Below are positions 1 through 43,695 of a stretch of 43,695 bases of DNA, in pieces (the stretch's first letter is position 1; each line of letters begins with the position of its first letter). Origin of the DNA: Caulobacter sp. AP07 (GTDB taxonomy: Bacteria; Pseudomonadota; Alphaproteobacteria; Caulobacterales; Caulobacteraceae); NCBI RefSeq assembly GCF_000281955.1, contig NZ_AKKF01000196.1:1-43695 (forward strand), in the 5' to 3' direction. The notes below the pieces were generated by a model. The model was not told where the DNA came from and did no database searches. It worked only from the letters and a program-made list of their open reading frames with translations. Position numbers and translations under genes: made by a program.

Positions 1-67
1 GGGGGGGGGATCGGTGCAGAGAGCTTGGTGCGGCGGTGAAGCCCCACCCACCAGCTTCGCTGGTCCC

Positions 68-88
68 CCCTCCCCATGAAGGGGAGGG
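68..88. terminator. Hairpin downstream of putA
   Basis: CCCTCCCC and GGGGAGGG pair around the 5-base loop ATGAA, about 30 bases beyond the putA stop codon. There is no T-tract on the putA strand, so this is a terminator-like hairpin or an extragenic palindrome, not a canonical intrinsic terminator. Nothing else is recognisable in the first 117 bases. Confidence 0.4.
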
Positions 89-117
89 AAGAACGGTTGT
101 TGCCGGCGGCGTCGGGG

Positions 118-3100
118 TCAGAGATTCAGCAGCGCCGGATCGCCGCCCTGGGCCGTGATGTTGACGCTCAGCGCCCGCTCGACCGCGTAGCGCAGCAGGG
201 CGTGGGGGCCGCCGGCCTTGGGGCCGGTGCCCGACAGGCCCTCGCCGCCGAACGGCTGGACGCCGACCACGGCGCCGGTCATCGAGCGGTTGACGTAACA
301 GTTGCCGGCCGGGACCAGGCGCTGGACGTCGGCCGCGAAGCTCTCGATCCGCGAATGAACGCCCAGGGTCAGGCCGTAGCGGCGGGCCGCCAGGGCGCCG
401 GCCACCAGTTCCAGGTCCTCGGGCCGGTAGCGCACCACGTGCAGCACGGGGCCGAACACCTCGCGCTCCAGGAAGTCGGCGGCCGGGATCTCGGCCAGCA
501 CCGGGGCGAAGAACGTGCCAGCCTCCGGGGCCTGCAGGACGTGCAGGATCTTGGCCTCCTGGCCCAGGCGGACCAGGTGCTTGTCCAGCGCGTCCTTGGC
601 GTCGGCGTCGATCACCGGGCCGACGTCGGTGACGGCCAGGGCCGGGTCGCCGATCACCAGGGCGTCCATCGCGCCCTTCAGGCCGTCGATCACGCCGTCG
701 GCGGTGTCTTCCGGCAGGAACAGCAGGCGCAGGGCCGAGCAGCGCTGGCCGGCCGAGCCGAAGGCCGACAGGATGACGTCGTCGATCACCTGTTCGCGCT
801 GGGCGGTGGTGTCGACGAACATGCCGTTCAGGCCGCCGGTCTCGGCGATGAACGGGACGATCGGGCCCTGCCTTTGGGCCAGCGTCTGGTTGATCCGCCA
901 GGCGGTGTCGGTGCCGCCGGTGAAGGCCACGCCGTCCAGGCCCTCGTGGGCGGTCAGGGCCGCGCCGACCGTCTCGCCGCGCCCCGGCAGCAGGGCCAGC
1001 AGGCGGTGGTCCAGGCCGGCGGCGTGGTACAGCTTCACGGCCTCCATGGCGATCAGCGGGGTCTGCTCGGCCGGCTTGGCCAGCACGGCGTTGCCGGACG
1101 CCAGGGCGGCGGCGATCTGGCCGGTGAAGATGGCCAGCGGGAAGTTCCACGGGCTGATGCAGACGAACACCCCGCGCCCGGCCAGGCGCAGGCTGTTGGT
1201 CTCGCCGACCGGCCCGGTCAGGACCTCGCCGGCCAGGTCGAACTGTTCCTCGGCCAGCTTGGCGTAGTAGCGGCAGAAGTCGACGGCCTCGCGCACTTCG
1301 GCCACCGCGTCGGGCAGGGTCTTGCCGGCCTCGCGCGACAGGACGGCGCACAGGCGCTCGAGATTGGCTTCCAGGGCGTCGCCCATGGCGCGCAAGACGC
1401 CGGCGCGCACGGGGCCGCCGGCCTGGTCCCAGGCCGGCTGGGCGGCGCGGGCCAGCTTGAAGGCCTGGTCGATCTGCGGCGGCTGGGCCTCGGAGACCAC
1501 GCCCACCACGCGCTGCGGATCGGCGGGGCTGACGACGGGCAGGGGCGGCGCGCCGGCCGTCAGCTTGCCGCCGACCAGCGGACCGGCCGACAGGGTCAGC
1601 TTGTCCAGTTCGGCGACATGGGCGGCCAGGCGGTCGCGCGCGGCCTTGACCGAGAGATCGACGCCGGCGCTGTTGCGGCGGCGCGGGCCGTAGATGCCGG
1701 TCGGGACCGGGATCTTGGCGTGGCGGTCGGGGTGGGCCTCGACCGCGGTGATCGGATCGACCACCACCTTCTCGACCGGCACCCGCTCGTCGAGCAGGGC
1801 GTGGACGAACGATGTGTTGGCGCCGTTCTCCAGCAGGCGGCGGACCAGGTAGGGCAGCAGGTCCTCGTGGCCGCCCACCGGGGCGTAGGCCCGCAGGGTG
1901 ACGCCGTCATAGAGGTCGTCGGCGGCCTTGTAGAGCGCCTCGCCCATGCCGTGCAGGCGCTGGTGCTCGATCTTGACGCCGGCGTTCTTGGCCATGCGCA
2001 CCACGGCGGCCAGGGTGTGGGCGTTGTGGGTGGCGAACTGGGCGTAGAGGTGCGGCGCGGCGGCCACCAGGGCCTTGGCGCAGACCAGGTACGACAGGTC
2101 GGTGGCGGGCTTGGTCGTGTAGACCGGATAGTCGGGCCGGCCGGCCACCTGGGCGCGCTTCACTTCGCTGTCCCAATAGGCGCCCTTGACCAGGCGGACC
2201 ATCAGGCGGCGGCCGGTTTCCTTCGACAGGGCCGTCAGCCGGGCGATCACCTCGGGGCAGCGCTTCTGGTAGGCCTGGACGGCCAGGCCCAGGCCGGTCC
2301 ATTCGCCGAGGCCGGGCTCGCGGCACAGCCGGTCCAGCAGCTTCAGCGACAGCGCAAGTCTGTCCGCCTCTTCGGCGTCGATGGTGAAGTTGATGTCGTA
2401 CTTGGCCGCGATCAGGGCCAGGCGCAGGATGCGCGGATAGAGCTCGTCCCAGACGCGGGCTTCCTGCGTCGCCTCATAGCGCGGCGTCAGGGCCGACAGC
2501 TTGACCGACACGCCGTGGCCGGCTTCTGGGCCGGCCTTGCCCGACAGCTTGCCGACCGTTTCGATGGCGTCGGCATAGGCCTTCTCGTAGCGGGCGGCGT
2601 CGGCGGCGGTGCGGGCGCCTTCGCCCAGCATGTCGAAGCTGCAGATGTCGCCGTCGCCGGCGGCGCGCTTGATGGCCGCCTCGATCGTCCGTCCAAGGAC
2701 GAACTGCTCGCCCATGATGCGGATGGCCTGGCCGACGGCGGCGCGGATCACCGGCTCGCCCAGGCGGCCGGCGATCTTCTTGATGAAGCCGGGCAGGTCC
2801 TTCTGCGCCTGGTCGTCGGGCTCGACGATCTTGCCGGTCAGCATCAGGCCCCAGGTCGAGGCGTTGACGAACAGGCTGTCGGAGCCGCCCAGGTGGCTGG
2901 CCCAGTCGGCCGAGCCGATCTTCTCGGCGATCAGCTTGTCGCGGGTGTCGTCGTCGGGGGTGCGCAGCAGGGCCTCGGCCAGGCACATCAGGGCTAGGCC
3001 CTCGCGGGTGCCCAGGCTGAACTCCTGCAGGAAGCTTTCGACCACGCCCTGCTTGCGGACGCTGCGGCGGGCGCCGCGCACCAGGGCTTCGGCCTCGGCG

Positions 3101-3210
3101 CGCACGGCGGCGCGGTCTTCCGAACTCAGGGGCTGGGCGGCCAGCAGGTCGGCGATCACCGCCGCCTCGTCGCGATACTTGCCGTCGTCCAGGGAGTCCC
3201 AATCGGTCAT
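118..3210 (-). CDS. putA: Bifunctional proline dehydrogenase / L-glutamate gamma-semialdehyde dehydrogenase PutA
   Basis: A 1030-residue protein that oxidises proline to glutamate in two steps: FAD-dependent proline dehydrogenase, then NAD-dependent P5C/glutamate-semialdehyde dehydrogenase. The N-terminal half carries the PRODH barrel with the signature YLVRRLLENGANTSF near residue 450. The C-terminal half is an aldehyde dehydrogenase with ETGGLNG and the catalytic cysteine in FGSAGQRCSALR (Cys824). The length fits the short PutA class: there is no N-terminal ribbon-helix-helix DNA-binding domain, so unlike Escherichia coli PutA it should not regulate itself. A divergent Lrp-type gene starts 444 bases upstream and is the likely regulator. 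The ATG at 3210 is preceded by GAGG about 6 bases upstream. Function is very secure from family motifs. Confidence 0.97.
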   Translation of the reverse strand: MTDWDSLDDGKYRDEAAVIADLLAAQPLSSEDRAAVRAEAEALVRGARRSVRKQGVVESFLQEFSLGTREGLALMCLAEALLRTPDDDTRDKLIAEKIGSADWASHLGGSDSLFVNASTWGLMLTGKIVEPDDQAQKDLPGFIKKIAGRLGEPVIRAAVGQAIRIMGEQFVLGRTIEAAIKRAAGDGDICSFDMLGEGARTAADAARYEKAYADAIETVGKLSGKAGPEAGHGVSVKLSALTPRYEATQEARVWDELYPRILRLALIAAKYDINFTIDAEEADRLALSLKLLDRLCREPGLGEWTGLGLAVQAYQKRCPEVIARLTALSKETGRRLMVRLVKGAYWDSEVKRAQVAGRPDYPVYTTKPATDLSYLVCAKALVAAAPHLYAQFATHNAHTLAAVVRMAKNAGVKIEHQRLHGMGEALYKAADDLYDGVTLRAYAPVGGHEDLLPYLVRRLLENGANTSFVHALLDERVPVEKVVVDPITAVEAHPDRHAKIPVPTGIYGPRRRNSAGVDLSVKAARDRLAAHVAELDKLTLSAGPLVGGKLTAGAPPLPVVSPADPQRVVGVVSEAQPPQIDQAFKLARAAQPAWDQAGGPVRAGVLRAMGDALEANLERLCAVLSREAGKTLPDAVAEVREAVDFCRYYAKLAEEQFDLAGEVLTGPVGETNSLRLAGRGVFVCISPWNFPLAIFTGQIAAALASGNAVLAKPAEQTPLIAMEAVKLYHAAGLDHRLLALLPGRGETVGAALTAHEGLDGVAFTGGTDTAWRINQTLAQRQGPIVPFIAETGGLNGMFVDTTAQREQVIDDVILSAFGSAGQRCSALRLLFLPEDTADGVIDGLKGAMDALVIGDPALAVTDVGPVIDADAKDALDKHLVRLGQEAKILHVLQAPEAGTFFAPVLAEIPAADFLEREVFGPVLHVVRYRPEDLELVAGALAARRYGLTLGVHSRIESFAADVQRLVPAGNCYVNRSMTGAVVGVQPFGGEGLSGTGPKAGGPHALLRYAVERALSVNITAQGGDPALLNL

Positions 3211-3255
3211 GGTCGCCTCGCTATTGGTATATCGTCGCTATATCGCCGCCTTGTT

Positions 3256-3641
3256 CGAAGGTGCTTCGTTTGTTTGGGGATCGGGCAGTACGATCTTCGG
3301 CAAAATCGCCGACGGACGCTGTTCGCTCCACGGGGCGCTCCTGGGCGCGCGACAGGACGTCGCGACGCGTGGCCGGGATGCAGAATGGGCGGGAAGGAGA
3401 GCGGTGGGAAGGGACACGATACGGGGGGAGGTCGCGTGTCCCTTCCGCTCTCGCGCGACGCTCTACGGGGGAGAAGCGCGTCGCGATGCCGCCGCTTGCG
3501 CGGGGCGGGTCCAGGCTGCCCGGGGAACGCCGAGGGGGGAGGTGGCGGGCCGGGCTGGCTAGGACGATCGAAGGTATAGCGCTGCCATGGGCGAATGTGC
3601 TTTGTTTGTGACAGTTATTTTCCGAAGTATCTTCGGCAAAA
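3256..3641. promoter_or_regulatory. putA-putR divergent control region with repeated CGAAG-N3-CTTCG sites
   Basis: The 444-base gap between putA and the Lrp-type gene holds two inverted repeats of the same design: CGAAG GTG CTTCG at 3256-3268 and CCGAAG TAT CTTCGG at 3622-3636. The second is flanked by T and A runs, extending the arms to 3618-3640 with one mismatch. The 13-mer ATCTTCGGCAAAA occurs twice, at 3293-3305 and 3629-3641. This spacing on both sides of the region is what one expects of an Lrp/AsnC-family regulator that binds several sites and wraps DNA. Assignment to PutR is inference. Confidence 0.5.
3397..3452. repeat. Intergenic stem-loop with GGGACAC/GTGTCCC arms
   Basis: GGAAGGGACACG (3407-3418) pairs with CGTGTCCCTTCC (3435-3446). 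An outer GAGAGC (3397-3402) pairs with GCTCTC (3447-3452) around a 4-base bulge. It lies in the putA-putR intergenic region and resembles the other GGGGAC-armed palindromes in this window. No coding potential was recognised here. Confidence 0.55.
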
Positions 3642-3654
3642 CTGGGTAAAAGCC

Positions 3655-4116
3655 ATGTCCACTTTGGATGACACTGATCGCCGACTTTTGCGGGTGCTGC
3701 AGGCCGACGGCCGCATCACCAACGCCGAGCTGGCCAAGCGCTGCAACCTGTCGCCGGCCGCCACCTTCGACCGCGTGCGACGGCTGCGCGAGCGGGGGTT
3801 CATCACCGGCTACGCGGCCCTGCTCGACCCGGCCAAGGTCGACCGCGCCCTGCTGATCTTCGTCGAGGTGGTGCTGGACCGCACCACCGGCGAGGTGTTC
3901 GAGGACTTCGCCGCCGCGGTGCGCCGCGCGCCCGAGATCCTGGAGTGCCACATGGTGGCCGGCGGCTTCGACTACCTGATCAAGGCCCGGGTGCGCGACA
4001 TGGAGGCCTATCGCGGCTTCCTCGGCGATATCCTGGTGAAGATGCCGGGCGTGCGCGAGACGCGGACCTACGCGGTGCTGGAAGAGGTGAAGAGCACGGT
4101 GCAGCTGCCGCTGTGA
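3655..4116 (+). CDS. putR: Lrp/AsnC-family transcriptional regulator, probable proline-responsive putA activator
   Basis: A 153-residue protein with the typical Lrp layout: an N-terminal winged helix-turn-helix (about residues 4-55, including LDDTDRRLLRVLQADGRITNAE split over helix 1 and 2) and a C-terminal RAM ligand-binding domain (about 65-148). In alphaproteobacteria a divergent Lrp-type gene next to putA usually encodes PutR, which activates putA in response to proline; the position here is the argument for that role. The ATG at 3655 was chosen over an in-frame upstream ATG at 3595 because the domain begins immediately after it and because the upstream stretch contains the operator-like palindrome at 3618-3640. 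Confidence 0.88.
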   Translation: MSTLDDTDRRLLRVLQADGRITNAELAKRCNLSPAATFDRVRRLRERGFITGYAALLDPAKVDRALLIFVEVVLDRTTGEVFEDFAAAVRRAPEILECHMVAGGFDYLIKARVRDMEAYRGFLGDILVKMPGVRETRTYAVLEEVKSTVQLPL

Positions 4117-4149
4117 GGCGGTTGGGGCTGTAGGTGGCCCACTCCCATT

Positions 4150-4240
4150 CGTCATCCCCCGACTTGTTCGGGGGACCCAAGCAGAGTCCGACGCTCTGTC
4201 CAGCGCTGCTTGGGTCCCCCGCATAAAGCGGGGGATGACG
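4150..4240. repeat. Extragenic palindrome, family A copy 1
   Basis: Two hairpins back to back. CGTCATCCCCCGACTTGTTC leads into GGGGGACCCAAGC, and after a 25-base middle GCTTGGGTCCCCC leads into GCATAAAGCGGGGGATGACG. The outer ends are complementary, so the whole unit can fold as a cruciform. It sits between the convergent ends of putR and the CGNR gene. Four more copies lie at 5499, 27525, 36746 and 39051. This copy and the one at 39051 also share flanking sequence. Confidence 0.9.
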
Positions 4241-4306
4241 GAGCTTTTGAGTTGAGGGAGCGCTCGCAGCGCCTGGATCAGCCAACTGCCCAGACCCCCT
4301 AACGCC

Positions 4307-4876
4307 TCAGCCGCCCTTCTCCCGCTTCCGATATCCCGCCACCTTGGCCTTGTTCCCGCAGGCGCTCATCGAGCACCAGCGGCGGTCGCCCTTGCGCGAG
4401 GTGTCGACGAACAGCACTGCGCAGGGCGGGCCCTCGCACTGGCGGATGCGGTCCGAAAAATCGCCGCCCAGCAGCGACACGCCCTCGCGGGCCAGTTCCG
4501 CCAGCAGGCCGCGGACGTCGCCGGACAGCCGGGCGCGGCCTTCGGCGTCCAGCTGCAGCGGGGCGGCGGGCAGGGCGGCGTAGCCGTTGATCAGTTCGCG
4601 GTCGGCGTCGGGCAGGGCCACGCCCTGCGCCCGCGACAGGGCCAGGCGATAGAGCGCCTCGCGCAGCGACCGGGCCTGGACCAGGTTGCCCTCGGTCGAG
4701 CCCGGCGCGGCCTCGGCCAGCTGCGCCGCCACCAGCCAGCGGTCGAGGTCGGCGGGCGTGGCCAGCAGGTCGCGCGGCGCGGCGCCCAGCCGGCCGACGA
4801 CCGTCGCCGCCAGGTCCAGGGCCGGACTGCCGCCGCGAAACTTGAAGCCGTCGCGGATCTCCGCCTTCGCCGTCAT
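4307..4876 (-). CDS. CGNR zinc-finger / ABATE-domain protein, putative transcriptional regulator
   Basis: A 189-residue protein. The N-terminal ABATE domain begins with FKFRGGSPALDLAATV. The C-terminal CGNR zinc finger is visible as RQCEGPPC, then RRWCSMSACGNKAKV, giving four cysteines in a C-x4-C and C-x4-C arrangement near residues 148-179. Members of this family are commonly annotated as stress-induced or transcription regulators; the biochemical role is poorly defined. It is divergent from a secreted lipocalin-like gene, and the 90-base gap contains a palindrome with AGGTTA half-sites. It may therefore control itself and that neighbour. The ATG at 4876 is the first residue of a well-formed ABATE domain. 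Confidence 0.88.
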   Translation of the reverse strand: MTAKAEIRDGFKFRGGSPALDLAATVVGRLGAAPRDLLATPADLDRWLVAAQLAEAAPGSTEGNLVQARSLREALYRLALSRAQGVALPDADRELINGYAALPAAPLQLDAEGRARLSGDVRGLLAELAREGVSLLGGDFSDRIRQCEGPPCAVLFVDTSRKGDRRWCSMSACGNKAKVAGYRKREKGG

Positions 4877-4899
4877 GCCTCACTCCGAACCGGATTGAC

Positions 4900-4951
4900 A
4901 GGTTACGGTGTTTCGCGAAGGATCGGCAAGCTAACCTGATAAATAGGTTAC
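4900..4951. promoter_or_regulatory. Operator-like palindrome with AGGTTAC half-sites
   Basis: TAACCT (4932-4937) and AGGTTA (4945-4950) form an inverted repeat with a 7-base AT-rich spacer. The half-site AGGTTAC recurs at 4900-4906 and 4945-4951. The site lies between the divergent CGNR and lipocalin-like genes, 16 bases upstream of the latter start codon. The CGNR protein is the obvious candidate ligand, by position only. Confidence 0.55.
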
Positions 4952-4966
4952 ATACTGGAGAGCGAC

Positions 4967-5470
4967 ATGAAGTTGATCCACGGGCGCCGCCTGGGCGCGG
5001 GCCTGGCGCTGGCGACAGCCCTGCTGGCCACGGCCGCGACGGCGGCCGAGCCCTCGCTGGCCGGGACCTGGACCCTGACGGCGGCCGACCGCCTCGCGCC
5101 GGACGGCTCGCGCTCGCGCGACTATGGTCAGCATCCGAAGGGACGGCTGATCATCGACGCCCAGGGCCGCTACAGCCTGCAGATCTTCAACGACGAGCGC
5201 CTGCGCGTCGCCTCGGGCGACAAGGCGACGTCCACGCCGGAGGAGTTCGCCAGCGCGGTGATGGGCTCGTCCACCCACTACGGAACCGTCGCCGTCGACC
5301 CGGCGGCCCATGTGCTGGTCTTCCGGATCGAGGGCGCGTCGTATCCCAACTGGGAGGGGACCGAGCAGCGTCGGAAGTACGCCCTGACCGATGACGGGCT
5401 CAGCTACCAGGTGCCCGTGCCGCGGCCGGATGGTTCGGTCCCGATCTCGGAGTGGCGGCGGGTGAGGTAG
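4967..5470 (+). CDS. Exported lipocalin-like domain protein
   Basis: A 167-residue protein with a clear Sec signal peptide (MKLIHGRRLGAG, a hydrophobic stretch, then an ATAATAA cleavage region near residue 26). The mature part begins with LAGTWTLTAADR and contains GRLIIDAQGRYSLQIF, the pattern of the lipocalin-like family (Lipocalin_5/DUF1440-type beta barrel). It is probably a periplasmic small-molecule binding protein; no ligand can be inferred. It is divergent from the CGNR gene, with which it likely shares an operator. The ATG at 4967 follows GAGAGCGAC, an acceptable ribosome-binding site. Confidence 0.82.
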   Translation: MKLIHGRRLGAGLALATALLATAATAAEPSLAGTWTLTAADRLAPDGSRSRDYGQHPKGRLIIDAQGRYSLQIFNDERLRVASGDKATSTPEEFASAVMGSSTHYGTVAVDPAAHVLVFRIEGASYPNWEGTEQRRKYALTDDGLSYQVPVPRPDGSVPISEWRRVR

Positions 5471-5498
5471 GGCGGCGTTCTTTACGCCCACCTACGTC

Positions 5499-5594
5499 CG
5501 TCATCCCCCGCTTTATGCGGGGGACCCAAGCTGAACATCAGAACAAGAACTGGCCAACGCGGCTTGGGTCCCCCGAACAAGTCGGGGGATGACG
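5499..5594. repeat. Extragenic palindrome, family A copy 2 (inverted)
   Basis: The same unit as at 4150 but in the opposite orientation: the half with CTTTATGCGGGGG comes first and the half with CGAACAAGTCGGGGG last. Outer ends CGTCATCC and GGATGACG and inner ACCCAAGC and GCTTGGGT are conserved; the middle is different. It lies between the convergent lipocalin-like gene and nodT. Confidence 0.9.
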
Positions 5595-5628
5595 AACGTT
5601 GGGGGCTTGGTGAAGGTTGGGCAAGGTT

Positions 5629-5708
5629 GGAAGGGGCGCATGGGGGGATGCGCCCCTTCCGGCTTGGCGGCGTCGGGGGGGGATGACGCCGCTAGCGGCC
5701 CCCGCTAG
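5629..5708. terminator. Three consecutive hairpins downstream of nodT
   Basis: Three stems follow each other. GGAAGGGGCGCAT pairs with ATGCGCCCCTTCC (5629-5660, perfect 13-bp stem, loop of six G). GGCGTC pairs with GACGCC (5669-5690). CTAGCGG pairs with CCGCTAG (5692-5708). They lie just past the nodT stop codon on the minus strand and also downstream of the plus-strand lipocalin gene. There is no T-tract, so termination or mRNA-end protection is inferred from structure. Confidence 0.5.
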
Positions 5709-5732
5709 GGACGGGGGATCTTCATCGCCGCC

Positions 5733-7148
5733 CTAGCTGGCCGGCGCGGCGGGGGCGCCGCCGCCGAGGGCCTTGTAGAGGGTGGCCAGGTTGGTGGCCC
5801 GCACCAGGCGGGTGCCGATCAGGCCCTTTTGCGAGGCGTAGAGCGTGCGCTGGGAGTCCAGCAGGTTCAGCGAGCTGTCGATGCCGGCGCCGTAGCGAGC
5901 CCGCGACAGGCGGACCGTGTCGTTGGCGGCGGCGACGAGGCGCTCCTGCGAGGCGACGCGGTCCTGGATGGTGGCCTGCACGGCCAGGGCGTCGGCCACC
6001 TCGCGGAAGGCGGTCTGCACGGTCTTCTCGTAGGTGGCCACGGCGATATCGCGGCTGGCCTTGGCGCTGTCGAGATTGGCGACATTGGCCCCGCCGGCGA
6101 AGATCGGCAGGCTGATGCGCGGCGCGAAGCTCCAGGTGCCATTGCCGCTGTCGAACAGGTTGCTCAACTCGCCGCTGGCCACGCCCGTCGCCGCCGTCAG
6201 GCTGATGCTCGGGAAGAACGCCGCGCGGGCCGCGCCGATATTGGCGTTGGCCCCGGCCAGGCCGTGCTCGGCGGCCAGCACGTCGGGACGACGGGTCAGG
6301 ACGTCCGAGGGCAGGCCGGCCGGCAGGTCGGCCAGGATCTGGGCGGTGACCAGGCCGCCGGCCGGCAGCAGGTCGGCGGGGACGTTGGTCCCGACCACCA
6401 GCCGCAGGGCGTTCTTGTCCTGCTCGACCTGGGCGATGTAGGTGGCCACGTCGGAGCGGGCGGTCTCGACCAGGGTCTCGCCGTCGCGCACTTCCAGCTG
6501 CGAGACCGCGCCGGCCTCGAAGCGGCGGCGGATCAGCACCATCGACTCCTCGCGGGTCTCCAGGGTCTCCCGCGACAGGGCCAGCAGGTCCTGGTCGGCG
6601 GCCAGGTTCAGCCAGGCGTTGGCGGTTTCGGCGATCAGGCTGATCTGCACCGCGCGGCTGGTCTCGCGAGTGGACAGGTAGCTCTGCAAGGCGGCGTCCT
6701 TGAGGCTGCGCACGCGGCCGAAGATGTCCAGCTCATAGGCCGTGACGCCGACGCCGGCGGTGTAGGACTCGACGTCGCGGGAAACGCCCGGCTGGGTCTG
6801 GGCCGAGGAGTTCCGGCCCTTGGTCCCCGTCGCCGTGGCGTCGACGCCCGGCACGAGCGCCGCGCGCTGGACGCGGTACTGGGCGCGGGCCTTCTCGATG
6901 TTCAGCACCGCCACCCGCAGGTCGCGGTTGTTGTTCAGCGACAGGTCGATCACGCCTTGCAGGCGCGGGTCCTCGAACACCTCGCGCCAGCCCAGGTCGG
7001 CGGCGGAGACCGCCGACCCGGTATTGGTGGAAGCAATCGGCCAGGCGTTGTCCACCGCCAGGGCGGGACGCACGGTCTTCGGGGCCAGGGTGCAGGCGCT
7101 GAGCGCCGTGGCCGCCAGCAGGGTGAGGGTCAGGTTACGTAGCAGCAT
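5733..7148 (-). CDS. nodT: RND efflux outer-membrane factor, NodT/OprM family lipoprotein
   Basis: A 471-residue outer-membrane channel protein that completes the AcrA-AcrB pump. It has a lipoprotein signal peptide with lipobox LSAC (Cys19). Two OEP repeats follow, typical of TolC-like factors, with recognisable conserved segments such as YELDIFGRVRSL, ADLPAGLPSDVLTRRPDV and AARAAFFPSISLTAATG. The start codon at 7148 lies one base after the acrB stop, so the two are translationally coupled. It is the last gene of a three-gene minus-strand operon and is followed by stem-loops. In C. crescentus the equivalent acrAB-nodT operon exports antibiotics and is repressed by TipR. Confidence 0.95.
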   Translation of the reverse strand: MLLRNLTLTLLAATALSACTLAPKTVRPALAVDNAWPIASTNTGSAVSAADLGWREVFEDPRLQGVIDLSLNNNRDLRVAVLNIEKARAQYRVQRAALVPGVDATATGTKGRNSSAQTQPGVSRDVESYTAGVGVTAYELDIFGRVRSLKDAALQSYLSTRETSRAVQISLIAETANAWLNLAADQDLLALSRETLETREESMVLIRRRFEAGAVSQLEVRDGETLVETARSDVATYIAQVEQDKNALRLVVGTNVPADLLPAGGLVTAQILADLPAGLPSDVLTRRPDVLAAEHGLAGANANIGAARAAFFPSISLTAATGVASGELSNLFDSGNGTWSFAPRISLPIFAGGANVANLDSAKASRDIAVATYEKTVQTAFREVADALAVQATIQDRVASQERLVAAANDTVRLSRARYGAGIDSSLNLLDSQRTLYASQKGLIGTRLVRATNLATLYKALGGGAPAAPAS

Positions 7149-7149
7149 C

Positions 7150-10100
7150 TCAGTGGCCCTCGGCCGGGATAGCGGGCGCCTCGTCCTGGTGACGCGGCTT
7201 GGGTTTGAAGATCCGTTCGACCACCACGAAGAACAGCGGGACGAAGAAGATCGCCAGCACGGTGGCCGAGATCATGCCGCCGATCACGCCGGTGCCGATG
7301 GCGTGCTGGCTGCCGGAGCCGGCCCCGTTGGAGATCGCCAAGGGCAGCACGCCGAAGACGAAGGCCAGCGAGGTCATGATGATCGGCCGCAGACGGATGC
7401 GGACGGCCTCCAGGGTGGCTTCGACCAGGTTTCCGGTCCGCTCGTAGATGTCCTTGGCGAACTCCACGATCAGGATGGCGTTCTTGGACGCCAGGCCCAT
7501 GGTCGTCAGCATGCCCACCTGGAAGTAGATGTCGTTGCTGAGGCCGCGCAGGGTAGTGGCCAGCAGGGCGCCGACGATGCCCAGCGGGATGACCATGATC
7601 ACCGACAGCGGGATCGCCCAGCTCTCGTACAGGGCCGCCAGCAGCAGGAACACCACCAGGATCGAGATGGCGTACAGGGCCGGGGCCTGGTTGCCCGATT
7701 CCAGTTCCTGGGCCGACAGGCCGGTCCATTCGAAGCCGATGCCGGCCGGCAGCTTGGCGGCGATGGCCTCCATCGACTTGATGGCGTCGCCCGAGCTCTT
7801 GCCCGGGGCCGGAGCCCCCTGGATGTTCATCGACGACAGGCCGTTATAGCGCTCGAGACGCGGCGAGCCGTAGATCCAGTGGGTGGTGGCGAACGAACTG
7901 AACGGCGCCATCGTCCCGTTGCTGGTGCGGACGTACCAGTTGTCCAGGTCCTCGGGACGCATGCGGTAGGGCGCGTCGGCCTGGACATAGACCTTCTTGA
8001 TCCGGCCGCGGTCGATGAAGTCGTTGACGTAGGAGCCGCCCCACGCGGCGCTGAGCGCGGCGTTGATGTCGGCCGTGGTCAGGCCCATCGCCCCGGCCTT
8101 GGCCTGGTCGATGTCGATCTTCAGCTGCGGGGTGTCGTCCTGGCCGTTGGGGCGCACGCCGACCAGGTTCGGGTCCTGGGCGGCCATGCCCAGCACCTGG
8201 TTGCGGGCGTTGGTCAGGGTTTCGTGGCCGACGCCGCCGATGTCCTGCAGCTGGAAGTCGAAGCCCGAGGAGGTCCCCAGTTCCGGCACCGCCGGCGGCA
8301 CCACGGCGAAGACCATGGCGTCGCGGATCTGCATGAAGGCGCCCATGGCCCGGCCGGCGACGGCCGCGGCCTTCAGGTTGGCGGCCTTGCGCTCGTCGAA
8401 GTCCTTGAGGCGGACGAAGGCCAGGCCGGCGTTCTGGCCGGCGCCGCTGAAGCTGAAGCCCGAGACGGTGAACACCGACTTCACGGCTTCCTTCTCGCCC
8501 TCCAGGAAGTGGGTGCGCACCTGGTCGAGCACGCCCAGGGTGCGCTCCTCGGTGGCGCCCGGCGGCAGCTGGACGAGGGTGATCATGATCCCCTGGTCCT
8601 CTTCCGGCAGGAAGGCGGTGGGCAGGCGGATGAACAGGAAGCCCATCACCAGGATGACCACGCCATAGGCCAGCATCCAGCGGCCGGTCTTGCCCAGGAT
8701 GCCGCGCACGGTGCCCTGGTAGCGCAGGCTGACGTCGCTGAAGTTGCGGTTGAACCAGTTGAAGAAGCGGTTGCCGAGGTTCACCACGGCGCCCAGCGGG
8801 CCCTGGTGATCCGTCCTGAGGACATGGCCCTGGCCATGGGTGACCGGCTTGAGCAGGGTGGCGCACAGGGCCGGGGTCAGGATCAGGGCGACCAGCACCG
8901 ACAGGGCCATGGCCGAGACGATGGTGATCGAGAACTGCCGGTAGATCACGCCCTGCGACCCGCCGAAGAAGGCCATGGGCACGAACACCGCGGCCAGCAC
9001 CAGCGCGATGCCGATCAGGGCGCCGGTGATCTCGTTCATCGACTTGCGGGTGGCCTCGATGGGCGACAGCCCCTCTTCGCTCATCACCCGTTCGACGTTC
9101 TCGACCACGACGATGGCGTCGTCGACCAGCAGGCCGATGGCCAGCACCAGGCCGAACATGGTCAGGGTGTTGATCGAGTAGCCGAAGGCCGCCAGCACCC
9201 CGAAGGTGCCCAGCAGGACGACCGGCACGGCGATGGTCGGGATCAGGGTGGCGCGCCAGTTCTGCAGGAACAGGAACATCACGATGAAGACCAGGACCAC
9301 GGCCTCGATCAGGGTCTTGACCACTTCCTCGATCGACAGCTTCACGAACGGCGTGGAGTCGTAGGGGATGACGTACTTGTAGTTGGCCGGGAAGGTCTTC
9401 TCGAGCTCGGCCATCCGCGCCTTGACGGCGGCGGCGGTGTCCAGCGCGTTGGCGCCGGGGGCCAGCTTGATGGCCAGGCCGGCGGCCGGCTGGCCGTTGA
9501 ACTTGGCGACCGAGCCGTAGCTTTCCGCGCCCAGCTCGACGCGGGCGACGTCGCGCAGGTGGACGATGGCCCCGCCGGGGCTGTTGCGGACGATGATGGC
9601 CTCGAACTCGGCCGGGGTGGTCAGGCGCGACTGGGCGGTGATCGTGGCGTTCAGGGCGGTGCCCGGCAGGTTGGGCGCGCCGCCCAGCTGGCCGGCCGAG
9701 ACCTGGGCGTTCTGGGCCTTGATGGCCGCGATCACGTCGTTGGGGGTCAGGCTGTAGCTGGTCAGCTTGGTCGGATCCAGCCAGATGCGCATGGCGTACT
9801 GGGCGCCGAACAGCTGGACGTCGCCCACGCCGTCGACGCGGCTCAGCGGGTCCTGCAGGTTGCTGGCGATGTAGTCGGCCAGGTCGGTGCCGGTGGTGGC
9901 GTGGTCCTCGGAATAGAGGCCGACCACCATCATGAAGTTACGGGCCGACTTGGCGACCGTCAGGCCTTGCTGCTGCACTTCCTGCGGCAGCAGGGCCGTG
10001 GCGGTCTGCAGCTTGTTCTGGACCTGCACCTGGGCGATGTCGATGTTGGTGCCGGCCTTGAAAGTCAGGGTGGTGGTGGCCGCCCCGCTGCTGTCGCTGG

Positions 10101-10344
10101 TCGACGACATGTATTCCAGGCCGTCCAGGCCCTTCATCTTCTGTTCGATGACCTGGGTGACGCTGTCCTCGACGGTCTTGGCCGAGGCGCCGGGATAGAA
10201 GGCGCTGACCGAGACCTGGGGCAGGGCGATGTCGGGATACTGGGCGATCGGCAGCGTGCGGATGGCCAGGGCCCCCGCCAGCATGATCACGATGGCTATG
10301 ACCCACGCGAAGATGGGCCGGTCGATGAAGAAACGGGAAAGCAT
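7150..10344 (-). CDS. acrB: RND multidrug efflux permease, HAE1/AcrB family
   Basis: A 1064-residue inner-membrane pump that exchanges drugs for protons, full length for the HAE1 class (about 1030-1060). The N-terminus reads [18 protein letters not shown]. The proton-relay aspartate pair in transmembrane helix 4 is present in [16 protein letters not shown] (Asp408, Asp409). Helix-flanking motifs near the C-terminus include [15 protein letters not shown] and [16 protein letters not shown]. It is separated from acrA by 12 bases and from nodT by one base. This looks like the pump called AcrB2 in the C. crescentus literature, by operon layout and the divergent TetR gene. Confidence 0.96.
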
Positions 10345-10356
10345 GGCGGACCGGCC

Positions 10357-11517
10357 TTAGCGTTGAGCGGTAGCGGTGATGACGGCGGCCTTGACGGGCG
10401 CGCCGGGACGGACCTTCTGCAGGCCTTCGACGATGACCTGGTCGCCGGGCTTCAGGCCCGAGGTCACCAGCCACTTGTCGCCGATCGTCTGGCTGGTGGT
10501 GATGACCCGCGGTTCAGCCGCCCCCTTGGCGCCCACCACCATGACCGTCGCCGCGCCCTTGGGGTCGCGGCTGACGGCCGGTTGCGGGATCAGCATGCCG
10601 CCGTTGGCGACGCCCTTGCCCAGCACGGCGCGGACGTACATGCCCGGCAGCAGCACGCCGTTCGGGTTGTCGAAGGTGGCGCGCAGGCCGACCGAGCCGG
10701 TGGTCGGGTCGACCGTGACGTCCGAGAACTCCAGGCGGCCGGGGACAGGGTAGGTCGAGCCGTCTTCCAGCTTCAGGGTCACCTGGGCCGAGCCCGAGCG
10801 GCCCAGCTGGCCGGTGGCCAGGTCGCGCTGCAGCTTCAGCATCTCGGTCGAGGACTGGGTCAGGTCGACATAGATCTTCGAGAGGTCCTGCACCGTGGCC
10901 AGGGCGGTGGCCTGGCTGGCGGTGACCAGGGCGCCGGGGGTCACCGAGCTCTTGCCGATGCGGCCCGAGATCGGGGCCAGCACGCGGGTGTAGCCCAGGT
11001 TGATGCGGGCGCTGTCGACGGCGGCCTTCTGGGCGGCGACGTTGGCGTTGGCGGTCAGGGCGGCGGCCTGGGCGTCGTCGTTGTCCTGCTTGCTGACGGC
11101 GTTGATCTCGACCAGGCCCTTGTAGCGCTCGGCCTTCAGCCGGGCGGCGGTGGCGGTGGCCTGGGCCTGGGCGAGGCCGGCGGCGGCGCTGTTATAGGCG
11201 GCCTGATAGGTGGCCGGATCGATCTGGTACAGCGCCTGGCCGGCGCGCACGTAGGCGCCTTCCTGGAACAGGCGGGCCTTGACGATGCCGCCGACCTGCG
11301 GGCGCACTTCGGAGACCAGGTGGGCCGAGGTGCGGCCGGGCAGTTCCGAGGTCAGGGTGACCGACTCGGTCTTGGCGACGATCACCCCGACCGGGGTGGG
11401 GCCGCCTTGGCCCATGCCGCCGGCCGCGCCCTGGCCTTGGCCGCAGGCCGCCAGGGTGAGCGCGATGGCCGCCAGGGCGGTTGCCGAAAGGACGGCGCGA
11501 GAACGGTCGAAGGACAT
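10357..11517 (-). CDS. acrA: RND efflux periplasmic adaptor (membrane fusion protein) lipoprotein
   Basis: A 386-residue adaptor with lipobox LAAC (Cys25) after a short signal peptide that starts MSFDRSRAVLS. Conserved adaptor segments are visible: ELPGRTSAHLVSEVRPQVGGIV (split across the first lipoyl half), YQIDPATYQAAY, TRVLAPISGRIG in the second lipoyl half, and a C-terminal membrane-proximal domain with GLKPGDQVIVEGLQKVRPG. An upstream in-frame ATG at 11586 overlaps the operator palindrome and would place residues ahead of the signal peptide, so the ATG at 11517 is preferred. It is the first gene of the operon acrA-acrB-nodT, transcribed from the promoter at 11617-11645. Confidence 0.95.
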   Translation of the reverse strand: MSFDRSRAVLSATALAAIALTLAACGQGQGAAGGMGQGGPTPVGVIVAKTESVTLTSELPGRTSAHLVSEVRPQVGGIVKARLFQEGAYVRAGQALYQIDPATYQAAYNSAAAGLAQAQATATAARLKAERYKGLVEINAVSKQDNDDAQAAALTANANVAAQKAAVDSARINLGYTRVLAPISGRIGKSSVTPGALVTASQATALATVQDLSKIYVDLTQSSTEMLKLQRDLATGQLGRSGSAQVTLKLEDGSTYPVPGRLEFSDVTVDPTTGSVGLRATFDNPNGVLLPGMYVRAVLGKGVANGGMLIPQPAVSRDPKGAATVMVVGAKGAAEPRVITTSQTIGDKWLVTSGLKPGDQVIVEGLQKVRPGAPVKAAVITATAQR

Positions 11518-11585
11518 GCATAACCCCAAGAGCGACAGGGCGTCGCAGGCCCTAAGCCTTGACGACGCCCTGGTGGTAACCAACA

Positions 11586-11607
11586 TGAGAATGAACGTTC
11601 ATTCTCA
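11586..11607. promoter_or_regulatory. Perfect 22-bp palindrome, TetR-type (TipR) operator
   Basis: The half-site TGAGAATGAAC is followed directly by its exact reverse complement GTTCATTCTCA. It lies between the divergent TetR gene and acrA, just downstream of the predicted acrA transcription start, where a bound repressor would block transcription. TetR-family operators are usually palindromes of this size. Binding by the adjacent TetR protein is inference, but strong. Confidence 0.85.
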
Positions 11608-11616
11608 ATCGGGCTG

Positions 11617-11645
11617 GACATAGGCGCCGAGGTGTCGCAAGTCAA
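11617..11645 (-). promoter_or_regulatory. Predicted acrA-acrB-nodT promoter
   Basis: On the minus strand TTGACT (-35, 11640-11645) and TATGTC (-10, 11617-11622) are separated by exactly 17 bases. The expected start site near 11610 is immediately upstream of the 22-bp palindrome, consistent with repression by the TetR protein. Confidence 0.6.
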
Positions 11646-11704
11646 CCTCGGGGGTTCCGTCCAGCTTGACGTGACGGAAATTTAATTGGGACGCGTAGCT
11701 TTAG

Positions 11705-12304
11705 ATGGTGGATGAGGCTCACACGGCGAACCGGCCGACGCCGGAGTCGCGGCGACAGCAGATTCTGGACGCGGCGTGCGACTGCGTGCGCCAGGCGGGT
11801 TTCCATGGGGCCAGCATGGCCGAGATCGCCAAGGCCGCCGGCCTGAGCGTCGGCCAGATCTACCGGTATTTCGAGAACAAGGAGGCGATGATCGCCGCCA
11901 TCGTCGCCCAGGATCTGGCCGAGATGCGCGAGAAGTTCGCCGAGATGGAGAGCCGGCCGGGCACCTTGCTCGACGCCATCACCGAGCAGTTGCCCGAGGC
12001 CGTCGACAAGTGCTTCGATCCCGGCCGCGCCGCCCTGGTGATGGAGGTGCTGGCCGAGGCCGCCCGCAATCCCAAGGTCGCCACCATCGTCCGCGCCGCC
12101 GACGAGCAGGAGCGGGCCTTCGCCACCACCATGATGGCCCGCAGCCGCAAGCCCGAATGGAGCGACGCCGAGTTCGAGGCCCGCTGCGAGGTGGTGGGGA
12201 TGCTGTTCGACGGCATGATGATGCGGGCGGTCAACCACCCCGACACGGACCGCGAGGCGCTGGCGCGCGTCCTGGACGGCGCGATCCGGCAATTGCTGGG
12301 CTAG
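11705..12304 (+). CDS. tipR: TetR/AcrR-family repressor of the adjacent efflux operon
   Basis: A 199-residue TetR-family protein. The DNA-binding helix-turn-helix is at about residues 15-60, with ILDAACDCVRQAGFHGASM and then AKAAGLSVGQIYRYFENKEAM. The C-terminal ligand-binding domain is variable, as usual. It is divergent from acrA and shares a 187-base gap containing a perfect palindrome, the standard layout for a local drug-responsive repressor. In C. crescentus the TetR-type repressor of acrAB-nodT is called TipR; the symbol is used here by position and pump type, not by sequence comparison. The ATG at 11705 is weakly supported by a ribosome-binding site, but the domain starts soon after it. 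Confidence 0.88.
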   Translation: MVDEAHTANRPTPESRRQQILDAACDCVRQAGFHGASMAEIAKAAGLSVGQIYRYFENKEAMIAAIVAQDLAEMREKFAEMESRPGTLLDAITEQLPEAVDKCFDPGRAALVMEVLAEAARNPKVATIVRAADEQERAFATTMMARSRKPEWSDAEFEARCEVVGMLFDGMMMRAVNHPDTDREALARVLDGAIRQLLG

Positions 12305-12581
12305 GGCCAGGTCCGTTTCGCGCAATTGCTGTTTCCAAGACGCAGGCCGGGAGCGGGACTGACTCGTAAACCGCCAAGGGGGTGGATCGTTCCGCTAGGG
12401 CAACGCGCGCGGGGCGATCGGTCCTATTCGAACCACGCGGAGCGCGAGGTTCAAGAAAAATCGCTCGCCGATGTCGGAACCGGCCGCGCTCCCACGTCCT
12501 CTGCATCGAAACCAGGCCGCGGCTCGACCTCTGGCGCGCGGTTGGTCAATATCGGCCCAACAACCATGCAGGGATGACGCC

Positions 12582-13325
12582 ATGATCCGTTCGAACTCTC
12601 GCCCGCGTTCCGCCTACGCCGCTGCGCTGATGCTGGCCGGGGCCCTGTCGGCGCTCGCCGCCTGCTCGCCGCCGGCCGCCAAGAAGACCGAGGCTCCGGC
12701 CGCGCCCGTCGCCGCCGCGCCCGCCGCGCCCGCGACGCCGCAGGTTCCGGCCGGCGACTACAAGCTGGACAAGGCCCACGCCAGCCTGGTGTTCAAGGTC
12801 AACCACCTGGGCTTCTCGCACTACACCGCCCGGTTCGCCGACTTCGACGCCAGCCTGAAGTTCGACCCGGCCAACCCCGCCGCCTCGAGCATCGAGGCCA
12901 CCATCGACCCGCGCTCGCTGGAACTGCCCGCCCCGCCGGCCGGCTTCAAGACCGAGCTGACCGGACCGCAATGGCTGGACGCGGCCAAGTATCCGGCCAT
13001 CACCTTCCGCTCGACCAAGGTCGAGGTTACCGGCGCCAACACCGCCAGGATCACCGGCGACTTCACCCTGCACGGGGTGACCAGGCCGGTGACGCTGGAG
13101 GCTGCGTTCAACGGCGGCTATGCCGGCCATCCGATGGATCCGCACGCCCGCATCGGCTTCTCGGCCCACGGGGTGTTCAAGCGCTCGGAGTTCGGCATCG
13201 GCTTCGGCGTGCCGGCCGCCGGCTCGACCATGGGCGTCAGCGACGAGGTCGACGTGGCGATCGAAACCGAGTTCAGCGGCCCGCCGCTGGCGACGGCCCC
13301 GGCGGCTCCGGAGAAGCCGGAATAG
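12582..13325 (+). CDS. YceI-family lipoprotein
   Basis: A 247-residue protein with a lipoprotein signal peptide and lipobox LAAC (Cys28). A low-complexity Ala/Pro linker (about 30-60) follows, then a YceI domain that opens with AGDYKLDKAHASLVFKVNHL and includes LTGPQWLDAAKYPAITF and FTLHGVTRPVTLEA. YceI proteins are periplasmic lipocalin-fold proteins that bind isoprenoid-like molecules; some are base- or stress-induced. The ATG at 12582 is preceded by AGGGA, and an in-frame reading upstream to 12471 has no signal-peptide character. The gene ends with a strong bidirectional terminator. Confidence 0.92.
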   Translation: MIRSNSRPRSAYAAALMLAGALSALAACSPPAAKKTEAPAAPVAAAPAAPATPQVPAGDYKLDKAHASLVFKVNHLGFSHYTARFADFDASLKFDPANPAASSIEATIDPRSLELPAPPAGFKTELTGPQWLDAAKYPAITFRSTKVEVTGANTARITGDFTLHGVTRPVTLEAAFNGGYAGHPMDPHARIGFSAHGVFKRSEFGIGFGVPAAGSTMGVSDEVDVAIETEFSGPPLATAPAAPEKPE

Positions 13326-13337
13326 GACGCAAAGAAA

Positions 13338-13375
13338 AACGCCCGGGAAGCCAAGCTCCCCGGGCGTTCGTTTTT
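13338..13375. terminator. Bidirectional intrinsic terminator between yceI-like gene and the sugar transporter
   Basis: AACGCCCGGG (13338-13347) pairs with CCCGGGCGTT (13359-13368) and is followed by CG and five T. An A-rich run precedes the stem, so the structure can terminate in both directions. It lies between the convergent YceI and MFS genes. Confidence 0.88.
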
Positions 13376-13387
13376 CTGGCGACTGTC

Positions 13388-13413
13388 GGGGACAGGCGCA
13401 TGCGCCTGTCCCC
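13388..13413. repeat. Perfect 26-bp palindrome
   Basis: GGGGACAGGCGCA is followed immediately by its exact reverse complement TGCGCCTGTCCCC. It lies in the 100-base gap between the convergent YceI and transporter genes, after the terminator. It shares the GGGGACA...TGTCCCC ends of other palindromes in this window (24875, 30325). Confidence 0.8.
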
Positions 13414-13428
13414 AGCCTTGCAACCGTA

Positions 13429-14871
13429 TCAGCCCACCATGTCTTCCAGTTCCTGCCCGCGGGTCTCGCGGACCATCTTCTGGACGAAGAAGAACGAGAT
13501 CAGCGCGGCGGCGCCGTAGAAGCCGTAGGTGATCGGCAGACCCAGGCCCGCGGCCATGGCCGGGAAGCTGACCGAGATGCCGAAGTTGGCGATCCACTGG
13601 GCGAAGCCGGCGACGGCCAGGCCCGAGCCGCGGATCTGGTTGGGGAACATCTCGCCCAGCATCACCCACATCACCGGGCCCCAGCTGAGGTTGAAGAACA
13701 CCACATAGGCGTTGGCCGCGATCAGGGCCACCAGCCCGACCTGGTCGGACAGGTGCAGCGAGCCGCCCGTCAGGCTGCCGGTCGAGAAGCAGACGGCGAC
13801 GATCCCCAGGGTCACGGCCATGCCGGCCGAGCCGATCAGCAGCAGCGGCTTGCGGCCGATGCGGTCGATCAGGGCGATGGCGGCCAGGCAGGCCAGGATC
13901 GACAGCGACCCCGACAGGATGTTGATCTTCAGCGCGTCGTCTTCCGAGAAGCCGACCGACTGCCACAGCACCGCGCCGTAGTAGAAGACGATGTTGATGC
14001 CGACCAGCTGCTGGAACACCGCCAGGCCGATGCCGGTCCAGACGATCGGCCGGATCTTGTTGGTGGCCTTGTCGATCAGGTCGCTCATCTTCGGCTTGTG
14101 GTGGTCGGCGGCCAGCGAGTCGCGGATTTCCTCGACCTTGCGGGGGGCGACGGCGGCCCCGAACAGGCGGGCCAGAACGGCCTCGGCCTGGTCTTCCTTG
14201 CCCTTGGCCACCAGGTAGCGCGGGCTTTCCGGGATGCCGAGCAGGGCCAGCAGGAAGATGCCGGCCGGGATGGTCTGCATCCAGAACATCCAGCGCCAGG
14301 CCGGATAGCCCATCCAGAACGGGGCGGTCGAGCTGCCGGCGGTGTGGGCCAGGACGTAGTTGGCCACGAACGCCCCGGTCAGGCCGGTGATGATCATGAT
14401 CTGCTGCACCGACGACAGCCGGCCGCGGATGTTGGCCGGCGTGACCTCGGAGATATAGACCGGGCACAGCACGCTGGCCGCGCCGACGCCCAGGCCGCCG
14501 ATCAGGCGGAAGATGATGAACTCGACCGACGACGACGACATGCCGCTGCCGATCGCGCTGACGATGAACAGGGCGGCGGCGATCATCATCACCGTGCGGC
14601 GGCCGATGACGTCGGCCAGGCGGGCCGCGCCGAACGCGCCGAACGCGCAGCCGATCAGGATGGCCCCGACATTGAGGCCGGTGCCCAGCTTGCTGAGCTT
14701 GAAGGCGCTTTCCAGGCCTTCCTGCGTGCCGTTGATGACGCCGCTGTCGTAGCCGAACATGAAGCCGCCGATGGTGGCGACGGCGACGATCGCGGCGATG
14801 AAGGCCATGTTGACCTTCGCCCCGTCGGCGCTCATGCCGGGGCTCGGGCCGGCGCTGGAGACTGATGCCAC
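13429..14871 (-). CDS. xylE: MFS sugar porter, probable D-xylose:proton symporter
   Basis: A 480-residue, 12-helix major-facilitator protein of the sugar porter family. Signatures are FMFGYDSGVINGTQ in helix 1, RLIGGLGVGAASVLCPVYIS, PESPRYLVAKGK at the central loop, and QQLVGINIVFYYGAVLW in helix 7. C. crescentus has a xylose transporter called xylE near its xyl operon, and position and family agree here; the substrate itself is not proved by sequence. The start is taken as GTG at 14871, preceded by GGGGAAG at good distance. An ATG at 14835 (residue 13) is an alternative. It is divergent from a TonB-dependent receptor and shares an operator-like site with it. Confidence 0.85.
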   Translation of the reverse strand: MASVSSAGPSPGMSADGAKVNMAFIAAIVAVATIGGFMFGYDSGVINGTQEGLESAFKLSKLGTGLNVGAILIGCAFGAFGAARLADVIGRRTVMMIAAALFIVSAIGSGMSSSSVEFIIFRLIGGLGVGAASVLCPVYISEVTPANIRGRLSSVQQIMIITGLTGAFVANYVLAHTAGSSTAPFWMGYPAWRWMFWMQTIPAGIFLLALLGIPESPRYLVAKGKEDQAEAVLARLFGAAVAPRKVEEIRDSLAADHHKPKMSDLIDKATNKIRPIVWTGIGLAVFQQLVGINIVFYYGAVLWQSVGFSEDDALKINILSGSLSILACLAAIALIDRIGRKPLLLIGSAGMAVTLGIVAVCFSTGSLTGGSLHLSDQVGLVALIAANAYVVFFNLSWGPVMWVMLGEMFPNQIRGSGLAVAGFAQWIANFGISVSFPAMAAGLGLPITYGFYGAAALISFFFVQKMVRETRGQELEDMVG

Positions 14872-14952
14872 TGGTGTCTTCCCCGATGGGCCCGAAGGCC
14901 GGTTTCATCCCTAGGCGGTCCTTGTCGGACCTCTGGTTGGCGGCGACCTTAG

Positions 14953-14966
14953 TGTTACCGGTATCA
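14953..14966. promoter_or_regulatory. LacI-type operator candidate between transporter and TonB receptor
   Basis: On the minus strand the site reads TGATACCGGTAACA, a 14-bp near-palindrome with one mismatched pair and a central CG, the format of LacI/GalR-family operators. It resembles, but differs from, the XylR site at 22357 (central GCGC there, CCGG here). A different LacI-family regulator is therefore possible. Confidence 0.45.
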
Positions 14967-15166
14967 GCACGCAAGTAGTGGCTTGGCGCGCTGCCGATCG
15001 GCCGACGCGCGGCGATAGTGTCATGTCGCGCCGCGCCCGCAACCGGCTCCGGCGACAAACATTGCCGAAAAGACATTTGCTCCCGGTGTCCGGCCGCGCT
15101 TTACGCTCGCCGGCCGGAACCGCACCGTCGGGGGGCGGTCGCCGGCCTGTGTTCCGGGGACCGTCC

Positions 15167-17368
15167 TTGCGTCTGAAAGTTTCTCTGCTCGCCGCCGCCG
15201 CGGTGCTCCTGCCGTCGACCTTGGCGCTCGCCGAGGCGCCTGTCGCCAAGCCGGCGCCCAAGCCGGGCGAGTCCGCCACCGCCGTCGAATCGGTGACGGT
15301 GACCAGCGACGCCAACGCCCTGCGCACCTCGATCGACCGCCGCAGCTACAGCGTCGGCAACGACCTGATGGCCAAGACCGGCTCGATCAGCGACGCTCTG
15401 CGCAACATCCCCTCGGTCGAGGTCGACGTGCAGGGCAATGTCAGCCTGCGCGGCGATCCCAACGTCACCATCCTGATCGACGGCAAGCCGTCGGGCATGT
15501 TCGCCGGCGAGGGCCGGGGCGACGCCCTGCAGCAGATGCCGGCCGACCAGATCGACCGGGTCGAGGTGATGACCAATCCCTCGGCCGCCTATCGCCCCGA
15601 CGGCTCGGCCGGGATCATCAACCTGATCACCAAGAAGACCCACAAGCCGGGCGCGACCGGCTCGGTGAAGCTGAACGTCGGGCCGGACGGCCGCTACAAC
15701 ACCGGCGTCACCGGCAACCTCGTCAAGGGCAAGGCCACGGTCTCGGGCGAGGCGAGCTACCGCTTCGACCGCCAGGCGATGCGCCTGCTGGACGAGCGCG
15801 CGAGCGTCTCGCCCAGCATCGGCGGCAGTCAGGTCCGCCAGGACTCGCGGTTCGAGAACGAGGGCGGCGCGGTGAACCTGCGCGGCGGGATCGACTACGA
15901 CCTGACCAAGACCGACCGCATCAGCGGCGAGGTCCGCTATCGCGGCATGGACTACGACATCGGCGGCGACGAGCTTTACGAGGAGTTTGGCTTCCCCCCG
16001 GGAATCCAGGGCCCCAGCCACCGGCGCGCCTCGACCGCGAAGATGGACCGCGACAACGGCGCCGTCAGCGCCGACTGGCGCCACCAGTTCAAGGGCGCCG
16101 AACACGAACTGACCGCCCACCTGGAATACGAGGTCACCGACTTCAAGCGCGGCGTCGACGCCCTGGTCGTCTCGGAGCCCGGCGGCGGCCGGCGCGACGA
16201 GCATTCGTTCTTCGGCGCCGACCAGGATCGCACGAACCTCAAGGTCGACTACAGCCGTCCTCTCGGGGAGGCCAAGCTCAAGACCGGCCTGGATCTGGAG
16301 CGCTCCAGCACCGACTACGACACGCGCTCGGGCCTGCTGTCCGATACGGCCAGCTCGGCGGGGCTGTTCGTCTACGACCAGGACGTCTATGCCGGCTACG
16401 TCACCTACGAGCGCCCGTTCGGCGACTTCACCGCCCAGGCCGGCTTGCGCCTGGAGCAGGTGAACATCACCACCAACCCCGTCTGGACCCGCTACAACGC
16501 CGGCGGCGGCCTTGTCCTCACGCAGACGGGAACGCCGCACCGGAACGACTATTTCCGGGCCTATCCGACCCTGCATCTGGGCTACGCCCTGAGCGACACC
16601 CAGACCCTGACGGCCAACTACAGCCGTCGGGTGCAGCGCCCGCAGGTCCAGGACCTCAATCCGAACCTGGTCTATATCGACCAGTACAACCTGCGGGCCG
16701 GCAATCCCGACCTGAAGCCGCAGGTGACCGACGCCTACGAGCTGGGTTGGCAGTACCGCAAGGGCCCGACCTCGTACCTGGCCACCGCCTATTTCCGCGA
16801 CAGCGCCGACGTCGTCACCGACGTGGTCGAGGACTGGGGCGGCGGCGTCCTGCTGACCACGCGCGAGAACCTGGGCAAGAGCCGCAACGGCGGGCTGGAG
16901 CTGGTGACCAACGGCAAGCTGACGCCCAAGCTGTCCTACAACCTCAGCGCCAACGCCTTCTGGAACCAGATCGACGCGGGCAACCTGGGCTTCGTCGGCA
17001 AGCGCTCGGGGACCACCCTGTCAGGCCGCGCCAACCTCAGCTGGCAGGCCACGCCGAAGGACTTCTTCCAGCTCAACGGCTTCACCTCGGGCAAGCGGCT
17101 GACGCCGCAGGGCCACCGCGAGCCGATCTCGCTGGTCAATCTCGGCTACCGCCGCAAGGTCACCGACCGGCTGAACGTCGTGGTCACCGTCAACGACGTG
17201 GCCGACTCGTTCCGCGACGTGGCCGTCATCGACACCCCGCTCCTGCGCGAGCGCGCCAAGCGGACGGCCAAGGTGCGGGCCGCGTTCTTCGGCTTCACCT
17301 ACGCGCTCGGCGGCGGCAAGCCCCGGCCGGAACAGTTCGACTTCGGGGGCGGAAACGTAGGGGGGTAG
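15167..17368 (+). CDS. TonB-dependent outer-membrane receptor
   Basis: An outer-membrane active-transport receptor. A plug domain (about residues 35-160) contains ISDALRNIPSVEVDVQG, VTILIDGKPSGMF and SAAYRPDGSAGIINLITKK. A long beta-barrel follows, with VQRPQVQDLNPNLVYIDQYN-type strands and NPDLKPQVTDAYELGW, matching the outer membrane beta-barrel/OMP_b-brl_3 subgroup. The reading frame is open from 14978, but the upstream residues are arginine-rich and do not look like protein. A TTG at 15167, 6 bases after CGGGGA, gives a good signal peptide (MRLKVSLLAAAAVLLPSTLA), so it is preferred; GTG at 15149 is the alternative. It is divergent from the MFS sugar porter, which suggests the pair imports a sugar or oligosaccharide. 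Confidence 0.88.
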   Translation: MRLKVSLLAAAAVLLPSTLALAEAPVAKPAPKPGESATAVESVTVTSDANALRTSIDRRSYSVGNDLMAKTGSISDALRNIPSVEVDVQGNVSLRGDPNVTILIDGKPSGMFAGEGRGDALQQMPADQIDRVEVMTNPSAAYRPDGSAGIINLITKKTHKPGATGSVKLNVGPDGRYNTGVTGNLVKGKATVSGEASYRFDRQAMRLLDERASVSPSIGGSQVRQDSRFENEGGAVNLRGGIDYDLTKTDRISGEVRYRGMDYDIGGDELYEEFGFPPGIQGPSHRRASTAKMDRDNGAVSADWRHQFKGAEHELTAHLEYEVTDFKRGVDALVVSEPGGGRRDEHSFFGADQDRTNLKVDYSRPLGEAKLKTGLDLERSSTDYDTRSGLLSDTASSAGLFVYDQDVYAGYVTYERPFGDFTAQAGLRLEQVNITTNPVWTRYNAGGGLVLTQTGTPHRNDYFRAYPTLHLGYALSDTQTLTANYSRRVQRPQVQDLNPNLVYIDQYNLRAGNPDLKPQVTDAYELGWQYRKGPTSYLATAYFRDSADVVTDVVEDWGGGVLLTTRENLGKSRNGGLELVTNGKLTPKLSYNLSANAFWNQIDAGNLGFVGKRSGTTLSGRANLSWQATPKDFFQLNGFTSGKRLTPQGHREPISLVNLGYRRKVTDRLNVVVTVNDVADSFRDVAVIDTPLLRERAKRTAKVRAAFFGFTYALGGGKPRPEQFDFGGGNVGG

Positions 17369-17380
17369 GCGCTTCCGCAT

Positions 17381-17542
17381 CCTTCTCCCCTTGCGGGAGA
17401 AGGTGTCAGCCGTAGGCTGACGGATGAGGGGTCTCTCAAAAGCCAACGCCGCGACCGGCCCTTCGGCTGGTCGCGGCGTTGCTGTCCTTCGACCCCTCAC
17501 CCGACCTCCTGCGGAGGCCACCCTCTCCCGCAAGGGGAGAGG
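17381..17542. repeat. Composite hairpin element with embedded terminator between convergent genes
   Basis: The centre is a strong stem, AACGCCGCGACC (17445-17456) with GGTCGCGGCGTT (17469-17480), able to terminate both the TonB receptor and xylD. It is enclosed by two further hairpins: CCTTCTCCC with GGGAGAAGG at 17381-17403 and CCCTCTCCC with GGGGAGAGGG at 17520-17542. Matching GAGGGGTC and GACCCCTC segments lie inside them. The outer parts look like an extragenic palindrome pair of a type distinct from families A and B. Confidence 0.7.
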
Positions 17543-17550
17543 GAAGAGCG

Positions 17551-20206
<2,656 letters not shown>

Positions 20207-20225
20207 TCACTATCCATCGCGGTAT

Positions 20226-20328
20226 ACCCCCTCCGGCCCTCTGGGCCACCTCCCCCAGAGGGGGAGGATCTACGCCGTGCGAGCTGCTCCCCCTCTGGGG
20301 GAGCTGTCGCGGAGCGACTGAGGGGGCT
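20226..20328. repeat. Multi-hairpin extragenic element, family B copy 1, inside the xyl operon
   Basis: Ordered parts: CCCCCTCC at the left end; a GGCCC-TCT-GGGCC hairpin; CCTCCCCC with GGGGGAGG; GCTCCCCCTCTGGGGGAGC; GTCGC-GGA-GCGAC; and AGGGGG at the right end, which pairs with the left end. It fills the gap between xylB and xylC. A near-identical unit is at 38081 between rutC and rutB. Confidence 0.88.
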
Positions 20329-20340
20329 CTTCGCCGCGGC

Positions 20341-21087
20341 TCAGCGCCAGCCGGCGTCGATCCAGTATTCGTGCCCCGTGCACAGGGCCGCGTCGTCCGA
20401 GGCCAGGAACAGCACCAGCGAGGCGACGTGGTCGGGGACCAGCCGGCCCTTCAGGGCCTGGGCCGCCACGATCTCGGCCTCGCCCTCGGGCGTGTACCAC
20501 TTCTCCTGGCGCTTGGTCTTGACGTTGCCGGGCACCACGCAGGTGACGCGGATGTCGTCGGGGCCCAGCTCGCGGGCCAGGGCCCGGGTCATGCCCTCGA
20601 TGCCGGCCTTGGCGGTCTCGTACAGCACCAGGTCGGGCAGGCCCAGGTGCCAGGAGATCGAGCCGAAATTGATGACCGCCCCGCCGCCGCGCGCCTTCAT
20701 GCCCGGGGCCACGGCCTGGGTGGCGAACAGCATGTGGCGCAGGTTCACCGCCATGCGCTGGTCCCAATAGGCCGGGGTGATCTCGGCCAGGCCATGGCGG
20801 TCGTCGTTGCCGGCGTTGTTGACCAGCACGTCGATCGGTCCGATCCGCGCGAAGGTCTCGGCCATCGCCTCCAGATCGGTCAGGTCGCAGCGCATGTAGG
20901 TGGGCGCGATGGGCGAGTCCGACAGCTTGGCGGCCAGGGCCTCGGAATCCGCGTCGACCACGTCGAGGAAGATCACCTCGGCGCCCTGGCGCGCGAAGGC
21001 CGCGACGATGCCGGCCCCGATGCCGGAGCCACCGCCGGTGACGACGACGCGCTTGCCCTGGAGGCTGGGATAGATGGCTGAGGACAT
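20341..21087 (-). CDS. xylB: D-xylose 1-dehydrogenase (NAD-dependent, SDR family)
   Basis: A 248-residue short-chain dehydrogenase that oxidises D-xylose to xylonolactone, first step of the Weimberg pathway. It has the classical SDR features: cofactor motif TGGGSGIG at residues 17-24, NNAG at 90-93, and the catalytic triad Ser143, Tyr156 and Lys160 (YETAK). The sequence MSSAIYPSLQGKRVVVTG matches C. crescentus XylB. The reading frame stays open upstream through xylX, but ATG 21087 is the natural start. The xylX stop lies only 50 bases upstream, so the xylA gene normally found between them is missing. Confidence 0.97.
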   Translation of the reverse strand: MSSAIYPSLQGKRVVVTGGGSGIGAGIVAAFARQGAEVIFLDVVDADSEALAAKLSDSPIAPTYMRCDLTDLEAMAETFARIGPIDVLVNNAGNDDRHGLAEITPAYWDQRMAVNLRHMLFATQAVAPGMKARGGGAVINFGSISWHLGLPDLVLYETAKAGIEGMTRALARELGPDDIRVTCVVPGNVKTKRQEKWYTPEGEAEIVAAQALKGRLVPDHVASLVLFLASDDAALCTGHEYWIDAGWR

Positions 21088-21137
21088 ACGCTTCACTTCG
21101 GGAGAGGTAACGTCGGGAGGGGGCAGGTCAAGACGGG

Positions 21138-22289
21138 TCACAGCAGACCGCGGCCGGCCAGGTTGCGGATCAGGGCCGAGACGCCGAACGTCCAGGGCGG
21201 GGCCACGTCGCAGGTGGTGACCTCGTTCTCCAGCACGCCCAGCTTCGGCGTGGCCACGCGCACCCGGTCGCCGACCTTGTGGGTGAAGCCCTGGCCGGCC
21301 GTGTCGCGGTCCTGGATCGGGGCGAACATCGTGCCCAGGAACAGCACGAAGCCGTCCGGGTACTGGTGCTGCTTGCCGAACGCCTGCCCCGCGAGGACGG
21401 CGGGATCTCGGCTGATCAGGCTCATGTTGCTGTGGCCGTCGAGCACGAAATTGTCGCGGCCGGTGATCTTCAGGGTGACCTCGGCCGAGCGGACGTCGTC
21501 CAGGCCGAAGCCGTCGTCGAACAGCCGGAAGAACGGGCCGATGGCGCAGGAGGCGTTGTTGTCCTTGGCCTTGCTGAGCAGCAGGGCCGAGCGGCCCTCG
21601 AAGTCGCGCAGGTTGACGTCGTTGCCCAGCGAGGCGCCGCGGATCCGGCCCGACCCGTCGCACAGCAGCACGACCTCCGGCTCGGGGTTGTTCCAGTGGC
21701 TGTCGCTGCGCACGCCGACCTGGTCGCCCCAGCCCATCGACGACAGGGTGGGGCCCTTGGTGAAGATCTCGGCGTCGGGGCCGATGGCCACTTCCAGATA
21801 TTGCGACCACAGGCCGCCCTTGATCAGGGTTTCCTTCAGGCGCGCCGCGCCCTCGGAGCCGGGGTTCACGCCGCGCAGGTCGCCGCCCATGCTGTCGGCC
21901 AGCTGGGCGCGGATCTTCAGGGCCTCGGCGGCGTCGCCGCGCGCTCGCTCCTCGATCACCCGCTCCAGGGTCGAGACGGCGAAGGTGACGCCGGCCGCCT
22001 TCAGCACCTGCAGGTCGACGGGGGCCAGCAGCTTGGCGGCCGCGCCGTCGGGGTTTTCCCACACCGGGCGCACGTCCAGCGCCTCCAGCGGGCCCAGGTC
22101 GGCGCCGGCCGGAATGGCCGCGCCCGGGGCGAAGGCGTTCATTAGGTCCGACGTGGTCGGCGCGATCCGGCTGACGTCCTCGATCCGGCCGCCGCGCACC
22201 AGCACCGGCGTCGGGCCGTCGCCGAAATCGACCCGGCCCAGCAGGGTCGCGTCACGCCAGTCGTCGGGAAGGAAATCGCTGAGGGCCAC
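21138..22289 (-). CDS. xylX: 2-keto-3-deoxy-D-xylonate dehydratase (FAH-superfamily)
   Basis: A 383-residue protein of the fumarylacetoacetase-like fold that dehydrates 2-keto-3-deoxyxylonate to alpha-ketoglutarate semialdehyde, fourth step of the Weimberg pathway. Characteristic stretches include VIEERARGDAAEALKIR, AIGPDAEIFTKGPTLSSMG, SHWNNPEPEVVLLC and GASLGNDVNLRDFEGRSAL, matching C. crescentus XylX. The start is GTG at 22289, preceded by GGGAGAGAGACGACC, which resembles the leader of the C. crescentus xylX gene. It is the first gene of the operon; a perfect XylR-type operator lies 68-81 bases upstream of the start codon. The gene expected next, xylA, is absent. Confidence 0.97.
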   Translation of the reverse strand: MALSDFLPDDWRDATLLGRVDFGDGPTPVLVRGGRIEDVSRIAPTTSDLMNAFAPGAAIPAGADLGPLEALDVRPVWENPDGAAAKLLAPVDLQVLKAAGVTFAVSTLERVIEERARGDAAEALKIRAQLADSMGGDLRGVNPGSEGAARLKETLIKGGLWSQYLEVAIGPDAEIFTKGPTLSSMGWGDQVGVRSDSHWNNPEPEVVLLCDGSGRIRGASLGNDVNLRDFEGRSALLLSKAKDNNASCAIGPFFRLFDDGFGLDDVRSAEVTLKITGRDNFVLDGHSNMSLISRDPAVLAGQAFGKQHQYPDGFVLFLGTMFAPIQDRDTAGQGFTHKVGDRVRVATPKLGVLENEVTTCDVAPPWTFGVSALIRNLAGRGLL

Positions 22290-22356
22290 CGGTCGTCTCT
22301 CTCCCAGGCTGGCGCGGTCTTGTTCGCCGCCCGCGCCTGTCGAATGTTGATGCTCT

Positions 22357-22370
22357 TGTTAGCGCTAACA
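22357..22370. promoter_or_regulatory. XylR operator, perfect 14-bp palindrome TGTTAGCGCTAACA
   Basis: This palindrome has the same form as the C. crescentus XylR operator, TGGTAGCGCTACCA, with symmetric changes at two positions. It sits in the 208-base gap between the divergent xylX and DUF427 genes and could control both. The LacI-family gene at 23092-24150 is the likely ligand. Confidence 0.88.
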
Positions 22371-22497
22371 CAACAGTCGGCGCAAGCCCCGTGCTGGCGG
22401 CGGCCAAATCCTCGCCGGCCGCCCTGGCGAACCGGCGGGCCAGGGGCCACCTGCTGAGTCCAGCCTTAGCAGGCCAATCCTTGTCAGGGATGACATC

Positions 22498-22875
22498 ATG
22501 AGCGAGCGCCCGATCAAGATCCCCGGACCCGACCACCCCATCACCATCGCGACGAACCCCAAGCGGGTGGTGGTCACGCTCGGCGGCCAGGTGGTGGCCG
22601 ACACCCGCCAGGCCCTGACCCTGCGCGAGGCCAGCTATCCGGCCGTGCAGTACATCCCGCGCCAGGACGTCGACATGGCGTTGCTGCAACGCACCGACCA
22701 CGCCAGCTACTGCCCCTACAAGGGCGAGGCCAGCTATTACAGCCTGCCGTCCGGCGGCGAACGCTCGGTCAACGCGGTGTGGACCTACGAGGCGGCCTAT
22801 CCGTCGGTGGCGGCGATCCAGGACCACGTGGCGTTCTATCCGGACCGGGTGGACGGGATCGAGGAGCGGGATTAG
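22498..22875 (+). CDS. DUF427-domain protein
   Basis: A 125-residue cytoplasmic protein of the DUF427 family (PF04248). Recognisable features are RVVVTLGGQVVADTRQALTLREASYPAVQYIP and, near the middle, THDH-like RTDHASYCPYKGEASYYSL followed by WTYEAAYPSVAAIQDHVAFYP. The family is widespread and has no firmly known function. It is divergent from the xylX operon and shares its promoter region, so it may be xylose-regulated, but no catalytic role in xylose use is known. The ATG at 22498 is the first codon of the domain; the upstream AGGGA supports it. Confidence 0.88.
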   Translation: MSERPIKIPGPDHPITIATNPKRVVVTLGGQVVADTRQALTLREASYPAVQYIPRQDVDMALLQRTDHASYCPYKGEASYYSLPSGGERSVNAVWTYEAAYPSVAAIQDHVAFYPDRVDGIEERD

Positions 22876-22917
22876 GGGGGCGCTTCCTTCGTCATTTCAA
22901 CACCCACCTATAACCAC

Positions 22918-23045
22918 CGTCATCCCGGGCCTTGTGCCCGGACCCCTCGTTCAGCCCGCACGTGAAGTGCTTTGGCGCGCCGGCGCGCCACCCATCCGCA
23001 CCTGCGGCGGAAAAAGGGGTCCCGGGCACAAGGCCCGGGATGACG
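22918..23045. repeat. Extragenic palindrome, GTCATCCC superfamily variant E
   Basis: CGTCATCCCGGGCCTTGTGC with GGACCCC on the left and GGGGTCC with GCACAAGGCCCGGGATGACG on the right form long complementary arms, each also a small hairpin. The loop contains two GGCGCGCC octamers around CG. It lies between the convergent DUF427 and xylR genes. Termini match family A, but the internal sequence differs. Confidence 0.85.
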
Positions 23046-23091
23046 GCGCTAAGTGGGAAAATTGGGAGGAGCAGCGGAAGCGGCTAACCTC

Positions 23092-24150
23092 TCACCCCTC
23101 CGGAACCGGCCCCGTCGAATCCCGGACGATCAGCGTATGCGGGTGCATCAGCTGGCGCGGTTCGCCGGTCTTGGCGCGCTTGCGGCGGATCTCTTCCAGC
23201 ACCAGGTCGACGGCGGCGCGGGCCATGGCGGCGATCGGCTGGTGGACGGTGGTCAGGGCCGGCCAGATGTTGGCGGCGATCGAGGTGTCGTCGAAGCCGA
23301 CGATCGACAGGTCGCCCGGCACGTCCAGGCCCAGGCGGTGGGCGACGCCGGCCGTGGCGGCGGCCATGTCGTCGTTGCAGGCGAAGATGGCGGTGGGGCG
23401 ATCGTCGGCGGCCAGCAGCCGCTCGGCCGCCTCCAGGCCCGAGCGGTAGGTGAAATAGCCCTGCTCGATGGCCACCGTCTCCGGCGCCACGCCGGCCGCC
23501 TTCAGCGCGGTCAGGAAGCCGTCCAGTCGCTGCTGGCTGACCGTCTGGTTGGGGTGGCCCTTGATGAAGCCGAAGCGCGTGTGGCCCAGGGCCAGCAGGT
23601 GCTCGGTCAGCTCGCGGGCGGCGGCCTCGTTGTCGATGCGGATGGTGGCCATGTCGGCGCTGACCATGCCCGGCGCCACGGCCACGGCGGCGGCCCCGGC
23701 GGCGCGGACCTCGGCCAGGACCTGCGGCGACTCGCACAGCGGCGGCGGCAGGATCAGGCCGTCGACCCCGGTCTTCAGCAGCCGGGTCAGGGTGGCGCCG
23801 GCCAGTTCCGGCTCGGCGCACTTTTCGATCACCACCTGGGCGCCGGTGCGGCTGCTCTCGTCCAGCGCCCCGACCAGGAACTCCGACAGATAGCCGGTCG
23901 AGGGGTTGTCGTAGAGCAGGCCGATGCGGGCCGGGGCCGACCCGGCCAGGCTGCGGGCGGCCGGGTTGGGGGCGTAGTTGAGGTCGCGGATCGCCGCGTC
24001 GACCAGGGCCTTGGTCTCGGACTTGACCGTCGTCTCGCGGTTGATCACCCGCGACACCGTCATCGGCGACACGCCCGCCAGGGCGGCGACGTCGCGGATG
24101 GTGGCGCTTTGGGTGGTGCGCCGCCGTTGGCGCTCGTTCCGTTCACTCAT
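23092..24150 (-). CDS. xylR: LacI-family repressor, probable XylR
   Basis: A 352-residue LacI/GalR-type regulator. The N-terminal helix-turn-helix and hinge helix are clear (TIRDVAALAGVSPMTVSRVI and then NYAPNPAARSLAG, residues about 17-70). The periplasmic-binding-protein-like effector domain follows to the end, with GFIKGHPNQTVSQQRLDGF and FACNDDMAAATAGVAHRLGL. It lies 0.8 kb from xylX, whose promoter carries a perfect LacI-type palindrome of the XylR type, so it is most likely the xylose repressor. In C. crescentus, as I recall, xylR is far from the xylX operon, so the linkage here is notable. The ATG at 24150 directly precedes an Arg-rich N-terminus. Confidence 0.88.
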   Translation of the reverse strand: MSERNERQRRRTTQSATIRDVAALAGVSPMTVSRVINRETTVKSETKALVDAAIRDLNYAPNPAARSLAGSAPARIGLLYDNPSTGYLSEFLVGALDESSRTGAQVVIEKCAEPELAGATLTRLLKTGVDGLILPPPLCESPQVLAEVRAAGAAAVAVAPGMVSADMATIRIDNEAAARELTEHLLALGHTRFGFIKGHPNQTVSQQRLDGFLTALKAAGVAPETVAIEQGYFTYRSGLEAAERLLAADDRPTAIFACNDDMAAATAGVAHRLGLDVPGDLSIVGFDDTSIAANIWPALTTVHQPIAAMARAAVDLVLEEIRRKRAKTGEPRQLMHPHTLIVRDSTGPVPEG

Positions 24151-24327
24151 CGATGGCCGTCCCTATATCGCGGCGGACACTAGACCGGTTCGGGCGCAAC
24201 TTGAAAGGTGGCTGCAAGTGTTTGGCGAGGCGAGCCAACTGACAGCGCGATCAATAGGCTAGGCCCAGGCGCGCCTTTCGAGTTTTGTCCGCGGGCGGCC
24301 GGTTTGAAAATGCTCTAGGCTGGGGCC

Positions 24328-24858
24328 ATGACCCCATTCGGCGCGATCATCCTGACCGGCGGCGCCTCGCGCCGCATGGGGGCCGACAAGGCCTCGCTCG
24401 ACTGGGACGGCCAGCGGGCCGTCGACCGGGTCGCGGCCCTGGCGACGGCGGTCGGCGCGACGCGGGTGCTGACCGCGGGCCGCGCCTTCGGGCTGGAGCA
24501 TGTCGAGGACCCCGCGCCCGGCGCCGGCCCGGTGGCCGGGGTGCTGGGCGGGGCGCGGGCCCTGGCGGCGCATGGCCTGGCCCGGGCCCTGGTCCTGGCG
24601 GTCGACGCCCCGACCGTAACCGCCGACGACCTGGCGCCGCTGCTGGCCGCGCCGGGGCCGGGGGCGGTCTACGAGGGCTTGCCGGTTCCGATGGTGGTCG
24701 CGTTGGCGGCGCTGCCCGCCGACGCCGAGCCCGGCTGGCCGCTGCGGCGACTGGTCGAACGGGCCGGGCTGGCGGCGCTGCCGTGCGACGAGGCGGTGCG
24801 GCTGCGGCTGCGCGGCGCCAACACGCCGGAGGAGCGGGCGCGGCTCTCTCAAGGCTAG
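24328..24858 (+). CDS. mobA: MobA-like molybdenum cofactor guanylyltransferase
   Basis: A 176-residue nucleotidyltransferase of the MobA/NTP_transf_3 family. The diagnostic N-terminal nucleotide-binding loop is present as [16 protein letters not shown] (residues 9-24), followed by [15 protein letters not shown], the equivalent of the acidic metal site, although DxPxxT is DAPTVT here. MobA attaches GMP to molybdopterin to make the bis-MGD form of the cofactor. The protein is somewhat shorter than typical MobA (about 190-200), and no other molybdenum gene is nearby, so a related NTP transferase cannot be excluded. ATG 24328 follows GGGG. Confidence 0.8.
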
Positions 24859-24874
24859 CGGTTGGGGACCGGTT

Positions 24875-24941
24875 GGGGACACACACTCACTCCACGGTTT
24901 GAGAAAGTCTGGCGAGGTCTTCGCGGTGAGTGTGTGTCCCC
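24875..24941. repeat. Inverted repeat with 16-bp GGGGACACACACTCAC arms
   Basis: GGGGACACACACTCAC (24875-24890) and its exact reverse complement (24926-24941) enclose a 35-base loop. It lies between the convergent mobA and flavodoxin-reductase genes. A related element with two mismatches is at 30325-30391. Confidence 0.85.
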
Positions 24942-24970
24942 GGCCTCATCCCCGGCGTCGCGCGCGACCC

Positions 24971-26509
24971 TCAGTACACGTCCCGCCGATACCGCCCCTC
25001 GTCGGCCAGCCGTTCCACCGCCTCGGCGCCCAGCACCGACACCAGCGCCGCGTGCACGTCGCCCGACATGCCCTCCAGCGAGCCGCAGACATAGATCGCC
25101 GCGCCGTCGGCGACCCAGGCGCGCAGGGTGTCGGCGGCCTGGATCAGGCGGTGCTGGACATAGACCTTGCGGGCCTGGTCGCGGGAGAAGGCCAGGTCCA
25201 GGCGCTCCAGTACGCCGCTGGCCCGCCAGGCTTCGATCTCGCCCTGGTGGAAGTAGTCGTGGGCCTGGGCGCGCTCGCCGAACACCAGCCAGTTGCGGTG
25301 GTGGCCGAGGGCGGCGCGGGCCTTGAGATGCGCCCGCAGGCCGGCCAGGCCGGTGCCGTTGCCGACCAGGATCAGCGGCCGGTCGTCGGCCGGGCCGTGG
25401 AAGCCGCGGTTGGTCCGCACCCGCGCGGCGATCTCGCCGTCCGGCGTGGCGTGGGCGGTCAGCCAGCCCGAGCCGAGGCCTGGCCGGCCGTCGGCCCGCC
25501 GCATCGCCCGCACCAGCAGCTCGACCCCGCCATCGGCCGGCAGCGAGGCGATCGAATATTCGCGGTGCGGCAGGGGCGGCAGGGCGTCGACCAGGGCCTG
25601 GGCCGAGGCGGCGGGCGCGCCGTCCGGGGGCAGGCGTCGCCAGGACAGCACCTCGGCCAGGGTCGCGGCTTCGTCGGCGACCACCGGGGCGGCGGGGTTC
25701 AGGCCCTGGCGCGCCAGCAGCAACGCGACCTCGGCCGGATCGTTGCGCGGCCCGACCTCCAGGATGTCGCCGGCCGCCCAGGCCGCCGCGCCGTCCAGCG
25801 GCTCCAGCCGGATGTGGAACGCCGCGTCGCCGGGGCTGCCGGGGTTCAGCCGCCGCCGCTCGGCCAGCCGCCAGCGGCCGTAGCGCGGGCGGGTCCAGTC
25901 GGGGGCGTCGGTGACGCCGGCCAGCAGGCCGACCTGACCCTGCCAGTGGCGCAGGGCGGCGTCGTCGCCGTCGTCGACCTCGACCCGGTCGAACAGCGGC
26001 GCGGCCCCGTGGTGGGTCAGCCAGGCGTCGAGCGTCCGGCCGAAGGCGCAGAACCGGGCATATTCGCTGTCGCCCAGGGCCAGGACGCCGAAGCTCAGGC
26101 CGTCCAGATGCGGGGTCGCGCCCATCACGTCTCGGATGAAGCGGCGGGCGGTGTCGGGGGCGTCGCCCTCGCCGGTGGTGCTGACCACGAACAGCGCCCG
26201 GCCGGCCCTCGCGAGGTCGGCGGCGGTGACCTCGGCCAGGCTCTTCAGCGTGACCCGCGCGCCGCCGTCGCCCAGCAGCCTGGCGGTGGCCGTGGCCAGC
26301 TCCTCGGCGAAGCCGGTCTGGCTGGCGTGGGCCACCAGGATCGGCGCGCCGGTCCCGGCCGCCAGGGCCTGGGCCGCGCGGAGGACGACGCGGCGGCGGC
26401 CAGCCTCGCGCAGGACGATGACCAGGCAGAACAGCAGATAGACGCCGACCACCAGGCCGGCGACCGCCAGGCGGCGGGTTTCGGGCGCCAAGATCTCGAA
26501 CAGGCTCAT
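24971..26509 (-). CDS. Membrane-anchored flavodoxin/NADPH oxidoreductase (CysJ-like flavoprotein)
   Basis: A 512-residue diflavin-reductase-like protein. One N-terminal transmembrane helix (about residues 13-34, LAVAGLVVGVYLLFCLVIVL) is followed by a flavodoxin domain (about 55-190; ILVAHASQTGFAEELA and STTGEGDAPDTARRF bind FMN). Next come an FAD-binding domain with REYSIASLP and an NADPH-binding domain with LILVGNGTGLAGLRAHL and YVCGSLEGM. The C-terminus RRDVY is typical of the family. It is annotated elsewhere as sulfite reductase flavoprotein, but no sulfite reductase is nearby. The start ATG (26509) overlaps the apbE stop by four bases (ATGA). In this operon it is inferred to supply NADPH electrons to the PepSY membrane protein. 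Confidence 0.9.
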   Translation of the reverse strand: MSLFEILAPETRRLAVAGLVVGVYLLFCLVIVLREAGRRRVVLRAAQALAAGTGAPILVAHASQTGFAEELATATARLLGDGGARVTLKSLAEVTAADLARAGRALFVVSTTGEGDAPDTARRFIRDVMGATPHLDGLSFGVLALGDSEYARFCAFGRTLDAWLTHHGAAPLFDRVEVDDGDDAALRHWQGQVGLLAGVTDAPDWTRPRYGRWRLAERRRLNPGSPGDAAFHIRLEPLDGAAAWAAGDILEVGPRNDPAEVALLLARQGLNPAAPVVADEAATLAEVLSWRRLPPDGAPAASAQALVDALPPLPHREYSIASLPADGGVELLVRAMRRADGRPGLGSGWLTAHATPDGEIAARVRTNRGFHGPADDRPLILVGNGTGLAGLRAHLKARAALGHHRNWLVFGERAQAHDYFHQGEIEAWRASGVLERLDLAFSRDQARKVYVQHRLIQAADTLRAWVADGAAIYVCGSLEGMSGDVHAALVSVLGAEAVERLADEGRYRRDVY

Positions 26510-27498
26510 GCGTCGAGCATCGCCGCCAGGGCCGGCGACAGCCGCTCCTCCAGGCCGCGCGGACCCGCCGCGAGGATCAGGGCGGCCAGGCCGCGCCGGG
26601 CGGCGAAGGCCAGGGCGGCGTCGGGGGCCATCACCGTCAGGGCGGTGGCGTAGGCGTCGGCCCGCATGCAGCTCTCGTGCAGCACGGTGACGCTGACCGC
26701 GCCGCTGGCGCTGGGGGCGGCGGTGGCCGGGTCCAGGGTGTGGGCGTAGCGGCGGCCGTCGTGCTCGAAGAACCGGCGGTAGTCGCCCGAGGTGGCGACG
26801 GCCAGGCCGTGCAGGGCGACCACGGTGCGCAGGCCCTCGTTGGCCACCGGCGGCCGCTCCAGCTCGACCCACCAGGGCTGGCCGTCGGGCTTGGCGCCGG
26901 TCCCGCGCAGCTCGCCGCCGACCTCGACGAGGTAGGCGCGCGCCCCGGCCCGGTCGAGCGCGGCGACCACCTGGTCGACCGCGAAGCCCTTGGCGATCCC
27001 GTTGAGGTCCAGGCGCAGGCCGCCGGGCTGGAACAGGGCGTCGCCGTCGAGCACCAGGCGGCGCCAGCCGGCGGCCTCGCGAACCCGGGCGACGTCGGCG
27101 GCCTGGGGCGGCGCGCCGGAGAACGGGCGGGGGCCAAAGCCCCACAGGTCGACCAGGGCGCCCAGGGTCGGGTCGAAGGCCCCGCCGGTCTGGTCGGCGA
27201 TCTCGACGGCGCAGCGCAGCACCTGGGCGAAGGCCGGGGGCAGGGCGGTCCAGGTGCCGGCGGCGGACCGGTTGTAGCGGCTGAGGTCGGAGAGGGGCTC
27301 CCAGGGGCTCATCTCGCGCACCACGCCGTCCAGCGCACGCTGGGCCATGGCCGTCAGGGCGTCGGCGCTGGCGGTGGGCGGGGCGACCAGCTTGACCGAC
27401 CAGGTCGTGCCCATGGTCTGGCCGGCGAGCGCCAGCACCGCGCCGCCGATCGGGCGGGCGGGGGGCTGGGCCAGTTGGGGGACGAGGACGCGGGTCAT
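26506..27498 (-). CDS. apbE: FAD:protein FMN transferase, ApbE family
   Basis: A 330-residue ApbE-family enzyme that covalently attaches FMN from FAD to a threonine of target proteins. Core motifs are all present: QTMGTTWSVK, MSPWEPLSDLSRYN, GGAFDPTLGALVDLWGFG, LDLNGIAKGFAVDQV, VEVGGELRGTG, ATSGDYRRFFEHDGRRYAHT and SCMRADAYATAL. Most ApbE proteins are exported lipoproteins, but here no lipobox and no convincing signal peptide can be seen at the N-terminus (MTRVLVPQLAQPPARP), which raises the question of compartment. The likely target is the DUF2271 protein encoded 1 kb upstream in the same operon, which contains an ApbE-type motif. Confidence 0.93.
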   Translation of the reverse strand: MTRVLVPQLAQPPARPIGGAVLALAGQTMGTTWSVKLVAPPTASADALTAMAQRALDGVVREMSPWEPLSDLSRYNRSAAGTWTALPPAFAQVLRCAVEIADQTGGAFDPTLGALVDLWGFGPRPFSGAPPQAADVARVREAAGWRRLVLDGDALFQPGGLRLDLNGIAKGFAVDQVVAALDRAGARAYLVEVGGELRGTGAKPDGQPWWVELERPPVANEGLRTVVALHGLAVATSGDYRRFFEHDGRRYAHTLDPATAAPSASGAVSVTVLHESCMRADAYATALTVMAPDAALAFAARRGLAALILAAGPRGLEERLSPALAAMLDA

Positions 27499-27524
27499 TC
27501 AGAGGTTCCAGCTCCCTCCACCGT

Positions 27525-27620
27525 CGTCATCCCCCGACTTGTTCGGGGGACCCAAGCGGCGTTTCCAGGGTGGGCTGGGCCGGCTCGGCTTGGGTCCCCC
27601 GCATGAAGCGGGGGATGACG
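27525..27620. repeat. Extragenic palindrome, family A copy 3, inside an operon
   Basis: Same unit as at 4150 and in the same orientation (GACTTGTTCGG half first, GCATGAAGCGG half last, one base changed in the last loop). It occupies most of the 149-base gap between the DUF4198 gene and apbE, both transcribed leftward. Confidence 0.9.
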
Positions 27621-27647
27621 ACCGTGGGGTGCGTTGGCGTTAGCCGT

Positions 27648-28550
27648 CTAAGGCCGCAGCGCTTCGAGCGTGGCGGTGTAGCTGGCGCTCATGCCGTTCC
27701 CGGCCAGCGCGACGGGGGCCGCCGGTGGCGCGCCAGGAGCGCCCATGCCGGGCATGCCGCCCATGCCGCCGCCGCCCGGGCCCCGGCCGGTCTCGCCCGA
27801 GCGCACCGTGGCGTTCAGCCAGTACATGCCCGCTTCCGGGAAGGTGACCTTGAACGTCCCGTCGGGCCCGGTCTTGACCTTGAAGTCACCGGGCGTGGCG
27901 CGGTAGCGCGAATTGCCGGGAGCCAGGGTCACCTCCAGGTCGGCGGCCGGCTGGCCGTCGAGCAGGAACCTGAAGGTCGCGGCCTCGCCGGCCACCAGGT
28001 CGTTGGGGTGGGTCACCGGGACCAGCTCCAGGCCCTTGCCGGTCGGCTTCAGCACCGTGTCGGTCGGGGCGTCGCGGGTGACGAAGGTCTCGTTGCGGTT
28101 GGAACCCTTGATGGTCTTCAGGTCGGCGGCGCCGGCCGGGACCTGCTTGGCGAAGTCGTCGGCCGACCCGCGGAAGCGCTTGACCTGGCCGTCCTGTGTC
28201 CAGCTGGCCGTGACGCTGCTGGTGACCGAGGCGATCTTCCAGGTGCCGGGCTTGGACAGCTGGACGTCGAAGGTCGAGCGGTACTTGCCGGTCAGGGCGT
28301 TCTGCGTCCGGTCGACCGAACCGTCCGGCGCGTAGACCACCACGCCGTCCAGCCGCATCGGGTTGTGGTCGGCGTAGAACAGCTCGTTGGAAATGGCCGC
28401 GTCGACCGTCACCCAGACGTCGCCCGACAGCACGGTGAACGACGGCACCATCCAGGCGCGGTGGGCGTTGGCGGCGAGCGGCAGGGCCAGGGCCAGGGTC
28501 CCGGCGAGGCCGGCGGCGGCGACGGCGAGAAGGCGCTTGCGGAAGGTCAT
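27648..28550 (-). CDS. Periplasmic DUF4198-domain protein
   Basis: A 300-residue exported protein of the DUF4198 family (PF10670; NikM/CbiM-associated metal-related proteins). A Sec signal peptide ends in LPLAANA, and the next residue is His30, so the predicted mature protein starts with histidine (HRAWMVPS), followed by FTVLSGDVWVTVDAAISNELF. The middle contains LVPVTHPNDLVAGEAATFRF and GDFKVKTGPDGTFKVTFPEAGMYWL, the carboxypeptidase-regulatory-like beta domain. A Gly/Met-rich stretch (GGMGGMPGMG) occurs near the C-terminus. Family members are linked to metal uptake; the metal cannot be told from sequence. It starts 11 bases after the DUF2271 gene. Confidence 0.88.
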   Translation of the reverse strand: MTFRKRLLAVAAAGLAGTLALALPLAANAHRAWMVPSFTVLSGDVWVTVDAAISNELFYADHNPMRLDGVVVYAPDGSVDRTQNALTGKYRSTFDVQLSKPGTWKIASVTSSVTASWTQDGQVKRFRGSADDFAKQVPAGAADLKTIKGSNRNETFVTRDAPTDTVLKPTGKGLELVPVTHPNDLVAGEAATFRFLLDGQPAADLEVTLAPGNSRYRATPGDFKVKTGPDGTFKVTFPEAGMYWLNATVRSGETGRGPGGGGMGGMPGMGAPGAPPAAPVALAGNGMSASYTATLEALRP

Positions 28551-28561
28551 GGCGTTTCTCT

Positions 28562-29074
28562 CTATTTGACGGCGACGGTGACGGCGCCCAGTTCGGCCGT
28601 CCCCTTGGCGGTGGCGGGCTTGCCGGGCTTACCCCAGATGAAGGGGACGCGGACGGCCTCGTGGCCGCCGACCTCGCGGGCCGCCTCGGCCACCAGGGTG
28701 TACTGGCCGGGCGCGAGCTTGGAGAGCGGGCCCTTGGCGCCGCTGAACACCAGCTTCTGCGGACCGGGGGCGCGGGTCGCGCCGCTGATCCCGTCGGCGG
28801 GGAAGCTCATCGAACGGCCGGCCTTGCGCCACCACTGGCGCATGTCCTTCAGCCACTTGGTGCCTTTGTCCTCCTTGGAGTCGGCGTCGTACCAGACGGC
28901 CAGGGTGGCGGCGGCCGAGGCGTCGGGGGCCTCCACCCAGATGGCCACATAGGGCTTGTGGTACTCGGCCACGGTCAGGCGCGGCACCTCGACGGTGACG
29001 GCGAGGTCGGCGGCCATGGTCGGCGTGGCGACGGCGGCGCCGGCAAAGGTCAGCAGGGTCAGGGAACGCTTCAT
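28562..29074 (-). CDS. Periplasmic DUF2271 protein with ApbE-type flavinylation motif
   Basis: A 170-residue exported protein (signal peptide about residues 1-22, cleavage after MAA). The DUF2271 domain covers nearly all of the mature part, with PYVAIWVEAPD, TLAVWYD, KWLKDMRQWWRKAG and LVAEAAREVGGHEAVRVPF. Residues 94-104 read DGISGATRAPG. The stretch D-G-x-S-G-A-T is the pattern recognised by ApbE transferases, and Thr100 would carry FMN by a phosphoester bond. An ApbE gene lies in the same operon. The protein is therefore predicted to be a flavinylated periplasmic electron carrier. A longer upstream reading frame exists, but ATG 29074 gives the signal peptide. Confidence 0.9.
   Translation of the reverse strand: MKRSLTLLTFAGAAVATPTMAADLAVTVEVPRLTVAEYHKPYVAIWVEAPDASAAATLAVWYDADSKEDKGTKWLKDMRQWWRKAGRSMSFPADGISGATRAPGPQKLVFSGAKGPLSKLAPGQYTLVAEAAREVGGHEAVRVPFIWGKPGKPATAKGTAELGAVTVAVK
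28775..28795 (-). other. Predicted FMN attachment motif DGISGAT in the DUF2271 protein
   Basis: These 21 bases encode residues 94-100 (Asp-Gly-Ile-Ser-Gly-Ala-Thr) of the DUF2271 protein. The pattern D-(S/G)-x-(S/T)-(S/G)-A-(T/S) is known from NqrC, RnfG and other ApbE substrates, in which the last residue bears FMN. Thr100 is encoded at 28775-28777. That this site is modified in this protein is inference from the motif and from apbE in the same operon. Confidence 0.6.
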
Positions 29075-29085
29075 GGCGGGGCGCC

Positions 29086-29715
29086 TCACAGGTGGACGAA
29101 CAGGATGACGAGCAGCAGCGGGATCACCAGCCCGCCGGCCACCAGCGGCCAGGTCAGCGGCCGGGCGCGGGCGTGGAACTGCAGCAGGATCAGGCCGGTG
29201 ACCGCGAAGATCGCGCAGGCCCCGGCGAAGATGTCGATGAACCAGCCCCAGGCCTTGCCGGCGTTGCGGCCCTTGTGCAGGTCGTTGAGCAAGGAAACCG
29301 CGCCGCGCGTGGTCTTCTCGTGCTCGACGGCCCCGGTCTCGCGGTCGATGCTGATCCAGGCGTCGCCGCCGGGGCGGGCCAGGGCGACATAGACCTCGGC
29401 GTCGGACCACTCGCCCTCGCGGCGGGCGATGTCGGCGTCGACGGCCCGGTCCAGCCAGGTCTCGACCCGGATCGGCAGCGGATGCTTGCCCTCGGCCGGG
29501 CCCTTGGCCAGCAGGGCCAGCAGGTCGGCGGGCAGGGCCGCCTTGCGGCTGACCACCTGGGGCTTGGCCTCGATCTGGCCGGCGTGGTTGAGGGTGAAGC
29601 CGGTGACCGCGAACAGCAGCATGCCGACCAGGCTCAGCGCGGCGCTGATCCAGTGCCACTGGTGCAGCTGCTTGAGCCAGAACGAACGGCGATGCGGGTC
29701 GGGAGCGGTCTTCAC
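29086..29715 (-). CDS. PepSY-type membrane protein, first gene of the redox operon
   Basis: About 209 residues with three predicted transmembrane helices: one near residues 22-42, one near 160-180 and one at the C-terminus (WPLVAGGLVIPLLLVILF). Between helix 1 and helix 2 is a periplasmic segment with VYVALARPGGDAWISIDRETGAVEHE, the PepSY-like beta region. Histidines flank the first helix (LHQWHWISAAL, His18 and His21; His44 at its end) and precede the second (LNDLHKGR), as in PepSY_TM proteins where they may bind haem. GTG at 29715 is preferred to an ATG at 29805 because the upstream part is not hydrophobic and overlaps a Fur-box-like site. The DUF2271 start lies 11 bases downstream. Confidence 0.82.
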   Translation of the reverse strand: MKTAPDPHRRSFWLKQLHQWHWISAALSLVGMLLFAVTGFTLNHAGQIEAKPQVVSRKAALPADLLALLAKGPAEGKHPLPIRVETWLDRAVDADIARREGEWSDAEVYVALARPGGDAWISIDRETGAVEHEKTTRGAVSLLNDLHKGRNAGKAWGWFIDIFAGACAIFAVTGLILLQFHARARPLTWPLVAGGLVIPLLLVILFVHL

Positions 29716-29759
29716 GGAATCCGGGGCGGCGCGAGGCAAGGGCGCAGCTTCATGCCCAC

Positions 29760-29779
29760 ACTTGAGAACGACTTGCAAG
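29760..29779. promoter_or_regulatory. Fur-box-like sequence upstream of the redox operon
   Basis: The plus-strand sequence ACTTGAGAACGACTTGCAAG resembles the TGAGAAT-GATTTGC type of Fur box, with several AT-to-GC substitutions. It lies about 45 bases upstream of the PepSY start codon. If real, the operon is iron-repressed; the match is imperfect and unscored. Confidence 0.3.
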
Positions 29780-29939
29780 AGCAAGCCTCGCGACGCCAGG
29801 CGCATCGCCCGCCCGGGCCCGCCTCTGGGCGATTAAGGGATTGGCAGGGCATGGCCTGCGACGATAGCGCACGGCGACGAGCCTCGCCCGAGAAGGCTAA
29901 ATCCGTTCACCACTTGTTAAGCATGTCGGGGGCGCGCCG

Positions 29940-30314
29940 TTGCGGAAAATACTGGTCGCGGAGGATGATATCCTCCTGGCGCATATCCATGAAATCACCC
30001 TGCGCGAGGCCGGTTTCGACGTGCTGGTCTGCCGGGACGGCCAGCAGGCGCTGGACGCCCTGGACGCCTTCGATCCTGACCTGCTGATCACCGACTTCAC
30101 GATGCCGCGGATGAACGGCGGCGACCTGATCCGGGCCGTGCGCGGTCGCCGGGGCCGGCGGACGGCCGTGCTGCTGGCCTCGGGCCGCGACGAACACCTG
30201 CTGCGCGACGACGAGCGCGGCGACGCCCGCCTCGAAAAGCCGATCTCGCCGGCCCGCCTGCTGGGCGCGGTGCGGGCGCTGGAAGCACGGCGCCCGGTGC
30301 GGCCGGCGGCCTAG
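29940..30314 (+). CDS. Single-domain response regulator
   Basis: A 124-residue receiver domain with no output domain. Key residues are present: acidic pocket AEDD (residues 7-10), phosphoacceptor Asp52 in LLITDFTMPRMNG, Ser81 in LLASGRD at the switch position, and Lys100 in EKPIS. Stand-alone receivers are common in Caulobacter, where they act by protein-protein contact or as phosphate relays. The start is TTG at 29940, 7 bases after a GGGGG run; an ATG 17 bases upstream is out of frame. It is divergent from the PepSY redox operon. No histidine kinase is adjacent, so its partner is unknown. Confidence 0.85.
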   Translation: MRKILVAEDDILLAHIHEITLREAGFDVLVCRDGQQALDALDAFDPDLLITDFTMPRMNGGDLIRAVRGRRGRRTAVLLASGRDEHLLRDDERGDARLEKPISPARLLGAVRALEARRPVRPAA

Positions 30315-30324
30315 GGCGGAAGTC

Positions 30325-30391
30325 GGGGACACGCACTCACGGCAAGCACTGTACGCGTGCGGCTGAGGCTCTGGAGTGAGAGCATGTCCCC
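30325..30391. repeat. Inverted repeat with GGGGACACGCACTCAC arms
   Basis: GGGGACACGCACTCAC (30325-30340) pairs with GTGAGAGCATGTCCCC (30376-30391) with two mismatches. It lies between the response regulator and the AraC-type gene, both on the plus strand. It is clearly related to the element at 24875-24941. Confidence 0.75.
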
Positions 30392-30471
30392 GGCCGCTGG
30401 CGTTAGTGGATTCCATCGACGCCGGAACTGAAGCACGATGAGTTGTTTCAAGCCGCAGCAGGTCGACGACC

Positions 30472-31146
30472 ATGGTCCAAAGACACACGAGCCGGCGATC
30501 CTCGCACCTCTGGATCGACACGGTTTGGCAGTCGGTTTGCCTCAGTGACGGGCTGTATTCGGCGACGCCCGACGGCTCGTGGGACTTGATCCGCAGCATC
30601 GCGCCGGACGGCGGATCCATGGTGTTTCTGAGTGGCCAGGCCACCGAGCCCGTCGAGGTGCCGTACAAGGACGGGGAGAGCTCGGTCGTCATCTCCTTCT
30701 CCGCCCATGTCTATCTCGCGTGGGACAGGGAGCCGCGGGTCGGCCCCGAGATCCGAATCCTGCCGGTGCGGGACGAGATGTTCGTGCTGGACGGCGTGGA
30801 CCTGCCGTTGCCGACCTTCGAGAACGTCGAACCGCTGGTCGACGCCATGATCGCGGCCGGCCTGCTGCTCTCCAACGACTTGGTCGCCAGGGCCTTCAGC
30901 GAGACCCCGAAGGCCGCCTCCTCGCGCTCGGTGCAGCAGCATTTCAAGCAGACCACGGGAATCACCCAGAAGAGTTTTCAGATGATCCGCCGCGCGCAGG
31001 AAGCCGTGCGACGGCTGAAGGCCGGCGAAGTTCCGGCCGGGGTGGCGGTCGATCTGGGCTATACGGACCAGCCGCACATGATCAAATCCATCAAGAAGAT
31101 CATGGGCGCTCTGCCCTCGAATCTCGACGCGGTTCACAAGATCTGA
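30472..31146 (+). CDS. AraC-family-like transcriptional regulator
   Basis: A 224-residue protein whose C-terminal third looks like an AraC/XylS double helix-turn-helix: LVARAFSETPKAASSRSVQQHFKQTTGIT is a first-helix region, then KSFQMIRRAQEAVRRLKAGE, then GVAVDLGYTDQPHMIKSIKKIMG, which fits the AraC signature (A-x-x-x-G-Y-x-D-Q-x-H-x-x-x-x-x-K). The N-terminal part (about 1-115) starts with WIDTVWQSVCLSDGLYSATPDGSWDL and has no recognisable ligand domain. It is convergent with an epoxide hydrolase gene; control of that gene is possible but not shown. ATG 30472 has no strong ribosome-binding site. Confidence 0.82.
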   Translation: MVQRHTSRRSSHLWIDTVWQSVCLSDGLYSATPDGSWDLIRSIAPDGGSMVFLSGQATEPVEVPYKDGESSVVISFSAHVYLAWDREPRVGPEIRILPVRDEMFVLDGVDLPLPTFENVEPLVDAMIAAGLLLSNDLVARAFSETPKAASSRSVQQHFKQTTGITQKSFQMIRRAQEAVRRLKAGEVPAGVAVDLGYTDQPHMIKSIKKIMGALPSNLDAVHKI

Positions 31147-31174
31147 CCGCCGAGCGAGGTCGCGCTCGGCGGTC
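31145..31174. terminator. 12-bp stem between convergent AraC and epoxide-hydrolase genes
   Basis: GACCGCCGAGCG (31145-31156) pairs perfectly with CGCTCGGCGGTC (31163-31174) with a 6-base loop. It overlaps the AraC stop codon and lies before the hydrolase stop at 31193. There is no T-tract on either side, but the stem is GC-rich and sits between gene ends, so it is probably a bidirectional terminator. Confidence 0.55.
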
Positions 31175-31192
31175 GTGATGTGAACCTTCGTC

Positions 31193-32404
31193 CTACCTGG
31201 TCAGCAAGGCGGCGAAGGCCTTGATGTCCTGGGTGTAGAAATCGGGGTCTTCCCAGGCCGCGAAGTGGCCCGCCTTTTCCATGTCGTGGAACTGCACGAC
31301 ATTGCCGGCGGTCTGCCGGTTCGCCCATTCGCGGGGCAGGCGCACTCCGCCGGGGATCGGCGCCTCGGTCGCCACCGCGACCGGAACCTTGGTGTTCCGA
31401 CCCTTGATCGTCGGCGCGCTCATGGCGTTCTGATTGTAGAGGCGGAAGGACGACGCGACCGTCTCCGTCAGCCAGTAGATCATGATGTTGGTCAGAAGGT
31501 CGTCGCGGCCGAACCGTGCGTCCGCCTCGTCGCCGACCCCCATGCCGGCCATGAAGCTCATGATCCAGGCGGCCAGCCCGACCGGCGAGTCGTTCATGGC
31601 GAAGGCCAGGCTTTGCGGCTTCGTCGCCTGCACCAGGTTGAAGGCGCCGTGGGCGAAGAACCATTGCTGGATGGCGCCGGCATAGGCCTGCTCGGGGCCG
31701 CTGAGGACGGTGAAGTCGGTGGTCTGGTCGGGATAGCCGACGTCGGTGAGGTGGACGCCCAGCAGCTTGTCGGGATGGCGCTGCGTCAGCGACATGGCGA
31801 TGACTCCACCCAGATCGCCGCCCGCCACGATGAAGCGCTCGTGCCCCAGCACCTTGCCCATCAGCTCGACGAAGATGTCGGCGGTCTGGTCCGCCGGCAG
31901 CGCCGTCCGACCCGAAAAGCCCGTGCCGGGGATGGACGGCACGACGACGTGGAAGTCCTCGGCCAGCGCGTCGATGACCTTGTGATAGCGATAGAAGCTG
32001 TCCGGCCAGCCATGCAGCAGAAGCAGCGCGGGGGCGTCCTTCTTCTTCGAGGGCTTGTGGACGAAGTGCAGGTCGACCTGGTCGATCCTGACCTTGTAGT
32101 TGGGCATTGCGTTCAGCCGCGCCTCGGCCTTGCGCCAGTCGTACTGGTTCAGCCAGTAGTCGGTCAGCGACTTCATGTAGCCGAGATTGGTTCCGAACGT
32201 CCAAGCCGCGTCGGCGGGCTCGTCGGGCCAGCGCGTGTGCTGAAGGCGCGATTTCAGATCGGCCAGTTGCGTGTCCGAAAAGGCGATCTTGAAGGGCGTC
32301 GGCTGTTCCATGGTGTGGCTTTCCTTCGATCGTGCGGGTTGGGTGACAAGGCCGCTCAGGAGGCTCGCCGCGAGGATGTTCTTGCCAAATTCGCGCCGGT
32401 TCAT
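31193..32404 (-). CDS. Exported epoxide hydrolase (alpha/beta hydrolase, EHN family)
   Basis: A 403-residue microsomal-type epoxide hydrolase. The N-terminus MNRREFGKNILAASLLSGLV has a twin-arginine pattern (R-R-E-F-G-K), so Tat export to the periplasm is predicted. The EHN domain follows at about 36-145 (PFKIAFSDTQLADLKSRLQ). The alpha/beta core shows the HGWPDS oxyanion region (131-136), nucleophile Asp197 in AGGDLGG, and a C-terminal catalytic histidine in KAGHFAAWEDPD. The two lid tyrosines expected in this family are plausible in the lid region but not pinned. It probably opens epoxides of environmental or lipid origin. It is convergent with the AraC-type gene. Confidence 0.9.
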   Translation of the reverse strand: MNRREFGKNILAASLLSGLVTQPARSKESHTMEQPTPFKIAFSDTQLADLKSRLQHTRWPDEPADAAWTFGTNLGYMKSLTDYWLNQYDWRKAEARLNAMPNYKVRIDQVDLHFVHKPSKKKDAPALLLLHGWPDSFYRYHKVIDALAEDFHVVVPSIPGTGFSGRTALPADQTADIFVELMGKVLGHERFIVAGGDLGGVIAMSLTQRHPDKLLGVHLTDVGYPDQTTDFTVLSGPEQAYAGAIQQWFFAHGAFNLVQATKPQSLAFAMNDSPVGLAAWIMSFMAGMGVGDEADARFGRDDLLTNIMIYWLTETVASSFRLYNQNAMSAPTIKGRNTKVPVAVATEAPIPGGVRLPREWANRQTAGNVVQFHDMEKAGHFAAWEDPDFYTQDIKAFAALLTR

Positions 32405-32718
32405 GGCCCTGCTTCCTTGTCTTGATTGACTGGGATCAGGCTATCGGCGCGCCCCCGGCGCGAATTGTAAGAAAGCGCAAATCGCTCCCGGCGGCGGCGA
32501 CCCGGAGGAGCAAGCCGAGCGGCCAGTTTCGCGCCGACCCGGCGCTATCGATAGAGGACGCGGCCCGCGCTGAAAGCCGATGGACCGGCAAGCTGCGCGA
32601 AATGCGATCAACCCATCCCTCTCCGCGACGGATGACCTCGACAAGCACGGCTTTAGAGGAGAAGTTCCCCTCCTTTTCGTCGCGGGAGCATGCCCGCACG
32701 TCGCATTGGGGTCGTTTC
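32405..32718. other. Intergenic region between epoxide hydrolase and M61 peptidase genes
   Basis: 314 bases separating two divergent genes. It must contain promoters for both. A CGGCGCGCCCCCGGCGCG stretch near 32446 is locally self-complementary. A reading frame is open across it into the peptidase gene, but it encodes an arginine-rich stretch without protein character. No clear operator or small gene was seen. Confidence 0.5.
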
Positions 32719-34653
32719 TTGAAAACGCTGTTCTTTACCGCCTCCGTCGTCGCCCTGTCCTTCAACCTCGGCGGCGCGTTCGCGCAAGACCGCGTCCCCG
32801 TGCAGGCCCCGCCGACCCCGGCCATCGAAGCCGCCAAGGACGTCCCCTATCCGGGCCTGCTGAAGCTGTCGGTCGACGCCACCGACCTGGACCGCAAGAT
32901 CTTCCAGGTGCGCGAGACGATCCCGGTGGCCAAGCCCGGCCCGATGACCATCCTCTATCCGCAGTGGGTGCCCGGCGGCCACTCGCCGCGCAATGACCTG
33001 GACAAGCTTGCTGGTCTGGTCGTCACCGCCAACGGCCAGACCCTGCCCTGGACCCGCGACCCGGTCGCCGTCCACGCCTTCCACTTCGACGTGCCGGCCG
33101 GCGCCACCGAGGTCCAGCTCAGCTACCAGTTCCTGACCCCGGTGAAGCCGGACGTCGGCCGCGTGCTGGTGACGCCCGACATGCTGAACGTGCAGTGGCT
33201 GCAGCTGGGCTTCTACCCGGCCGGCTACTACATGCGCGGCATCCAGATCGAGCCCAGCGTCAAGTTGCCGGAAGGCTGGGGCTTCGGCACCGCCCTGGAG
33301 AAGGCCGGGACCGCCGGCCAGGTCACGACCTTCAAGCCGACCACCTTCGAGACCCTGGTCGACTCGCCGATGTTCGCCGGCCGCTACTACAAGCAGGTCG
33401 AGCTGGATCCGGGCGGCCCCGCGCCGGTGCGCCTGAACATGGTGGCCGACAAGCCGGAATATCTGGAGTTCAAGCCCGAGCAGCTGCAGGCCCACAAGAA
33501 CCTGGTCCAGCAGGCCTACAAGCTCTACGGCGCGCACCACTACGACCACTACGACTTCCTGATGGCGCTGTCGGACACCCTCGGCGGCATCGGCCTGGAG
33601 CACCATCGCTCCAGCGAGAACCGCGTCGCGCCCAAGTACTTCACCGAATGGGACAAGAACTTCGCCGGCCGCGACCTGCTGCCCCACGAATTCACCCACT
33701 CGTGGAACGGCAAGTTCCGTCGCGGCTCGGACCTCTACACCCCGACCCTGAACGAGCCGATGCGCGACAGCCTGATGTGGGTCTACGAAGGCCAGACCCA
33801 GTACTGGGGCTATGTGCTGTCGTCGCGCTCGGGGCTGATGACCAAGCAGCAGACCCTGGACGCCATCGCCGCCACCGCCGCCCTCTACGACACCCGGGCC
33901 GGCCGCAACTGGCGCAACGTGCTGGACACCACCAACGACCCGATCATCGCCAACCGCAAGCCGGCCTCGTGGACCAGCTGGCAGCGCAGCGAGGACTACT
34001 ATTCGGAAGGCCAGCTGGTCTGGCTGGACGCCGACACCCTGATCCGCGAGAAGACCGGCGGCAAGAAGTCGCTGGACGACTTCGCCAAGGCGTTCTTCGG
34101 CGTCGACAACGGCTCCTACGTGCCGCTGACCTACGACTTCGACACCGTGGTCCAGACGCTGAACGGCGTGGTGGCCAACGACTGGGCCACCTTCCTGAAG
34201 ACCCGCATCGAGGGCCTGTCGGCCCGCGCGCCGCTGGATGGCCTGACCCGCGGCGGCTACAAGCTGGTCTATACCGACACCCCCACCGAGTACTTCAAGG
34301 GCTCGGAGACGCGCGGCAAGACCATCAACCTCAGCTACTCGCTGGGGATCACGGTCGGCGCGGCCGGCGTGCTGTCGGCGGTCAACTGGGACACCCCGGC
34401 CTTCAAGGCGGGCCTGACGGCCGGCGAGACCCTGGTCGCCGTCAACGGCGTGGCCTATTCCGACGACCTGCTGAAGGACGCGGTCAAGGCCACGGCCAAG
34501 GCCGGCGCCGCGCCGGTCGAACTGCTGATCAAGGACGGCGACCGCTATCGCACGGTGAAGATCGACTACACCGGCGGCGCGCGCTATCCGCGCCTGGAGC
34601 GCATCGAAGGCACGCCCGCGCGCCTCGACGACATCCTGGCGGCGCGCAAATAG
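32719..34653 (+). CDS. Exported M61-family glycyl aminopeptidase with PDZ domain
   Basis: About 644 residues. A Sec signal peptide (MKTLFFTASVVALSFNLGGA) is followed by the N-terminal M61 beta domain and then the zinc-binding site HEFTH (His323 and His327), in LLPHEFTHSWNGKFRRG. The third ligand is in WVYEGQTQYWG. A C-terminal PDZ-like region contains NLSYSLGITVGAAGV, then WDTPAFKAGLTAGETLVAVNGV. M61 enzymes remove N-terminal Gly or Ala from peptides; the location is presumably periplasmic. The start is taken as TTG at 32719, which begins the signal peptide and follows GGGG. The frame extends upstream to 32422, but those residues lack signal features. An intrinsic terminator follows the gene. 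Confidence 0.92.
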   Translation: MKTLFFTASVVALSFNLGGAFAQDRVPVQAPPTPAIEAAKDVPYPGLLKLSVDATDLDRKIFQVRETIPVAKPGPMTILYPQWVPGGHSPRNDLDKLAGLVVTANGQTLPWTRDPVAVHAFHFDVPAGATEVQLSYQFLTPVKPDVGRVLVTPDMLNVQWLQLGFYPAGYYMRGIQIEPSVKLPEGWGFGTALEKAGTAGQVTTFKPTTFETLVDSPMFAGRYYKQVELDPGGPAPVRLNMVADKPEYLEFKPEQLQAHKNLVQQAYKLYGAHHYDHYDFLMALSDTLGGIGLEHHRSSENRVAPKYFTEWDKNFAGRDLLPHEFTHSWNGKFRRGSDLYTPTLNEPMRDSLMWVYEGQTQYWGYVLSSRSGLMTKQQTLDAIAATAALYDTRAGRNWRNVLDTTNDPIIANRKPASWTSWQRSEDYYSEGQLVWLDADTLIREKTGGKKSLDDFAKAFFGVDNGSYVPLTYDFDTVVQTLNGVVANDWATFLKTRIEGLSARAPLDGLTRGGYKLVYTDTPTEYFKGSETRGKTINLSYSLGITVGAAGVLSAVNWDTPAFKAGLTAGETLVAVNGVAYSDDLLKDAVKATAKAGAAPVELLIKDGDRYRTVKIDYTGGARYPRLERIEGTPARLDDILAARK

Positions 34654-34678
34654 GCCTGGTCGCCGGACGAGCTAGGGG

Positions 34679-34712
34679 GCCGGCGGCGGAAACGTCGCCG
34701 GCTCTTTTCGTT
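34679..34712 (+). terminator. Intrinsic terminator of the M61 peptidase gene
   Basis: GCCGGCGGCG (34679-34688) pairs with CGTCGCCGGC (34693-34702) around a GAAA tetraloop, followed by TCTTTTCGTTT. It starts about 25 bases after the stop codon and fits a classical rho-independent terminator. Confidence 0.88.
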
Positions 34713-34725
34713 TGGGGACCGTCCC

Positions 34726-34866
34726 CTACAGGTGCTCCATCGCCCAGAACCGCGCGACGCCCAGCGCCAGGGCGCCGATCACGAACCACCCGCCATAGAG
34801 GCCAATCCAGGGGTGGCGCTGCCACCAGTGCGGCAGGCCGAGCGACGGGCCAGGATGGCCGGCCAT
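34726..34866 (-). CDS. 46-residue single-pass membrane protein
   Basis: A small gene with an excellent ribosome-binding site: GGGAGGAG lies about 5 bases before ATG 34866. The product MAGHPGPSLGLPHWWQ continues with RHPWIGLYGG, a hydrophobic helix WFVIGALALGVARFW and ends in AMEHL. A soluble N-terminus rich in Pro, Trp and His is followed by one transmembrane helix. No family is recognised. It is divergent from the FKBP gene and convergent with the M61 peptidase, whose terminator lies just beyond its stop codon; a small GGGGAC-C-GTCCCC palindrome overlaps that stop (34714-34726). Confidence 0.65.
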   Translation of the reverse strand: MAGHPGPSLGLPHWWQRHPWIGLYGGWFVIGALALGVARFWAMEHL

Positions 34867-35001
34867 GGTCTCCTCCCTTTCGACGACCCGGCGGTCTTGA
34901 AGCCGCCGAGGTTCCGTGGAAAACAACCTAGGCTTCAGGCTTGGCTTTCAGGTTAACGGAGCAATGGCTGTTTCCTCTCCTCAAGGTAGCGTGAGTCTCC
35001 G

Positions 35002-35508
35002 ATGAACCGTATCGCTGGTCTGGTCCTGGGCCTTTGCCTGTTGTCGAGCCCCGTCCTGGCCCAGGAGGTGACGCCGCCTCCGCAATTGTCGGCCGCCGTC
35101 GACCCGGCCAAGACCCTGGCCGAGGGCCAGGCCTTCCTGGCCAAGAACGCCAAGGCGCCGGGCGTGGTCACCACCGCCTCGGGCCTGCAGTACAAGGTGG
35201 TCACGTCCGGTCCCAAGACCGGGCCGTCGCCCAAGGTCGGCGACATCATCAAGGTCCATTACGAGGGCAAGCTGCTGGACGGCACGGTGTTCGACAGCTC
35301 GTTCGAACGCGGCCAGGCGGCGATCATGCCGGCCGACGGCCTGGTGCCGGGCTGGATGGAGGCCCTGCCGATGATGCATGTCGGCGACGAGTGGACGCTC
35401 TACCTGCCGGCTTCGCTGGGCTACGGCGACCGCGCCGCCGGCCCGATCCCGCCGGGCAGCGTGATGGTGTTCCGGCTGCAGCTGATCGGCATGCTGGCGG
35501 CGGATTGA
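35002..35508 (+). CDS. Exported FKBP-type peptidyl-prolyl isomerase
   Basis: A 168-residue protein with a Sec signal peptide (MNRIAGLVLGLCLLSSPVLA). A short linker follows (AVDPAKTLAEGQAFLAKNAK, the usual N-terminal helical segment of Mip/FkpA-like proteins), then an FKBP domain (about residues 60-165). Signature elements are VKVHYEG-type IIKVHYEGKLLDGTVFDSSFERG, LVPGWMEALPMMHVGDEWTLYLPASLGYGDR and IPPGSVMVFRLQLIGM, which line the prolyl-isomerase pocket. It probably assists folding of periplasmic or outer-membrane proteins. It is convergent with rutA, with a large inverted repeat between them. Confidence 0.93.
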   Translation: MNRIAGLVLGLCLLSSPVLAQEVTPPPQLSAAVDPAKTLAEGQAFLAKNAKAPGVVTTASGLQYKVVTSGPKTGPSPKVGDIIKVHYEGKLLDGTVFDSSFERGQAAIMPADGLVPGWMEALPMMHVGDEWTLYLPASLGYGDRAAGPIPPGSVMVFRLQLIGMLAAD

Positions 35509-35524
35509 TTGGGGCGCGCGGAGC

Positions 35525-35641
35525 GGGCGAACACTTGCCCCCTCCGCGCCTTCGGCGCTCCTCCCCCATAGGGGGAAGAACTCCGCCCCCTATGGGGGCG
35601 GACAGACCGCGAAGCGGTCAGGTGGGGGCAAGTGTTCGCCC
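35525..35641. repeat. Multi-hairpin extragenic element, family B variant (C)
   Basis: The outer arms GGGCGAACACTTGCCCCC (35525-35542) and GGGGGCAAGTGTTCGCCC (35624-35641) are perfect complements. Inside are CGCC-TTC-GGCG-type, CCCCCATAGGGGG, CGCCCCCTATGGGGGCG and ACCGC-GAA-GCGGT hairpins. The order of hairpins is the same as in the elements at 20226 and 38081. It lies between the convergent FKBP and rutA genes and ends one base before the rutA stop codon. Confidence 0.88.
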
Positions 35642-35642
35642 C

Positions 35643-36707
35643 CTAGACCCCCGCCCGCGACGCCATCAGCGGCTGAATCCTCGCGCCGAAGTTCTCCACC
35701 CCCGCCACGAAGTCGTCGAACACCAGCAGCACCCCGGCCGTGCCCTCGACGGCGGCCACCTCGTCCAGCATCCGGGCCACGCTCTCATACGACCCCACCA
35801 GGGTGCCCATGTTGAGGTTCACCGCCGATTCCGGGGCGGCCAGCTGGGCGGTGTTGGTGGTCGAGCCCGCCGCGGCGTTGGGGGCGGCCTGGTTGGTCAG
35901 CCAGGCCAGGGCCTCCTGGTCGGCGCCGGCGCGATAGGCCTGCCACTTGGCCATCGCCTTCTCGTCGGTCTCGTCGGCGATGACCATGAACAGGATGTAG
36001 GAGGCCACGTCGCGGCCGGTCTTGTCGGCGGCGGCCTTCAGGCGGTCGTTGACCGAGCCGAAGGCGGTGGGGGTGTTGGTCCCCTTCCCAAGGGCGAAGC
36101 TGTAGTCGGCGTGCTGGGCCGTGAAGGCCAGGCCCTCGTTGGACGAGCCGGCGCAGATCAGCTTGGTCTCCTTGGGGTGCGGGCTGACCCGGCAGTCGGT
36201 CATCTGGAAGTACTGGCCCTTGAAGTCCGACACCCCGGTGTCGAGCAGCTCGCGCAGCACGGTCGCGTATTCGGCCAGGTAGTTGTAGCGGTCGGTATAG
36301 TGGCCCTCGCCCGGCCACAGGCCCATCTGGTCGTACTCGGCCTTCTGCCAGCCGGTGACCAGGTTGATCCCGAAGCGGCCGGGGGCGATGGAGTCGATGG
36401 TCGAGGCCATGCGCGCCACGATGGCCGGCGGGATGGTCAGGGTGGCGGCGGTGGCGAAGATCTTGATCTTGCTGGTCACGGCCGCCAGGCCGGCCATCAG
36501 GGTGAAGCTCTCGAGATTATGCTCCCAGAACTGGGTCTTGCCGCCGAACCCGCGCAGCTTGATCATCGAGAGGGCGAAGTCGAAGCCGTATTTCTCGGCC
36601 TTCTGGACGATCTCCTTGTTGAGCTCGAAGCTCGGCATGTACTGCGGAGCCGCCTCGGAGATCAGCCAGCCGTTGTTGCCGATCGGAATGAAGACGCCGA
36701 TTTCCAT
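35643..36707 (-). CDS. rutA: Pyrimidine monooxygenase RutA
   Basis: A 354-residue flavin-dependent monooxygenase of the bacterial luciferase-like family that opens the uracil ring between N3 and C4 using FMNH2 and O2. Family features are [17 protein letters not shown] at the start, [53 protein letters not shown] and [15 protein letters not shown]. Length is near the usual 360-380. A reduced-flavin supplier (RutF) is required but not encoded in this window. It is the last gene of the rutB-rutC-rutD-rutA set and is separated from rutD by a family A repeat. Confidence 0.96.
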
Positions 36708-36745
36708 GGAATTAGTCCCTCCGACTAAGTCTGATTTCTAAAGCT

Positions 36746-36827
36746 CGTCATCCCCCGCTTTATGCGGGGGACCCAAGCGGGCTTGGCGGGCGTGGCTTGG
36801 GTCCCCCGAACAAGTCGGGGGATGACG
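36746..36827. repeat. Extragenic palindrome, family A copy 4 (inverted), inside the rut operon
   Basis: Same unit as at 5499, in the inverted orientation (CTTTATGCGGGGG half first, CGAACAAGTCGGGGG half last), with a short 11-base centre. It occupies most of the 145-base gap between rutD and rutA. Confidence 0.9.
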
Positions 36828-36852
36828 GATTGGGTGGGGCGGCGGGAGCGCG

Positions 36853-37653
36853 TCACGCTCCCCCCAGAAAGTTCACGACGCTGGCATTGAACGCCTCGGG
36901 CGCCGTCACCGTGAAGCCGTGGCCGCCCCAGGGCGCGATCTCCAGCGTGGCGTTGGGTAGCCGCTCGGCCAGGCGGCGCGAGCAGGCCAGCGGCACCAGC
37001 ATGTCGTCGGCGCTGGCGCTGACCAGCACCGGGCAGGCGATGCGCGGCAGGTCGGCGTCGATGTCGAAGGCCAGCAGGGCCTGGATGCGGGCTCGCATGA
37101 CGTCGAGCGGCGGGAAGCCGGCGATGTGGTGCGGCTCCTCGGCCTCCAGCCGGGCGTGGTGGGCGCTGATCCAGTCGGCCGGATAGAGGAACAGCGGCTG
37201 GGCGTGGACATAGGCCGCGACGCCGGTGTCGTTCAGCAGGGCCAGGCGAGTGTCGAAACAGCGCTGGATGTGCGGGTCGGGCCGCGACCAGCCGTTGACC
37301 ACCACCAGCTTGCCGATGCGGCCGGGATGATCCAGCGCCATGGCCAGGCCGGCGTTGCCGCCGGCCGCGTGGCCGACCACGTGGGCGCGGTCCAGGCCCA
37401 GGGCGTCCAGGACCTTGACGATGTCGTCGCCCATCGCCGCCACGGTGTGCGGCTGGGTCAGGGTCCGGACGCTGCGCCCCGTGCCGCGATGGTCGTAGAG
37501 CACCACCCGGAAGCGCGCGAGCAGGGCGTCCATCTGCGGGGCCCAGAAGGCTCCGGAACCGCCCAGCCCGGCCGACAGGATCACCGTCTCGCGATCGGCG
37601 GCCGGCCCGCCATGGACCTCGTAATGCAGGCCGTCGACGGTCCCGGAATTCAT
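36853..37653 (-). CDS. rutD: Putative aminoacrylate hydrolase RutD
   Basis: A 266-residue alpha/beta hydrolase fold protein that speeds aminoacrylate breakdown to malonic semialdehyde and ammonia in the Rut pathway. Typical segments are VILSAGLGGSGAFWAPQM, VVLYDHRGTGRS and CPVLVSASADDMLVP. The nucleophile elbow reads GHAAG (94-98), with Ala96 where hydrolases normally have Ser. The C-terminal GGHGFTV histidine is retained. As I recall, the E. coli RutD likewise lacks a standard nucleophile. Its start codon directly follows the rutC stop codon, so they are coupled. Confidence 0.93.
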   Translation of the reverse strand: MNSGTVDGLHYEVHGGPAADRETVILSAGLGGSGAFWAPQMDALLARFRVVLYDHRGTGRSVRTLTQPHTVAAMGDDIVKVLDALGLDRAHVVGHAAGGNAGLAMALDHPGRIGKLVVVNGWSRPDPHIQRCFDTRLALLNDTGVAAYVHAQPLFLYPADWISAHHARLEAEEPHHIAGFPPLDVMRARIQALLAFDIDADLPRIACPVLVSASADDMLVPLACSRRLAERLPNATLEIAPWGGHGFTVTAPEAFNASVVNFLGGA

Positions 37654-38040
37654 CTACTTGCCGATGTGGGCGATGGTGGCGATCTCGACCAGGAAGTCGG
37701 GACGGACCAGGCCGCACTGGATGCAGAACCGGGCCGGCTTCTCGCCCGGGAAGTACTCGGCATAGACCTTGTTGATGGCGGCGTAGTCGGCCCAGTCCTT
37801 GAGGAAGATGTGGTTCATGGTCACATCCTCCATCGTCCCGCCGGCCGTCTCGATGACGCCCTTGATGGTCTCCAGCACCTGCCGGGTCTGGGCCGAGGCG
37901 TCGCCGACATGGGCGACGTTGTTGTCCTTGTCGAAGGCCAGGGTGCCCGAGACGTAGACCACGCCGTCGGCCAGGGTTCCGGGCGAGAACGGGGCGATCG
38001 GGACGCCGGTCCCGGGCGGGGTGATGACGGTCTTGGGCAT
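37654..38040 (-). CDS. rutC: 3-aminoacrylate deaminase RutC (RidA family)
   Basis: A 128-residue RidA/YjgF-family protein. RutC is reported to deaminate 3-aminoacrylate in the Rut pathway. Family features are [21 protein letters not shown], the middle stretch [20 protein letters not shown] and the C-terminal [24 protein letters not shown], in which the arginine belongs to the conserved ligand pocket. The length is usual for the family. It starts 142 bases after the rutB stop codon, a gap filled by a family B repeat, and abuts rutD without a gap. Confidence 0.94.
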
Positions 38041-38080
38041 GGTGTTTCCTTCTTCTGTTCTGATTTCGTCTACCGCCGCA

Positions 38081-38184
38081 GACCCCCTCCGGCCCTCTGG
38101 GCCACCTCCCCCTGAGGGGGAGGATTATCGCGGCGCAAGCTGCTCCCCCTTTGGGGGAGCTGTCGCGGAGCGACTGAGGGGGTC
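38081..38184. repeat. Multi-hairpin extragenic element, family B copy 2, between rutB and rutC
   Basis: Nearly identical to the element at 20226: GACCCCCTCCGGCCCTCTGG at one end and GCGACTGAGGGGGTC at the other, with CTCCCCCTTTGGGGGAGC and GTCGCGGAGCGAC hairpins between. The right end overlaps the rutB stop codon (38183-38185), so the last element bases supply the stop. Confidence 0.9.
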
Positions 38185-38881
38185 AGCTGGGCGCGATCTG
38201 CCCCACCGCCCCCTTGAAGTCGGCGGTGGTCGACACCCAGCCGAAGAAGGTCTCGATGTTGTAGAGCGCCGCCTTCTGCACGAAGTCGGGACCCGCCTGG
38301 TGGGTGGCGTCCTCCAGCACCGTGCCGAAATATTCCAGGAAGAAGCCGTCGCGCAGCGTCGACTCCACGCAGACATTGGTGGCGATGCCGACGAACACCA
38401 GGTGGCGGATGCCGCGCGAGCGCAGCACGCTGTCGAGCTGGGAATTGAAGAAGCCGCTGTAGCGGGTCTTGTGCAGCTGGATGTCGCCCGGCTGGGGCTT
38501 CAGGGCGTCGACCAGCTCGTAGTCCCAGCCGCCCCGGGCCAGCAGCTTGCCCTGCAGCTCGGGCCGGGCGCGCATGGTCTTCAGGGCGTTGGACTTGTGC
38601 CAGTTGGGCGAGCCGGGGCCGCCGGCCTCGACATAGTCGGCGTCCCAGCCGTTCTGGAAATAGATCACCGGCATGCCCGCGCCGCGCGCCACGTCCAGCA
38701 CGCCGGCGATCTTGTCGATCACCGCGGCCGCGCCGCTGATGTCGAAGCCGGCCAGGTCGAGATAGCCGCCGGGGGAGGCGTAGGCGTTCTGCATGTCGAT
38801 GACGATCACCGCGGTCTTGTCGACCGGCAGGGCCAGCGGCTCTGGCCGGGCCGGCAGCATCAGGGTGTCGGGTGTCGTCAT
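38183..38881 (-). CDS. rutB: Ureidoacrylate amidohydrolase RutB
   Basis: A 232-residue isochorismatase-like amidohydrolase that releases carbamate from the RutA product. The cysteine-hydrolase triad is complete: Asp29 in [10 protein letters not shown], Lys138 in [10 protein letters not shown] and Cys171 in [15 protein letters not shown]. Length matches RutB of other bacteria (about 230). It is the first gene of the minus-strand rut set in this window; rutE, rutF, rutG and rutR are not present. The end of the gene is embedded in a family B repeat, which supplies the stop codon. Confidence 0.95.
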
Positions 38882-38916
38882 AGGCTCTGGCCCCCAAGGG
38901 TGAGCGACGCAGGTAA

Positions 38917-38952
38917 GACCATCGCGAGGCGAGGCGCAATCGATCGATGGTC
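38917..38952. promoter_or_regulatory. Inverted repeat GACCATCG-N20-CGATGGTC upstream of rutB
   Basis: Two exact 8-bp arms, 38917-38924 and 38945-38952, lie 36-71 bases upstream of the rutB start. They contain the GACCA and TGGTC words of the E. coli RutR site, but spaced far apart. This is a candidate operator only. The rest of the 309-base gap (38882-39190) holds the family A repeat at 39051 and no gene. Confidence 0.3.
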
Positions 38953-39050
38953 GCCGAACCGCAATTGCCTAGGTCTTGGGCTAATTCAGAAACGACTTAC
39001 TAGGGGGGCGCCGTCGCGCAGTTGATTTGTCGTTTGCGCCCACCCCCATT

Positions 39051-39141
39051 CGTCATCCCCCGACTTGTTCGGGGGACCCAAGCCGAGTCCGACGCCATGT
39101 CCAGCGCCGCTTGGGTCCCCCGCATAAAGCGGGGGATGACG
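39051..39141. repeat. Extragenic palindrome, family A copy 5
   Basis: Almost identical to the copy at 4150, including the central AGTCCGACGC and GTCCAGCGC and the flanking CCCATT before and TTTTGAGTTGA after the hairpins. It lies between rutB and the histidine kinase gene, both on the minus strand. Confidence 0.92.
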
Positions 39142-39190
39142 GAATTTTTGAGTTGAAGAAGCGCAGCCCGGCTGCCTAGGCGCCGGCGCC

Positions 39191-40900
39191 TTACGAAGGT
39201 CCCGCGTCGGTGCGCGGCCCGTCCTTCTCCGAAGCCCCCGGCAGCGACAGGGTCAGCACGCAGACCAGGCCCGACGGGCGGTAGTCGAAGCGCGCCTGGC
39301 CGCCGAGGTCGGACTTCAGGCTGGCGGCGATCAGGCGCGAGCCGAAGCCCGCGCGGCTGGGCGAGGCGACGGTCGGGCCGCCGCGCTCCTCCCAGTGCAG
39401 GGTGACGCGGTGCAGGGCGGTGGGGTCGGCGTGCCAGACCACGGCCACCGTGCCTTCCGATGTCGACAGGGCCCCGTATTTGAGCGCGTTGGTCGCCAGC
39501 TCGTGGAACACCATCGACAGGGCCAGGGCGGCGTTGGGCGACAGGGCGATCGGCGGCCCGGCCAGGACGGTCCGGTCGATATAGGGCTCCAGCGTCTGGC
39601 GCAGGATGGCCTGCATCTCGGCGCCCTGCCAGACGCTCTGGGTCAGCAGGTCGTGGGCCCGGGCCAGGGCCATCAGCCGCTCGTTGAAAGCCGGCAGGCC
39701 GGGCGTGTCGGTCGGGCGTCCCAGGCTCTGGCGGGCCAGGGACTGCACGGTGGACAGGGTGTTCTTCACCCGGTGGTTCAGCTCGTTGATCATCAGCTGC
39801 TGGCGCTGGTGGGCCCGCTCCTCCTCGGCCTCGCGGGCCCGCAGCTGGGCGGCGGCGTCGTGCAGGGCGGCCCGCACCTCGGCGATCTCGCTCAGGCCGC
39901 CGGGCGTCGGGGCGATCTCCTCGCCGGCCACCACCGCCCGGGCGTCGATCGCCAGGCCGCGCACGGCGACCGAGATGTCGCGCGAGAACACCAGGGCCAC
40001 GGCCGCGCCGATGGCCAGCAGCACGACGCTGGCCAGGGTCAGGAGGCCGACCGACATCCAGTTGGCCCGGTTCAGCTCGGCCCGCGGCACGCCGACGATG
40101 AACGCCCAGCCGCTGGTCGGCGAACGGCTGAAGGCCGACAGGGTGGGGGTGCCGTCCAGGGTCTGGCTCACCACCACCCCCTCGTTGCTGCGGGTCATGG
40201 CCTCGCGCATGTCGATGCTGGCCTTGCGGCCCAGGAAGCGGTCCTGGTCGCGCGACCGCGCCACCAGCGAGAAGTCGCGGTCGATGATGCTGGCCGTCCA
40301 GCTCGACGGCACGTTCTGAGCGGCGAACAGCGAGGCGAAGGCCTTGGGCGTCTGGATATAGGCCAGGTCGTGCAGTTCGCCGTCGACGATGACCGGCATG
40401 TCGATGGCGACGATCGGCTGGCCGCCCGTCGTGCCGAAGGTGAGGTTGGAAACCGTGGTGCGGCCCGAGCGCACCGCCTCCCAGCGGCTCGACGGCAGCG
40501 GGCTTCGCGGCGTCGGCGCGCCGGGCGGCAGCCGGGTGTTGACCACCTGTCCCCGGCGGTCGAGCAGCACGATCCAGCCGTCGCCGCCCTGCACGGCCGC
40601 CCGGGCCTGGCGCTCGAAGGCGGGGATGTCGCCGGAGATCAGGGCGGGCGACACGGCCAGGGTCTGCAGGATGCTCTGTCCCTGGCCGATCTGGCGGTCG
40701 GTGGCCAGGGCCAGGGCGCGGGTGGTGACGACCAGCTGCTGTTCGTAGCGGGCGCGGCTTTCGCTGAACTCGGCGCGCGCCAGCAGGGCCATGAAGATCA
40801 TGGCCGGGAGCACCAGGCTCAGGGCCATCAGCAGCAGGCGCCGTCGCACGGTGGCGGCTTGCGGCGGCCCAGCCTTTGCGGTGGGAGCGGTTTGGACCAT
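39191..40900 (-). CDS. HWE-family sensor histidine kinase
   Basis: A 569-residue membrane kinase. Transmembrane helix 1 (about residues 23-42, LLLMALSLVLPAMIFMALL) and helix 2 (about 286-307, LTLASVVLLAIGAAVALVF) enclose a periplasmic sensor domain of about 240 residues, likely a dCache fold. A HAMP-like region follows, then the HisKA_2/HWE dimerisation helix with phosphoacceptor His376 (ELNHRVKNTLSTVQSLARQ). The ATPase domain has an N-box with histidine (FHELATNALKYGAL) and the HWE-type WEE motif (TLHWEERGG). ATG 40900 follows GGAAG, and a TTG four codons earlier is a weaker alternative. Its signal and partner are unknown. Confidence 0.9.
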   Translation of the reverse strand: MVQTAPTAKAGPPQAATVRRRLLLMALSLVLPAMIFMALLARAEFSESRARYEQQLVVTTRALALATDRQIGQGQSILQTLAVSPALISGDIPAFERQARAAVQGGDGWIVLLDRRGQVVNTRLPPGAPTPRSPLPSSRWEAVRSGRTTVSNLTFGTTGGQPIVAIDMPVIVDGELHDLAYIQTPKAFASLFAAQNVPSSWTASIIDRDFSLVARSRDQDRFLGRKASIDMREAMTRSNEGVVVSQTLDGTPTLSAFSRSPTSGWAFIVGVPRAELNRANWMSVGLLTLASVVLLAIGAAVALVFSRDISVAVRGLAIDARAVVAGEEIAPTPGGLSEIAEVRAALHDAAAQLRAREAEEERAHQRQQLMINELNHRVKNTLSTVQSLARQSLGRPTDTPGLPAFNERLMALARAHDLLTQSVWQGAEMQAILRQTLEPYIDRTVLAGPPIALSPNAALALSMVFHELATNALKYGALSTSEGTVAVVWHADPTALHRVTLHWEERGGPTVASPSRAGFGSRLIAASLKSDLGGQARFDYRPSGLVCVLTLSLPGASEKDGPRTDAGPS

Positions 40901-41015
40901 GTCTTCCGCCAACCGGACGCGCTCACCCTTGCGTGGACCGCGCCAACAGAGAATGGCCGCCGCGCCGGGTCAAGCGGTTAGGCTTGGCGGGGGGCCGCGG
41001 GGGGCGTCAAGCCCT

Positions 41016-41140
41016 CCCACGGTTGTCATCCCGGAAGCCTCGCAGAGGCTGTCCGGGACCCAGGGGACTGGGCCAATGCGGTGCGACCGCCCCTGGGTCC
41101 CGGCTCTACGCTTCGCTTCGGCCGGGATGACAACCATGGG
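41016..41140. repeat. Extragenic palindrome, GTCATCCC superfamily variant F, in a divergent promoter
   Basis: Left arm CCCACGGTTGTCATCCCGG (41016-41034) and right arm CCGGGATGACAACCATGGG (41122-41140) are complementary with one mismatch. Inside are GGGACCCAGGGG and CCCCTGGGTCCC and two small hairpins. It lies between the divergent kinase and acyl-CoA synthetase genes. The rest of this 374-base gap shows no gene. Confidence 0.85.
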
Positions 41141-41274
41141 AGATCCCGCCCCGCATCCGCCCCCAAACCGTGTTTTCCGCTGGCCCCGCACCGGAAATGG
41201 CCATCATCCTGGGGTCAGTGAACCGAAGGCGGCGCCAAGATCGTCTCGACCCCCGCGCGAGGAGAGGCGTCAGC

Positions 41275-42867
41275 ATGTCCGGACCCGCCGTCGATTTCGA
41301 TCGCATGACGACCCTGGGCGACGTCGCCCGCTACCACCACGCGGCGCGGCCCGAGGCGACCGCCCTGGTGTTCGAGGGACGCCAGACCAGCTTCGCCGAC
41401 TTCGACCGCCACACCGACCAGGTCGCCAACGCCCTGTTGGCCGAGGGCCTGATCGCGGGCGACCGCATCGCCTATGTCGGCAAGAACAGCGACCACTATT
41501 TCGAGCTGCTGTTCGGCGCGGCCAAGGCCGGGGTGGTGCTGGCCCCGATCGGCTGGCGCCTGGCCCCGCGCGAGATCGCCTACATCCTGGGCGACGCCGA
41601 GGCCCGCATGGTGTTCGTCGGCCCCGAGCTGATCGCCCATGTCCGCGACGTGGCCGAACTGATCCTCGACCAGCCCAGGCTGATCGCCATGGAGGACAAC
41701 GAGTACGGCCACCCGGAATTCGTCGCCTGGCGCGACGCGTCGCCGTGCGTCACGCCGGACGTCCGGGTCACCAGCGCCGACATCGCCATCCAGCTCTACA
41801 CCTCGGGCACCACCGGCCGGCCCAAGGGCGCGATGCTGACCCACAACAACATCCTGGCCCCGCGCCGGCTGGCCGCCGTGGCCGACCTGGACTGGAACCG
41901 CTGGGGCCCCGACGACGTCAGCCTGGTGGCCATGCCGGTGGCCCATATCGGCGGCACGGGCTGGGGCGTGGTCGGGCTGGTCAACGGCGCCAAGGGCGTG
42001 GTGGCCCGCGAGTTCGACCCGACCCGGGTGCTGGACTTCATCGAACGCGACCGGGTGTCCAAGATGTTCATGGTGCCGGCCGCCCTGCAGATCGTCGTGC
42101 GCCTGCCGCGCGCCCGCCAGGTCGACTACAGCCGCCTGACCTACATCCTCTACGGGGCCGCGCCGATCCCGCTGGACCTGCTGCGCGAGTGCCTGGAGGT
42201 GTTCGGCTGCGGCTTCGTCCAGCAGTACGGCATGACCGAGACCACCGGCACCGTGGTCTATCTGCCACCCCAGGACCACGACCCGGCCGGCAACGCCCGC
42301 ATGCGTTCGGCCGGCCTGCCGATGCCCGGCGTCGAGCTGAAGGTGCTGGGCCCGGACGGCGAGAGCCTGCCGGCCGGCGAGGTCGGCGAGGTGGCGATCC
42401 GCTCACCCGCCAACATGGCCGGCTACTGGAAGCTGCCCGAGGCCACGGCCGAAACCATCGCCGAGGACGGCTGGCTGCGTACCGGCGACGCCGGCTACCT
42501 CGACGCCGACGGCTATCTGTTCATCCACGACCGGGTGAAGGACATGATCATCAGCGGCGGCGAGAACATCTATCCGGCCGAGGTCGAGAGCGCCGTCTAC
42601 GGCCATCCGCATGTCGCCGAGGTGGCGGTGATCGGCGTGCCCGACGACACCTGGGGCGAGGCGGTCAAGGCGGTGGTGGCGCTGAAGCCGGGCGCGCCGG
42701 TCGACCCGGCCGACATCATCGCCTTCGCCCGCACCCGCATCGCCGCCTTCAAGGCCCCCAAGACCATCGACTTCGTCGAGGCCCTGCCGCGCAACGCCTC
42801 GGGCAAGATCCTGCGCCGCGAACTGCGCGACCCCTATTGGGCGGGGATGACCCGCCGGGTGAACTGA
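41275..42867 (+). CDS. AMP-forming acyl-CoA synthetase / ligase (ANL family)
   Basis: A 530-residue adenylate-forming enzyme that activates a carboxylic acid with ATP and joins it to CoA. The full set of ANL core motifs is visible: P-loop YTSGTTGRPKGAM, LYGAAPIPLDLL, QQYGMTETTGTV, GWLRTGDAGYLDADGYLFI and IISGGENIYPAEVES, then the catalytic lysine in NASGKILRRELRD. The closest family by motif is the long-chain/medium-chain fatty acyl-CoA ligase group; the exact substrate is not deducible. ATG 41275 is preceded by AGGAGAGG, better than an open-frame start at 41170. The next gene begins one base after the stop codon, suggesting co-transcription. Confidence 0.94.
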   Translation: MSGPAVDFDRMTTLGDVARYHHAARPEATALVFEGRQTSFADFDRHTDQVANALLAEGLIAGDRIAYVGKNSDHYFELLFGAAKAGVVLAPIGWRLAPREIAYILGDAEARMVFVGPELIAHVRDVAELILDQPRLIAMEDNEYGHPEFVAWRDASPCVTPDVRVTSADIAIQLYTSGTTGRPKGAMLTHNNILAPRRLAAVADLDWNRWGPDDVSLVAMPVAHIGGTGWGVVGLVNGAKGVVAREFDPTRVLDFIERDRVSKMFMVPAALQIVVRLPRARQVDYSRLTYILYGAAPIPLDLLRECLEVFGCGFVQQYGMTETTGTVVYLPPQDHDPAGNARMRSAGLPMPGVELKVLGPDGESLPAGEVGEVAIRSPANMAGYWKLPEATAETIAEDGWLRTGDAGYLDADGYLFIHDRVKDMIISGGENIYPAEVESAVYGHPHVAEVAVIGVPDDTWGEAVKAVVALKPGAPVDPADIIAFARTRIAAFKAPKTIDFVEALPRNASGKILRRELRDPYWAGMTRRVN

Positions 42868-42868
42868 G

Positions 42869-43695
42869 GTGACGGACGGCGGCGGCGGCCTGACGGGGCT
42901 GGTCCCCCATCTCGTCCAAAGCCTGATCCAGCCGGACGGTCGCCACTTCGATTTCCGCGTTCCGGCCGGCGAGCCGGCCCTGGCCGCGCCGGACTCGGTG
43001 TCGTGGCGGGTGTTCAAGAACCCGGTGTCGCTGTTCGTCGGCGGGGTGACGGCGGTGATCCTGGAGCTGGCCGAGCCGCGGGTGCGGACCGGCGTCTGGG
43101 AGCACAGCAGCTTTCGCCGCGACCCGCTGCCGCGCCTCAAGCGCACCGGCCTGGCGGCGATGGTCACGGTCTATGGCGCGCGCTCGGCGGCCCAGACGAT
43201 GATCGCCGGGGTGCGGCGGCTGCACGACCAGGTCACCGGCCACACTCCGGCCGGCGCGGCCTACCGGGCCAACGACGTCGCGCTGCTGGACTGGGTGCAG
43301 GCCACCGCCAGCTTCGGTTTCCTGGAGGCCTACCACGCCTATGCGGCCCCGCTGAGCGCCGCCGACCGCGACCGGTTCTACGCCGAGGCGGGGCCGGCGG
43401 CGGCCCTGTACGGGGCGACCGGCGCGCCGGCTTCGGTGGCGCAGTGGGAGGCGCAACTGGCGGACATGCTGCCGGGGCTGGAGCGCTCGGAGATCGTCTT
43501 CGAGTTCCTGGCGCTGATGCGCGAGACGGCGATCCTGCCGGCCCTGCTGCGCGGCCTGCAGGGGGCGCTGATCCGGGCGGCGGTGGCGATCGTCCCGCCG
43601 GAGGTCCGCGCGGTGGTGGGCCTGGGGCGCGCCTGGGACCTGGGACCGCTCGAGGGCCGCCTGGTCCGCTGGGCCGGGGCGGCCGCCGACCGCCT
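42869..43695 (+). CDS. DUF2236 / MpaB-family putative oxygenase, 3' end outside window
   Basis: An open frame from GTG 42869 to the window edge, at least 275 residues. It belongs to the DUF2236 family (mycophenolic acid oxygenase MpaB and latex-clearing Lcp relatives), which are b-type haem oxygenases. Recognisable parts are SVSWRVFKNPVSLFVGG, ILELAEPRVRTGVWEHSSF, LKRTGLAAMVTVYGARSAAQ, MIAGVRRLHDQVTG and LLDWVQATASFGFLEAYHAY. In most relatives the last motif is WVHAT, with a histidine; here it is WVQAT. GTG lies one base after the preceding stop codon, so translation is coupled to the acyl-CoA ligase. Only the C-terminus is missing. Confidence 0.85.
   Translation, partial: MTDGGGGLTGLVPHLVQSLIQPDGRHFDFRVPAGEPALAAPDSVSWRVFKNPVSLFVGGVTAVILELAEPRVRTGVWEHSSFRRDPLPRLKRTGLAAMVTVYGARSAAQTMIAGVRRLHDQVTGHTPAGAAYRANDVALLDWVQATASFGFLEAYHAYAAPLSAADRDRFYAEAGPAAALYGATGAPASVAQWEAQLADMLPGLERSEIVFEFLALMRETAILPALLRGLQGALIRAAVAIVPPEVRAVVGLGRAWDLGPLEGRLVRWAGAAADR

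Follow-up and report, generated by a model that had tools for sequence, protein, structure and literature searches.

We suggest that a five-gene operon of Caulobacter sp. AP07 very probably belongs to the published PepSY-like flavinylation system, in which electrons would be relayed through a flavinylated DUF2271 protein, probably to ferric iron, under the control of Fur. What looks new is that the ApbE flavin transferase of this operon carries no visible export signal, while its DUF2271 target looks exported. The window, by which we mean the whole stretch of 43,695 nucleotides that was analysed, holds the operon on its minus strand in the order PepSY_TM-like, DUF2271, DUF4198, ApbE and flavodoxin/FAD/NAD(P)H reductase, with domain matches for all five; PepSY, DUF2271 and ApbE clustered with DUF4198 are the gene set of a PepSY-like flavinylation system. 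The features of the locus are as follows.

29760 to 29778, minus strand: Fur-box-like conserved sequence TTGCAAGTCGTTCTCAAGT, upstream of the operon
29715 to 29086, minus strand: PepSY_TM-like membrane protein (PF16357, 269.2 bits, scanned from 29805)
29074 to 28562, minus strand: DUF2271 protein, 170 aa (PF10029), predicted flavinylated periplasmic electron carrier
28775 to 28795, minus strand: DGISGAT codons, residues 94-100, with FMN predicted on the last residue, Thr100
28550 to 27648, minus strand: DUF4198 protein (PF10670, 199.7 bits)
27508 to 27637, no strand: intergenic inverted repeat between DUF4198 and apbE, arms of 50 nt, 80% complementary
27498 to 26506, minus strand: ApbE FAD:protein FMN transferase, 330 aa (PF02424, 279.1 bits)
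26509 to 24971, minus strand: flavodoxin/FAD/NAD(P)H reductase (PF00258 and PF00175 above cut-off, PF00667 just below; scanned from 26503)

The DUF2271 protein gave a PF10029 match of 162.2 bits against a cut-off of 27.3 in a Pfam profile search, and its N-terminus, MKRSLTLLTFAGAAVATPTMA followed by AD, resembles a Sec-type signal peptide as judged by eye. Among the 73 readable of its 80 orthologues an AxA-like site is present in 69 and a Tat motif in none (by eye). As a sequence-only reading of this DNA had stated, residues 94-100 of this signal-peptide-like protein read DGISGAT in the translation of 29074..28562, and an ApbE transferase is indeed encoded in the same operon, two genes downstream. 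The heptapeptide satisfies the strict pattern D-x-x-[ST]-G-A-[ST], which occurs only once in the window, in the DUF2271 protein alone (53,313 residues in 183 stop-to-stop frames, each 100 codons or longer), and which arises in 0.17% of 100,000 shuffles of that protein. An AlphaFold2 model consists chiefly of beta strands with a mean pLDDT of 81.2, and the motif stretch is modelled at low confidence (65 and 67 for residue blocks 81-90 and 91-100). DUF2271 has been described as a domain that is small, soluble and distinct in its fold (2024 paper, PMC11334425) and has been placed in an immunoglobulin-like superfamily, with fusions noted (2020 paper, PMC7190382).

The same reading had treated DUF2271 as a domain of unknown function and its flavinylation as a novelty, and on both points it has been overtaken by print. 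The text of Meheust et al. 2021 (PMC8238504) reports that DUF2271 is flavinylated by ApbE at a conserved [S/T]GA[S/T] motif (logo built from 282 proteins), and that a purified homologue from Amantichitinum ursilacus is flavinylated in E. coli by its cognate ApbE, a Thr-to-Ala change abolishing the modification. With DUF2271 a published ApbE substrate, its modification is no longer unknown, and the motif finding itself bears out, in one more Caulobacter-like genome, what had already been published. The predicted role of the protein as a carrier with FMN on Thr100 gains support from that homologue and from the conservation of the acceptor (below); a Thr100 that would bear covalent FMN is the best reading, direct proof being confined to the homologue.

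The sequence-only reading overlooked the missing export signal of the operon ApbE. No h-region, lipobox or twin arginine is evident by eye at its N-terminus (MTRVLVPQLAQPPARPIGGAVLALAGQT / MTRVLVPQLAQPPARPIGGAVLALAGQTMGTTWS), a TGA stands in frame immediately 5' of its ATG, and by signal peptide, lipobox or membrane anchor, again judged by eye, the protein does not class as an exported ApbE. By the same inspection no signal was seen in 29 ApbEs from the same family, window included, and none in 69 of the 71 readable operon ApbEs of named genomes, the two exceptions being signal-bearing enzymes from Lysobacter (L200, L221). These 71 are the 72 operon ApbEs without L159, whose ApbE start was misread, and seven of them (L189, L190, L197, L201, L207, L212, L216) have no start codon in the scored range and were judged by eye only. 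In a phylum-wide sample, 20 of 21 ApbEs show no signal within the 50 residues that precede the domain; the remaining one has a lipoprotein-like signal, and three (L249, L250, L255) lie in a long frame with the true start unsure. Likewise, 12 of 13 separate ApbEs from class genomes show no signal and the thirteenth (L041) is ambiguous. A signal or anchor was found in 19 of 20 control ApbEs of the class encoded away from DUF2271, a non-random set taken near the top of the match list with DUF2271 neighbours excluded. As for the ApbE-DUF2271 fusions, each of the 14 read (of 16) has a signal-like stretch ahead of ApbE. Simple hydropathy parts the signal-bearing and signal-less sets only roughly. 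In the literature passages searched, figures and supplements aside, there is no statement that DUF2271-operon ApbEs are signal-less or act before export.

The N-termini of the operon ApbEs also share an RVL[IV]P-like pattern ([RK][VIT][LFAV][IVLY][PA]), which is found in 61 of the 71 readable sequences, often with prolines next, and spans 27415-27498 in the window. It may perhaps have a docking role.

FAD synthesis is cytosolic. Since the operon ApbE has no visible export signal, we infer that the unfolded DUF2271 precursor could receive its FMN in the cytosol, ahead of Sec export, a detail which we prefer while regarding its chances as about evenly balanced. The broader version, that a DUF2271-dedicated ApbE lineage works in the cytosol and loads FMN from cytosolic FAD onto the unfolded precursor, and that the flavin-bearing chain then threads the Sec channel, we hold tentatively and at slightly less than an even chance. 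ApbE is able to flavinylate a peptide tag of seven residues (review PMC12052999), which makes an unfolded precursor plausible as its substrate.

Alternatively, the operon ApbE may lack a recognisable signal and still reach the periplasm by an uncharacterised route, with the RVLxP-like N-terminus serving in targeting or docking, and flavinylate DUF2271 in that compartment, as textbooks have it. We consider this rather unlikely, although several observations speak for it. As a rule ApbE is a membrane-anchored periplasmic enzyme (review PMC12052999), and the A. ursilacus enzyme was expressed as a signal-peptide-truncated construct (PMC8238504) and thus seems to have a signal, which counts against a general signal-less rule. 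Further to that, each of four genomes whose operon is without ApbE (L198 Serpens, L222 and L224 Pseudomonas, L230 Stutzerimonas) encodes a lipoprotein-like ApbE elsewhere. Together with the two Lysobacter signals, these cases make periplasmic modification of DUF2271 seem possible, and the RVLxP-like pattern in most readable operon ApbEs would suit such a route. However, 69 of those 71 enzymes show by eye no signal-like stretch ahead of the domain, and the N-terminus is proline-rich and, in L246, L248, L251 and L252, possibly only 14-17 residues long.

Placing the operon enzymes in a tree of 70 chosen ApbE rows (phylum-sample ApbEs excluded) puts all 46 ApbEs of separate-gene DUF2271 operons, the window's included, on one side of a single branch (96/89). 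The same side also holds one pseudomonad ApbE near a second DUF2271, and the fused ApbEs (5 rows) form a branch of their own. The signal-bearing Lysobacter ApbEs are nested in the operon group, so within one ApbE lineage the enzyme seems, as judged from the tree, to have changed sides of the membrane and retained its target, which would fit a target open to modification in either compartment.

It could also be that the signal-less ApbE has some other target in the cytosol and that the DUF2271 motif is modified little or never in the source organism; there is precedent in a cytosolic ApbE whose substrate is a soluble fumarate reductase (PMC12052999). We regard this as improbable. A genome search found a single ApbE and a single DUF2271 in the source genome, two genes apart. 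The co-occurrence that the sequence-only reading had proposed as a check, which speaks for membership of the flavinylation system, extends to every searched class and family genome with DUF2271. ApbE is present in 15/15 class genomes with DUF2271 above cut-off vs 82/289 overall (hypergeometric P 2.3e-9) and in 58/58 family genomes with DUF2271 vs 66/119 overall. For 75 of 76 DUF2271 domains an ApbE is encoded no more than 5 kb away; the remaining domain is close to a contig end. In the 80 related operons kept of 586 relatives, PepSY and DUF4198 are present in all 80, ApbE in 72 and the reductase in 58. Besides the four genomes named above, the operons without ApbE are four on contigs ending nearby (L157, L180, L220, L234). 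At 21 of 40 DUF2271 loci of the phylum-wide sample, chosen from 68 above-cut-off matches, ApbE falls inside the fetched stretch; the motif was readable in all but 8 of these 40, and motif counts from this sample were left unused. As for another target, the search covered the other operon proteins, and the strict motif is found in 0/59 reductases and 0/81 DUF4198 proteins, as well as in 0/73 ApbEs and 1/81 PepSY proteins. Eighteen operons in which no reductase was found at the locus (L166 and L207 on contigs ending nearby) keep an ApbE read as signal-less, and the clustering of separate-gene operon ApbEs in the tree likewise speaks against another target.

Conservation of the motif beside ApbE, on which the sequence-only reading had staked its prediction, holds for the acceptor and only in part for the full motif. 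In the window protein and 80 orthologues from named genomes, Thr100 and Gly95 are kept in 81/81, Asp94 in 79, Ala99 in 76 and Gly98 in 68, and the strict motif in 65. A more varied set of 76 domains, the window's among them, comes from genomes of the alphaproteobacterial class: all 76 have S or T as the acceptor, and the strict motif occurs in 18 of the 60 separate domains and in none of the 16 ApbE-fused ones. Two of those 60, G300 and one of the G329 domains, sit at the end of a contig and could be truncated fusions. SSAT (14) and SGPT (10) are frequent variants, with TRPS (3) in fusions. The acceptor is kept throughout both sets while the strict form is often degenerate, so it is the acceptor and not the whole motif that selection maintains. 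A chance match of DGISGAT in a loop is scarcely credible. In its favour, many relatives carry a degenerate form of the full motif, and the loop is modelled with low confidence, but the near-invariance of Thr100, Gly95, Asp94 and Ala99 speaks against it, and at the family level it is refuted by the published T-to-A change in a homologue tested by experiment (PMC8238504).

The 16 ApbE-fused domains (rows L013, L117, L120, L122-L127, L129-L134) keep an S/T acceptor and have Arg, Lys or His for the expected Gly in 14 and Pro for Ala in 11, as in the sites TRPS, AKPT and THPT.

The PepSY_TM-like protein probably starts at GTG 29715 and not at ATG 29805, since in an alignment of upstream regions the conserved block TTGCAAGTCGTTCTCAAGT falls inside the longer frame. 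Five of its histidines are strongly conserved (n=81; His147 81, His208 80, His21 79, His181 78, His44 75), which agrees with the heme model for the PepSY family, and the protein is predicted to be a heme-bearing transmembrane electron conduit. The reductase, whose ATG overlaps the apbE stop, is CysJ-like by an NCBIfam match below cut-off, has a hydrophobic N-terminal stretch and is a predicted cytosolic electron donor. The operon ApbE aligns with the solved ApbEs 5mgy and 6nxi, which locates His253 and Asp281; on our own reading of the alignment these may be equivalents of the catalytic His and Asp named in the review (PMC12052999). DUF4198 is labelled secreted in the published PepSY-like clusters (PMC8238504).

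Block TTGCAAGTCGTTCTCAAGT, which resembles an alphaproteobacterial Fur box, recurs with minor differences in 11 of the 12 Caulobacter-like upstream regions that were aligned, the window's among them; the twelfth is the unplaced L163. Divergent from the operon lies a gene for a stand-alone response-regulator receiver protein (29940-30314, TTG start, PF00072, 58.5 bits). Beyond it, a regulator with a C-terminal helix-turn-helix (30472-31146, PF12833 HTH_18) adjoins an epoxide-hydrolase-like gene (31193-32404). The inverted repeat between DUF4198 and apbE is one of four window copies of a palindromic intergenic repeat of roughly 100-130 bp (27508-27637, 4149-4240, 5499-5595, 39050-39141), with at least about 40 related places in the genome (40 of 168 candidates scored).

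In the relay that we favour, ApbE would attach FMN to Thr100 of DUF2271, the CysJ-like reductase would take electrons from NADPH and hand them to the heme-bearing PepSY protein, and from there they would move to the FMN of periplasmic DUF2271 and then probably to ferric iron for uptake, with the operon presumably under Fur control. The electron path, iron as the acceptor and the part played by DUF4198 are what we infer here. For homologues, others have shown the flavinylation of DUF2271 by ApbE, regulation by iron and Fur, and a loss of Caulobacter fitness under chelation; the motif, the gene set, its conservation and co-occurrence come from the present analysis. Published PepSY-like clusters combine DUF2271 (2833 clusters), DUF4198 (1500) and ApbE, with Fur control (PMC8238504). 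Caulobacter CC_3059-3063 are up 12- to 51-fold in two value columns, which the text ties to iron limitation and a fur mutant (PMC3751524), and insertions in CCNA_03155-03159 reduce fitness in EDTA (PMC11870441).

For most of the operons that were read, the membrane seems to separate the exported target from the enzyme that would flavinylate it. If ApbE is truly cytosolic, covalent flavins would cross the membrane on their carrier, which bears on the supply of cofactor to periplasmic flavoproteins. Export of FAD would then be unneeded, and the view that periplasmic carriers are flavinylated outside the cytosol would be contradicted.

A close counterpart of this operon is CC_3059-3063 / CCNA_03155-03159 of Caulobacter crescentus, where the five products are identical in kind and order and no difference in gene content was noticed; the C. 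vibrioides DUF2271 (P0090) is 81% identical to that of the window. The PepSY-like systems of Meheust et al. have the same components, PepSY (PF16357), DUF2271, DUF4198 and ApbE together, comprise an NAD-linked subset and are Fur-regulated in Shewanella and Caulobacter; their text, figures and supplements aside, presents flavinylation as extracytosolic and leaves signal-less operon ApbEs unmentioned (PMC8238504). The cytosolic ApbE of Klebsiella pneumoniae is, like the operon enzyme, without a signal peptide, but there both ApbE and its target, the soluble fumarate reductase, are intracellular (PMC12052999), whereas the Caulobacter target bears a Sec-like signal. ApbE-DUF2271 fusions (published as RUL87804.1, PMC8238504; 16 domains here) unite the same two domains and keep the S/T acceptor in 16/16, yet they differ from the separate-gene operons in the signal-like stretch before ApbE (14/14 read), in the strict motif (0/16) and in their separate branch of the tree (5 rows).
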